From Cyanobacteria bacterium PR.3.49 (lineage in GTDB: Bacteria > Cyanobacteriota > Vampirovibrionia > Obscuribacterales > Obscuribacteraceae), in NCBI GenBank assembly GCA_013997645.1, contig PNKB01000014.1, forward strand, positions 1-49,380: a stretch of 49,380 nt of DNA. The letters run 5' to 3'. Below the pieces are notes generated by a model. That model was given only the letters and a program-made list of their open reading frames with translations. It had not been told where the DNA came from and did not search any database. How positions within the stretch are numbered: the stretch's first letter is position 1; each line of letters starts with the position of its first letter. Made by a program: the position numbers and the translations under genes. Positions 1-49,380 of this stretch are shown in pieces.

Positions 1-1
1 G

Positions 2-646
2 GCGTCCTTACTGGTTTCGTCCTCAATATTTTTCGGTCAATTTCCGGCACAAGCGAATTCTTCACAAGAAATTGCTCCTCTGCCGACAACAAACACATCT
101 GCGACAGCTCAAGTTCTTGCGCAAGTAATACCTAATTTCGGCATTGTCACTCCCTTCCTTCTGCGCGGCGCACAGCCATCCGAGCAGGGCTTTACGGCGC
201 TCAAGGCAGCAGGCGTCAAGACGGTGATCAATCTGCGCGACGGCAAGAAAGATATCGACAATGAAAAAGACATCGTTGAAGAGCTCGGGATGAAATCCAT
301 CAGCATTCCGCTCAGCGTCTTCAAAACAGTGAATGATGAGCATATCGACAAATTTCTCAAAGTGGTCAATGATCCGAAAAATCAACCGGTATACGTGCAC
401 TGCCGGCAGGGTCAGGATCGCTGCGGCACCATGGTCGGAATTTACCGCTTAACCCAGCAAAATTGGGATTCTGATCAAACCTACAAAGAAATGCTGAAAT
501 ACGGATTTCATCCCATGTTCTTTGGTCTGAGCAACTCCATGTACAGAGTGGCGGAAAACATGGGCAAGCCTGGTACACCTCCTACGACCAGCGAAATTTA
601 TGAAGATTTGAAATCAAGATTCAAACGCGCAATCTCATCGATGTAA
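2..646 (+). CDS. Secreted protein tyrosine/dual-specificity phosphatase-like protein (5' partial)
   Basis: The reading frame is open from the left edge, so the true start lies outside the window. The first visible residues are hydrophobic and end in an FPAQA-like stretch, which reads as the tail of a signal peptide, so the enzyme is probably exported. The signature HCRQGQDRCG matches the HCx5R phosphate-binding loop of cysteine-dependent phosphatases: the Cys is the nucleophile and the Arg binds phosphate. An upstream LRGAQPSEQGF segment followed by VINLRDG is typical of the DSP/PTP group that acts on phosphotyrosine, phosphoinositides or other small phosphates. The substrate cannot be told from sequence. 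A hairpin with a GAAA loop follows about 45 nt after the stop. The family call is firm; the biological role is unknown. Confidence 0.85.
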   Translation, partial: ASLLVSSSIFFGQFPAQANSSQEIAPLPTTNTSATAQVLAQVIPNFGIVTPFLLRGAQPSEQGFTALKAAGVKTVINLRDGKKDIDNEKDIVEELGMKSISIPLSVFKTVNDEHIDKFLKVVNDPKNQPVYVHCRQGQDRCGTMVGIYRLTQQNWDSDQTYKEMLKYGFHPMFFGLSNSMYRVAENMGKPGTPPTTSEIYEDLKSRFKRAISSM

Positions 647-689
647 GCGTGAAGAATTATTGTTAACTGCAACTTGTGTGCCATGCTGC

Positions 690-720
690 GGGGTGACGTG
701 AAAACGTCGCCCCTTTGGCT
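690..720 (+). terminator. Rho-independent terminator candidate after the phosphatase gene
   Basis: A 10-bp stem (690-699 with 704-713, one G-T pair) closes a GAAA tetraloop and is followed by a T-rich stretch (CTTTGGCTTTT). It lies 43 nt after the stop codon of the phosphatase gene. Confidence 0.6.
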
Positions 721-854
721 TTTACGCATTTAAATTCTGCCAGGTTCTAATGCAGTCCAAGGAAACACTATCCATAGGAACTGCCCTCAAAAAGCTAAGT
801 CTTTCAACATAGAAGCCGCCTGACACATGAGAAACGCCAGGCAAAGGAGCTTAT

Positions 855-1037
855 ATGTCAGACGAAAAGCAAAAACGCAACGACGAGAAACAAGATGAGC
901 AAGAGCAGAAGGACAAAGACTTCGATAAGCAACAAAATAAGCCCGACGACGAAAAACAAAAGCCGACGGACATCAGCGAAAACGAGTCCGGCCCGAAGAA
1001 AGCTGAGAAGAAGCACGGCGGAAGCTGTTGTGGATAG
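855..1037 (+). CDS. Small, extremely charged protein with a C-terminal GSCCG motif
   Basis: This 60-residue protein is almost entirely Lys, Glu, Asp and Gln, is predicted to be disordered, and ends in GGSCCG. A good ribosome binding site (AAAGGAG, about 6 nt before the ATG) and a strong terminator right after the stop support a real gene. It has no signal peptide or membrane segment. The vicinal cysteines at the very end could bind metal, form a disulfide or be a lipid attachment site; none of these can be shown from sequence. I do not recognise a family. Confidence 0.65.
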   Translation: MSDEKQKRNDEKQDEQEQKDKDFDKQQNKPDDEKQKPTDISENESGPKKAEKKHGGSCCG

Positions 1038-1041
1038 AAAG

Positions 1042-1073
1042 AAAAATCCCGTCCGATAGACGGGATTTTTTTT
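1042..1073. terminator. Bidirectional terminator between convergent genes
   Basis: A perfect 12-bp stem (1042-1053 with 1059-1070) and 5-nt loop is flanked by an A-run on the left and a T-run on the right, so it can stop transcription from both sides. It sits between the stop at 1037 and the end of the minus-strand gene at 1072. Confidence 0.85.
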
Positions 1074-1299
1074 AAGCAGCTTTAAGTCCGAGATTTTCAA
1101 ACAGGTTTGTCACTGTTCTCTCGATGGCGCCTTGCGACTGCATTCTGCGAAGTCTGCGCTTATGGGCTAATTTCCATTCAAATGCACTGAAAAATTCTTC
1201 TTCGGCCTTTTCCACTTCTTCGGGAAAGTCCTGTTTGACGCGATCCAACCATACCGAAGATAGCTTTGGTTTCCTAATATTCGTTGGTTCTAAAATCAT
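1072..1299 (-). CDS. Hypothetical small protein (75 aa)
   Basis: This is a short, Glu/Lys/Arg-rich, probably helical soluble protein. I chose the internal ATG at 1299 because GAGGTGG lies about 6 nt upstream of it; a 10-codon longer frame to 1329 has no such site. It is convergent with the small charged gene and shares its terminator. No family is recognised and no membrane segment is visible. Confidence 0.55.
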   Translation of the reverse strand: MILEPTNIRKPKLSSVWLDRVKQDFPEEVEKAEEEFFSAFEWKLAHKRRLRRMQSQGAIERTVTNLFENLGLKAA

Positions 1300-1668
1300 G
1301 GGATTCCACCTCGTAATCACCCACATCATCCGCAGTTAAAGACTTAAAAATTTTCTGAAAGTTCCATAAATTACCGGACGGTGGGCATTCTCAGCTCCCT
1401 CGCAAGAGGGTAGCTTTTTTTCAAACCGCCTATCGATCAGAAAAACGAAAATAGCAAACAGGAAAAAATCCGTCACACAATGTAAGAAAGTAGTCGCATT
1501 TGCCGAATCTGCGCCCAATTCAGCGTTTCAAAAGTTATATTGACTGTAGCGGTATTTGCGGGCGTGGCGTGAATACTGTTCGTCGAATTTGGCTAAACGA
1601 ATCGTCTTTCGCCGAACTTGCAGCGACAAGTCGCATTCGAAAAACATTCACTTATGAGGTGAACGACC
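1300..1668. other. Intergenic region with no gene seen
   Basis: About 370 bases separate the divergent genes at 1072-1299 and 1669-2712. It must hold promoters for both. TTGACT at 1540-1545 is a possible -35 element for the vWA gene, but no convincing -10 follows at standard spacing. Short open frames here have no ribosome binding site and look spurious. Confidence 0.4.
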
Positions 1669-2712
1669 TTGCGCCCCTACATAATTGCAATTCTTCTACT
1701 AAGCTGTTTGCCGCTGAGCATTGCCGGAGAAGCGAAAAATCAATATCGCATCAATCCCTACCAGCAGGGGAAATATGATAGCGCCAGCGCATCACCGAAA
1801 TTGAAACCGCTGAGCGGTCAGGTGGAAGTGCAAGACGAAGGCTCACTGGTTGATCCTCAGCAATTCGTTGGTGCGCCGCGAGTGCCTATGAATGGCAGCG
1901 CAGGTCGCGGCAGATTGGACGGCGGCTTGCGAGATCGCGGTCCTCTCCAATCCGGTTTGGACGACAATGGACTGCAGTCGGGTGTCGAAGACGGCAATTT
2001 TCAGCCGATGAATGCAGGTCTGGATCAGATGCGTTTTACGCCGAATATTAACGCGACACGTTTGAAGGGCGACCTCAACGACCAGGAGTTAAAACAACTG
2101 GCGACGCACGACATTGTGATCATGCAAGATCGCTCCAGCTCCATGGGCGAAAAAGATTATTTTCCGATGGTTTCAGACAAAATTTCTAAATGGCGCTGGT
2201 GCATGGCTCAGAGCATGGATTTGACCAGGCAGACAAATCGACTACCGAAATTCGGCTTCACTCTTGTGGTTTTCTCAAGCCAATACGACGTCTACAACAA
2301 TGTCAGGCTGCAGCAATTGCCGCAGATTATTGCCAACTCTCGCAATGGAATTTTCATCGGCACAAAATTAGCCGCTCCCATGCACGATCAATTGTCACAG
2401 TACTTTCAGCGCCGTGCTACTGGCAGGGCACGTCCTTTGATTATCGCCGTTATCACTGACGGCAAACCTCAGGACGAGCACGATCTCAGAGATGTGATCA
2501 TTCAGGCTACGCAGCAAATGCGTCATCCCAACGAAATCAAAATCAAGTTTTTGCAAATCGGCAATGATGAAGAAGGCACCAAGAAGCTGAACAAGCTCGA
2601 CATGAAACTGGTTCACAAAGGCGCTCGCTTTGACATCGTCAATGTCGAGTCTTTTGGCGAATTGGCGAATGAAGGGTTGCCGCGCGCTCTGCTGCGTGCT
2701 ATTCGCGGATAG
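1669..2712 (+). CDS. Secreted von Willebrand factor A domain protein
   Basis: The 347-residue protein starts with TTG, chosen because GAGGTG lies about 8 nt upstream and the resulting N-terminus is a signal sequence. LLLSC at residues 9-13 could be a lipobox, so it may be a lipoprotein; cleavage after SIAG is the alternative. Residues 30-120 are low complexity and Gly/Asp/Gln-rich. Residues 147-345 form a vWA domain with a complete MIDAS metal site: D154-R-S156-S-S158, T232 in FIGTK, and D264 in VITDGK. Such domains bind proteins through a divalent metal. It is preceded by a long non-coding stretch and appears monocistronic. The partner is unknown. Confidence 0.8.
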   Translation: MRPYIIAILLLSCLPLSIAGEAKNQYRINPYQQGKYDSASASPKLKPLSGQVEVQDEGSLVDPQQFVGAPRVPMNGSAGRGRLDGGLRDRGPLQSGLDDNGLQSGVEDGNFQPMNAGLDQMRFTPNINATRLKGDLNDQELKQLATHDIVIMQDRSSSMGEKDYFPMVSDKISKWRWCMAQSMDLTRQTNRLPKFGFTLVVFSSQYDVYNNVRLQQLPQIIANSRNGIFIGTKLAAPMHDQLSQYFQRRATGRARPLIIAVITDGKPQDEHDLRDVIIQATQQMRHPNEIKIKFLQIGNDEEGTKKLNKLDMKLVHKGARFDIVNVESFGELANEGLPRALLRAIRG

Positions 2713-2758
2713 CTGATTAGGTCAACTCGCGAAAGTTTCGGATCAACTTTATCCGCAG

Positions 2759-3454
2759 CTATTTCGTTTGAATATCTTCAATTGGTTTTGGTCCGGTGGA
2801 GATACCCGTCTGCATGTCGATCCGCGTAACCGTATTGGTGGCTCGGTCCTTAAGCTGCAAGTACGCGCGGTCATTCTCGATGACGCCGGTGACCTGTTTG
2901 TAGATGCCTTTGGTCTGCAGATCATACTGAATTGCCGATGCGAGATGTTTTGTGATCAGAGGTGGTGTATCACGCATCAATTGAGCCAGTTTGTTCATAT
3001 CACCATCTTTGATGGCACCGGAAATATTGCCTACAACTTCCAGCTGCTTGGGAGTCAATGATTTAAGATACGCATCCTGACCTTCTGCTATTTTGCTGAG
3101 CGTTTCTTTGATCTTCTCGGTGCTGAAACCTGGGAAGGTGGTTTCTTTCAAGCGCGCCAGGCTCTCAGGGCTGGTGTCATTCCGGAAAGATTTATGAAAC
3201 TGATCGAGCAATTGTTGATTCGTAGGTGCGGGGTAATCCTGTGCTGTCTCCGGTTGGCTGGTACCGGCGAGATCGGCAAGCAACTGTTCGTTGGAGGCAA
3301 ACCCTGAATTCTCCGGAGCGGCATTGAATGTGCCGCTGATGGCTTTCATCTCGCGCCCCCCGACTTGCAGGGATTCGGATTGATAAACCAGGTTGGAAAA
3401 TTGTCTTTCGGTCGGTGTGTAGGCTTCGCTGGCTTCAAAGGAAGAATTGTTCAA
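2759..3454 (-). CDS. Hypothetical protein (231 aa)
   Basis: This is a soluble, hydrophilic, mainly helical protein without signal peptide or membrane segment. The frame opens with TTG; GGAG about 9 nt upstream supports that start. It is convergent with the vWA gene (46 nt between stops) and lies downstream of the Hen1-Pnkp-methyltransferase group on the same strand after a 100-nt gap, so membership in that operon is uncertain. No family is recognised. Confidence 0.6.
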   Translation of the reverse strand: MNNSSFEASEAYTPTERQFSNLVYQSESLQVGGREMKAISGTFNAAPENSGFASNEQLLADLAGTSQPETAQDYPAPTNQQLLDQFHKSFRNDTSPESLARLKETTFPGFSTEKIKETLSKIAEGQDAYLKSLTPKQLEVVGNISGAIKDGDMNKLAQLMRDTPPLITKHLASAIQYDLQTKGIYKQVTGVIENDRAYLQLKDRATNTVTRIDMQTGISTGPKPIEDIQTK

Positions 3455-3554
3455 TGTCGTGTCTCCGCAAGGTGGGGACGCATCGTCAGGCGATGCATGG
3501 ATGGGGGTTCCATGACATTACCCTAGCGGTTGGACATTGAAGGGACAGCCAGGC

Positions 3555-4310
3555 CTATTTTTGCAGGAGATAGAACTCGTAGCCGTACTGCTCGCCAAAC
3601 TTGCGATATATATCTATTTCTTCTTCGGCATTGGCAATTGCAGTTTTGAGATCTTCATCACTGCCGGCTTCAGCCTTGAGCTTCTCTATGTTTTTCTCCA
3701 GCGGATCATAATATTCGCTCCACCAGCACGAATCAGGAATGGTGAAGTGCTCAATACATGTATAGCCAGGATATTCAATGGCTTCGAGATTTTCAGCTAC
3801 TGAACGCATTTCAGGATAATGCTTTTTCCAGAATGCCACCGCTTCCGGTGCACGCTCATCGGAAAACCAACTCAGCTCTGTGCATGCCACCATTCCGGTC
3901 TTGGATAACAATGGACGCCATGATTCGAGTGCACGATCGAAGCCGACGCAATAAATTGCACCTTCGGACCAGATCAGATCGATACTGCCGAGGTCGGCTT
4001 CCACCGTCGCCATATCGCCGCATCGAGTCTCGATATATTGGTCCAGCTTTCTTTGCTTGGCTGTTTCGCGCAGTTGCTCGAGAAAACTTTCCTCTTTATC
4101 CACACAGACAATTTTTTGCTTGAGCATATAAGCAAGAACCAGTGATGCGCGTCCGGGTCCGCAACCAAGATCGAAAATCTTCGCATCGGCAGGCAGAGCG
4201 GGCAGCCGACCTAAGGTCTCGGCCGTGCAGACATCAGAGCCGGGACCCTGGCGAGGCAATCCGGCATGCAACCGCATAAAGGCTTCGCGTTCTTTCGAGT
4301 TATTATCCAT
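3555..4310 (-). CDS. Class I SAM-dependent methyltransferase
   Basis: The 251-residue protein has the Rossmann-fold SAM motif I (IFDLGCGPGRAS, residues 45-56), an acidic residue at the end of strand 2 (CVDKEE) that would bind the ribose, and a GDMATVEAD segment for adenine contact. The later part contains the hydrophobic IDLIWSEGAIY strand 4 typical of small-molecule methyltransferases. It starts 11 nt after the stop of pnkp on the same strand and is therefore probably cotranscribed with the RNA-repair genes. Whether it acts on RNA, protein or a metabolite is not visible; it has no recognisable RNA-binding domain. Confidence 0.8.
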   Translation of the reverse strand: MDNNSKEREAFMRLHAGLPRQGPGSDVCTAETLGRLPALPADAKIFDLGCGPGRASLVLAYMLKQKIVCVDKEESFLEQLRETAKQRKLDQYIETRCGDMATVEADLGSIDLIWSEGAIYCVGFDRALESWRPLLSKTGMVACTELSWFSDERAPEAVAFWKKHYPEMRSVAENLEAIEYPGYTCIEHFTIPDSCWWSEYYDPLEKNIEKLKAEAGSDEDLKTAIANAEEEIDIYRKFGEQYGYEFYLLQK

Positions 4311-4321
4311 TCAAAAAAGCC

Positions 4322-6874
4322 TCATAGGCGGGGATCGACCGGTTCGGTTTCCATGGCGAGCACACCAAACACACATTCGTGCACGCGGTAAAGCGGCTCC
4401 TCTCGCACAAAGCGCTCGAGCCCTTCCACACCAAGCGCGAACTCCCGCGCCGCAAGAGCTCGTTTTCCTCCAACTCCTCTGACTCGCAAACGACTCAAAT
4501 GCTCAGGCGCGGTGTACTCAGGACCATAGATGATTCTCAAATATTCCTTGCCTCGGCATTTGATGGCAGGTTGTACAAAGCCTTTCGATCCTGTGGCGAT
4601 GAAATCGAACGGCTTCACGACCATTCCTTCGCCACCATTATCAGTCAGCTCCTGCCACCAATCGATAGCGTGCGCCATTTCTTCAGGGGAAGTCACATCA
4701 ACCACTTTGTACGGCGTCGCTATCAGCATGCCCTCGGTAACTCCCGCCAGTTTAGCAAGAGTATCCATGTGCCACTGATGATTTTTATCGAAGTAGGTCT
4801 TCTTTTCAGTAGCCAACAGGTGAAATGGCGCCAGTTTTAGATCGTCAAGTGAGTTGACAGTCCAGCAATACTGGCGATAAGCGTCACGGAACTGCTCGGT
4901 GCACTTCTCGCGTTGAGCATATCTATCCAGGAGTTCTTCTGCGCCGGCGAGCCGAGCGGCGGTTTGTTGCAGAGCGTACACGGCCGCGTGAAGTGAAACG
5001 CGCGCCGCTGCTCCGACTGCGGCGTATTGTTTGCGCAGCAATTCTTGTGCCTTGGCAGACCAGGGCATCAATTCGCAATCGAAGATGAACCAGTCCGATT
5101 GAAATTCATCCCACCAGCCGCATGCATCAATGGCCGCATGTACTTTAGAAATGAATTCGCGCTCCAGCTGAAGATCATTGAAGAAACGGCGTCCGGTGCG
5201 CGTATAACAAATGCCGCGGCCCTCGCCATAGACTTTGAAACGCTTCTCAGCCGCCTTTTCATCTCGGCACACTATAACTACCGCGCGCGAGCCCATGTGC
5301 TTTTCCTGGCAGACAACTTGAGGAATGCCGGCGTTCATGTAATAACGCAGAGCTTCGGCGGGATGTTCGAGCATGCCTTCTGCCGATGTCGTTTCGGAAG
5401 GAGACATAGTCGGTGGCAAGTAAACAAGCCACTTGGGACTGACGGCAAATCTCGACATTACTTCGATCGCCGCCATGGCATTCTCTTCACGCACAGTAAT
5501 CGAGCGTTGCAGGCGCGTTGTAATAATGCGCTTTCCGAGCACGTCTTGAATGTCTAGCATGTCCGTGTCGCGAGCGGAACCATTATCGAGCGCCGCGCTG
5601 CTTTCACCTTCAGGAAGAAACGGTTTGACGGATTCATAATATGTGTAGGCAGCCTTCACGGAAACAAGCTCTTTCTCAGGGTATCTGAGTGCAGTAAGCT
5701 TGCCGCCAAATACACAACCGGTGTCGAGGCAGATCGTTTTATTGATCCATTCGCTTTCCGGAACGGGCGTGTGTCCGTACACCACCATGGCATGACCGCG
5801 GTAGTCCTGTGCCCAGTTGTAGCGCACCGGCAAGCCATATTCATCTGTCTCTCCGGTGGTTTCACCATACATGGCAAACTCCCTGACTCGCCCTGACGAG
5901 CGTCCTTGAAATTGTTCTTTCAAACCGGCGTGCGCCACAACAAGATTGCCATCATCCAATACATAATGACTGACCAATTTATCCATGAATTTGAGCGCTT
6001 GCTGCCTAAATTCATCCGAATGATTATCCAACTGCTCCAGCGATTCCTTGAGACCATGCGTGATGCGCACATCTCGACCCTTCAGCTTTTTGATCAGCTT
6101 AGCTTCATGGTTGCCAACGACGCACAGTCCTGTGCCACCATTGACCATGCTCATGACCAATTGAAGAACTTCCGGTGTCTTCGGTCCGCGGTCGACAAGA
6201 TCGCCGACGAAGACAGCTTTTCTTCCTTCCGGGTGAGCGAGCACACCGCTCTCGTTATGAGCGTATCCGAGCTGATTGAGCAAGATTTCCAACTCGTCGT
6301 AGCAACCGTGAATATCACCGATGATGTCGAAGGGACCTCTTTCATCACGTTTGTTTGTCCACAGTTTTGTGCGCTCGATTTCTACGTTGTCTACTTCCTC
6401 CTGCGAATCAAGAATGTATACATGGCGGAAGCCTTCGCGCTCCAGTCCGCGCAAAGATTTACGCATAGCCATATGTTGACGGCGCACCACATGCTCGCCA
6501 AACTGCCTGTCCGGGCGCTCTTCATTGCGGGCATGACAAACTTCGCGCGGAATGTTGAAAACAATCGCCACAGCGAAAACATCATGCGCCTTTGCGGTGG
6601 CAACGACCTCTTTTCTGTCTTCGGGACGAACGCTTGTCGCGTCGATGACGGAGAGTTTGCCGGCCGTCAGTCTTTTGGAGGCAATATAGCGGACAAGATC
6701 GAAAGCATCTTTGCTCGCGCTTTGATCGTTTTCGTCATCACTGACCAAGCCGCGGCAGAAATCCGAGGAAATAACTTCCGTCGGCTTGAAGTGCCGCTTT
6801 CCAAAGGTCGACTTGCCGCAACCGGAAGGACCGATCAGCGCCACAAGACAAAGTTCGGGTATTGAAATTTTCAT
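4322..6874 (-). CDS. pnkp: Polynucleotide kinase-phosphatase-ligase (bacterial Pnkp, RNA repair)
   Basis: All three catalytic modules of bacterial Pnkp are present in the usual order and length (850 aa). The 5'-kinase has the P-loop GPSGCGKST (residues 15-23). The metallophosphoesterase that removes 2',3'-cyclic phosphate has GDIHG (186-190), GDLVDRG (224-230), GNHE (254-257), VAHAG (313-317) and YGHTP (366-370). The C-terminal ligase has the nucleotidyl-lysine motif KHMGSR with Lys525 and a later GEGMVVKP motif V. In characterised bacteria Pnkp heals and seals broken RNA together with Hen1. Its ATG overlaps the hen1 stop in an ATGA tetranucleotide, so the two are translationally coupled. The likely substrates are tRNAs cut by ribotoxins. 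Confidence 0.96.
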   Translation of the reverse strand: MKISIPELCLVALIGPSGCGKSTFGKRHFKPTEVISSDFCRGLVSDDENDQSASKDAFDLVRYIASKRLTAGKLSVIDATSVRPEDRKEVVATAKAHDVFAVAIVFNIPREVCHARNEERPDRQFGEHVVRRQHMAMRKSLRGLEREGFRHVYILDSQEEVDNVEIERTKLWTNKRDERGPFDIIGDIHGCYDELEILLNQLGYAHNESGVLAHPEGRKAVFVGDLVDRGPKTPEVLQLVMSMVNGGTGLCVVGNHEAKLIKKLKGRDVRITHGLKESLEQLDNHSDEFRQQALKFMDKLVSHYVLDDGNLVVAHAGLKEQFQGRSSGRVREFAMYGETTGETDEYGLPVRYNWAQDYRGHAMVVYGHTPVPESEWINKTICLDTGCVFGGKLTALRYPEKELVSVKAAYTYYESVKPFLPEGESSAALDNGSARDTDMLDIQDVLGKRIITTRLQRSITVREENAMAAIEVMSRFAVSPKWLVYLPPTMSPSETTSAEGMLEHPAEALRYYMNAGIPQVVCQEKHMGSRAVVIVCRDEKAAEKRFKVYGEGRGICYTRTGRRFFNDLQLEREFISKVHAAIDACGWWDEFQSDWFIFDCELMPWSAKAQELLRKQYAAVGAAARVSLHAAVYALQQTAARLAGAEELLDRYAQREKCTEQFRDAYRQYCWTVNSLDDLKLAPFHLLATEKKTYFDKNHQWHMDTLAKLAGVTEGMLIATPYKVVDVTSPEEMAHAIDWWQELTDNGGEGMVVKPFDFIATGSKGFVQPAIKCRGKEYLRIIYGPEYTAPEHLSRLRVRGVGGKRALAAREFALGVEGLERFVREEPLYRVHECVFGVLAMETEPVDPRL

Positions 6875-8265
6875 AGTGTGAAAACCCCCATTTGTGTTGG
6901 AGGACCATGCTCAGGATCTTCATCGCCGATTGGAAGAAACTGAACTGAGTATTTATGGCGCGCGCAAACTTCGTGCGCCCACCCTTGAAACTCAGCTCGG
7001 GTCCATTCAAATCGATGATCGCGATGGCGCAGTTTGCCGGCCGGCAATGTCTCGAACTTTACGTTGTATTCGACATTGGGAGTAGTGAGAATCACTGTAT
7101 TCGGTCTGGCAAATTCGAAGATGACTCTTTCGAAGGCGGACAGCCTCGGAGGATCTAGGTGCTCGATTACTTCAATGCAGGTGGCCGCGTCATAACCGGT
7201 CATTCTTTTATCTCGATATGTGAGCGAGCCCTGTATCAGTTTCAATCTTTCCTTTTGACGATCTGTCATTTGCTCATAACGCAATCTTGCTCCGGCAAGT
7301 TCCAGCGCCCTAAAGGAAACATCGACACCGACAAGTTCGGTGAATTCCTTCTCGGCAACAAGCCTCTCCAATAGCCGTCCTTCACCGCATCCAAGATCTA
7401 TAATGCGGCGTGCCGATGCTTTTTTAAGAACCGACATTACACTGCCGATTCTGCGTTCGTTCAAACTCAAAGGACGCTCTACCGCCTCCTCTTCACGTGA
7501 ATGTGTTTCTTCAGCGGCATCAGGATCGAGATCTTCATCCTCAGTCAGACGTTCTAGAGCCAATCGCGTCAAGCGCCGTTTGCGCTGCAGATACCTGTCG
7601 ACGATATAGTCACGGTGCGGGTGACCAGACAGCCATCCTTCGCCGTGTCGCAGCAATTTATTCACCTCATCTTCGCCGACCCAATAATGTTTTTCATTAT
7701 CGAGAACGGGAATGAGCACATAGGCATGCGTCAAAATATCGTGCACAGTGGTGACGGCACGCAGGGTCAAAGAGTAGTATTTGCTCTGCCCCCACTCTGG
7801 AAACGCTTCATCAAGCGCATGGCGCTCGACCTGTAATTCATAGCCGAGCGGCTCGAATACGCGCTTTAGAACTTCTTCTCCTGCGCCGCAATCGACGCAC
7901 GAAATAGTCAGCTCCAGAGGAATGGCTGTGGTCGCCAACTCCGGCCTTTCACGACTTTTTCCTGAAAGAGCCGAGCCGAAAACTTGAGCGATCGCCACGC
8001 TTAAAAATGACGACGCCACATATGGTCGATCGTTTACATATTGATCGAGCGCACCTTCGCCTTTGCCGGCGCCGCCCCTGACGAGACGCACCGGATCTAC
8101 ATCAAGCAGCAGGGCCACCCGGCAAAGCTCGTCGCTGGCGTCGGGATAGAAAACATGCACTTTGCCGAACGGCAATTCAAAAGATTGCACACCGGCTGGA
8201 TTTTTGTAGAGCAAAAACCCGAGGTCGGTCGCAGGTTTATGTGTAGTTGCTAGTGTTAAAAGCAC
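6871..8265 (-). CDS. hen1: Hen1: 3'-terminal RNA ribose 2'-O-methyltransferase
   Basis: Bacterial Hen1 marks the 3' end at an RNA break before Pnkp seals it, which protects the repaired site from being cut again. The N-terminal half (LLTLATTHKPATDLGFLLYK onward) is the Hen1-specific domain needed to activate the Pnkp ligase. The C-terminal half is a methyltransferase with RIIDLGCGEGR near residue 287, the metal-binding EVIEHLD near 365 and HRFEWTRAEF near 420. The GTG start at 8265 is preferred over a frame running to 8352: AAAGGTGA lies about 5 nt upstream and the protein (464 aa) then begins exactly at the conserved domain. It overlaps pnkp by 4 nt. Three 12-nt direct repeats precede it. 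Confidence 0.95.
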   Translation of the reverse strand: MLLTLATTHKPATDLGFLLYKNPAGVQSFELPFGKVHVFYPDASDELCRVALLLDVDPVRLVRGGAGKGEGALDQYVNDRPYVASSFLSVAIAQVFGSALSGKSRERPELATTAIPLELTISCVDCGAGEEVLKRVFEPLGYELQVERHALDEAFPEWGQSKYYSLTLRAVTTVHDILTHAYVLIPVLDNEKHYWVGEDEVNKLLRHGEGWLSGHPHRDYIVDRYLQRKRRLTRLALERLTEDEDLDPDAAEETHSREEEAVERPLSLNERRIGSVMSVLKKASARRIIDLGCGEGRLLERLVAEKEFTELVGVDVSFRALELAGARLRYEQMTDRQKERLKLIQGSLTYRDKRMTGYDAATCIEVIEHLDPPRLSAFERVIFEFARPNTVILTTPNVEYNVKFETLPAGKLRHRDHRFEWTRAEFQGWAHEVCARHKYSVQFLPIGDEDPEHGPPTQMGVFTL

Positions 8266-8330
8266 ATCGTCACCTTTTATTGGCAAATGTTTCGGCAAAG
8301 CTCGCTGCAGCTGCATACAAGCGCAAAAAA

Positions 8331-8366
8331 ATGAACGCGTGTATGAACGCAAGCATGAACGCGATT
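8331..8366. repeat. Three 12-nt direct repeats in the hen1 leader (operator candidate)
   Basis: ATGAACGC occurs at 8331, 8343 and 8355, exactly 12 nt apart, each followed by four variable bases. On the hen1 strand the unit reads GCGTTCAT. The array begins 66 nt upstream of the hen1 start codon. Evenly phased short repeats in front of an operon suggest a regulator binding site; no function is proven. Confidence 0.5.
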
Positions 8367-8409
8367 AAAAGTCACATCATTCAATTCCGAGCGTGGGCAA
8401 CCGCCGGTC

Positions 8410-9621
8410 TTACGACCTGGGTTTTGGCTTCTTCTTAGCTTTTGGCTTAGACTGCCCTTTCGGCTCATTTGACTTAGTGGTCCTTTTCTTTGCTGGAGGC
8501 GCAGCTTTCTTCTTTTGCGCCGTCGGTTTTTTAGCTTTGGAGATCTTCGTTATCTTTCTGTTTTGCGATTTTTTCGGCTTGGCCGTCCCGGTCTGTTTGG
8601 AGTCGTCTAAATCTCCCTTGGCAGACAAATCGTCAACGTCTTCGTCATGATTCCTGGTTGCAGGCTGTGCCTTTTTGGCTTCAGGTTCGGCTTTTTTAGT
8701 TTCGGGTTCGGCTTTTTTGCCTTCGGGTTGAGCCTTTTTTACTTCAGATTCAGGCTTTATCGCTTCGGGCTGAGCCTTTTGGGTTGGCGATGCCGGTTGC
8801 GGTTTGGCTGCAGAACGCGGTTTTAGACCAAGAATATCTTCGGCAAAACTCTTATATTCCTCGGCAACTTTGCGCACTTCATTGGACAGGTCCGCAAATG
8901 TGTCCAGCGATTTGTCGCTCGGCCTTTCCGCCGTTCGCTCGCTGGCTTTCTCCTTTGGCTTTTCTCCGTCAGGAACAATTTTTGGCTTTTCGCCTTTAGG
9001 CACGAATTGCGGCATTTCATCACCGCAGCGCGGGCAGAATTTCATTCTCTTTTCGGTCGACCACTTGCAGCCGCAACCGGGACAGAAAATGTCCTGAGCA
9101 ATCTTTTGCCCGCAATCGGCGCAGAAAGTCGCAATCGGATTGCTTTTTCCGCAGTGGGGGCAGCATCTCGGCGCATCGACCGGCTCTGCGGATTTGCCGC
9201 CGTCTTTGCGTTTTTCCTCGGCTTTCAGTGCCGCCTTCTCGGCTTCGGTCAGGGGTGCGCAACCCTGACAGAGATTGGCTCGCGGGTTATAACAACTCTT
9301 GGGACACACCCACTTCAGACAGCGCGCGCAATGCCGGAAGTGCTTTTGCGCCTCTTCCACAGCGTTGGTGTACGCTTCAATCCAGGCTTTGCCCTTGAAA
9401 AACAGGCGAGACACATCTTTCTTCAGCGTGTCGAAATCGAAGTCTTTTTCTTTTTCCTTCTTCCAGTCGGTCGCATCCCAAATAGATGTCACTACGCCCA
9501 ATGCATGGATGCGAAACGGCGTCAGATATCCTTTGTTGCATCTGTCGCAGAAAAATTCGAATTGGAAGCCCGTGTTTTTTGAGCGATCAACATAACGCCG
9601 GGTGAAAAATGAAATATCCAT
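8410..9621 (-). CDS. Multi-zinc-ribbon protein with a long basic repeat tail
   Basis: This 403-residue protein has a Cys-rich first half: FFCDRCNKGY near residue 25, a CARCLKWVCPKSC and CQGC group near 97-120, then four CxxC knuckles (CCPHCG, FCADCG, FCPGCG, FCPRCG) at about 153-200 that resemble tandem double zinc ribbons. From residue 260 it becomes low complexity, with repeats of the type KKAEPETKKAEPEAKKAQP, and ends in a very Lys-rich stretch that would bind nucleic acid or polyphosphate. It lies upstream of hen1 on the same strand with a 144-nt gap. Function unknown. The repeat-coding DNA (8640-8780) is a tandem repeat. Confidence 0.75.
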   Translation of the reverse strand: MDISFFTRRYVDRSKNTGFQFEFFCDRCNKGYLTPFRIHALGVVTSIWDATDWKKEKEKDFDFDTLKKDVSRLFFKGKAWIEAYTNAVEEAQKHFRHCARCLKWVCPKSCYNPRANLCQGCAPLTEAEKAALKAEEKRKDGGKSAEPVDAPRCCPHCGKSNPIATFCADCGQKIAQDIFCPGCGCKWSTEKRMKFCPRCGDEMPQFVPKGEKPKIVPDGEKPKEKASERTAERPSDKSLDTFADLSNEVRKVAEEYKSFAEDILGLKPRSAAKPQPASPTQKAQPEAIKPESEVKKAQPEGKKAEPETKKAEPEAKKAQPATRNHDEDVDDLSAKGDLDDSKQTGTAKPKKSQNRKITKISKAKKPTAQKKKAAPPAKKRTTKSNEPKGQSKPKAKKKPKPRS

Positions 9622-9731
9622 ATTTACTCAGATGGAGAACCTTATATATAGTTCCCTGCCTCCTGAATAGTATATCGTAGCAAAATTTTCCGCAAATTCC
9701 CCACCATACGGGGTTTACCGCCCCAGACCGA

Positions 9732-10832
9732 CTAGCGCAGCGAACTGGTCATGTCGCAGAAGAAAGTCTCACCGGCAATGGGAATCGACTTGCGCTTGCC
9801 GCTTGCCGAAATTTCCAGATCCAACTGGTCGAGGTTAATAGTATGCAGAGAAATATCCGAGTAAGCCCGATAGTGAAAAGCCTTGTTTTTCAAATCTTTG
9901 ATCAATATCCATTGAGTAAAATCAGAATGCTCACCGTCACCATCTGTGGTGCGGACAACGCCGAGCGGAATGTCTACGGAATTGAGAATGTGCTGCGCAA
10001 GCACAACCGCATTCTTGCTGTCGGGGGGCTGTTTTGAGAATGCTTTGTAAGCGAAAGTATGGATAAAACGCGACGAGGGCAATGGATTGCCAGGCATGCC
10101 GATCAGTCCGCCGCCCTGCCCGACCAATTTTGCACCAGGCAAGTTGAAAAACGCGCCTTTGTCCGAGTAGGGCGTCAACCCGAAATAATTTTCCAGGTTT
10201 TTGCACTGCCAATCAAACGTGGGAGCGTTGGTGAGAACGCCCTGCGGATTATCGAAAATCTTGAGCTCGCCGTCGGTAAATTCGAAAACCGCGCTCTTTC
10301 CACCCGCATCATGCAAAGACACGTGAATCGTCGGAATCCCGCCCCAATCCTTAAGAGAAGGGGCCCAGACGCGAATATTCTTAACGGCGGCTTTGGCCTC
10401 TTCAACGCTGGAGAAGCTGCCGAGCAGCCAGTCTCCAAAGTCCAGCAGTGAAATCGCTCGACTCTCATCACCTTTGCTTATCTCGTGATACTTGCTTCCA
10501 GGCAACCAAAGAAAGCCTATGCTCAATCCTTTTTCGTTCATGCCGTCCAGAGTTGGGCCCGAACTGCCGCCATCCACGGCTAAATAACCATACCTGGACG
10601 TCCATTTCAGACCCGGCATTCCTCCCGGAGACTGAGATTGCACGGTCACACCGCGCGGATGCTTGTTGACCTGGGACTTTAAATCGACGCCCCATTCCAT
10701 TGATCTTCCGACCACCACCGTGCCGTCGGCGGCGTTTAAGCGAAAATCCGTGCAGGCAAGGCTGGGCAGACCGCTGGACCAGACAAACAGACAGAAAACC
10801 AGCAAAAGTGCCGACAAGCGAGAGTTTGCCAT
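9732..10832 (-). CDS. Secreted Ntn-hydrolase: linear amide C-N hydrolase (choloylglycine/penicillin V acylase family)
   Basis: Choosing the ATG at 10832, which has GGAGG four nt upstream, gives a clean signal peptide of 26 residues ending SLA followed directly by Cys27-Thr-Asp-Phe. In this family the mature N-terminal Cys is the nucleophile, exposed by signal cleavage. Other family marks are VGRSMEWG (Arg near the nucleophile), the LDGMNEKGLSIGFLWLPG segment and VLTNAPTFDWQ with the conserved Asn. The enzymes hydrolyse linear amides such as bile-salt conjugates, penicillin V or acyl-homoserine lactones. The substrate here is not predictable. Mature length (about 340 aa) fits the family. Confidence 0.88.
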   Translation of the reverse strand: MANSRLSALLLVFCLFVWSSGLPSLACTDFRLNAADGTVVVGRSMEWGVDLKSQVNKHPRGVTVQSQSPGGMPGLKWTSRYGYLAVDGGSSGPTLDGMNEKGLSIGFLWLPGSKYHEISKGDESRAISLLDFGDWLLGSFSSVEEAKAAVKNIRVWAPSLKDWGGIPTIHVSLHDAGGKSAVFEFTDGELKIFDNPQGVLTNAPTFDWQCKNLENYFGLTPYSDKGAFFNLPGAKLVGQGGGLIGMPGNPLPSSRFIHTFAYKAFSKQPPDSKNAVVLAQHILNSVDIPLGVVRTTDGDGEHSDFTQWILIKDLKNKAFHYRAYSDISLHTINLDQLDLEISASGKRKSIPIAGETFFCDMTSSLR

Positions 10833-10980
10833 GAAACCTCCGGAAAATGAGGGCTCGATTGTAGCTTGCAGAAGAGGGTGAGGCAAACACTGATTTCGTT
10901 GTCAGTTTGTCCAAAAAGCGGGAGTTCCGGATACATCCGAGCACGGCTCAAATACCTTCCCCGTACCGGTGATTCACACA

Positions 10981-11427
10981 ATGTCAGAAATACTGCAAGC
11001 GCTTGAGCACAACGCTCAAGCACAAGGCACAACCGATGAGGCAGTGCCCGCCGTAGATATGCGAAGCGCCAGGGTCCTGCCGGAAATGTCCGGCTCAACT
11101 GATTCTTCGACTTTACCAACAGCCACAGTGACGGCCCATCATATCGAACTGGGCGACTCGGCAGGCTCAATGCTCCAGAGCACTTACGCACTGGACTTGG
11201 ACAATGAAGAGGGTCATGGAGTGCGCGATTTGCTGGCCCAATTGCTGGACTATCCGGGTCCCAGAGACGGAGTCGTTCCTGATAGCTGGGGCACGCAGCA
11301 GCGCTCCGAATTCAAGCGGGTCAGCCCGTCGGTCGATTCGATTTATACGCTTAATCCCGTTGTGGAAAGCCTCATAGACAGCATCAGAGAAGACTTCAAG
11401 AAGGTCCTGGATTCGCGTCAAGCTTGA
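10981..11427 (+). CDS. Hypothetical soluble protein (148 aa)
   Basis: The frame could start with GTG at 10969 or ATG at 10981; the latter has GGTGA about 9 nt upstream. The protein is acidic, Ser/Thr-rich in its first half, with a probable helical C-terminus (VVESLIDSIREDFKKVL). There is no signal peptide, membrane segment or recognised motif. It is divergent from the amidase gene and lies 136 nt before the thioredoxin cluster. Confidence 0.55.
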   Translation: MSEILQALEHNAQAQGTTDEAVPAVDMRSARVLPEMSGSTDSSTLPTATVTAHHIELGDSAGSMLQSTYALDLDNEEGHGVRDLLAQLLDYPGPRDGVVPDSWGTQQRSEFKRVSPSVDSIYTLNPVVESLIDSIREDFKKVLDSRQA

Positions 11428-11491
11428 GTCTCGGCAAAATTAACCTTTTCAAGCGCTGCAAATCCGGGGCGAGAACCTCCGGTTTGAGCGA

Positions 11492-11522
11492 TTGAAAGCT
11501 TTTGCTTTGTTCGGTTTAAAAT
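11492..11522 (+). promoter_or_regulatory. Possible sigma70-type promoter for the selenoprotein cluster
   Basis: TTGAAA (11492-11497) and TAAAAT (11517-11522) are separated by 19 nt and lie about 40 nt before the first thioredoxin-like gene. The spacer is longer than ideal, so this is only a candidate. Confidence 0.3.
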
Positions 11523-11563
11523 AGAAATTCATCTATATATCAAACCGGCGAGGCAAAGATTGA

Positions 11564-12232
11564 ATGAAAAAACGTCATCTTATCAATGCAATCGCGGCAT
11601 CTCTTGTTGCAATTCTACCGGCAGTCTCAGCCCCCGCCAATTCATATAATCAGGCAGTGGCAGACTATAACGCCGGCAGATACGGGCAAGCGGCTGCCGC
11701 GTTTGAGACTATCAAAGCCAGTTATCCAAATAATGCTTTGACACACTATTACCTGGCGCTCTGCCGCCAAGCGCTTGGTCACTTCGACAAAGCAAGACAA
11801 GAATACGAATGGGTATCGCAGTATGGAGATGCAAGCCTGAAAGGTCTTGCCTCTCAAGGTCTTTCAAGAATGTCGGGCGCAAAAACATCGACTTCCTACT
11901 CAGGTGGATCGACAAGCACTGCATCTGCCAGTCCTGGTGCTGGAAGCCGCCCTCCAGCTAACGCAAAGGTGAAAAAGATTCTCGAATTCTACGCAGATTG
12001 GTGAGGGCCGTGTAAAAGATTCGCCCCCGTGTTTGAGGCGACCCAACAAAAATACAGAGACGTTAGCTTCCAGGTTATAGATGTTGATAAAGATAAGGCG
12101 ACCAGCGACAAATATGGAGTTTCAGGAATACCACATCTAGTCTTTCTTGATGGTGGTGGCAATGTGTTATACAGCGGCGGAGCATTCTCGGATGAAGAAT
12201 CCTTCTCCTCAGCAATAAACAAATTCCACTGA
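11564..12232 (+). CDS. Selenocysteine-containing secreted TPR-like/thioredoxin protein (TGA at 12002-12004 read as Sec)
   Basis: A conventional reading stops at TGA 12002-12004 after 146 residues, in the middle of the thioredoxin active site. Reading TGA as Sec gives a 222-residue protein, matching the 225-residue neighbour: signal peptide (residues 1-25), TPR-like helical repeats (about 27-105), a Ser/Ala/Gly linker, and a thioredoxin domain with active site W-U147-G-P-C150-K. The rest of the domain (VIDVDKDKATSDKYGVSGIPHLVFL, including the cis-Pro loop IPHL) is intact, in the same frame, and ends at the same FH* position as the paralogue. A hairpin follows the TGA at 12021-12041 and a tRNA-Sec lies at 30265-30360. 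Likely role: exported redox enzyme in which Sec is the attacking residue. A plain nonsense mutation is the alternative but fits less well. Confidence 0.9.
12002..12004 (+). other. UGA selenocysteine codon
   Basis: The TGA replaces the TGC codon of the first active-site cysteine found in the adjacent paralogue (TGG-TGC-GGA-CCA-TGT there, TGG-TGA-GGG-CCG-TGT here). Confidence 0.88.
12021..12041 (+). promoter_or_regulatory. SECIS-like hairpin downstream of the UGA
   Basis: TCGCC (12021-12025) pairs perfectly with GGCGA (12037-12041), enclosing an 11-nt loop. The loop begins 21 nt after the TGA, within the spacing expected of bacterial SECIS elements, which are read by SelB inside the coding region. 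The paralogue at 12301 lacks the complementary arms at this place. The stem is short, so the exact structure is tentative. Confidence 0.55.
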
Positions 12233-12300
12233 CAAAACAATTGCTGCCACCATCAACGGGTACTAGAACCTAATACAAAGTACTTTACGAGCAGGCAGCA

Positions 12301-12978
12301 ATGAAAAAACACCAACAAGGAAAAGCACTGATAATAAGCACCCTGGCATTTGCTTTCATAGCAGTACAGGGTGCTTTTTCTGCGCCGAGTTTCAATCAAG
12401 CAGTGGCAAATTACAATGCAGGGAAATATGGACAGGCAGCAGCGGAGTTTGAAACTCTGAAAGCAGCTTATCCGAACAACTCGATGACACGCTACTACTT
12501 GGCACTATGCCGGCAAGCGCTTGGCCATTTTGACAAAGCGCGCGATGAATATCAATTTGTTGCCACCAATGGCGATGCTCGATTGAAAGCAATGGCACAG
12601 CAAGGACTGTCCAGAATGTCCGGGGCAAAAACTTCGGTTGCTTACTCCGGCAGTACGGCAAGCACAGCTTCAGCAAGCCCGAGTGCGGGCAGCAGACCAT
12701 CGGCAAATGCGAAAGTGAGGAAGATCCTCAAATTTACAGCCGTATGGTGCGGACCATGTAAAAGATTCGCACCAATATATGAGGAAACAAGCAAGAAATT
12801 TAGCGATGTAAAATTTGAAACAATCGACATCGATCAGGACAAGGCAACAGCTGACAAATATCAAGTTCAGGCCATACCGCATCTGGTATTTCTAGATAGT
12901 TCGGGAAATATCCTGTACAGCGGCGGAGCATTCAATGACGAAGAGTCATTCTCTGAAGCAATCAAAAAATTCCATTGA
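12301..12978 (+). CDS. Secreted TPR-like/thioredoxin protein, CGPC form
   Basis: The 225-residue protein has a signal peptide (1-28, ending FSA), a helical TPR-like region (FNQAVANYNAGKYGQAAAEF through the QALGHFDKARDEY helix), a Ser/Ala-rich linker and a thioredoxin domain with the classical WCGPCKRF motif and the IPHL cis-Pro loop. The protein is expected outside the cytoplasmic membrane, possibly as a disulfide reductase or oxidase. It lies 68 nt after the selenoprotein gene and is closely similar to it along the entire length, so it is a tandem duplicate and serves as the natural Cys counterpart of that selenoprotein. AGGCAG precedes the ATG. Confidence 0.9.
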   Translation: MKKHQQGKALIISTLAFAFIAVQGAFSAPSFNQAVANYNAGKYGQAAAEFETLKAAYPNNSMTRYYLALCRQALGHFDKARDEYQFVATNGDARLKAMAQQGLSRMSGAKTSVAYSGSTASTASASPSAGSRPSANAKVRKILKFTAVWCGPCKRFAPIYEETSKKFSDVKFETIDIDQDKATADKYQVQAIPHLVFLDSSGNILYSGGAFNDEESFSEAIKKFH

Positions 12979-12990
12979 GTACACCAATAA

Positions 12991-13701
12991 ATGAAAACAA
13001 CTAAAACGATAAAAGCATTGATAGTCACCACAACGGCTCTTGCCTTCACGGCCATACAAGGTGCTTACGCTGCACCGAATTTCAATCAGGCCGTTGCCGA
13101 CTATAACGCCGGAAGGTACAGCCAGGCAGCTGCGCAGTTTGAATCCGTCAAAGCAGCTTACCCAACTAATGGACTGAATCGCTATTACCTGGCACTGTGC
13201 CACCAGGCCCTCGGTCATCTCGAACAGGCGCGTCAAGAATATCAGTATGTTGCCACCACCAACGATGCGCGATTGAAAGCACTGGCGATGCAGGGCATGC
13301 AAAAATTAGGCGGCGCCAGAGCATCAGCGACTCCCGGTTACAATCCCAATCCGGCAGCAGTAGCTGCAGCAAACGCTGCGATGGCGGCGATGAAGAATGG
13401 ACAGACGGGCTCCAGCACAAATCCCAATGTCATGCCGGTCAAAAAGATCTACAAATTCACCGCGCCCTGGTGCGCATCCTGCCAGCGATTTGCACCCATT
13501 TTCGAGGCAGTGAAACCAAAATTCAATGACATCACTTTTCAAGAAATTGATGCAGATTCAAATCCAGACTTGAAAGCACAATTCCAAGTCTCCTCAATTC
13601 CGAGACTTGTATTCTTCGATGCAAACAACAAGGTCATTTATAACGGCGGCACGCCGACGACAGCGGATGGATTCACAAGGCTAATTCAGAGATATAAATA
13701 G
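12991..13701 (+). CDS. Secreted TPR-like/thioredoxin protein, CASC form
   Basis: This third tandem copy (236 aa) begins 12 nt after the second, so it is very probably cotranscribed. Architecture is the same: signal peptide ending YAA, TPR-like helices, a longer Ala/Asn-rich linker, and a thioredoxin domain. The active site is WCASCQRF rather than CGPC, and the cis-Pro loop is IPRL. In this fold the dipeptide between the cysteines sets redox potential, so this copy probably has a different redox preference from its neighbours. It is the most diverged of the three. Its stop codon touches the inverted repeat in front of the arsR-like gene. Confidence 0.88.
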   Translation: MKTTKTIKALIVTTTALAFTAIQGAYAAPNFNQAVADYNAGRYSQAAAQFESVKAAYPTNGLNRYYLALCHQALGHLEQARQEYQYVATTNDARLKALAMQGMQKLGGARASATPGYNPNPAAVAAANAAMAAMKNGQTGSSTNPNVMPVKKIYKFTAPWCASCQRFAPIFEAVKPKFNDITFQEIDADSNPDLKAQFQVSSIPRLVFFDANNKVIYNGGTPTTADGFTRLIQRYK

Positions 13702-13734
13702 TACACTATTCCACAATCTCGTGTAATAGTGTAC
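13701..13734. promoter_or_regulatory. Perfect inverted repeat: operator candidate for the ArsR-family repressor
   Basis: GTACACTATT (13701-13710) and AATAGTGTAC (13725-13734) are exact reverse complements separated by 14 nt, ending 9 nt before the ATG of the ArsR/SmtB gene. Members of this family commonly bind imperfect inverted repeats over their own promoter, so autoregulation is likely. It could also contribute to termination of the upstream operon, but no T-run follows. Confidence 0.65.
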
Positions 13735-13743
13735 AATGTCAGT

Positions 13744-14127
13744 ATGAATACCAGAGTCAAAATCAACAAAAAGCAGCAAAACTGCTGCCCTGTGCACTTT
13801 ACATTCCCTGAACAGGAGCCGATAACGACAGATCAGGCGTCAGAGTTGGAAGATTTGTTCAAAATACTCGCTAACGACACCCGCCTGAGGCTGCTTCACA
13901 CTTTGGCGAGAGTGGAAGAGATGTGCGTCTGCGACTTGGCCGATGCCGTCGAGATGACTCCTCAGGCTATTTCAAATCAGTTGCAGAGACTTTCGGATCG
14001 AGGCATTGTCTCCACTCGCCGCAGTGGAACCATGATTTATTACAGGGTTGTCGATCAATGTGTGATCGGTTTACTACAAAAAGCGATGTGCCTGCTCGCA
14101 GACAGCGAGCGGCGCGCCGACTCATAG
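13744..14127 (+). CDS. ArsR/SmtB-family metal-sensing repressor
   Basis: The 127-residue winged-helix protein carries the family core: LFKILANDTRLRLLHTL, then EMCVCDLA in the metal-sensing helix with Cys61 and Cys63, then MTPQAISNQLQRLSDRGIV as recognition helix. Two further cysteines (Cys14-Cys15) near the N-terminus complete a CadC-like set of thiol ligands, which points to soft metals such as Cd, Pb or As(III) rather than to Zn/Ni sites made of His/Asp. I prefer ATG 13744 over GTG 13729, which would place the start inside the inverted repeat. It is followed 13 nt later by a metallothionein gene, its probable target. Confidence 0.9.
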   Translation: MNTRVKINKKQQNCCPVHFTFPEQEPITTDQASELEDLFKILANDTRLRLLHTLARVEEMCVCDLADAVEMTPQAISNQLQRLSDRGIVSTRRSGTMIYYRVVDQCVIGLLQKAMCLLADSERRADS

Positions 14128-14140
14128 GAGGAAAGTGAAG

Positions 14141-14296
14141 ATGGCTGATCAATGTTGTCCTTCAGCATGTTGTGACGGAAAATCATGCGAGCCGTGCAAA
14201 GGCTGTGACTGCTGTTGCTGCTGCTGCACCAACTACAAAGAAGGTGAAAAGTGCAGCTGCTCGCCGTCTTCACCGTGTGAAATGCCAAACAAATAG
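14141..14296 (+). CDS. Metallothionein-like cysteine-rich protein (51 aa, 16 Cys)
   Basis: Translation from the ATG at 14141 gives 51 residues of which 16 are cysteine, arranged as CC, CC, CxxC, CxC and a run of six consecutive Cys (residues 24-29), ending with CSC and a last Cys46. AGGAGG lies about 9 nt upstream, overlapping the stop of the ArsR-family gene. It is too short for many gene callers. Composition and context (metal repressor immediately upstream, terminator immediately downstream) indicate a cytosolic metal-binding peptide. It does not show the His-containing pattern of SmtA-type cyanobacterial metallothioneins, so the fold may be different. Confidence 0.85.
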   Translation: MADQCCPSACCDGKSCEPCKGCDCCCCCCTNYKEGEKCSCSPSSPCEMPNK

Positions 14297-14303
14297 TTAA
14301 TTG

Positions 14304-14330
14304 AAAGGCGCTTTTTAAGCGCCTTTTTCT
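14304..14330. terminator. Terminator between metallothionein and the convergent membrane gene
   Basis: A 10-bp perfect stem (14304-14313 with 14317-14326) with a 3-nt loop is followed by T-rich sequence. It overlaps the stop codon of the minus-strand gene (14315-14317) and could serve both strands. Confidence 0.8.
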
Positions 14331-15148
14331 TCTTCAGCGTTGGCAGTTTTCTCAGGCTTTTTCGGATGATTTTGATCGAGAATTGCCAGCGCTTTGGTCG
14401 CATCAGTGGAGCACTTCATTCTCAACACACCGCGACTCTTCGACAAAACAAAAATGTCCGCTCGGTCTTTCTTTGCTTTTCTAATTGAAAGCGAAGATAT
14501 GTCTTCGTAAGGCATGTCTTCGATCGAAACGAGCAGGTCGCCGACATTGTAGGTGATTTTAGGCGTGTCGCGAAAACGCGCCAGCGGCAATCGCAAATCT
14601 TGATACCAGTGCAAGATCCAGCCGGCGACAACAAATACAAAGCCGAGAGCAACAAAAACATCAAAACGCCTTGCTGCCGATATAACAACGTCAATTGCCA
14701 GAAAAGCGAATATCAATTGCGCCGGTAGATTGGACAAATAGAATTGCCCTGGTGTGTTCTTCTGCTCGCTGACCATATTCTTCCCATACAATTGCGTTCT
14801 GCCGCTCTCATCGTGTGTGAAACGGCTGCGGATTGTGAGGATAAACGCGCGCTTATCGGTGAGGGCGTATACAGTTTGTCGAGCCCTGAGTGGAACGAAA
14901 ATAATTTCAAGAACACCAATTAATGCAACCAAGACAAGCAAGCCGATTAATCCCGGCAAAACAGCCCCCTGGCGATCTCCGGCTTGCCCCATGACGCCCA
15001 CACAAAAGAGGAACAGACCGGACAGCCAGATAACCGATGCAGGAACGATTGAAGAAATAAACTTGTCTGCGTCCGGCTGAGCGCACCAGAGAAGTTTTTC
15101 TCCTGATACTAATTCGTTTTCAACTAATTGTTTGAGCTCTGGGATCAT
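14315..15148 (-). CDS. Membrane protein with PH-like domain, unknown function
   Basis: The 277-residue protein starts at ATG 15148, 7 nt after the cstA stop, so it is probably cotranscribed with cstA; longer frames run into cstA. It has two predicted transmembrane segments near the N-terminus (ASVIWLSGLFLFCVGVM and LIGLLVLVALIGVLEIIFV), then the YALTDKRAFIL motif seen in bacterial PH-like (bPH2) membrane proteins, then two more hydrophobic helices near residues 150-190 and a cytosolic beta-rich end. The tail is Lys/Glu-rich. The role is unknown; location in the cytoplasmic membrane is clear. Confidence 0.7.
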   Translation of the reverse strand: MIPELKQLVENELVSGEKLLWCAQPDADKFISSIVPASVIWLSGLFLFCVGVMGQAGDRQGAVLPGLIGLLVLVALIGVLEIIFVPLRARQTVYALTDKRAFILTIRSRFTHDESGRTQLYGKNMVSEQKNTPGQFYLSNLPAQLIFAFLAIDVVISAARRFDVFVALGFVFVVAGWILHWYQDLRLPLARFRDTPKITYNVGDLLVSIEDMPYEDISSLSIRKAKKDRADIFVLSKSRGVLRMKCSTDATKALAILDQNHPKKPEKTANAEEEKGA

Positions 15149-15155
15149 TTTTTCA

Positions 15156-17273
15156 TTAACAACAACGCATCGGGGGAGAATCAGGCGGCGCATCGAATGC
15201 AACAGCCCCATCAATGTTCGTTTGTTCCGTCACTTCGTCCGGACCTGTAGGTATTGCATTTGGCTGCGATTTGCCGAACCAAATACGCACCGCTTCTATA
15301 ACTATAATCAAAACGAGCAGCAAGAAGACACCACCCATGGCAGCATCCAGATAGTCGTTAAAGATGAGCACATTTTGCGTATGCACTTCGGCTTCCGGCA
15401 GCCCTTGCGCGATCTTGTCTTTCAATGACTGCGCATGAGCCAGAAATCCGAGCTTGGGCTCGCTGCTGAATATCTTGAGATAGCCGGCGGTAAAAGTTAC
15501 GGCTAATAGCCAAACAAGCGGAGCGACGGTGACAAAGCAGTATTTAGCCTTGCCCATTTTGATTATCACAGTGGTGCCTATGACAAGTGCCACCACGGCC
15601 AACAACTGATTGGCAATTCCAAAGAGCGGCCACAAACTGTTGATACCACCAAGAGGATCGATGACTCCCTGATAAAGAAAATATCCCCAGCCACCGACAA
15701 CAAGGGCAGAGCTAAGGATGATTGACGGATACCAGCTCGTCCGCCCAAGCGGTTTCCACAGCAGGCCAAGAAAATCTTGCAGTAAGAAACGGCCGACTCG
15801 GGTGCCTGCATCGAGACAAGTGAGAATAAATAGCGCCTCGAACATGATGGCGAAGTGATACCAGAACGAAACATCGAGTGCACCGCTGCCGGCAACTTTC
15901 GACACAGCGTTGGAAAAAATGTTCGCCATGCCGACGGCCAGCGTAGGACCGCCGCCGGTTCGCCCCATCAAGCTTTCCTCGCCGACATCCTTTGCCAGTT
16001 TTTCCATCTCTTGCGGAGTGACTTCATAGCCCCAGCTTGAAATGGTGGCGGCTGCTTGGACCACATCCTGACCGACAACACCTTTGGGGCTGTTGATGGC
16101 GAAATATGTCCCTGGTGCCAGCGTGCACGCGGCGATTATCGCCATAATTGCCACACTGGATTCGCCCAGCATGCTGGCATAACCAATCGGACGCGCGTGC
16201 GGTTCTTTGGCGATCATTTTCGGCGTGGTGCCGGAAGACACCAGAGAGTGAAAACCTGACACCGCACCACAGGCGATGGTGATGAAACAGAAAGGAAATA
16301 TATTCCCGTAGAAAAGCGGACCAGTTCCGTCAGCAAATTTTGTCAGCGCCGGCATCTGTAAAACCGGGTGGAGGACGAGTATTCCAACCGCCAGCAATAC
16401 AATTATGCCGACTTTCAGAAACGCGGAAAGATAGTCGCGTGGAGCAAGCAGCACCCATACAGGCAAAACCGAAGCAAAGAAGCCATAAGCCATAATCGAC
16501 AATGAAAGATTCACGCCTGAAAGAGTGAAAAACGGCGCCAAATTCGGATCTGCAGCTACATGCTTACCGGCGATTACAGCAAGAATTGTCAGCACAACGC
16601 CAATTAGAGAACCCTCGAGTATTTTTTCAGGGCGCAAAAAACGCATATAAATGCCGACGATCATGGCGATAGGGACGGTCATTAAGAGCGTAAACGAGCC
16701 CCACGGGCTGGCCTTGAGCGCATTGACGATGACCAGAGCAAGCACTGCCATGAGAATCATCATGATGAGCAGAATGGCAGTCAGTGCCACTACGCCTGCC
16801 AAAGGACTGATTTCCTCTTTGGCCATCTGTCCCAATGACTTGCCTTTGCGGCGCATCGAAGCGCAGAGAATGACAAAATCTTGCACCGCGCCTGCCAGTA
16901 CTGCACCCGCTATCAGCCAGATAGTCCCGGGAAGGTATCCGAATTGAGCTGCAAGAATCGGGCCTACCAGAGGTCCGGCACCGGCAATCGCCGCGAAGTG
17001 ATGCCCGAAAAGCACCCACTTGTGCGTGGGCACATAGTCTTTTCCATCGTCCATGGTTATAGCTGGGGTGACATTATCGTCGCTCAGCGCAAATACTTTC
17101 TCAGCGATGAATTTGCTGTAAAAGCGATAGGCGACAGCAAAGGTGGCGACGGCTGCCGTAATGAGAAAAACGGCGTTGACCTTTTCTCCATTGTTGAAGG
17201 CAATAACGGCAAGCGAGCCGGCGCCTACCAGGCTCACCGCCACCCACAAAACAATTGACATCACTGCTGGCAC
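15156..17273 (-). CDS. cstA: CstA-family carbon starvation protein (peptide/pyruvate transporter)
   Basis: This 705-residue polytopic membrane protein matches CstA along its length: the early segment [22 protein letters not shown], which is nearly invariant in the family, then [21 protein letters not shown], and [17 protein letters not shown] with GYASMLGES further on. CstA proteins import peptides or pyruvate when carbon is scarce. The frame begins with GTG at 17273 (GGGAAA upstream); ATG at 17261 is an alternative. It is encoded after the CNT nucleoside transporter on the same strand, with 100 nt between them, and precedes the PH-like membrane gene by 7 nt. No CstA-type small partner gene is seen. 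Confidence 0.93.
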
Positions 17274-17373
17274 CGACGGTTTCCCTTCAGAATCAAAATA
17301 GATTCAATAGACACAAGAACTATGGACATATTTGCAGACTTGCGCCCGTATTTCCTGAATGTTTTTCAATTGC

Positions 17374-18666
17374 CTAGGTGAGAAGCCCTGCCAGCGCGGC
17401 CGAAAGGTAGCTTGCCATGGTGCCGCAAATGAGTGCCTTGATGCCCAGTCGAGCCAGATCGGCGCGGCGGCTGGGGGCAATTTCGCCGATGCCACCGATT
17501 TGCATGGCTACGGAGCTGAAATTGGCAAAACCGCAAAGCGCAAATGTGGCGATGGTTTCAGCTTGCTTGCTCATGTGGTGAGCCTGCGGATCTTTCAACA
17601 TTGCCGACATGTCCATATATGCAAAAAACTCATTGATTGCTAGCTTCTCGCCCATCAGCTTTCCGACTGTTTGCGCATCTGCCCAGGGCACACCCAGCAG
17701 CCACGCGATGGGCGCAAAACCCAGACCAAATAAATCTTTCAATTTCAAATTGCTGAGGTCGACTCCCAGCGAGGCAGCGTTCATTCCCAGGCTCGCTAAA
17801 CCGCGCCCGGCAAAGCCGATGCAAATGTCGCCCAGGTGGATGAGGGCGATGAAGGCGAGGAGCATGGCGACGACGTTAAGGCCAATCCGCAACCCGTCGG
17901 ACGCACCATGCGCGGCCGCATCGATGACATTGGCGTTGGTTTTCTGAACTTCAATCTGCACTTTGCCTTTCGTCTTGGATTCTTCTGTTTCCGGCCAGAC
18001 AATTTTCGAGATCACAAGTCCGCCCGGCGCGGCCATAATGCTTGCCGTCAACAGATAAGACGCCTCGATGCCCATGCCGATATAGACGGCAAGCACGCCG
18101 CCGGCCACGCAGGCCATCGAGCCTGTCATAGAGGCCAGCAGTTCGGACATGGTCATCGAAGCCACATAAGGACGAATAAGCAGCTGCGCTTCCACCTGAC
18201 CAACGAATACGCTGGCGGCATTGGAAAGCGCCTCGGCACCGCTGGCGCCCATAATGAATGACACCACCCGCGCCACTATTTGAACGACGCGCTGCATAAT
18301 CCCCAGATAGTAAGAGATGCTCACCAGGCTGGATACAAAAATAATTGTCGGGACAACGCGAAAGGCGAAAATAAATTCGGAGCCGACGCCAAAGGCTTTG
18401 TCCAACTTTTCCTTGTCTACCAAAGGACCAAAAACAAAGGCTGCTCCTGCGTCTGAGCAGTGCAGAAGTTCTGTGATTCCATCGCCCAGCGCTTTGAACA
18501 TTTGCTGTCCGACTTCGACTTTCAAAACGAAAACCGCCAGCAAAATCTGCAATAAAAAACCGCTGCCGATCAATCTATAGTTCAGCTTTTTGCGATTGTT
18601 GCTCATCAGGAATGCGAGCCCAAAAATGCTCACCACTCCCAACAAACCAACTAGTTTTTCCGGCAC
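17374..18666 (-). CDS. Concentrative nucleoside transporter (CNT/NupC family)
   Basis: The protein has the CNT order: N-terminal helix with SNNRKKLNYRL, FVFGPLV, the ALSNAASVFVGQVEAQLLIRPY region (the GQxEAPL-type nucleoside site, here with Gln instead of Pro), the MTGSMACVAGGVLAVY helix, and the C-terminal LCGFANFSSVAMQIGGIG motif close to the family's GFANFSSIG. It would take up nucleosides using an ion gradient. The GTG at 18666 with AGGAAA upstream fits the family start; a TTG ten codons earlier (18696) is possible. It may be cotranscribed with cstA, suggesting a scavenging function. Confidence 0.92.
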   Translation of the reverse strand: MPEKLVGLLGVVSIFGLAFLMSNNRKKLNYRLIGSGFLLQILLAVFVLKVEVGQQMFKALGDGITELLHCSDAGAAFVFGPLVDKEKLDKAFGVGSEFIFAFRVVPTIIFVSSLVSISYYLGIMQRVVQIVARVVSFIMGASGAEALSNAASVFVGQVEAQLLIRPYVASMTMSELLASMTGSMACVAGGVLAVYIGMGIEASYLLTASIMAAPGGLVISKIVWPETEESKTKGKVQIEVQKTNANVIDAAAHGASDGLRIGLNVVAMLLAFIALIHLGDICIGFAGRGLASLGMNAASLGVDLSNLKLKDLFGLGFAPIAWLLGVPWADAQTVGKLMGEKLAINEFFAYMDMSAMLKDPQAHHMSKQAETIATFALCGFANFSSVAMQIGGIGEIAPSRRADLARLGIKALICGTMASYLSAALAGLLT

Positions 18667-18799
18667 AGCGCTATTTCCTGGAAACGACACCGCCAATATT
18701 ATGTCAGCATCGCAACATTTGTTTTCGTTCCAATTGGGCTCTCACGAAAGTTTCAAAATCGAGGTTGACAATAGAAACATCACCTCAGGACATAGAACG

Positions 18800-19033
18800 A
18801 TGCCAGTATCAATGACAGGCAGCGGCTTTGCGACGACTGCCGGATTGCCCAAACTGCCCCCAGCCAAATCCCTTGCCCGCTGGCAGACTGCCGGATTGCA
18901 TCCGGAGTGCTACAGCCCACAGCGAAGAAGTCGCGCTATGCAGGCGACAGACGTTTTCTATAAAATTCTCGGAATTCTCTGGCTTCTGACAATTGTGGTT
19001 TTCTACGCGTATATGGTCGTTTGCGTACGCTAA
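18800..19033 (+). CDS. Small membrane protein with one C-terminal transmembrane helix (77 aa)
   Basis: The first 45 residues are basic and Pro/Ala-rich (GLPKLPPAKSLARWQTAG), and residues 55-75 form one hydrophobic helix (ILGILWLLTIVVFYAYMVV). The ATG at 18800 has AGGA about 10 nt upstream and TTGACA at 18765-18770 could be a -35 element. Longer frames would overlap the transporter gene on the other strand. Its last codons overlap the end of the convergent unknown gene by 4 nt. No family is recognised. Confidence 0.55.
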   Translation: MPVSMTGSGFATTAGLPKLPPAKSLARWQTAGLHPECYSPQRRSRAMQATDVFYKILGILWLLTIVVFYAYMVVCVR

Positions 19034-20112
19034 AGGCGTCTTCTGGGGCGATCAAATACCTGATACTCTTCTGCGCGTGTCAGGGTTTCACTCACTCTGG
19101 GCAGCTCATGAGGGCCGAAAGGCGGCAGCGAGCGGACTCCCTCGAAGTGTCCTGCGCGCACGGCTTGCGTTGAGAAGACAAAATCACCGTTTTGCATCCT
19201 TGCATTGGTCGACGTGCCCAGAATGTCATCGAGCATGTACTTCTTCAAATCGGGATAGATGAAGTCGGAATACTCTACTTGAGCGCAATTGTCGGTCTTC
19301 ATCAAATAACTGCCCACGAAGATGTCGTGATCGAGACTGACTTTTGCTGCCGGATCAGGCGCATTACCATCATGTCCGTCCAGAGTATAGACAACGAGCT
19401 TATCGGGATAGAGCGGCTCGAAGGCGAATCCAAGCGGCTTTGCAGTGCCGCTGTCACTCGAGTTGAAACAGCAGAGTGCGACCGGACAGTTGTACCAGGA
19501 GTTGAAAGTGTCGAAAACCAGAGGATTGACCTTTGGTCTTTTCGACTCTTGAATTTGCGGAAGCACTTCAGCAATGTCTTTTGCATGCTCCGCAAGGACG
19601 ATGTCGTAGATATCGAATTGCAAGAAAACCATTCTGCCTGTGGCGCTGCGCTCCTGTATATCCAACGACCAGACCTTGTCCATAAAAGGCGGCACAGGAG
19701 GGACCAGCGCTTTGGAAATGTCGTCGAGAATTTTTGCCGCGTTCATAGTGTTGAGCAGATGAATCGATTCCCAGCTGCCCAGCAAAGGAATGATCAAGCA
19801 ATTGCCCTCGCCCGGAAAAATCTCCTCGGGAATCGGATGCGGAAATGGTTGCCCGGTCTGCTCCTCGACTGCCTTCACAACGTTTTTAACCGAAATACCT
19901 GTCTCGCGCATCGGCTTTTCGCAAAATTTGAACCATTCAGGACTTTGCAAAACACGCCCGATGCACCATTCGAGAGTTTCCGATCTTTTTGGATGTGCAC
20001 TGCCGACATTGTTTTGATACCAGAGAACATGATTGACTTTCCCATCAACCAGGACTTCCCAGGTGCCTGTGATCGTTTTACTGAAAGACGCAGGCCAGGC
20101 AGAACAACACAT
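19030..20112 (-). CDS. Unknown protein, MCCSAWP paralogue 2 (360 aa)
   Basis: I start at ATG 20112 (GGAGG about 10 nt upstream) because the protein then begins MCCSAWPASF, aligned with MCCSAWPALF of the upstream paralogue. It shares long collinear segments with that protein: TGTWEVLV, GNCLIIPLLG, FLQFDIYDIV, PVALCCFN, FAFEPLYPDKLVVYTLDG and HDIFVGSYLM. It differs by an extra segment of about 45 residues (45-95). No signal peptide, membrane segment or known catalytic motif is visible. The gene lies 38 nt downstream of its paralogue, in one operon. Confidence 0.75.
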   Translation of the reverse strand: MCCSAWPASFSKTITGTWEVLVDGKVNHVLWYQNNVGSAHPKRSETLEWCIGRVLQSPEWFKFCEKPMRETGISVKNVVKAVEEQTGQPFPHPIPEEIFPGEGNCLIIPLLGSWESIHLLNTMNAAKILDDISKALVPPVPPFMDKVWSLDIQERSATGRMVFLQFDIYDIVLAEHAKDIAEVLPQIQESKRPKVNPLVFDTFNSWYNCPVALCCFNSSDSGTAKPLGFAFEPLYPDKLVVYTLDGHDGNAPDPAAKVSLDHDIFVGSYLMKTDNCAQVEYSDFIYPDLKKYMLDDILGTSTNARMQNGDFVFSTQAVRAGHFEGVRSLPPFGPHELPRVSETLTRAEEYQVFDRPRRRL

Positions 20113-20150
20113 CAGACTTAGTCCTCCACTGCAGAAAAAATCCTTTGACA

Positions 20151-21107
20151 CTAGAAAATAGAAGTGTAGGCGTCTTGCCTCACTGCCTGGTGACCTTCTC
20201 TTTTAATTCCGGACGGAGCAAAGGGAGGTAGTGCGCGAAGTCCCTGAAAAAGCCCCTTGCGTACCTGATCAGTTTGAAAAACAAAATCACCGTTTTCCAT
20301 CTCTTCATGCAATCTCATGCCGAGAACTTTGTTCAATATATAAGGTCGCAAATGATCCGGAATTTCGTCAGTGTACTTAACTGCAGCAAACTGATCGGAA
20401 TTCATCAGATAGCTGCCGACAAAAATATCGTGGTCCACCGTGACGATCTCGTTGGGTGCCGGAGGTTTTCCATCGTGCCCGTCCAGAGTATAAACAACAA
20501 GCGTATCCGGATATAGAGGCTCAAATGCGAAGGCAAGCGGTTTTGCATCGCCCGATTGAGCATTGTTAAAACAGCATACGGCGACAGGACATCCGTACCA
20601 TTCATCCAGCACAGAAAATACTTGCGCATTTGTTTTGGGACGCTTAAGCGGATTGATCTCTTTTATAACAGCCGGGATGTCGCACGCATTTTCTGCAATC
20701 ACAATGTCATAAATGTCAAACTGAAGAAAAACCAGTCCGCCCTTACTTCCACCCCAACCTCCCCCTGCGCCGGCTACAGGAGCGCCTCGAAAAACCGGCA
20801 TTTCAATAGCCTTTGAAATGTCCTCCAGCAAATTTGGTGTGTCGAACGTATTGAGAAGACGTATTGAATTCCAATGGCCAAGCAAAGGAATGATCAAACA
20901 ATTGCCCTCACCTTCGGCCAGCTCGAGCTCGGCAGGTTTTGCTGAAGGCGCTTGGGCGGTTTGCGGCGTCGCCCACTGCCCGGAATATTGCGGCTTTCCG
21001 ATGCGATTCTGGTAAAGAAGCACATGCATTAGGCGGTCTTCGACTAAAACTTCCCAGGTTCCGGTAATCGTTCGGCTAAAGAGAGCCGGCCACGCAGAAC
21101 AACACAT
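20151..21107 (-). CDS. Unknown protein, MCCSAWP paralogue 1 (318 aa)
   Basis: The ATG at 21107 has a strong GGGAGG site 8 nt upstream. The protein begins with a vicinal Cys pair followed by the same collinear blocks as the gene downstream, including CCF, FAFEPLYPDTLVVYTLDG and HDIFVGSYLM; a Gly-rich loop (GAGGGWGGSKGG) replaces part of it near residue 130. It appears cytosolic. It is transcribed divergently from the SpeE-like operon with starts only 52 nt apart, so the two transcription units may be co-regulated. No family is recognised. Confidence 0.75.
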   Translation of the reverse strand: MCCSAWPALFSRTITGTWEVLVEDRLMHVLLYQNRIGKPQYSGQWATPQTAQAPSAKPAELELAEGEGNCLIIPLLGHWNSIRLLNTFDTPNLLEDISKAIEMPVFRGAPVAGAGGGWGGSKGGLVFLQFDIYDIVIAENACDIPAVIKEINPLKRPKTNAQVFSVLDEWYGCPVAVCCFNNAQSGDAKPLAFAFEPLYPDTLVVYTLDGHDGKPPAPNEIVTVDHDIFVGSYLMNSDQFAAVKYTDEIPDHLRPYILNKVLGMRLHEEMENGDFVFQTDQVRKGLFQGLRALPPFAPSGIKREGHQAVRQDAYTSIF

Positions 21108-21159
21108 CGATAAACCTCCCGGCAGATATTATTAAGCGCCATATGCTGAACAATTCACT

Positions 21160-23190
21160 ATGCCCGACCGTAGCTGTTTTGAAGAGCCGGCCGGCAAGAA
21201 TTTAGGTTATTTCGCATCAGATGGGCGTTTCACAGGCATGCCAATAATAGGCCGCCGCCTGAGCGAAGGCTATGATTCTCCGCATTATCACCCTTGGAGG
21301 TTCATCAAGATGAGCGGCTCTATCGAACGAAGACTGGATGGCTCAATTGCATTGACGATCGACGGTGACCTTCAATTTGACAGCAGCGATGAACATATCT
21401 ATCACGAGGGGCTGGTGTTGCCGGCGCTCGGAATTGCGCTCAATAGAACGGCGGAGCCGCTCAATGTGCTCATAATCGGCGGTGGCGACGGGCTTTCCGC
21501 CAAGCAAGTTTTTAAATGCGAGCGCATCAAATCAGCCACACTTGTTGATTATGATGCTGAAATTCTTTCGATGGCGCGCAGTGAGTTTGCAGAAATCAAC
21601 GAGAGAAGCATGCTTGATGCTCGCCTGACAGTCGCCAATGAAGACGCCTGGACATTTGCTGAAAACGCAGTTAGGAAAAGCGAAAAATACAATCTCATTA
21701 TTGTCGATTTGACTGTTGCCGACGAAGTGGAGAGCGCAAAATTTCACAGCGTGGAATGGTACACGATGTTGAAATCGCTTTTAACCGACAATGGAATTCT
21801 CGCCACCAACGGTGTTTCGCCGCAGGCAACACCCTGGTCTTATTGTTCTATTCTCAACACGATTCTCATTTCAGAATTGCAAGCGCGTCCATATCATGTG
21901 GCTATTCCTTCTTTTGCTGCGCGCGGATACGGCGATGACTGGGGATTTTTCCTTGCTTCAGCTACGCCGATTACTGTTGATGAGCTGACCGCCGCGGACA
22001 TGCCGCAGCCGAGGACATTTCTTGCCAGTAACGAGAAGGTCAGTGAACTATTCGACCTGCCGGAATCTCTGTTCGAAATTCAGCCGATGGCGCGTCCTGC
22101 GCTGGCAGGCAGTGATGTGCTGATCAGATATTTCAGAGCCGGAAATTTGATTGACGAATCCGGTGCGAAGAAAAACGCATTTACACTGAATTTCAACGCG
22201 CTATCGATCCCGCAGGCAGACACAGGAAAAGATGTGCTGCCGAAAGAAATAACAGCTGCGCTGGCAAAAATGTTGTCGGCTGAAAGCAGAGAAAACGGCG
22301 CAGAAGCGACTTCGCAAGAAGCTGTCTTGGAAGAGCTTTTGGAACTGGTTCCATCATTGGCAACAAGTCAGACACCCGAACTGGTGCGAGATTTTCTCAG
22401 CCAACCGGCTGCATTCCTGCAATCGGTAGACATTGCTGATCTTGTTTCACGGCTTACCGAGCGCGTCAGCGCACTACCGGCAAACCTGGCAGCCGAACTG
22501 AAATTGCTCGCGCAAAAACTCTCCGACTGGAAGGGCGATCAGCTCTCCCTGATGCAGATGGGACGAAATGTCGTGATGCTCTTATCACTAATATTGATCG
22601 TCGGCAATCTGTTGTATCCGGATATGGTCTATGCAAAAGGCGACCATGGGCACGCTCGTGGTGGGCGTGGCGGCGGCTGGAACGATGGCTGGGGCGGCGG
22701 CGGCGTGGAGTATTACAACCGCAGACAACGCGACGTCATCATCAACCCTCAAGGCGCTCCTGTTCCGGCGCGCAGAGGTCCGGCCGGTCCAGAGATAAAA
22801 AACTACGGCAACAAGCGCAAATCAGCTTTGCCTGACGCACAAAAGAAAGTTGTGCAGGAACTAGACGAGACGATTAATATGCTCACTGCAGAAGTTGAGG
22901 AAAGCAGAGTCTACTCGATGCTTCTTCTGGACGAACTGACGCAATACAAAAACAGTAAAGCTGCAGTCGTCAGTTATGGTCTGAGCGAAGTAAGCAAAGA
23001 CGACGCGATTCGCCGCACGCAACAACTGGTCAACAAAGCGCGTCTAAAAATCGTCGCTCTCAATCAGCAAATCGCAGATGTTGAAGAACAACGGGACGAG
23101 ATCATTCTCGCCTGCAAAAGCGTCGACACAATGCTGGACAAGGACTCGACAGGAAATGCAGGAACAGATGCCGCTGAGGAAAACGCATGA
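21160..23190 (+). CDS. Spermidine-synthase-like domain fused to membrane helix and coiled coil
   Basis: Residues about 60-300 are a spermidine-synthase-type fold: DEHIYHEGLVLPAL, VLIIGGGDGLSAKQVFKCE (SAM-type motif I), LVDYDAEILSMA and IIVDLTVADE, which replaces the catalytic DSTDP motif of true synthases and retains its first Asp. Residues 350-460 are helical. One transmembrane helix follows near 465-487 (VVMLLSLILIVGNLLYP), then a Gly/Arg/Trp-rich stretch and a C-terminal coiled coil (about 555-655). It ends by ATGA overlap with the FemAB-like gene. ATG 21160 has no ribosome site; ATG 21310, in the same frame with GGAGG 9 nt upstream, may be the true start. It may transfer aminopropyl groups at the membrane. 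Confidence 0.8.
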   Translation: MPDRSCFEEPAGKNLGYFASDGRFTGMPIIGRRLSEGYDSPHYHPWRFIKMSGSIERRLDGSIALTIDGDLQFDSSDEHIYHEGLVLPALGIALNRTAEPLNVLIIGGGDGLSAKQVFKCERIKSATLVDYDAEILSMARSEFAEINERSMLDARLTVANEDAWTFAENAVRKSEKYNLIIVDLTVADEVESAKFHSVEWYTMLKSLLTDNGILATNGVSPQATPWSYCSILNTILISELQARPYHVAIPSFAARGYGDDWGFFLASATPITVDELTAADMPQPRTFLASNEKVSELFDLPESLFEIQPMARPALAGSDVLIRYFRAGNLIDESGAKKNAFTLNFNALSIPQADTGKDVLPKEITAALAKMLSAESRENGAEATSQEAVLEELLELVPSLATSQTPELVRDFLSQPAAFLQSVDIADLVSRLTERVSALPANLAAELKLLAQKLSDWKGDQLSLMQMGRNVVMLLSLILIVGNLLYPDMVYAKGDHGHARGGRGGGWNDGWGGGGVEYYNRRQRDVIINPQGAPVPARRGPAGPEIKNYGNKRKSALPDAQKKVVQELDETINMLTAEVEESRVYSMLLLDELTQYKNSKAAVVSYGLSEVSKDDAIRRTQQLVNKARLKIVALNQQIADVEEQRDEIILACKSVDTMLDKDSTGNAGTDAAEENA

Positions 23191-24236
23191 GCGGCACCGA
23201 GATTCGTATTCTTGGTGAAATAGATCCCAATTCTGAGCTTGGCTCTTGCTGGGAATCGCTTGTAAAAGCTTGTCCGGAAAGCGGCATCATGCAGAGCTTG
23301 CATTGGGCCAGGATGAAACGCCTCCAGCGCATGGAGGCGATGCATCTTGGTTTGTTTGAAAAAAGCATTCTGGTTGGTGGCGCAATCTTCTATACAGGCA
23401 AGAAACTCAATGGCACAGGCATAATGGTGGCGCCGGAAGGACCGGTCTTGCCCTGGCATGACCCGGAAAAGTCTGCTCAGTACCTGCGTCTTCTCAAAGA
23501 TGAAGCAGAAACTTACGCACGAGCCGGTGGAATAATTTCCATGCGTATCGAGCCGCGTTTGTTTCCTCCAGCTCCTCAATATTTGAGAGAGTTTGCCAGA
23601 GCGCCGGTCGATCTTGTGCCGAGGGAAACCCTGTATGTAGATCTATCAGGCAGTGAAGAAGCCGTTTTCGCTGCTATGAAACATAAAGGCCGATATAACA
23701 TCAAGTTGGCTGAAAAAAATGGCGTGAGGATAAGCGAAAGCACCACAAGCGATGCAGTGCAAAAGTTCTACTCAGCCGTGAGTGAAGCGAGCCGACGCGA
23801 TGACTTTGCCCTCGAATCTCAAGACTTCTTTGCTCGCTTGGCTCAAGCACTGATTCCCAGCGGTCATGCGACGTTCCTCTTTGCCGAACATGATGGCGAC
23901 TTATTGGGCTCTCTTATTTTGATTACATACGGTGAGCGCGCCACGTATCTCTATGGTGGAGTGACCAATACCAAACGGAATCTTATGGGCGGATATGCTC
24001 TGCAATGGCAAGCAATGAAAAACGCGCGTCAGGCAGGCTGCAAAACGTACGACTTCTACGGCTATGTTCCGCACCGCTCGCCGGAACATGAGTATGCGCG
24101 CTTCTCGCAATTCAAGAGCCGCTTCGGTGGAAATCCTGTTCGCTTCACCGGAGCACAGGAGTACTTTTTCATGGACAATTTCGCAGACACCTTCATAAGA
24201 GCCGCAGAGGAAATCTCGAATGCTGCAGTTAAGTAA
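23187..24236 (+). CDS. FemAB-like acyl/aminoacyl transferase (GNAT fold)
   Basis: The 349-residue protein resembles FemABX/MurJ-type peptidoglycan bridge enzymes: SGIMQSLHWARMKR near the N-terminus, APEGPVLPW, the MKHKGRYNIKLAEKNGV segment, a GNAT-like LLGSLILITYGERATYLYGG core, and the C-terminal DFYGY...FKSRFGGNPV motif typical of FemAB proteins that add amino acids from aminoacyl-tRNA to lipid II. It overlaps the preceding gene by 4 nt and the following speD by 17 nt, so the three are coupled. With polyamine enzymes around it, an unusual acceptor or donor is possible. Confidence 0.85.
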   Translation: MSGTEIRILGEIDPNSELGSCWESLVKACPESGIMQSLHWARMKRLQRMEAMHLGLFEKSILVGGAIFYTGKKLNGTGIMVAPEGPVLPWHDPEKSAQYLRLLKDEAETYARAGGIISMRIEPRLFPPAPQYLREFARAPVDLVPRETLYVDLSGSEEAVFAAMKHKGRYNIKLAEKNGVRISESTTSDAVQKFYSAVSEASRRDDFALESQDFFARLAQALIPSGHATFLFAEHDGDLLGSLILITYGERATYLYGGVTNTKRNLMGGYALQWQAMKNARQAGCKTYDFYGYVPHRSPEHEYARFSQFKSRFGGNPVRFTGAQEYFFMDNFADTFIRAAEEISNAAVK

Positions 24237-24630
24237 ACCCGAAATCGGAGCGCAAGGAAGCGAGACGCAAGGAAAGAATGTGCAGGTGCACGAAGCGTCT
24301 GGAAAACACCTGCTTTTGACGCTGCGCGATTGCCAGGCTGATATTCTCAACGACCTGGAAAGATTGAGTGCTTTGACGCGTGAGGCCGCTGAAGCAACAG
24401 GTGCTACGGTTCTAAATCTTTGCGCTCAACCATTCGAACCGCAGGGTGTAACTGCCGTAGCAATTCTTGCAGAAAGCCATGCCAGCTTGCATACTTATCC
24501 GGAAGCGAACCTTGTCTTTTGGGACTGTTTTACTTGCGGAACAACTTGCGATCCGCAGAAAAGTATCGCCGTTCTACAAGCAGCACTGAAAGCGGAAGCG
24601 GTCAGCTTCGAAGTGGTGAGTCGGTCTTAA
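24220..24630 (+). CDS. speD: S-adenosylmethionine decarboxylase proenzyme (SpeD)
   Basis: This is a bacterial class 1B AdoMetDC (136 aa, normal size). The autocleavage site is in AESHASLHTYPE: cleavage before Ser86 would generate the pyruvoyl cofactor, and the nearby His91 and Cys in WDCFTCG are the usual processing and proton-donor residues. The enzyme makes decarboxylated SAM, the aminopropyl donor used by spermidine synthases, which fits the SpeE-like gene two places upstream. It overlaps the FemAB-like gene by 17 nt. An N-terminal extension of about 20 residues precedes the conserved core. Confidence 0.95.
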   Translation: MLQLSKPEIGAQGSETQGKNVQVHEASGKHLLLTLRDCQADILNDLERLSALTREAAEATGATVLNLCAQPFEPQGVTAVAILAESHASLHTYPEANLVFWDCFTCGTTCDPQKSIAVLQAALKAEAVSFEVVSRS

Positions 24631-24678
24631 AAGCGAGATTTATCATAAGTAGCAGAGCAGAAGTTAGCAGAGCAAATT

Positions 24679-25476
24679 TTGTGGTTGATCGAAAATGAGC
24701 CTGGTATCGAAGGCTATCTCAGGCTCGAGATTTCACGTTTTGGTCATAAGTTTAAACCAAAGACGTTTGCAACTCTCCGCCAAGCTTGGCTCGAACAGGC
24801 CTCAGCCAATCCCCTGAACGGAGCCATATTAGGTAATGCAGCATCATTCATCGTCTGGAACGACTTTGAGACAGCCTCTGAATTATTCGAACGTGCTTAC
24901 AATTTACAACCACATGAAGGATGGTTGGGATTGTTTGTGATCTATTGCAATTCTCAATTGTGGAGCCTTCCCGAGTTGTATTCGGATAAGATTCGCAAAC
25001 AAATTATTGATGTCGGGCTTCGCTCACTTGAAACCGAATCAGGCGGCGCGCCGTTTTTAACATGTGAATATGTGTCAGACGCAGCACTCAGTTTGGGTTA
25101 TTACGATATTGTGCGCAAGTGTGCGAAAGAATTGCGTGACTGGGATCAGACCATATGTGAGCAAATGGCAAACGGATTCCTGGGGCTGGTAGCGCTGAGA
25201 GAGAATAATCGTTCTCTGGCAGTTCAATTGATGTTAGAGATGAAGCGCGGCTATCAGCCTCAGGAAGTGATTTTTCGTCTTGCTAGAGAGTTATTTGATC
25301 TGGGAGAAAGAGAATCGATCATCCAACTGATAAAAAGTTTCAAGAGAAAGGTCAGGACGTCCGCCAGGAATCGATGGCTGAATCAAGTCGAAAATGATGA
25401 GCGCCCGGATTTCGATGATTGGTGTGTGTGTAGCGCTTGCATGGCTAAAGAAGCAGCACTCAAACAGGCAAAATGA
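24679..25476 (+). CDS. Helical-repeat (TPR-like) protein, unknown function
   Basis: The 265-residue protein is nearly all alpha-helical, with TPR-like spacing around FETASELFERAYNLQPHEGW (residues 60-80) and repeated helical pairs afterwards. Near the C-terminus is DDWCVCSACM, a small Cys cluster that may bind metal. There is no signal peptide. TTG at 24679 opens the frame; no clear ribosome site is present, so the start is uncertain. It follows speD by 48 nt and ends 1 nt before the convergent M48 protease gene. Confidence 0.6.
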   Translation: MWLIENEPGIEGYLRLEISRFGHKFKPKTFATLRQAWLEQASANPLNGAILGNAASFIVWNDFETASELFERAYNLQPHEGWLGLFVIYCNSQLWSLPELYSDKIRKQIIDVGLRSLETESGGAPFLTCEYVSDAALSLGYYDIVRKCAKELRDWDQTICEQMANGFLGLVALRENNRSLAVQLMLEMKRGYQPQEVIFRLARELFDLGERESIIQLIKSFKRKVRTSARNRWLNQVENDERPDFDDWCVCSACMAKEAALKQAK

Positions 25477-25477
25477 C

Positions 25478-26623
25478 TTAATGTTCGGCAGATCCATTTT
25501 TCAATGCGGCAATGATTCTCTCTTTCACAGATGGATGAGAATACAAAGTCGCCACCGCCCATGCAGGCGGGTCCATGTCGTCCAGATTGAAACGGGCAAA
25601 CGTGGATAACTGGCGCGCAAACGCTTCAGGATTGCCGGTAAGTGCGAGTGCTTGCTGGTCTGCTTGCAATTCGAACTGCCTAGAAAAATAGTTCTGAACC
25701 GGCATGAAGAGAAAGTTTCCCGACAGCACAATAAAGAATGCCAGAGCAATCGTCGGAAGATCATCGACTTTCGAGATGCCCCATGATGGAGGCAAGCGCG
25801 GTATTATGGATGGTGCAGTCAGTTGCGCCGCAGCCGGTGCCAGGAGTAAAAAACTGCAGATCATAAGCAAGTTCAAACTTAGATGATTGAGCTTTATATG
25901 CGAGATTTCGTGAGCAATCATTGCTTCTATCTCGTCGGCGCTCAGCCGATTCACAACCGTTTCATACAAAACAAATCGCGACGACGGACCTGCTCCTGTA
26001 GCATAAGCGTTCAATTTCTTGCTGGCAGGAACGTTTTCAACCAGCACTTTGGCTCCATCCAAACCTGCTTTTTTGAAAATTGCATCGACACGCATTTGCA
26101 CTTCCGGTTTATTTAGCGGTTTCAAATAACCACTGTTGTCTTCCAGGAAATACGGCATGACGAGTATTTGAACAGCATATCCGGCTGCAAAAAGAGCGCC
26201 AGTGTAAAAGCCCCAGTGCTTGGGAAAGCGCTTGGTCAGCACCATTGCCAGTGCGATCATCGGAATGGAATGAATGCAACCGGCGATGAAATCGATGAAT
26301 TTCGAGACGATGTATGAGAAGGAAGTGTCGTTGGTCAGTCCGAATACCTTCTCTGGAGCATATTCGAGCAAGACTTTGATCGGCAATGAAAGGACAAAGA
26401 GAAAGGCCATAACGAACAAGCAATATGTTGCGGCTCTGACAAACTGCATTTGGCTGTCCTTCTCGACCAGGCGAGCGAAAGCCTTAGCCAGACCGCTTTG
26501 AAGCAATACGAAGCAAAGTCCGATCTGCCAGAGTGATACCGAAAGAAGGGCGAAAATTGAAAGCAGCGTGTAATCCTTCATTGCCTGGCTTGACTGAGTC
26601 ACTTCCGCAACGTTAAGGCTCAA
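25478..26623 (-). CDS. M48-family membrane zinc metalloprotease (Ste24/HtpX-like)
   Basis: The zinc motif HEISH in MIAHEISHIKLNH and the downstream glutamate ligand in ELQADQQALALTG identify an M48 peptidase. It has at least five hydrophobic helices, three before the catalytic motif and two after it, as expected for Ste24-type CAAX proteases, with the site facing the cytoplasm. Length (381 aa) is between HtpX and Ste24. It starts 17 nt downstream of the class A PBP gene and may be cotranscribed. The start is TTG 26623 (GGGG upstream); ATG 26581 is an alternative. Likely role: membrane protein quality control. Confidence 0.87.
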   Translation of the reverse strand: MSLNVAEVTQSSQAMKDYTLLSIFALLSVSLWQIGLCFVLLQSGLAKAFARLVEKDSQMQFVRAATYCLFVMAFLFVLSLPIKVLLEYAPEKVFGLTNDTSFSYIVSKFIDFIAGCIHSIPMIALAMVLTKRFPKHWGFYTGALFAAGYAVQILVMPYFLEDNSGYLKPLNKPEVQMRVDAIFKKAGLDGAKVLVENVPASKKLNAYATGAGPSSRFVLYETVVNRLSADEIEAMIAHEISHIKLNHLSLNLLMICSFLLLAPAAAQLTAPSIIPRLPPSWGISKVDDLPTIALAFFIVLSGNFLFMPVQNYFSRQFELQADQQALALTGNPEAFARQLSTFARFNLDDMDPPAWAVATLYSHPSVKERIIAALKNGSAEH

Positions 26624-26640
26624 TGGCGACCCCGCAAATT

Positions 26641-28956
26641 TTAGTGGGGAGTAGCGGCAGAAGGATCAGCCGGTGCGAATGCAGGCTTGGCTTCGTAAGG
26701 AGCATATTTCGAGCGCGTCGAAGGAGTAGATGGCGCGATAAAAGTGCTGGTGGTGCCCGGAGCAGGAGCAGATGTTGTCGAAGGTGCCGGAGCCGGCGTT
26801 GGAGCAGTCACAGGAGTAGAAGCAGGCTCGGGCGCAACTTGTGGTGCTTCTTTGGGAGTTTCCGGCGCTGGTGTCGCTGCCGGTACCACGGCAGGAGTAG
26901 CAGCCGGTGTCTCCACCCTCGGCTTTTCCAAAGCTTCCTTCGCTACTGCGGCGTCAGGAGCTGGTTTTGGATCATCGCCACCCAATTTCAGTCCGGGAAG
27001 CAGGAGGGGAGTATCGCCGTCCTTGGCAAGTTTTTCATCAGACTTGGTTGTTTCTTTTTCTTCCGGTGACGGCGTAATCAGTGTTCCTGCCGGGGTGGGA
27101 ATAGCAGTGTAATAGGCCTTCATATACTCTTTCCAGATCTTTGCCATGACCACGCCGCCCGTCACGTTGTGACCGGCGATGGGCTTGTTCTCATCGTTGC
27201 CGCCCCACACGGCGGTGACGAGGTCGGGAGTGAAGCCGATAAACCAGATATCTTTGCCTTCATCGGCGGTGCCTGTTTTTCCGCCCACCGGACGATCGTC
27301 CAGCTTGGCACCAGTACCGGTGCCGTACTTGACCACGTCTTGCAAACAATCAACCAGTTTGGCTACCGGCTGCATATTGAAGACTTTGTCGTATTTACCT
27401 TCGAATACTTGAATGACTTGCCCCCGGTTGTTCTCGATTCTTCTGAGCATTTGCGGTTTGATGGAAACACCGCCGCGCACGAATGTAGAATAAGCAGCAG
27501 CCATATCGAGAGGCGAGACGGCCGAGCTGCCCAACGCCAAGGACAGGTTAGGGTCGAGTTTGGAAGTCACACCAGCCAGGCGTGCTGTTTCAACAATGCT
27601 CTCCATGCCGGCTTCTCTGGCTATCTTTACGGCAGGCACGTTGCGCGAAAGAGCCAGCGCCTTGCGCACTTGAATTCGACCCATGAATTTGTGATCGAAG
27701 TTTTTCGGAGCATAGTCCGGCAGACCCCAGGGCTGTTTCACCACCAGTGGTGTATCGTCGATTATCGAATCAGGATTGGCTGTGTTCTTAATGAAAGCGG
27801 TCAGGTAGACAAACGGCTTGAAAGAAGAACCGGCAGTATGCGGATTGGTTGCGCGGTTGAACTGGTTTTTCCAGAAATTGCCGACTCCGCCGACCATAGC
27901 AACGACCGAACCGTCACGCACTTGAATGGAAACGAGAGCAGCCTGAGATACGCCTTTGGGAGCCTTCTTGATCTGATCATTGAGAGTTTTCTCGGCGATC
28001 GTTTGCGCTTTGGGATCCAGATTGGTGTAAACGCGAAGACCTTGTTTGCGCAATTCAGCTTGACTGAATTCGGTGCGCAAAATTTCCAAAACCTGGGCAA
28101 TGTAATAAGGATACTTTTGCAGCGGGCTGATGCCGCGCTTGAAACTCAGCTTTTCCGCTTTAGCTGCTTTTGCCTGACCGGCGGTGATGTAACCGTACTC
28201 GGCCATCTTGTCGATGATTTCTTTTTGACGCTCGAATGCTTCTTGCCTGTGAGCAGGCGATCCAAGCTCGGAAGGTGCTTTGACCAGACCGGCAAGGAAA
28301 GCCGACTGGGCTAGCGAGAGCCCGGCGGCGGTGCGGTCGAAGTAACGCGATGCGGCGCGCTCGATACCGTAGGCGTTGTTGCCGAAATAGACTTGGTTCA
28401 AATACATCTCGAGAATGCGCTCTTTCGGGTATTTGCTTTCCAGAGAATTGGCCAGATAAGCTTCTTTGATTTTTCTGTCGAATGTTCTCATGCCCTCAGT
28501 GAAAAAGAGGTTCTTCACGAGCTGTTGAGTGATTGTCGAGCCGCCTTCTTTGACGCGTCCGGCTTGAACGTTAACCAGCGATGCCCGAATTATGGACATG
28601 TAGTTGACGCCATGGTGCTCGTAGAAGTGGTGATCTTCTGCGGCGAGCATGGCTTGCTGCATCTGCTTCGAGACTTGATTCAAAGGGATGACGCGTCTGT
28701 CCTCGTCACCTTCCACGGTGCACACCATGTGATCGTTTTTGTCGAACACTTGAATGGCTTCGATTGGCTCATAACGCTCTACCAGCGTTATGTCCGGCAA
28801 ATCCTGCAATTGGCGGAAAAGCGAAGCACCAAAATAACCAAGTCCGATGGCACCACATACGAGGGTAGTGAAAACCATAAGGCGAAAGCTCTTGCCGACA
28901 ACACGGCCGAAGCCCCCTTGTTTGTTTCCCTTCGCCTTAGATCGGCGCGTAGCCAA
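26641..28956 (-). CDS. Class A penicillin-binding protein (glycosyltransferase-transpeptidase)
   Basis: Bifunctional peptidoglycan synthase, 771 aa. One N-terminal transmembrane helix (25-46) is followed by a GT51 domain with catalytic Glu107 in AAEDHHFYEHHG, GGSTITQQLVKN (138-149) and the KYPKERILEMYLNQVYFG motif. The transpeptidase domain has the SxxK site S377-S-F-K380, SRN (437-439) and KTGT near 560. Residues 650-771 are a Pro/Ala/Thr-rich low-complexity tail of the kind that spans the cell wall. The start codon is TTG with GAGGG 9 nt upstream. A M48 protease gene follows. Confidence 0.96.
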   Translation of the reverse strand: MATRRSKAKGNKQGGFGRVVGKSFRLMVFTTLVCGAIGLGYFGASLFRQLQDLPDITLVERYEPIEAIQVFDKNDHMVCTVEGDEDRRVIPLNQVSKQMQQAMLAAEDHHFYEHHGVNYMSIIRASLVNVQAGRVKEGGSTITQQLVKNLFFTEGMRTFDRKIKEAYLANSLESKYPKERILEMYLNQVYFGNNAYGIERAASRYFDRTAAGLSLAQSAFLAGLVKAPSELGSPAHRQEAFERQKEIIDKMAEYGYITAGQAKAAKAEKLSFKRGISPLQKYPYYIAQVLEILRTEFSQAELRKQGLRVYTNLDPKAQTIAEKTLNDQIKKAPKGVSQAALVSIQVRDGSVVAMVGGVGNFWKNQFNRATNPHTAGSSFKPFVYLTAFIKNTANPDSIIDDTPLVVKQPWGLPDYAPKNFDHKFMGRIQVRKALALSRNVPAVKIAREAGMESIVETARLAGVTSKLDPNLSLALGSSAVSPLDMAAAYSTFVRGGVSIKPQMLRRIENNRGQVIQVFEGKYDKVFNMQPVAKLVDCLQDVVKYGTGTGAKLDDRPVGGKTGTADEGKDIWFIGFTPDLVTAVWGGNDENKPIAGHNVTGGVVMAKIWKEYMKAYYTAIPTPAGTLITPSPEEKETTKSDEKLAKDGDTPLLLPGLKLGGDDPKPAPDAAVAKEALEKPRVETPAATPAVVPAATPAPETPKEAPQVAPEPASTPVTAPTPAPAPSTTSAPAPGTTSTFIAPSTPSTRSKYAPYEAKPAFAPADPSAATPH

Positions 28957-29032
28957 TTTGTGCCCTCTTTCAACTTCCTGGCAGTAATTATATCTATGAT
29001 GGCAAGTATGAGCTTATTTGCTCATCTTGTGC

Positions 29033-29062
29033 GTAATAAACAAGCTGGTAATAAACAAGCTC
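29033..29062. repeat. 15-nt tandem duplication upstream of the PBP gene
   Basis: GTAATAAACAAGCTG is repeated immediately at 29048-29062 with one mismatch at the last base. It lies in the 176-nt gap upstream of the PBP gene (minus strand), where its promoter should be. Confidence 0.6.
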
Positions 29063-29085
29063 GTTAAAACATGCGCAAATAGCAA

Positions 29086-29106
29086 GGGCGGTGCATGGCA
29101 CCGCCC
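29086..29106. terminator. GC-rich hairpin after the recombinase gene
   Basis: A 9-bp perfect stem GGGCGGTGC/GCACCGCCC with loop ATG lies 27 nt beyond the stop of the minus-strand xer gene. The T-run on that strand is weak (TTGCTATTTGC), so it could be a terminator or a REP-like element; the flanking GTAGGGGC is typical of dispersed repeats. Confidence 0.5.
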
Positions 29107-29132
29107 CTACAGATTTTTCGAGCCGCTTCGAA

Positions 29133-30173
29133 CTACGCTCTTGGGTGCGTGTTCATGTAGACCTTGCGCAGACGGTCCATCGTCACATGTGTGTAAATTT
29201 GCGTTGTGCTGATGGTTGTGTGTCCGAGAAGATCTTGCACCACGCGCAGGTCGGCTCCGCCTTCCAGCAAGTGGGTTGCAAATGTGTGTCTCAATGTATG
29301 AGGCGTTATCGGTTTGTTGATACCGGCTTTGCGCGCATACTTAAGAACGATGCGGTGTACCGAGCGTGCCGAGAGCTTCGTGGCCTGACGGCTTACGAAG
29401 AGCGGGTGATCGGGTTGAGCGATGCGTCCGCCGGCCAAACGACTCCAGTGATTGGAGAGGTATGAGGTCAGCGAGGTGGCGGCTTGCTGGTTGAGGAGCA
29501 CCACGCGCTCTTTCGAGCCCTTACCGGTAACTCTCATTTCCAACTGAGCGGGATCCCAATCTTTGACTCTCAGGCTGCACAGCTCGCTAACGCGCATGCC
29601 GGTTGCATAAAGCACGTCCATGAGCGCTCTGTCGCGAATGCCGAGCGAAGATTGATCCGGTGCCTGCAACAGTCTTGCGACTTCTTCTCTGTCCAGGCAG
29701 GCGGGAAGCCGTCTGGCCAGTTTGGGTCCGCGGACCATTTTGGATGGATCTTCTTCGATCAAGTGCTCGCGGCGAAGATAACGGTAGAAGCTGCGGATGG
29801 CAGAGATCTTACGAGCCACTGTAGGGCGGCTGTAATGCTCTTGCATCTGACGAATATAAGCTTTCAGCTTTTCCACTTCAGGAGAAGCCGATGACTCAAT
29901 GTCATCACCGCTCTCTGAAGGGGGCGCAGAGCCTGATTCGTTAGATTGGCTTTCTAAAGATGGCGCCGGCGCATCAACTACCGCCGCGGCGGCATTTGTT
30001 TCGCTGACTTCAGCTGTTAGTAATTGCCTCAGATCGTTGAGATAAGCTCTGATCGTATTGGAAGAGTAATTTCTTTCTACTTCCAAGTAGCCTGCAAACT
30101 GGTCGAGCCAGGCTAAAGCTCCTGTTTGAGAATTCACGAAGACCGACTTTCTAGAATAAACGCCAAGTTCCAA
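29133..30173 (-). CDS. xerC: Tyrosine recombinase XerC/XerD with an N-domain insertion
   Basis: The 346-residue protein has all catalytic residues: R194 in ATGMRVSEL, K218 in GKGSKER, H292-x-x-R295 in HTLRHTFATHLLEGG, H318 in LGHTTISTT and nucleophile Y327. The C-terminal half is closest to chromosome-dimer-resolving XerC/XerD. The SAM-like N-domain is interrupted at about residues 54-98 by a stretch of Ala, Ser, Glu and Pro (ESSASPE and similar) absent from ordinary Xer proteins. Start is TTG 30173 with no clear ribosome site; GTG at codon 13 is possible. No att sites or cargo genes flank it, so a housekeeping role is likelier than an integrase. Confidence 0.88.
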   Translation of the reverse strand: MELGVYSRKSVFVNSQTGALAWLDQFAGYLEVERNYSSNTIRAYLNDLRQLLTAEVSETNAAAAVVDAPAPSLESQSNESGSAPPSESGDDIESSASPEVEKLKAYIRQMQEHYSRPTVARKISAIRSFYRYLRREHLIEEDPSKMVRGPKLARRLPACLDREEVARLLQAPDQSSLGIRDRALMDVLYATGMRVSELCSLRVKDWDPAQLEMRVTGKGSKERVVLLNQQAATSLTSYLSNHWSRLAGGRIAQPDHPLFVSRQATKLSARSVHRIVLKYARKAGINKPITPHTLRHTFATHLLEGGADLRVVQDLLGHTTISTTQIYTHVTMDRLRKVYMNTHPRA

Positions 30174-30264
30174 TAACTAATTATGGGTGGCGGCTAATCT
30201 TTGTAAAGCCCCCACCTGTGGAATTTTTCGGAAAGCGGTCGTGGACGATCTCGCTTGACAACAA

Positions 30265-30360
30265 CGGGGATGCGTAGGAATCGAACCCACCCAGGACAGC
30301 GTTTATCTGCCCCACAACGGTTTTGAAGACCGCACGCCACACCAGCAGCGCTCCATCCCC
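30265..30360 (-). tRNA. selC: tRNA-Sec (anticodon TCA)
   Basis: Read on the minus strand this folds as a selenocysteine tRNA: acceptor GGGGATGG with GCATCCCC plus discriminator G, a 6-bp D stem (CGCTGC/GTGGCG) with the short TGGT loop, anticodon stem-loop GCGGT-CTTCAAA-ACCGT with anticodon TCA at 30324-30326, a long variable arm (GGGCAG/CTGTCC around ATAAACG) and a T arm GTGGG-TTCGATT-CCTAC. The long acceptor and D stems, the UCA anticodon and the long variable arm are the marks separating tRNA-Sec from suppressor and serine tRNAs. CCA is not encoded. It implies that SelA/SelB/SelD exist elsewhere in the genome, and supports reading TGA 12002-12004 as Sec. Confidence 0.95.
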
Positions 30361-30860
30361 AAAAGTGATCTTACAGGCAACCGGTTTCCAATATGCAGCC
30401 GATATTGTTTGCATAGAATCCGCATGATCACCCGATCTTCCAAATTTATCGCCACACTTACAACCCAAGTGCCCGATAAGGATCAGCCCACAGTGCCGCT
30501 GCGATCGAGAGCTCTTTCGAACATGCAAGTCTTCAATCGATCATTTCCGGCAATCTGAGCGTTTTTTCACCACAAAATATCCATTCACTACAAAGTCGCA
30601 ATATAATTAGCAAAAATTTATCAATTCTTGCACACGTTGATTCGACTGGCTCCAGGTTTATGAGACGGATTTAACTCGACAAAACCCGAAACCCCTCACT
30701 TCAACATTCACAACAATTCGTTTGACAATACAATTAGTAGCTACGTATAGTTGCAAATTCCGGTTTGCGCTCACGTACCAACGTCGCATTGGTCTGTGCG
30801 AGCAAATCGCCGTGCTTGCATATTGTCAATGGTCCCCGACCAAGAACCCAGAGGTAATCG
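30361..30860. other. Intergenic region between tRNA-Sec and rpoB
   Basis: Five hundred bases with no believable gene. The last 140 hold the rpoB promoter and leader. The rest is A/T-rich in the middle (30580-30640). No ribosomal-protein gene (rplJ/rplL) precedes rpoB here, unlike in many bacteria. Confidence 0.5.
30722..30751 (+). promoter_or_regulatory. Promoter of the rpoB-rpoC1-rpoC2 operon
   Basis: TTGACA (30722-30727) and TATAGT (30746-30751) are separated by 18 nt, close to the sigma70 consensus. Transcription would start near 30758, leaving a leader of about 100 nt. The rpoB ATG has GAGGT 6 nt upstream. Confidence 0.65.
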
Positions 30861-33800
30861 ATGGCTTTAGAGTTAACGGAGCGCGTCAAGACCTTCGGGG
30901 TCGGCAGCTCACGCATCGCCGACTTGCCCGATTTGGCAGAAATTCAGAAGAGTTCGTTCAAGTGGTTTATCGATGAGGGTCTCGGAGAAGAGCTCAGAGC
31001 CTTCAGCCCCATCAAAGACTACACGGGCAAACTCGAGCTCCACTTCCTGACCAACTACACATTCGAAGATCACACAGAACCCAATAAGCCAAAGACTCCT
31101 GAGGAAGCAAGGGAACTAGACGCTAGTTTCACAAAGAAACTGCGTATTCAAATGCGCCTGGTGAACCGCGAAATCGGTGAAATCAAGGAGCAAGAAATCT
31201 ACGTCGGCGACATCCCGATGATGACCGACCGTGGAACATTCATTATTAATGGCGCCGAGCGCGTCATTGTTTCGCAAATTGTCAGAAGCCCCGGCATCTA
31301 CTACAAGCGCGAAATCGACACCAACGGTAAACGTACTTTCTCTGCGACTCTGATTCCGAACCGCGGCGCCTGGCTGAAGTTCGAAACAGACGTCAACGAT
31401 GTCATCTACGTCAAAATCGACAAGAACAGAAAGCTCCCGGCAACCACATTGCTGAGAGCGCTTGGCTATTCGGATTCCGAAATGGAATCGCTTTTCCGTC
31501 ACCGAGACTTCCTCAAGAAGACGCTGGAAAAGGACAACACCAAGTCCAGAGAAGATTCATTGATCGAAGTCTACAGAAAGCTGCGTCCCGGCGATCCGCC
31601 GTCTGTCGCCGGTGGACAGTCGATCATCGACAGCCGCTTCTTCGACGACAAGCGTTACGACTTGGGCAAAGTCGGTCGCTATAAGTTGAATAAGAAGCTG
31701 ACTCTCTCGGTTCCCGAGCAACAGCGCACTCTCACCCGCGAAGATATCGTGGCTGCAGTCGACTATTTGATCGGTCTTCACTACGACGACGGTCAAGTGG
31801 ATGACATCGATCACCTCGGCAACCGCCGCATCAGATCAGTTGGTGAGCTGCTGCAAAACCAATTCCGTATCGGTCTTACTCGTCTTGAAAGAATCGTGCG
31901 CGAGCGCATGACATTGCAAGACGTAGACACTCTCACCCCGGCCAACCTGCTTAACACCAAGCCGTTGGTAGCTGCAATCCGTGAATTCTTCGGCTCATCG
32001 CAGTTGTCGCAATTTATGGACCAGACCAATCCTCTGGCTGAATTGACCCACAAGCGCAGACTGTCTGCACTTGGACCGGGCGGTTTGTCGAGAGAACGGG
32101 CCGGATTCGCAGTCCGCGACATTCACCCCAGCCACTACGGACGCATCTGCCCGGTAGAAACACCGGAAGGTCCGAACGCAGGTTTGATCGGATCGCTCGC
32201 CACTCATGCTCGCGTCAACGAATATGGTTTCATCGAAACACCATATAGAAAGGTTGAAAACGGCAGAGTCAGCGATCAGATTCATTACCTGACTGCCGAT
32301 GAAGAAGACAAATACCGTGTTGCACCGGGCGATGTGCCGGTCAAAGACAATGGTGACTTCGTTCATCCTCTAGTTCCGGTGCGCTACAAAGCCGAATTCG
32401 AAGAAACACCGCCGGAGCAAGTCGACTATGTCGGCGTGTCACCGATTCAAATTGTCTCGGTCGGAACGGCGCTTATCCCATTCCTCGAGCACGATGACGC
32501 TAACCGCGCCTTGATGGGCTCGAACATGCAACGTCAGTCTGTACCGCTCATTCAAACCGAGCGCGCATTCGTGACTACCGGCATTGAGAAGCAATCCGCA
32601 AAAGACTCCGGCATGGTCGTTGTGGCTGATGTCGAAGGCAAATGCGAATACGTTTCTGCAACTGCAGTGCATGTGCGCACCAAGGACAAGAGGCTGGTTA
32701 AGTACAGACTGGCTAAATTCCAGCGCTCCAACCAGGACACCTGCTTGAACCAGAAGCCGATTGTTGAAGTCGGCGACAACATCAAGCCGGGCATGGTCAT
32801 CGCCGACGGTGCCGCCACCAAGCGTGGTGAACTGGCGGTCGGTCGCAACCTGCTCGTCGCCTTCATGCCCTGGGAAGGCTACAACTTTGAGGACGCGATC
32901 CTTATAAGTCAACGCCTGGTATTCGATGATGTGATGACTTCCATCCACATCGAAAAGCTGGAAATCGATGCTCGCTCCACGAAGCTCGGTCCTGAAGAAA
33001 TCACTCGCGAAGTGCCCAACGTATCTGAAGAGTCGCTGCGTCACTTAGACGAAAACGGCATCGTCAGAATCGGCTCGCGTGTTTATCCTGACGACATCCT
33101 GGTCGGCAAGATCACACCGAAGGGCGAATCCGAACACCCGCCGGAAGAAAAACTCTTGCGCGCCATCTTCGGTGAAAAGGCAAGAGACGTTCGCGACAAC
33201 TCACTGCGCGTTCCGCACGGTGAAGGCGGTCGTGTTGTAGGCGTCAAAGTGTTCGACCGCGAAAAAGGTGATGAGCTTCCGCCCGTCGCCAATAAAGTGG
33301 TTCGCGTTTACATCGCTCAAAAACGCAAGATCTCGGTGGGCGACAAAGTAGCAGGACGTCACGGCAACAAGGGTATTGTCGCCAAGATTCTGCCGACAGA
33401 AGATATGCCATTCCTTCCGGACGGCACTCCTGTCGACATCGTCCTCAACCCGCTTGGCGTGCCGAGCCGTATGAATGTCGGACAGACATTCGAAACATTG
33501 CTCGGACTGGCTGCCATGCTCACGGGTCTGCACTATGAAGTGCCGCCCTTCGACGAAATGCACGCCAAAGAAGCATCTTCGGCTCTCGTTCACGACGAGA
33601 TCAAGAAAGGCAAGAAGCAAGCTGAAGCACCGTGGGTCGGTGATGACGGCAAAGTCATCCTGGCAGACGGACGCACCGGCGAGCCCTTCGATAACCCGGT
33701 CACGGTCGGCAAGATCTACATGATGAAACTCGTTCACCTTGTGGACGATAAGATTCACGCTCGCTCGACCGGTCCCTACTCGCTGGTTACGCAACAGCCT

Positions 33801-34397
33801 CTGGGCGGTAAAGCGCAATTCGGCGGACAGCGTCTTGGAGAAATGGAATGCTGGGCACTCGAGGCCTTCGGCGCTTCCTACTCTCTGCAAGAGATGTTGA
33901 CCATCAAGTCAGATGACGTAAATGGTCGCTCCAAAGCGTACGAATCTATTGTTAAGGGTGAAAACCTGAAGCGTCCCGGCATTCCTGAATCGTTCAAGGT
34001 GCTGGTGCGCGAACTTCAATCAATCGGTCTTGATGTTTCCGTCGCCAAGCGCACGCGCGAAGGCGGTGAAATCGAAGTCGATTTGATGACTGAAGTTGAA
34101 GAAGTTCGCCCGCGCGGCATGCGTCGCATGAGTCCATTCGGTGAGATCGGCATTGAGTCCGAACTGGCTGAATTGAGACAGCAAGCGGTTCCGTCAGGAA
34201 TGGTCGCAGTTTCCGAGGGCGATGAAGAATTGCTCGGCGGTGGCGGCGGCGGCGTCAGCGACGACAGTGATTCAGATTCGGACAGCACCGAATCCGACAG
34301 CGGCCTTATCGGCGGCGCAGTTGCCTCACTCGGTGGCGGCGTCGGTGCAGCTGATGAAGAAGCAGCGGATGACGAAGGCGCTGATGACGACTTCTAA
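30861..34397 (+). CDS. rpoB: RNA polymerase beta subunit
   Basis: The 1178-residue protein is a full RpoB. It contains the rifampicin-pocket region near residues 378-405 ([14 protein letters not shown] and [14 protein letters not shown]) with the residues of the sensitive state, then [31 protein letters not shown], the [12 protein letters not shown] motif and the C-terminal [20 protein letters not shown] segment. There is no large insertion, which accounts for the short length. After the conserved end ([15 protein letters not shown]) a 75-residue tail rich in Gly, Ser and Asp ([12 protein letters not shown]) is unusual. First gene of the rpo operon. Confidence 0.98.
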
Positions 34398-34408
34398 ATG
34401 ACTTAACC

Positions 34409-34469
34409 GGAACGTTCTGAATGAAGCGGTTCTTCTTAAAAGATGCACTTCAAACATTCAGAACGTTCC
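34409..34469 (+). promoter_or_regulatory. Large hairpin between rpoB and rpoC1
   Basis: A perfect 15-nt inverted repeat, GGAACGTTCTGAATG (34409-34423) and CATTCAGAACGTTCC (34455-34469), encloses 31 nt. No T-run follows, so it is not a standard terminator. It sits in the 151-nt gap between rpoB and rpoC1 and could be an RNase processing site, an mRNA stabiliser or an attenuator. Confidence 0.6.
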
Positions 34470-34485
34470 AATCTGTTCGCAATAG

Positions 34486-36354
<1,869 letters not shown>

Positions 36355-36369
36355 CAAGTATTTGGGCGA

Positions 36370-36391
36370 CACGCTGCCGAGGCGCAGCGTG
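36370..36391 (+). promoter_or_regulatory. Hairpin between rpoC1 and rpoC2
   Basis: CACGCTGC (36370-36377) pairs with GCAGCGTG (36384-36391) around a 6-nt loop. No T-run follows. Together with the rpoB-rpoC1 hairpin it may mark RNA processing points in this operon. Confidence 0.45.
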
Positions 36392-36459
36392 ATTGCCTGA
36401 AACTAAAGTTTTAAACCTCAAATCTAAGCTAACCAAACCAAAGCAATAAAGAGGAACCC

Positions 36460-39400
36460 ATGGTTACGACGCCTAAAAAAGAAGAAGTAATGGAGTTCAT
36501 CAACCAGACAGTGGACAAAAAGCAGCTCGGTAAGTTGCTCGCCACAGTCTATGAGAAATACGGCACAGCGCGTACTGCTGAGCTCGCTAACTCTCTTAAG
36601 GACTTGGGATTTCAGTTCGCCACCAAAGCCGGCGTAACGATCTCAATCGATGACCTCGATGTACCTGAGGCAAAACGCGGCCTTATCTCCAGCGCCGAAA
36701 AAGAAATCGAAGCGGCACAAAGACGCTACGAGCGCGGCGAAATCACAGAAGTGGAACGCTACAACAAGGTTATCGACACCTGGTCCGCTACCACCGACCA
36801 ATTGACGAAAGAAGTGGTCGACAATTTCGACCGTCTCAACCCGGTATACATGATGGCATTCTCCGGCGCCCGGGGTAACATCTCCCAGGTCCGTCAGCTC
36901 GTCGGTATGCGGGGCTTGATGGCTGACTCTCAAGGTCAGATCATCGACTTGCCGATTAAGGCAAACTTCCGCGAAGGCTTGAACGTAACCGAGTACATCA
37001 TCTCCTCCTACGGCGCCAGAAAGGGTCTCGTAGATACAGCGCTCAAAACAGCCGACTCCGGGTATCTCACCCGCCGTCTGGTTGACGTCGCGCAGGATGT
37101 TATCGTCCGTGATCTGGACTGCGGCACCGTGCGCGGTATCGACATGCGCCCGATCAAAGAAGGCGACAAAGAAGTCGTTAACTTGGAAGAGCGCGTAGTC
37201 GGACGCAGCATGTCCGTCGATGTAGTCGATGTCGAAACCGGCGAAGTTCTTGCTAAGAGCGGCGAATCAATCAGTTTGATCTGGGCTAAGGAACACGCCA
37301 AAGCTCTGAAAAAACAGCCTTTCGTCAAAGTGCGCTCGCCATTGACTTGCGAAAGCCAATACGGCGTTTGCCAGAAGTGCTACGGCTATTCGATGACATC
37401 GAAGCGCCAGGTAGACGTCGGCGAAGCAATCGGTATTATCGCCGCGCAATCAATCGGTGAGCCTGGAACACAGCTGACCATGAGAACATTCCACACAGGC
37501 GGCGCCGTCGCCGGCGGATCGTCCCGTGTGCAGGTGAAAGCACCGCTCACAGGAACTCTGTCATTCAAGATTGCTTGCAAATCGGTGCGCACCGCTTACG
37601 GTGACATCGTGGAGCAAACCACTCGCGAAGGCGCAGTCAAATTCACCAATGAGAAGAAGGAATTGTCGGAATCGTTGCCGGTCGGCGCGTTGCTGATGAT
37701 CCCCAACGGCTCTGAGGTAACTGCCGGACAGGTAGTCGCCGAGTACGACCCGCCGGGCATGAAGAAAAATTTGACCGAGCGGGCGTCGAAAGATATCACC
37801 GCCGACATCTCCGGCCGGGTCGCTTTTGCAGGCTTCCAGGCAGACGAAAAACGCGACCGTCAGGGCAACATCTCCCGCACAGCCAACCGCGCCGGTATCA
37901 TCTGGGTACTGGAAGGCGACGTATACAACTTGCCGTCGGGCGCTCACGTGGTCGTCAAAGACGGTCAGGACGTGACTGCAAACGATGTTCTGGCTGAAAT
38001 CCAAATCACCACTGAACACGGCGGTGAAGTCAGATTCGGACCGGAACTGGAAACCGAAGTCGTGAAGAGCGGACGCAAAAACGTCACTCGCCTGGTCAAA
38101 GGCAAAGAGATGAACATTGTCATCGCTTCTGTCGGCGCCGGCAACGCCAAACTCGAAGGCGCCAAACAAGGCTACACCTGGAGAGTCAACAAGCAGAAAG
38201 AAGCCTACACCCTTAAAATCGGCGAAGGCGAAATTGTTGAAAACGGCAAAATCATCGCCGAACTGGTTGAAGACGGCACCAACGTCGTCACTACCGGTGG
38301 TGAGATCATTTATGACGGCGTAGAAATCGACGACCGCAGAGTGGTGACCAAACCAGGTCGCGTGCTCTTCGTTCCGGAAGAAGTTCACTTCATCTCGAAG
38401 GACAGCTCACTGAAGATGTGCGAGACCGGCGAGTTGGTTACTGCCGGACAGGAAGTCGTCAAAGACGTCTTCGCTCACATGGACGGAGTTGTCGAAATCG
38501 TTGCCGACAACGACATCATCCACGAAGTAATCATCCGTCCGGGCGACCTGCACGGCATCAATGATCCGACCGAAGTAAAAGTACAAGAAGGTCAGATTGT
38601 CGATCCGGGCACCGAAATCCTGGAAGGCATGAAGTACAAAGATCGCAAGATCGTCAACGTCATCGAGCGCGAAGACGGCACCATGCAATTGCTGGTTCGC
38701 CCGGTCGAAGAATATTGGATCGAGCCGCGCGAGACGAAGTTCAAGCACCGAGCAACCGACGAGAAGATCTCTTTGCGTTCGGTCACTCAATTGCTTTTCC
38801 GCGACAGAGAAAAAGTTCGCAACCTGCAAGGCGCACAACTGACTCGTACGTCCCTGGTTTTGCAAATGCAAGGACAATTGACGACCTTGAAGGGCTTGGT
38901 GGAAATCACCGACGACCTCAATATCGTCGTTCAAGAAAACATCCTGTTGCGTCGTGAACACGACATCAACGTCACCTTGCTTTCCGTTCAACACGGCGAC
39001 ATCGTCGATGCAAAATCAGCAGTTGCCACCACTCAAGTTCTAACCAAGAGTGCAGCCCGCGTTCAATTGTCCAAGACAGACGAACGCAGAATCCTGCTCA
39101 TCACGGAAGAACAACAAGTCGTGCACAAAGGCAAAGGCGCTGCCGTAGCCAAGGAAGGAGATCTCGTCAAACAAGGCGATGCTCTCACCAAGTCGACACC
39201 TTCTACCGTATCCGGTCAGGTCGTTAAGATCGAAGGTACCGACTACTTCGTCAGAAAAGGACGTCCGTATCTGATCTCAGTCAACACTCAATTGCAGAGT
39301 GAAGACGGAGCCCTGGTACAAAGAGGCGACTTGCTGGCAACACTGATCTTCGAAAGACAAAAGACCGGGGACATCGTTCAGGGTCTTCCGAGAGTCGAAG

Positions 39401-40146
39401 AATTGCTGGAAGCAAGAAAGCCGAAGGAAAGCGCGATTCTTGCAGAACGCGCCGGACGCGCCAAAGTGGTCACGGAAGATGACACCCATCGTCTCTATGT
39501 CGTCTACCCTGACGCCGGAGAAGAGGAAATCATCATTCCTGCCGGACTGAACATCGTTGTCGAAGACGGCGAAGACGTGCCCATCGGTAAAGCACTTACG
39601 GATGGTCCGCCCAACCCGCACGACGTGGTGCGCTTGCTCGGCATCGAAGCGGCTCAGAAATATCTGGTGGACGAAGTACAGTCCGTATATCGCTCACAAG
39701 GTGTAGAAATCGCCGACAAACACATTGAAGTTATCGTCCGTCAGATGACACGCAAAGTGCGCGTCGACGAGCCGGGCGAAACCATCTTGCTGCCAGGCGA
39801 ATTGATGGAGCGTTTCAGCATCGATCAAGAAAACGAGCGCTGCAGACAGCTCGGCATCAGAGAAGCTACTTTCACGCCGGTCCTGCTCGGTATCACCAAA
39901 GCCAGCTTGAACACGGAAAGCTTCATCTCTGCTGCTTCCTTCCAAGAAACAACCCGTATCCTCACGGAAGCTGCGGTTGAAGGTAAGAAGGACTGGCTGC
40001 GCGGCTTGAAAGAGAACGTCATCATCGGTCGCCTCATTCCTGCCGGCACCGGATTCCAGGGTCACACCCAGGCGCCGGAAGAAGAGGACGAGGAAGAGGA
40101 TATCTATCCTCCGATCGGCGAAGGCTCGTTCAACGTGCCTGCGTAA
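36460..40146 (+). CDS. rpoC2: RNA polymerase beta' subunit, C-terminal part, with cyanobacterial-type SI3 insertion
   Basis: The 1228-residue protein starts in the region following the active site and carries the bridge-helix neighbourhood (GARGNISQVRQLVGMRGLMA), the second zinc site (C221, C297, C304, C307) and the trigger-loop first half GEPGTQLTMRTFHTGG (ending at residue 348). The second half, TGDIVQGLPRVEELLEARKPKE, begins only near residue 969. The roughly 615 residues between are an SI3-type insertion, rich in beta-barrel repeats with G-x-V-x-A-G-Q-V patterns, as in cyanobacteria. GAGGA lies 6 nt before the ATG. The C-terminus is acidic (EEEDEEEDIYPP). Confidence 0.97.
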   Translation: MVTTPKKEEVMEFINQTVDKKQLGKLLATVYEKYGTARTAELANSLKDLGFQFATKAGVTISIDDLDVPEAKRGLISSAEKEIEAAQRRYERGEITEVERYNKVIDTWSATTDQLTKEVVDNFDRLNPVYMMAFSGARGNISQVRQLVGMRGLMADSQGQIIDLPIKANFREGLNVTEYIISSYGARKGLVDTALKTADSGYLTRRLVDVAQDVIVRDLDCGTVRGIDMRPIKEGDKEVVNLEERVVGRSMSVDVVDVETGEVLAKSGESISLIWAKEHAKALKKQPFVKVRSPLTCESQYGVCQKCYGYSMTSKRQVDVGEAIGIIAAQSIGEPGTQLTMRTFHTGGAVAGGSSRVQVKAPLTGTLSFKIACKSVRTAYGDIVEQTTREGAVKFTNEKKELSESLPVGALLMIPNGSEVTAGQVVAEYDPPGMKKNLTERASKDITADISGRVAFAGFQADEKRDRQGNISRTANRAGIIWVLEGDVYNLPSGAHVVVKDGQDVTANDVLAEIQITTEHGGEVRFGPELETEVVKSGRKNVTRLVKGKEMNIVIASVGAGNAKLEGAKQGYTWRVNKQKEAYTLKIGEGEIVENGKIIAELVEDGTNVVTTGGEIIYDGVEIDDRRVVTKPGRVLFVPEEVHFISKDSSLKMCETGELVTAGQEVVKDVFAHMDGVVEIVADNDIIHEVIIRPGDLHGINDPTEVKVQEGQIVDPGTEILEGMKYKDRKIVNVIEREDGTMQLLVRPVEEYWIEPRETKFKHRATDEKISLRSVTQLLFRDREKVRNLQGAQLTRTSLVLQMQGQLTTLKGLVEITDDLNIVVQENILLRREHDINVTLLSVQHGDIVDAKSAVATTQVLTKSAARVQLSKTDERRILLITEEQQVVHKGKGAAVAKEGDLVKQGDALTKSTPSTVSGQVVKIEGTDYFVRKGRPYLISVNTQLQSEDGALVQRGDLLATLIFERQKTGDIVQGLPRVEELLEARKPKESAILAERAGRAKVVTEDDTHRLYVVYPDAGEEEIIIPAGLNIVVEDGEDVPIGKALTDGPPNPHDVVRLLGIEAAQKYLVDEVQSVYRSQGVEIADKHIEVIVRQMTRKVRVDEPGETILLPGELMERFSIDQENERCRQLGIREATFTPVLLGITKASLNTESFISAASFQETTRILTEAAVEGKKDWLRGLKENVIIGRLIPAGTGFQGHTQAPEEEDEEEDIYPPIGEGSFNVPA

Positions 40147-40206
40147 AGAATGTAGGGCGACGATAGTCGCCGGTACACAAAATAAGAGGCTGCAAGCCAT
40201 CTTTGT

Positions 40207-40242
40207 AAGGGAGACGCTGAGCGTCTCCCTTGCCAATTTTTT
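40207..40242 (+). terminator. Rho-independent terminator of the rpo operon
   Basis: A perfect 12-bp palindrome with a one-base centre (40207-40231) is followed by six T at 40237-40242, 60 nt after the rpoC2 stop. Confidence 0.85.
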
Positions 40243-40339
40243 GCTCGTGCAAAAACCAGGTGTTTTTTTCATTGATTTTGTTTGAATTCGCTTCTTCAAT
40301 TGTTCACCTGCAGGTACTTCCAAATGACGCTCGTCCATC

Positions 40340-40369
40340 CATTCAGAAATTCCCGGGAATTCCTGAATG
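40340..40369. repeat. Near-perfect 30-nt palindrome centred on CCCGGG
   Basis: CATTCAGAAATTCCC is followed directly by GGGAATTCCTGAATG, mirror-complementary with one mismatch. The ends CATTCAG/CTGAATG also form the inner ends of the rpoB-rpoC1 hairpin. Confidence 0.6.
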
Positions 40370-40555
40370 AACAATGCTTAAAATTCAGACGCAGCTTGGA
40401 TTTCAGCGATTTTCGCTTCACCCAAAGAAGTTTCCCTCAAAGCACAGTCTCCGAGCGGGTTTTCAGCAAAACGCCTTAGGAAATTCCTGGGAAAATCTGA
40501 ATGCATGGAAGAATGCGAATTTACTACACCCTCGGTTGTGCGGTTTTCAACCTAA

Positions 40556-41197
40556 TTATCCATTCTCGGCGTCATGAACCAAATTTTTCGAGTATTCATC
40601 GGACTTTGCAAAATCACCGACATACGAATAGAAGTCGATCAATTCGTTTAATTCAGCGGCACTATCGCCGCGAAGTAAGAGTATTCGCTCGACTTCTTTC
40701 TTCTGCATGATTTTGAATAATCTCGGTGCAAAGCGCGCATACAACATAAGTCCAAATAAGACGGTGGTCGGCATTGCAATTGCAAACCCTCTTGCCGCAA
40801 TAGTCCCATATGCTTCTCGGAAAAAGAAGAGACTAACCGAACCTATAGCCCCGAAAACAGACAGAGTGCAGACCAATCCAAGGATTTTTGGCACAGTTAC
40901 CTTATCACGTTCGCGATTTTGCAAAATTCCCTTGTGCGAATAGATGCGCACGTTTCCACAGTGGCAAGGAATGAATTGCCAAACAATTGCCAATGGCAAC
41001 AAGACCATAGTTCCTAAGAAAGCAACACTCGCGATCTGCTCGCTTATCTCGCTTTGAGCAAAACAGTAATAGGCAATTGCATAATTGAAGACGCACATCA
41101 CCATTGCCAATCCGGAATAGAAAGAGATTCCATGCACCCTATAGCGATGGTGGTCATCACGCAGGTATTTCCGGTCTTCCTCGGCAATTTCAAACAT
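40556..41197 (-). CDS. Membrane protein with C-terminal TPR-like hairpin (paralogue B)
   Basis: The ATG at 41197 overlaps the stop of the upstream paralogue by 8 nt, indicating translational coupling; an earlier start would overlap much more. The 213-residue protein has four predicted transmembrane helices in two pairs and a CHCG pair between them (PCHCGNVRIYSHKG). The C-terminal cytosolic part, EVERILLLRGDSAAELNELI and FYSYVGDFAKSDEYSKNLV, matches the end of the upstream protein. Function unknown; the tail resembles a helical protein-binding hairpin. Confidence 0.65.
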   Translation of the reverse strand: MFEIAEEDRKYLRDDHHRYRVHGISFYSGLAMVMCVFNYAIAYYCFAQSEISEQIASVAFLGTMVLLPLAIVWQFIPCHCGNVRIYSHKGILQNRERDKVTVPKILGLVCTLSVFGAIGSVSLFFFREAYGTIAARGFAIAMPTTVLFGLMLYARFAPRLFKIMQKKEVERILLLRGDSAAELNELIDFYSYVGDFAKSDEYSKNLVHDAENG

Positions 41198-42053
41198 CTG
41201 CTTTCTTGCCTTCAACTTTCGTTTGCTCAGCTTGCACAATCAACATTCGAGAATACTGGTCTGCTCTTTCGAAGTTACCAATGCGCGAGTAGAATTCAAT
41301 GAGCTCTTCCAGTTCTCCGGCGGTCTGCCCTGTAAACGATAAAAGGCGCTCCACCTCAGCTACTGGCATGAAACGCTTTTTGGGCTTAACAACACTCGCG
41401 GCAAAGACTAATACCGCTAAAAGAGCAGTTGGCACTGCCATCGCTGCAGCAGAATATGCTTTTCCTGCTGGAAAAAATTGATGAAACAATTCAGCTAAAA
41501 GAGCGCCGCTGCCTAACAAGATGCCGATGATGCCAATGCAAATAGCGGATACAACTGTGATGCTCCTTAGGGCGCTTGGCAAAGATCGATTTGACGGCGA
41601 ATCGTAAAACCGGGAGAACCAGTATCGCTCGCGCCGCGACAAAACTTTTATGAATCCGCATTGGCACGACTTTGCGGTTTGACTTATGAACAAGGCACCG
41701 CACGGCAGCATTATCATCATGCACAGTGTGCTAACAGCCAAGCTGATATCACTTCGGGTCAGATGATAGCAAGTCATCGATGCACCGAAGGCTACTGATG
41801 TCCAGCCAAAGAATTTTGGAAACTGACTCCGATGCTCGCTAATCGAATGTTCTCGATAAACAAACTGCATTTCTCTGTCCATCAGTGGAGGAGCGTAAAT
41901 TAAATCGTGAACCGAACTTCCAGCCTCGAGTGCTCTGCGCTCGACAAACTTGGCATACTTAACTGCATCGGCTTTATCTTCCGCATAGCAAACTAAGGCG
42001 AGCAAAACAATCGCGGGGATAGAAATGGAAATTGCTACTGGATCAATTGTCAA
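41190..42053 (-). CDS. Membrane protein with C-terminal TPR-like hairpin (paralogue A)
   Basis: The 287-residue protein has an N-terminal hydrophobic helix (ISISIPAIVLLALVCYAE), then two pairs of transmembrane helices flanking a CQCG motif equivalent to CHCG in its neighbour, and a C-terminal segment EVERLLSFTGQTAGELEELI followed by FYSRIGNFERADQYSRML. The two genes clearly arose by duplication. It is first in a two-gene operon transcribed away from the small membrane gene at 42229. Function unknown. Confidence 0.65.
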   Translation of the reverse strand: MTIDPVAISISIPAIVLLALVCYAEDKADAVKYAKFVERRALEAGSSVHDLIYAPPLMDREMQFVYREHSISEHRSQFPKFFGWTSVAFGASMTCYHLTRSDISLAVSTLCMMIMLPCGALFISQTAKSCQCGFIKVLSRRERYWFSRFYDSPSNRSLPSALRSITVVSAICIGIIGILLGSGALLAELFHQFFPAGKAYSAAAMAVPTALLAVLVFAASVVKPKKRFMPVAEVERLLSFTGQTAGELEELIEFYSRIGNFERADQYSRMLIVQAEQTKVEGKKADV

Positions 42054-42228
42054 AATAACTCCCTCTGTTCATATTCTTGATCATGCAATTCTTTTCGCCA
42101 AGCCGGTTTTTCCCTCTGCGGCGTGGAAGCGACTCAATAGCGGCCCTCTCCACGTCCCGGCCCGAAGGTCTTATACTTATGGCAGGCAACAGTTTTGGAA
42201 ACCCAAAAAACCAGGAAACCCGGAAACC

Positions 42229-42438
42229 ATGGAAAAACGGCAAGAAGGTAGCAATGTCGAATGGAAGCACCTCAAAAGAGTCTTGCCGTTTGCCCTTTTA
42301 GTCGTCCTGGCAATGATTTACGGACTTAGCTTCTTCTACGCAAATTTAAGCGAATCGAAGCAAAAAAAGCGGAGCGGCTCCGCGTACCAGCCGACCTTAG
42401 AAATTGATCCTGTAACTCATAAATACGTAGCAAAATAG
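42229..42438 (+). CDS. Small single-pass membrane protein (69 aa)
   Basis: From ATG 42229 the protein has a charged N-terminus (MEKRQEGSNVEWKHLKR), one transmembrane helix (VLPFALLVVLAMIYGLSFFYA) and a short polar C-terminus. TTATACT at about 42171-42177 could be a -10 element. Longer in-frame starts (42025) overlap the divergent membrane gene and look unlikely. No family is recognised. Confidence 0.5.
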   Translation: MEKRQEGSNVEWKHLKRVLPFALLVVLAMIYGLSFFYANLSESKQKKRSGSAYQPTLEIDPVTHKYVAK

Positions 42439-42489
42439 CGCACGTGCCGAAATAGCGCAGGTGACGCATTGCCAATCGTGCGCGTCGAT

Positions 42490-43320
42490 TTACTTCTTTT
42501 TCTCTGCGTTCTTCTTATCCAGCTTTGGATCGACCCATTCGCTGAAGCTGTCGAAAACGTCTTTGCTGACAGGGTCCACCATCACTTCGTCCTGGGTTTT
42601 CTTGCGAACATATCCTTTGGGTGCATCAACAGAAACAACCTGACCATCAGCCTTTACGACCGCGGTGGTTGAAAGGCTTTCAAACCATCCTTTGCTGGCA
42701 TCTTCAATGAACAAGCGGAATGGAAGTCCTTTTACTTTCGGTGGAAGCTGGTATATCTTCGACAGTAGTTGCTGACTCTCAACGGGCGGCACGATGTCGC
42801 GAAACGTCCAGTATGTGGCTTTCACAATGAAAGGCGCGCCAAGTTTCTTGGACGCCATTTTTGGTTTTGAAGCCATCTTGTAACGCCAAAGTTGATGACC
42901 GAGATGCTGTGTCGGCCCGTCCAGTTTCCAGGTCGCGGAATTGAGTTCTACGCGTTCCGCACCGAACAGTCTGGAAGACATCTCGCCCTGAAATTTGGAA
43001 AACGGCATGACGCAATATGTCTGCGATTTCTTGTTGTACATGGTCACGTCCCAGCTCGGAGCTTTGGCCGCGATGACCACACCGGTTCGCAGGTTTTCGC
43101 TGCGAATGCCTTCGCTTGTCACAAGCGTTTTGTGAGGACCGCCACCTTCTCCATCCTGTGAAATCATCCAGGCACCTGAAGTTTTCTCCGCTGCAAAAAC
43201 AGGTGAAGTCTGCACTAGTACGAGTGCCGTGGTTAACACTGAAGCAGAAGCAAACTTTAGTGCAGACGCAGACGCGTTGCCTGACAGCATCGCTGCGATG
43301 TGTTTCATCAAACCAGCCAT
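42490..43320 (-). CDS. Secreted protein of unknown function (276 aa)
   Basis: The N-terminus is a long signal peptide ending PVFAAEK near residue 44. The mature part is beta-rich and rich in Lys, with WMISQDGEGGGPHKTLVTSEGIRSE, reminiscent of periplasmic outer-membrane lipoprotein-sorting or DUF4412-like folds, but I cannot assign a family. The C-terminus is Lys-rich (KLDKKNAEKKK). It is encoded 9 nt downstream of the caspase-like gene on the same strand, so the two exported proteins are probably made together. Confidence 0.65.
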   Translation of the reverse strand: MAGLMKHIAAMLSGNASASALKFASASVLTTALVLVQTSPVFAAEKTSGAWMISQDGEGGGPHKTLVTSEGIRSENLRTGVVIAAKAPSWDVTMYNKKSQTYCVMPFSKFQGEMSSRLFGAERVELNSATWKLDGPTQHLGHQLWRYKMASKPKMASKKLGAPFIVKATYWTFRDIVPPVESQQLLSKIYQLPPKVKGLPFRLFIEDASKGWFESLSTTAVVKADGQVVSVDAPKGYVRKKTQDEVMVDPVSKDVFDSFSEWVDPKLDKKNAEKKK

Positions 43321-43329
43321 TAGTTCAAC

Positions 43330-44589
43330 CTACTTCATCCTGGACAAGCTGACCCATTCATCCCAACTGTTGTCGTGACCGTCGTAGTGAATGAAGTATT
43401 CGTTGTCGCGGCGCTTGAGAATTTTTGCCGGCCAAAATTCGTTTTTCCACAATACCTCGCATGCATCTCCAACTTGAAATTCACTGCGGGTGGTGGCAGG
43501 TGCCAGACCATTCAATGGTTCGCCATCGATCTCGCGCACTTTATCAAAGGCACACCATTCATCCTGATCGGCAGTGTCATAGCCGATTTGGACCCAGTGA
43601 ATACGTGCTTGGTCATCCTTCTGTCCGATCAATTTGGCTTTGTACCATTTCGTGCCGTACTTAGCCTCGACAAGGCGCGGTATGACTTCATCGGGAAAGT
43701 TGACTTTACTCAGACAGAAGTTCGCTGGAAAACCATTGCTGCTGTTAACGCCCGCAGCTTGATTGTCGATCGATTTCATTTCCTGAGTAACGTACTTGGC
43801 GAGATCGATGAATGAAACTTTGCCGTCCCCGTCTAAATCGACAAATTTGTGACCGCGCAAACCATCAAGCAATGCTTGAGAGAACGTCCAATTGCTCGTA
43901 GAACTGACAGGCGGTGCAGCGGATGTCACCATGCCGAATTGATAGTTGCCTGGCTGTTTGTTTAGAGACAGGCCGATCGAACCGGATGAACAACAATCTG
44001 CAAAGAAGAGTGCTTGCGACCCGCGAAAATCCTTCTTCAATTTCGAGGCAATTTTCTTCGTCGAGATTGCGTTGTCGTTGGTGGAAACATCATAGTTGGC
44101 GTAATAGCCATTGCCGGAATTGTCCAACCATCCGTGTCCGCAGTAATAGAATACGAGCGTGTCGCCTTCACTGGATTTCTCGAGCAAGTCGTCAAAGCTA
44201 TTTTCCAAATTGGACAGTGTAGCGTCGGCATCGGACAGATAGACAATCTTGTCCGACGGCACGCCTTGCGCGCGGAAAAATTCCGCCAACTCGGCGTCGC
44301 GGCGAGCCTTCGGTGTGAATTGCGCATAGCTTTTGTCTCGCCATCGCAATACGCCAGCAACAAAAACGAGTGTTTTTTTAGGATCCCAGGACCGCGAGGT
44401 ATCAGCCGTCGATGCAACATTTGAGGCGCTTTGACTTGATGAGTTCTCGTCCGCATCGGCGGACAGCGGGCTCATTAAGAATGCCATCGCAATCACCAGA
44501 AAAACTGGGAGTACCGAGGGTTTCCGAGCTGAAGATTTCCTATCTGAAGATTTCCGAGCCGAGGACTTCCGAGCTGTGAGTTTCCGCAT
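43330..44589 (-). CDS. Secreted caspase-fold peptidase with EF-hand and two Tudor-like domains
   Basis: Numbering from ATG 44589 (GTG 44610 is possible; neither has a clear ribosome site). Residues 1-45 hold a basic Ser/Lys/Arg repeat and a signal anchor. Residues 70-240 are a C14 caspase/metacaspase fold with the catalytic His152 in FYYCGHG and the nucleophile Cys200 in FADCCSSG. DLDGDGKVSFID (251-262) is a canonical EF-hand or dockerin-like calcium loop. Two C-terminal modules (about 307-355, 372-417) have the VEAKYGTKWYKAKL...W and CEVLWKNEFWPAKIL...HYDGHDNSWDEWV patterns of Tudor-knot/chromo-barrel domains, rare in bacteria. Calcium could gate activity, as in metacaspases. Substrate unknown. 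Confidence 0.85.
   Translation of the reverse strand: MRKLTARKSSARKSSDRKSSARKPSVLPVFLVIAMAFLMSPLSADADENSSSQSASNVASTADTSRSWDPKKTLVFVAGVLRWRDKSYAQFTPKARRDAELAEFFRAQGVPSDKIVYLSDADATLSNLENSFDDLLEKSSEGDTLVFYYCGHGWLDNSGNGYYANYDVSTNDNAISTKKIASKLKKDFRGSQALFFADCCSSGSIGLSLNKQPGNYQFGMVTSAAPPVSSTSNWTFSQALLDGLRGHKFVDLDGDGKVSFIDLAKYVTQEMKSIDNQAAGVNSSNGFPANFCLSKVNFPDEVIPRLVEAKYGTKWYKAKLIGQKDDQARIHWVQIGYDTADQDEWCAFDKVREIDGEPLNGLAPATTRSEFQVGDACEVLWKNEFWPAKILKRRDNEYFIHYDGHDNSWDEWVSLSRMK
44518..44585. repeat. Short tandem repeat encoding the basic N-terminus of the caspase-like protein
   Basis: About four imperfect 15-nt units of the form TTTCCGAGCTGAAGA encode repeated RKSSA/D pentapeptides in front of the signal anchor. 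The number of copies may vary between strains. Confidence 0.6.
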
Positions 44590-44664
44590 GGACAAAATCA
44601 CGTTATGCACTGCGCCGCTCCTGCCGACCCGCGTCGGCTGAGAAGTAACTATGCCAAACGATGA

Positions 44665-45087
44665 TTATCCTTTCAAAATCTGCTGAGCGTCAAACCGCTT
44701 GCGGATTCGATGAGTGAGAAAGTAAGTCGAGGCTTTTCTGCCCGGGTTGCACTTCTGGTCGAGCAGAAGATGCGCCAGGATCGAAACGGTCACGCCGACC
44801 CTGTAGGGCTGGCGGGTCGGTCCGCGGAAAAGGAGGAAGAAAAGAGCAAGCAATTCATATGAATGCAAAGGAAGGTAGAGTTTGCCACTGTAATGTTCGT
44901 GAGCTGCCTCGTTGAATCGCGCCCAGTTGGGCTTCCAGCCGTGTGCTCTCACGTAGTCAACAAGATGATCGAGGTCAATCAGCCAACCCACGAAAAAACT
45001 CGCCAGGGCAGCCGGGCGCGAGCGATAGCGCCAATAGCTCAGCGTTGCAATACCCGCTGAGGTGATGATATGTCCTACTGTTCTCAT
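44665..45087 (-). CDS. YdjM-like inner-membrane protein (putative metal-dependent hydrolase family)
   Basis: From ATG 45087 (GGAAAGGAAG upstream) the protein is 140 aa with three to four hydrophobic helices. The His/Asp pattern VGWLIDLDHLVDYV, followed by HEHYSG and LHSYELLALFF, then ILAHLLLDQKC, is like the YdjM (LexA-binding, membrane hydrolase) family, in which these residues would bind metal. It lies upstream of the caspase-like gene on the same strand. The family assignment rests on pattern only and the activity of that family is itself unproven. Confidence 0.6.
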   Translation of the reverse strand: MRTVGHIITSAGIATLSYWRYRSRPAALASFFVGWLIDLDHLVDYVRAHGWKPNWARFNEAAHEHYSGKLYLPLHSYELLALFFLLFRGPTRQPYRVGVTVSILAHLLLDQKCNPGRKASTYFLTHRIRKRFDAQQILKG

Positions 45088-45348
45088 TACAATGGGCTTC
45101 CTTTCCGCCGGCGCCGGTTTGCGGCTAAAACTGTTAACGAAATAAGGCAAGTGAGCGCTTTTGAACCACAACCACCTGCCATAATTGTGTGCGTGCTAGA
45201 AGTACTGTGATATATACCCACTTTTACAGCATATTACGTGGAGCGCGCAAAAAGTAAACTTTCAAATTCCTGACCAGGCAAAGGGCTGCTGGGAATTTGT
45301 TTAAAAGTAAGACAGGCGAGCAACTCGCATATCCAGTTATGATGAGCC

Positions 45349-45362
45349 TTCGAAGCTTCGAA
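45349..45362. promoter_or_regulatory. Perfect 14-bp palindrome in the leader of the TPR-NHL gene
   Basis: TTCGAAGCTTCGAA lies 14 nt before the ATG at 45377 and just after a -10-like TATGAT (45338-45343). It could be a dimeric regulator site. Confidence 0.35.
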
Positions 45363-45376
45363 ACAAACGGGTGATT

Positions 45377-46507
45377 ATGGCTAAAGGAAAACTATTACTG
45401 GCTCTGTCGCTCTCAGCGGCATTCTCCATGCCAATGGCGTTGGCGCAACAGCCCAACCAGCAAGCTATCAGCATGTACAACCTGGGCTTGAACGCCTACA
45501 AACAGGGCTCAACCGAGGCGGCCATCATCTTCTTCCGTCGCGCTTGCGACATCGACCCTAATTTGCCAGACGCGCAGTACAACCTGGGCATGCTTTTCCA
45601 GTCACAGAAGCGCTTCAAGGAAGCAGTACCGCGCTTTCAGGAAGTGCTGAGAGTAAAGCCTCAAGACCCTGACGCCCACTACCAATTGGCAATTTGCCTT
45701 ATCGATCTCGGGCGTGGGCCGGAAGCGCGACCGCACCTGGCTGCCATTCCACCGAGCAATCCGCATTTTGCCGACGCCCAGAAGCGTTCTGCAAATCTGG
45801 GTGAGGCGGTCGCAGTCGGCAATGATGTGCAATTGGCCGGAATGAATTCGGCTGAACCGCCCGCTCAGATAGCACCACCGGTCCAACCGGTTCAACAAAT
45901 TCAGCAGCAAACGTCGCCGTACCGCCCGGCTCAACAGCAGCCGGCCTACCAGCCGCCCGCGTATGCACAGCCGGCCCAAGCGCAAGAGCCGCCGCAACAG
46001 CGCTATGTTCCTGCCCAGCCAGCCTACCAGGCTCCGCAAGCAGTGGCTTCCGTGCCGCCCGCTCAGCCGGTTCGCACCGCCTCAAACCCGTCGCCCATTC
46101 TGGCCAATTCCACGGTTCGAGTCATCGCCACCAATTTCAATGCGCCTTCGGGGCTGGCTTTCGACCGCACCGGGCATCTGTATATAGCTAATTTTGCGAC
46201 CAATTCAATCGACCGCATCAGCCCGGACGGCAGCCGCAGCGTTTTCAGCTCCGGAGCCAATTTCAAAGGACCAATCGGAGTTACGGTCGACGACGCTAAT
46301 AACGTTTATGTCGCCAATTATTCCAGCGGCACTATCGCCAGAATCAACCCCGCAGGCATTTCCACGATCATAGGCACCGGCTTCAAATCACCCTATTACC
46401 TCACGCTGGACCGCGACGGCAATTTGTACGTCAGCCAACAGGACGACAATTCAGTTGTGCGGATGTCTTTGCCGAAACCAGCACAGGCGAGTGCAAGCAG
46501 ACAGTAA
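45377..46507 (+). CDS. Secreted TPR and NHL beta-propeller protein
   Basis: I start at ATG 45377 (GGGTG 6 nt upstream) rather than GTG 45371. A signal peptide (ALSLSAAFSMPMALAQQ) precedes three TPR units (about residues 30-130, e.g. AQYNLGMLFQSQKRFKEAVPRF). A Pro/Gln/Ala-rich linker (about 160-240) follows. The C-terminus (245-365) has three NHL-like blades, each of the form G-L-A-F-D-R-x-G-x-L-Y-I-A-N-x-x-x-x-x-I. NHL blades bind ligands or proteins; the small number suggests a partial propeller or oligomer. The function is unknown. Confidence 0.8.
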   Translation: MAKGKLLLALSLSAAFSMPMALAQQPNQQAISMYNLGLNAYKQGSTEAAIIFFRRACDIDPNLPDAQYNLGMLFQSQKRFKEAVPRFQEVLRVKPQDPDAHYQLAICLIDLGRGPEARPHLAAIPPSNPHFADAQKRSANLGEAVAVGNDVQLAGMNSAEPPAQIAPPVQPVQQIQQQTSPYRPAQQQPAYQPPAYAQPAQAQEPPQQRYVPAQPAYQAPQAVASVPPAQPVRTASNPSPILANSTVRVIATNFNAPSGLAFDRTGHLYIANFATNSIDRISPDGSRSVFSSGANFKGPIGVTVDDANNVYVANYSSGTIARINPAGISTIIGTGFKSPYYLTLDRDGNLYVSQQDDNSVVRMSLPKPAQASASRQ

Positions 46508-46780
46508 GCAGAACGCGTAGAAGCGGGCAACTCAGCCGCCGGCGAGCGTCCGGAACTTATAGAGCAGATTTTTCGGCTCAGAATTAATCTGGGCCGGCAG
46601 ATTAATCTTGGTCGCGACGCCGAAGATTGTCCTAAATGTCACGATTTTGCCCTTTTCTCAAGCCTACACTGACAAGTGTCATTCCCCTGGCCAATTCGGC
46701 ATTTCCGGACTAAAAGCCCGGCGGAATGGGTATGTAGAACACAGACTCGGGGCGGCTCGAGCATCGGTGCGTTTCTATCT

Positions 46781-49057
46781 ATGGGATCCGAACAATTCCC
46801 TTCGACGTTTAATCGTGTAATGGCGGACCACTACGCCTATCTTGCCGATCAACAAAATAGACCCAGAGATCAAAAAGATCAAAGAGACCAGCAGACTCAT
46901 CCTGCAGAGCAAAAGAGTCTGGTGGAAGACTTCATGCGCTCCGCCGTGCACTCCGCCGTTCAGACACCGGTCAATGCCGTGGTGCAGGCGGCAGACAAAG
47001 CATTTGGCACGAACATGCTGCCTAAAGTGCAAATCAGCGCGCTCGAAACAAGCGAGCCGGCGGCATACGGAACAGGCACTTACTGGGCGCAGCAAACCGG
47101 AGCTGCCCTCGGAATGCTCGTGCCATTTCTTGCTGTAGGCAAGGGCGTCAAAACCATGACGCGAGCAGGAATGACCGAGGCACAGCTGGCAACCCAGCTT
47201 TCGAATCGGACCATTTTAGGATTGTCGATGAAGGAAGCGGTTCTGACCGGTGCAGTACACGATTCACTATTACGACCGGTCGACGAGCACAATACACAAC
47301 CGTTCTTAGTCGCCAAAGCTTTTAACGGCGCCAACGGCATGATCAACATGGCTATATTGCACGGTGTTGGTACAAAGTTCGCGCCGATGCCCGGTGCGGA
47401 AGTTTCGAAATTCTCAGCGCTTGTCAAAAATCCCTACATGGGCGGTCTTGTTTCTGGTGTCACAGCTGGTGGCATAAGCGCGCACACGCATTCTTATCTG
47501 GGCAATCTGAAATTTGATTCGATGGATTCGTTCAAGAAATCCGCATGGGAAGATGCGAAGTTGGCCACCTGGCGTGAAACCCATGAATCGGCAGTCACGA
47601 TGGGCGTCATCGGTCTTGGATTTGGAACCTATCACGGCGTGAGAGGACAATTCAAAACAGCACGTCAGAACTTCGAATGGCAGAAAAATGGTGAAACCGC
47701 AGGTGGTGCAACAGAAAACACAGGCGGCCGCGATTTTAAAATAGTCGGCGGCACAAGGGCACTGACGCGCGGAATGGCACAATTTGATGCAACCGGCGAA
47801 ACCATGCTGAAAGTTCGAGAACATCTCGGTGAAGGCAAAGGCATCAAGAGATATTTGAGAATGCAAGAGTATGGGCCCGAGCAGAAATTGCTGGTCAAAC
47901 ACAACAATTCCAATGCTCTGGTTGTTCCTGACGCTGCAAAATTGGCTGACTTGATCGCAATCTGCAAGCTCGATCCGACAATGTCCGGCAAGGCCGTGCT
48001 CGGCACGACAGCGTTGAATGACGGCGCGCTCTTCATGCGCGTCGGCGAAAACCGCATCAATTTCGCGCCCAAAGAACAAGAAATCAGAAAAGGAGAAAGA
48101 GCGCCCAGGCGCCTCGGATTGCGCGAAGGCTACAAAGTCGAAGAAGTGGCTATCAAGTCAGGTGAGGAGTGGACCAAAGCAGAACTTGCCAAACTTAGCG
48201 AAGGTGAGTTGACCCCAGAAATGGTGGCAAAACTCCAGAGTCTGAAAGAGTATCTGCCTGGCACCGATGCGGCCAATTTCGCAGAAGCAGTTCAGGGCAC
48301 TGAGCTGGCCCGTATGAAGGTCGTCAAACGACTTGGTTTCGGAAACGATGCCGAAGTGATCGAGCTGGCGCCGCAAAAAGGTTTGCCGGACGGCGGAGCG
48401 CTCAAGCTGGTCAACAATTACGAAGGCGGCTGGAATGCAGAGTGGGGCAAACGTCCATTCGATGCGAAAATCCTGATGAATGGAAAAGTCTGGGAATTGG
48501 AATCGAATGGAAGAGATGCGACCGCTTACATACAAGAATTGGTCAACAAAGACTTTGATGATTCCCTCTGGCCTGCATTCGCTCGCAAGCTCGCCAAAGA
48601 CAATCTGCAAGTTAGAGATCCCGGCGGCGACGGAGGGTTCCAATACGGTGTCAGCCGCAAGACCGGCAAGCTCGTCCTGACGGATTACGAAGCTGTGGAC
48701 AGAAATACCACTCTGGAAGAGTTGATCGGACCCAGAGATCAAGAATCTATCGAACTGAGAGAAAGAGAGCTGGAGAAGGAAGAGGCGGCGGCAGAAACGC
48801 GATTCGACCAGACCAACGACATCGAAGCCCTTCGCAATGACGCTGAAGCATTTCCGAGAGGTTCGTGGCAAGAAGAGGTCTACAGAGAGCTCAGAAATGG
48901 TTCCGACGTAGAGACGGCATCACTCTCCGTGATCGCCTGGCGCGCGCAGCAAGGCGTTAATCCCGCGGAGCTCTGGACATCGGCGTCTCAAAAGGACGCG
49001 CTGGCAAAGACCAGACAAGTGTTCAAAGACGCGCGAGCCCGGGGCTTGTTGCACTAG
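46781..49057 (+). CDS. Large protein of unknown function with a kinase-like C-terminal segment
   Basis: Length is 758 aa from ATG 46781; a GTG at 46676 is also possible and neither has a convincing ribosome site. The first 70 residues are hydrophilic with an RDQKDQRDQQ repeat. Residues 110-270 contain hydrophobic Gly-rich helices (GALGMLVPFLAVGKG, SGVTAGGISAHTHSYLG). The C-terminal part has protein-kinase-like elements: VKRLGFGNDAEVIEL near 513 (glycine loop), GALKLVN (Lys of strand 3), then DPGGDGGFQYGVSRKTGKLVLTDYEAV near 612, comparable to the catalytic and metal loops of kinase-fold enzymes. Whether it is active is unclear. The last 120 residues are Glu/Arg-rich helices. Confidence 0.6.
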   Translation: MGSEQFPSTFNRVMADHYAYLADQQNRPRDQKDQRDQQTHPAEQKSLVEDFMRSAVHSAVQTPVNAVVQAADKAFGTNMLPKVQISALETSEPAAYGTGTYWAQQTGAALGMLVPFLAVGKGVKTMTRAGMTEAQLATQLSNRTILGLSMKEAVLTGAVHDSLLRPVDEHNTQPFLVAKAFNGANGMINMAILHGVGTKFAPMPGAEVSKFSALVKNPYMGGLVSGVTAGGISAHTHSYLGNLKFDSMDSFKKSAWEDAKLATWRETHESAVTMGVIGLGFGTYHGVRGQFKTARQNFEWQKNGETAGGATENTGGRDFKIVGGTRALTRGMAQFDATGETMLKVREHLGEGKGIKRYLRMQEYGPEQKLLVKHNNSNALVVPDAAKLADLIAICKLDPTMSGKAVLGTTALNDGALFMRVGENRINFAPKEQEIRKGERAPRRLGLREGYKVEEVAIKSGEEWTKAELAKLSEGELTPEMVAKLQSLKEYLPGTDAANFAEAVQGTELARMKVVKRLGFGNDAEVIELAPQKGLPDGGALKLVNNYEGGWNAEWGKRPFDAKILMNGKVWELESNGRDATAYIQELVNKDFDDSLWPAFARKLAKDNLQVRDPGGDGGFQYGVSRKTGKLVLTDYEAVDRNTTLEELIGPRDQESIELRERELEKEEAAAETRFDQTNDIEALRNDAEAFPRGSWQEEVYRELRNGSDVETASLSVIAWRAQQGVNPAELWTSASQKDALAKTRQVFKDARARGLLH

Positions 49058-49069
49058 TTTCATGACTGG

Positions 49070-49380
49070 CTAAGTCGTTTGAGAAGCTACTTCCTGACTG
49101 CCGGAAGGCGCTGTGTCTGACTTTTCTCTGTGGCAGAAAAGCAGGCGCTCTTTTTGTGCGGCACTCAATTGATCGGCCAACCACTGGTGGCGTTGGCGGT
49201 GGCAGCTGAAAATGATCACCTGGTGGTCTCTCGTCAAAACGTCAACAACAAATTCCATGATACGCAAGAAGCGCTCGTCATCTGATTCGCTAAAAGGCTC
49301 ATCGAGCACAATCGGCAGTGGATTGTCCTTGGACAAATAGCGCGAAATCACAACGCGGGCCAGCCAGTGCAACTGTTCAC
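49070..49380 (-). CDS. C-terminal end of an SMC/YhaN-like ATPase (5' partial)
   Basis: The frame is open to the right edge, so only the last 102 residues are seen. LPIVLDEPFSESDDERF is a Walker B with the D-loop, and IIFSCHRQRHQWLADQL supplies the H-loop His. The spacing matches the C-terminal half of coiled-coil ATPases of the YhaN/SbcC/RecN type, which handle DNA ends. Walker A and the coiled coil would lie outside the window. It is convergent with the large unknown gene. Confidence 0.75.
   Translation of the reverse strand, partial: EQLHWLARVVISRYLSKDNPLPIVLDEPFSESDDERFLRIMEFVVDVLTRDHQVIIFSCHRQRHQWLADQLSAAQKERLLFCHREKSDTAPSGSQEVASQTT

Follow-up and report, generated by a model that had tools for sequence, protein, structure and literature searches.

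A family of probable selenocysteine-containing thioredoxins with a TPR region in the Obscuribacterales

The read-through gene and its tandem relatives

The window analysed here, a stretch of 49,380 nucleotides, is contig 14 of a 322-contig draft assembly that is 82.8% complete. Three consecutive genes for proteins with a TPR region followed by a thioredoxin domain lie in it, together with a tRNA gene further downstream (Table 1). By protein, the nearest named relatives are 'Candidatus Melainabacteria' and 'Candidatus Obscuribacterales' assemblies (Cyanobacteriota/Melainabacteria group). The frame of the first gene holds a single internal TGA, codon 147. As originally predicted, this codon falls exactly on the first active-site cysteine: in the alignment with the next gene it faces a TGC (WUGPCKRFAP versus WCGPCKRFAP), the following 75 codons are open, and the terminal FH residues are the same in both proteins. 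In shuffled sequence a 75-codon open stretch arises with a chance of 3.4%, and it is the longest read-through behind the TGA-ending frames of the window (8 of the 39 frames of at least 100 aa), the next one reaching 36 codons. Since such a stretch can be expected about 3% of the time by chance, the evidence must come from comparison.

Table 1. Position and basis of the features at the locus.
Feature	Coordinates	Strand	Basis or remark
Probable selenoprotein gene (signal peptide, TPR, thioredoxin)	11564..12232	+	222-aa read-through CDS, stop TGA 12230-12232
GAGG, Shine-Dalgarno-like	11550..11553	+	10 nt ahead of the ATG; seen in sequence
Predicted signal peptide, residues 1 to ~25	11564..11638	+	By eye: KKR, hydrophobic core, AxA-like site
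TPR region, five helices, residues 25-104	11636..11875	+	Pfam TPR matches and structure model
Thioredoxin domain, residues 135-222, active site W-U-G-P-C	11966..12229	+	
UGA codon, predicted selenocysteine 147	12002..12004	+	TGA in 25 genes, TGC/TGT in 37 relatives
Predicted bacterial SECIS hairpin	12021..12041	+	RNAalifold, pair counts, Cys controls, codon invariance
Tandem Cys paralogue, CGPC	12301..12978	+	70% identity to the read-through protein
Second tandem Cys paralogue, CASC	12991..13701	+	48% identity to the read-through protein
tRNA-Sec (selC), anticodon UCA	30265..30360	-	ARAGORN; Rfam RF01852 69.2 bits, gathering 47

Domain searches agreed with the TPR-thioredoxin make-up that had been proposed for the selenoprotein, and the N-terminus is export-like as judged by eye. 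With Pfam the read-through protein matched thioredoxin (PF00085) at 71 bits for a cut-off of 23.5, in addition to TPR; the 146-aa truncated frame gave TPR alone and no thioredoxin. Membership in the PF00085 type is indicated by the profile score above cut-off, the WUGPC site, the Ile-cis-Pro (IP) and the fold. Against the NCBIfam thioredoxin equivalog TIGR01068 the protein scored 71 bits, short of the 96.8 required, which by this rule sets it apart from plain stand-alone thioredoxins. The 20 NCBIfam models listed for the read-through protein, the selenoprotein models TsoB and PDO_seleno_TRX included, all stayed below their cut-offs. The structure model, built with an alignment of 77 sequences (an alignment-free version gave a pLDDT of 48), displays a thioredoxin fold and a TPR fold, with block means of 94-98 over residues 31-100 of the TPR part and a pLDDT below 50 for most of residues 1-22, in the predicted signal region. 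Among the matches listed in PDB structure searches there was no CnoX/YbbN or other TPR-thioredoxin chain, a result that excludes nothing.

Directly behind the three genes lies a gene of the ArsR/SmtB metalloregulator family (window 13729-14127, + strand; NF033788, 88.8 bits). No metalloregulator frame was found beside the cluster in the stretches of G002, G004 and G006 that were examined.

Recurrence of the UGA codon and the hairpin behind it

The active-site codon was followed among relatives in two genome sets of the order Obscuribacterales, first of 40 and later of 53 genomes, each set including the genome of the window. The TPR-thioredoxin family was found at E 1e-25 or better in 41 of the 53. 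From 66 extracted gene pieces four were left out: G003b, which has no CxxC, G019c, later seen to be a Cys gene, and G059b and G020b, which did not fit a motif pattern requiring W, R or S in front of the Cys. One further family match (G011:C15) and most of the weaker matches of the 40-genome search also lie outside the extracted set. The 62 remaining genes display the Cys/Sec exchange that had been suggested as a check on this column: TGA occupies the codon in 25 genes from 24 of the 53 genomes, that of the window included, and TGC or TGT in 37 relatives from 30 genomes. An apparent 26th TGA case (G019:C58, with one TGA and one TAA) was rejected because both stops are located further upstream and the active-site residue is Cys. 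Among the 25 Sec genes the motif is UGPC in 16, the others reading UAPC, UGAC, UVPC, UQPC, UPPC or UGYC; Ile-cis-Pro is present in 20, and an acidic residue is found six positions before Sec in 23.

Downstream of the UGA the frame is open in all 25 Sec genes, and the resolving Cys and the thioredoxin motifs are kept. We computed dN/dS for six Sec genes of the same genus. Of the 15 pairs, 6 could be used for the part before the UGA, with values of 0.05-0.10, and 12 for the part after it, with values of 0.04-0.19; dS is saturated in the others. Purifying selection past the UGA indicates that the thioredoxin half is still a translated and selected protein, and the frame decay considered beforehand as a sign to the contrary was not seen in these relatives. 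In a database of 5.8 billion proteins, at least 55 homologues among the 120 listed have as their last residue the Trp that precedes the active site, in keeping with the splitting by gene callers that had been foreseen; four of them are named tetratricopeptide (TPR) repeat proteins by their sources. In two Sec genes, G057 and G058 (L184:1891-1938 and L186:1487-1534), the motif reads FHLDG-U-VPC, with Gly in place of the Trp before Sec; the UGA and the hairpin described below are kept there.

Sixteen nucleotides past the UGA begins a predicted stem of five pairs (12021-12025 with 12037-12041), which can be closed in two ways: by C12026-G12035, with A12036 bulged and the loop CCGUGUUU, or by C12027-G12035, with the loop CGUGUUU at 12028-12034. 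Counting the UGA as positions 1-3, the pairs of the Sec genes are U20-A40, Y21-R39, G22-C38, C23-G37 and S24-S36, and one more C-G pair closes the loop containing GUGUUU. RNAalifold applied to 12 Sec segments predicted a stem of six pairs in the register with C25-G34 closing and A35 bulged, two pairs having two-sided changes and none being broken; in five Sec genes with G at position 35, RNAfold closes C25-G35 and C26-G34 around CGUGUUU. Pair counts in the C25-G34 register amounted to 100% in 12 Sec segments and 93.6% in 14. In the C26-G34 register 94.7% of the cells were paired over 23 Sec segments, a set that omits G043a and G044a because they are identical to G041a there; the covariation of these 23 segments was 0.346 against 0.162 after shuffling, a value reached by none of 500 shuffles. 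By contrast, the same columns of the 37 Cys segments were paired at 54.5% against 56.3% when shuffled (reached by 421 of 500 shuffles), and RNAalifold predicted no pair in them. A single Cys gene of the 37, G006b, has all five stem positions pairable, using G-U, and the segment of the paralogue 12301-12978 that matches the hairpin region does not form the hairpin.

Codon usage points to the same element. The codons CCC GTG TTT stand at +8 to +10 in 22 of the 25 Sec genes and in none of the 37 Cys genes. In the 20 Sec genes of the main group, 26 degenerate codons are invariant in amino acid, of which only CCC GTG TTT are invariant as codons; they are consecutive and span the apical loop of the hairpin. 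A test on 12 genes, with 35 amino-acid-invariant codons, singled out the same three.

We compared these hairpins with the bSECIS model as given in the part of PMC13188914 available to us. This model has an apical loop of 3-9 nt, an upper stem of 4-16 bp and a UGA-to-loop spacing of 16-37 nt, and 22 of the 25 Sec genes fall within these ranges with a loop of 7 or 8 nt, 6-7 pairs and a spacing of 22-23 nt. The first G of the loop is expected at the first or second place (same part of PMC13188914): it is second, followed by U, in the five Sec genes with the loop CGUGUUU, and third in the other 17 stem-keeping genes as RNAfold closes them, by C25-G34; closing by C26-G34 would fit the rule. The energy limit given there is -7.5 kcal/mol or lower (PMC13188914). 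It was reached by 5 of the 25 isolated 23-nt hairpins (-10.5), the other 20 lying above it; the window's own isolated hairpin, at -6.5 kcal/mol, misses it, and the minimum free energy structure of the 54-nt segment of the window gene, folded as a single sequence, is another fold. The hairpin is thus conserved like a bSECIS yet misses the energy rule as folded here. The check by folding that had been suggested for this region gave a SECIS-like hairpin with covariation.

The three Sec genes that do not keep the stem, G018, G022 and G056, branch elsewhere in the tree and show weaker hairpins of a different kind in roughly this position. These genes (L160, L158 and L185) form a second TGA group with UGPC or UGYC and with PVW for PVF, and perhaps represent a separate gain of Sec.

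Selenocysteine machinery and the reading of the UGA

The original prediction implied a set of sel genes in this organism. We found selB (291 bits, cut-off 242) and selD (369 bits, cut-off 125; a Cys form by eye) in the genome and tRNA-Sec in the window; SelA was not found in the 82.8%-complete draft, so that the absence of selA, one of the findings named beforehand as refuting, formally holds for this draft. The Rfam family RF01852 also matches in 5 of 14 control genomes. On contig C52 of the same genome selD is followed by yedF, a selenium-metabolism pair (L072:1471-3251). The tRNA-Sec gene, which the original prediction had not mentioned, lies about 18 kb from the selenoprotein gene here and about 11-15 kb from it in G002:C39, G003:C414 and G006:C1. 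In G029, G034 and G039 the tRNA-Sec family matches at about 47 bits, at the cut-off, and SelA was not found there; these matches are probably other tRNAs.

In G006, a genome of the same genus, the neighbours of selA are an acyltransferase-like gene on one side and trmH-like and tuf genes on the other (names by eye). A search of the genome of the window (G000) with this 9.2-kb stretch, in which 40 of 61 first-look candidates were scored, gave colinear matches to query 45-242 and to query 979-2776. The latter ends at base 22 of contig C240, before selA; neither selA (query 4039-5562) nor trmH of the query had a match in the genome. Past query 2776 the matches were limited to four short fragments (33-63 bases), of which two fall within tuf and two in the interval from trmH to tuf. 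Because the colinear match stops at a contig end before selA, we infer that selA is present in the organism and was most likely lost with tuf into an assembly gap; a true loss is judged less likely, as the colinear stretch breaks at the end of C240.

Across the order selA was found in 38 of 53 genomes. It is present in 20 of the 24 TGA carriers, the other four being drafts that are 66-84% complete (that of the window, G002, G004 and G056); in the draft G004 the thresholds applied reveal no SelA, SelB or tRNA-Sec. In genomes at least 85% complete, selA accompanies 18 of 18 TGA carriers against 6 of 11 carriers of Cys-only family members (Fisher p 0.004, kinship ignored). Taken over all genomes regardless of completeness, the figures are 20/24 and 9/17 (p 0.045, kinship likewise ignored).

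The recurrence of the UGA together with a matching hairpin in so many relatives makes it very likely that the codon is read as selenocysteine, and for the UGA at 12002-12004 itself we hold this decoding with high confidence. The evidence for decoding is about as good as sequence can give, whereas the function is inferred. In the mechanism that we propose, the UGA would be translated as Sec by tRNA-Sec and SelB, directed by the predicted SECIS hairpin, and the protein would be exported via its N-terminal signal. The TPR part would then hold protein partners while the Sec-Gly-Pro-Cys site would attack disulfides outside the cytoplasm, Sec serving as the fast nucleophile and Cys150 as the resolving residue; the tandem Cys copies would be selenium-independent relatives. 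A role as an extracytoplasmic thioredoxin-like disulfide reductase is favoured with moderate confidence by the residues (the Ile-cis-Pro loop and the acidic residue six positions before Sec) and by the fold.

It is less likely that the same selenoprotein does another job, as a periplasmic chaperedoxin-like holdase or as an oxidase or isomerase. A TPR domain joined to a thioredoxin domain is the make-up of the chaperedoxin CnoX, according to the portion of PMC8129009 consulted. The model of the TPR part is good, and type III secretion chaperones are among the VIA-align matches of this part, a similarity of fold only. However, the domain order is reversed with respect to CnoX, the N-terminus is export-like, and UGPC with Ile-cis-Pro is the pattern of thioredoxins. 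This pattern is linked to reduction.

As to the codon, SelA was not seen in the draft and some termination at a Sec-UGA is usual, so that one might think of a UGA read as Cys or Trp, or read leakily, the TPR-only form being the main product and the full-length protein a minor one. We regard this as improbable: tRNA-Sec, SelB, SelD and YedF are present, SelA is found in most TGA carriers, and the exchange is with Cys, although the motif pattern required U or C and the dropped G003b has neither. The absence of SelA from the draft, and the short form found in databases, would also suit a UGA that is a real stop, with a secreted 146-aa TPR protein as product and the thioredoxin part as a decaying remnant. 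This is more improbable still, given the open frame with its resolving Cys and motifs in 25 of 25 genes, the purifying selection past the UGA in the six genes tested and the codon-invariant hairpin after it; moreover, under decay the stop would not come to be fixed at a single codon. A sequencing or assembly error turning TGC into TGA, a thought that arises since assembled contigs and not reads are the basis here, has a negligible probability and is refuted by the occurrence of the codon in 25 genes from 24 separate genomes and by the homologues that end at the same Trp.

Known systems and exchange between Sec and Cys

Read as a selenoprotein, the protein is a new architecture and a new lineage for a known kind. 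Sec-thioredoxins (Trx, PF00085, UxxC) are an established family, e.g. WP_010956703.1 (PMC13188914; also in the part of PMC9312934 seen), with which it has in common the thioredoxin fold, Sec for the first active-site Cys, UxxC and a SECIS within the coding region. In contrast to them, the domain stands here behind an apparently exported TPR domain, in the Obscuribacterales and with tandem Cys copies. The thiol:disulfide interchange protein PF13098 (UxxC), SaoT, HUIPC and Trx7/PDZ (CxxU) also have a thioredoxin-like fold with UxxC or CxxU, but no TPR domain in their PMC13188914 entries. The fusion had been put forward as one not known from any described selenoprotein family, in agreement with the 2026 selenoprotein inventory, whose 119 entries include no TPR fusion (PMC13188914, Table 1) and whose text contains neither 'TPR' nor 'tetratricopeptide' nor 'cyanobacteri'. 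CnoX (YbbN) likewise unites thioredoxin and TPR in one chain; its thioredoxin domain is N-terminal and its TPR domain C-terminal (PMC8129009, the portion consulted), whereas here TPR precedes thioredoxin in a predicted exported protein with UXXC. CnoX hands substrates to GroEL and has SXXC in E. coli or CXXC in Caulobacter (same portion of PMC8129009). The paralogues 12301-12978 and 12991-13701 share the architecture of the read-through protein and differ from it in having CxxC and in a matching segment that does not form the hairpin.

As far as the sections available to us go, Sec decoding went undetected in Cyanobacteria in a survey of 2006 (PMC1794560), and a review of 2022 counts them with the lineages apparently without Sec (PMC9312934). 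A survey of cyanobacterial thioredoxins that includes Melainabacteria has neither 'selen' nor 'TPR' in the accessible part of its text (PMC9025218), and among the papers listed in searches of the open-licence PMC literature none dealt with selenoproteins of this group. The present results would place the Sec trait on the non-photosynthetic branch that is sister to the cyanobacteria. They also recover an enzyme family whose entries are systematically truncated: many members are found in public databases in a short form, the cause being a UGA, very likely a recoded one, ahead of the catalytic domain. With Sec and Cys versions of the same enzyme in tandem, the benefit of selenium for disulfide chemistry can be addressed in a clean setting, and the conserved SECIS loop could serve as a query for finding more selenoproteins in these bacteria.

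We mapped the Sec label onto a tree of the 62 genes. It needs 7 changes (5-7 in bootstraps), 3 of them forced by well-supported branches. A single clade for all 25 Sec genes was rejected (AU test, p 0.0001), as was one for the 22 Sec genes with the common loop codons (p 0.016). Cys genes are nested among the hairpin-sharing Sec genes: G016, G010/G061 and the tandem copies of this genus. Since those 22 Sec genes share one hairpin, the nested Cys genes would most simply be Sec-to-Cys reversions, as read from one gene tree; some of the placements are weak, the fork of G016 having a support of 82/48. Such reversions are described as rare in the parts of PMC1794560 and PMC13188914 (section 10) that we could consult, and here is a family in which they seem frequent.

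More tentatively, and somewhat short of an even chance in our estimate, the whole could be a first for the Cyanobacteriota/Melainabacteria branch, both as a described selenoprotein family and as a worked-out Sec-decoding system. The protein would be a secreted selenothioredoxin guided by its TPR part; its main SECIS would have had a single origin, with repeated later changes from Sec back to Cys, and the Sec gene would be kept next to its Cys copies as a natural selenium/sulfur pair that switches extracytoplasmic disulfide chemistry with selenium supply. If this were true, repeated reversion among these thioredoxins would run counter to the rule that limits such reversions almost to FdhA and SelD.

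Two minor features of the Cys genes may be added. In G016 (TGT; L169:1961-2008, + strand), a genome without SelA at 92% completeness, the active-site codon is followed by CCT GTG TTT GAG, which resembles the loop of the Sec genes and is a possible relic SECIS. In 7 of the 37 Cys genes a Lys stands six residues before the active-site Cys, at the position that holds Glu or Asp in the 23 Sec genes counted above. These are window 12301-12978 and 12991-13701, L157, L154, L155, L034 and L169, five of the seven being tandem copies of this genus, and their redox behaviour may differ from that of the Sec genes.
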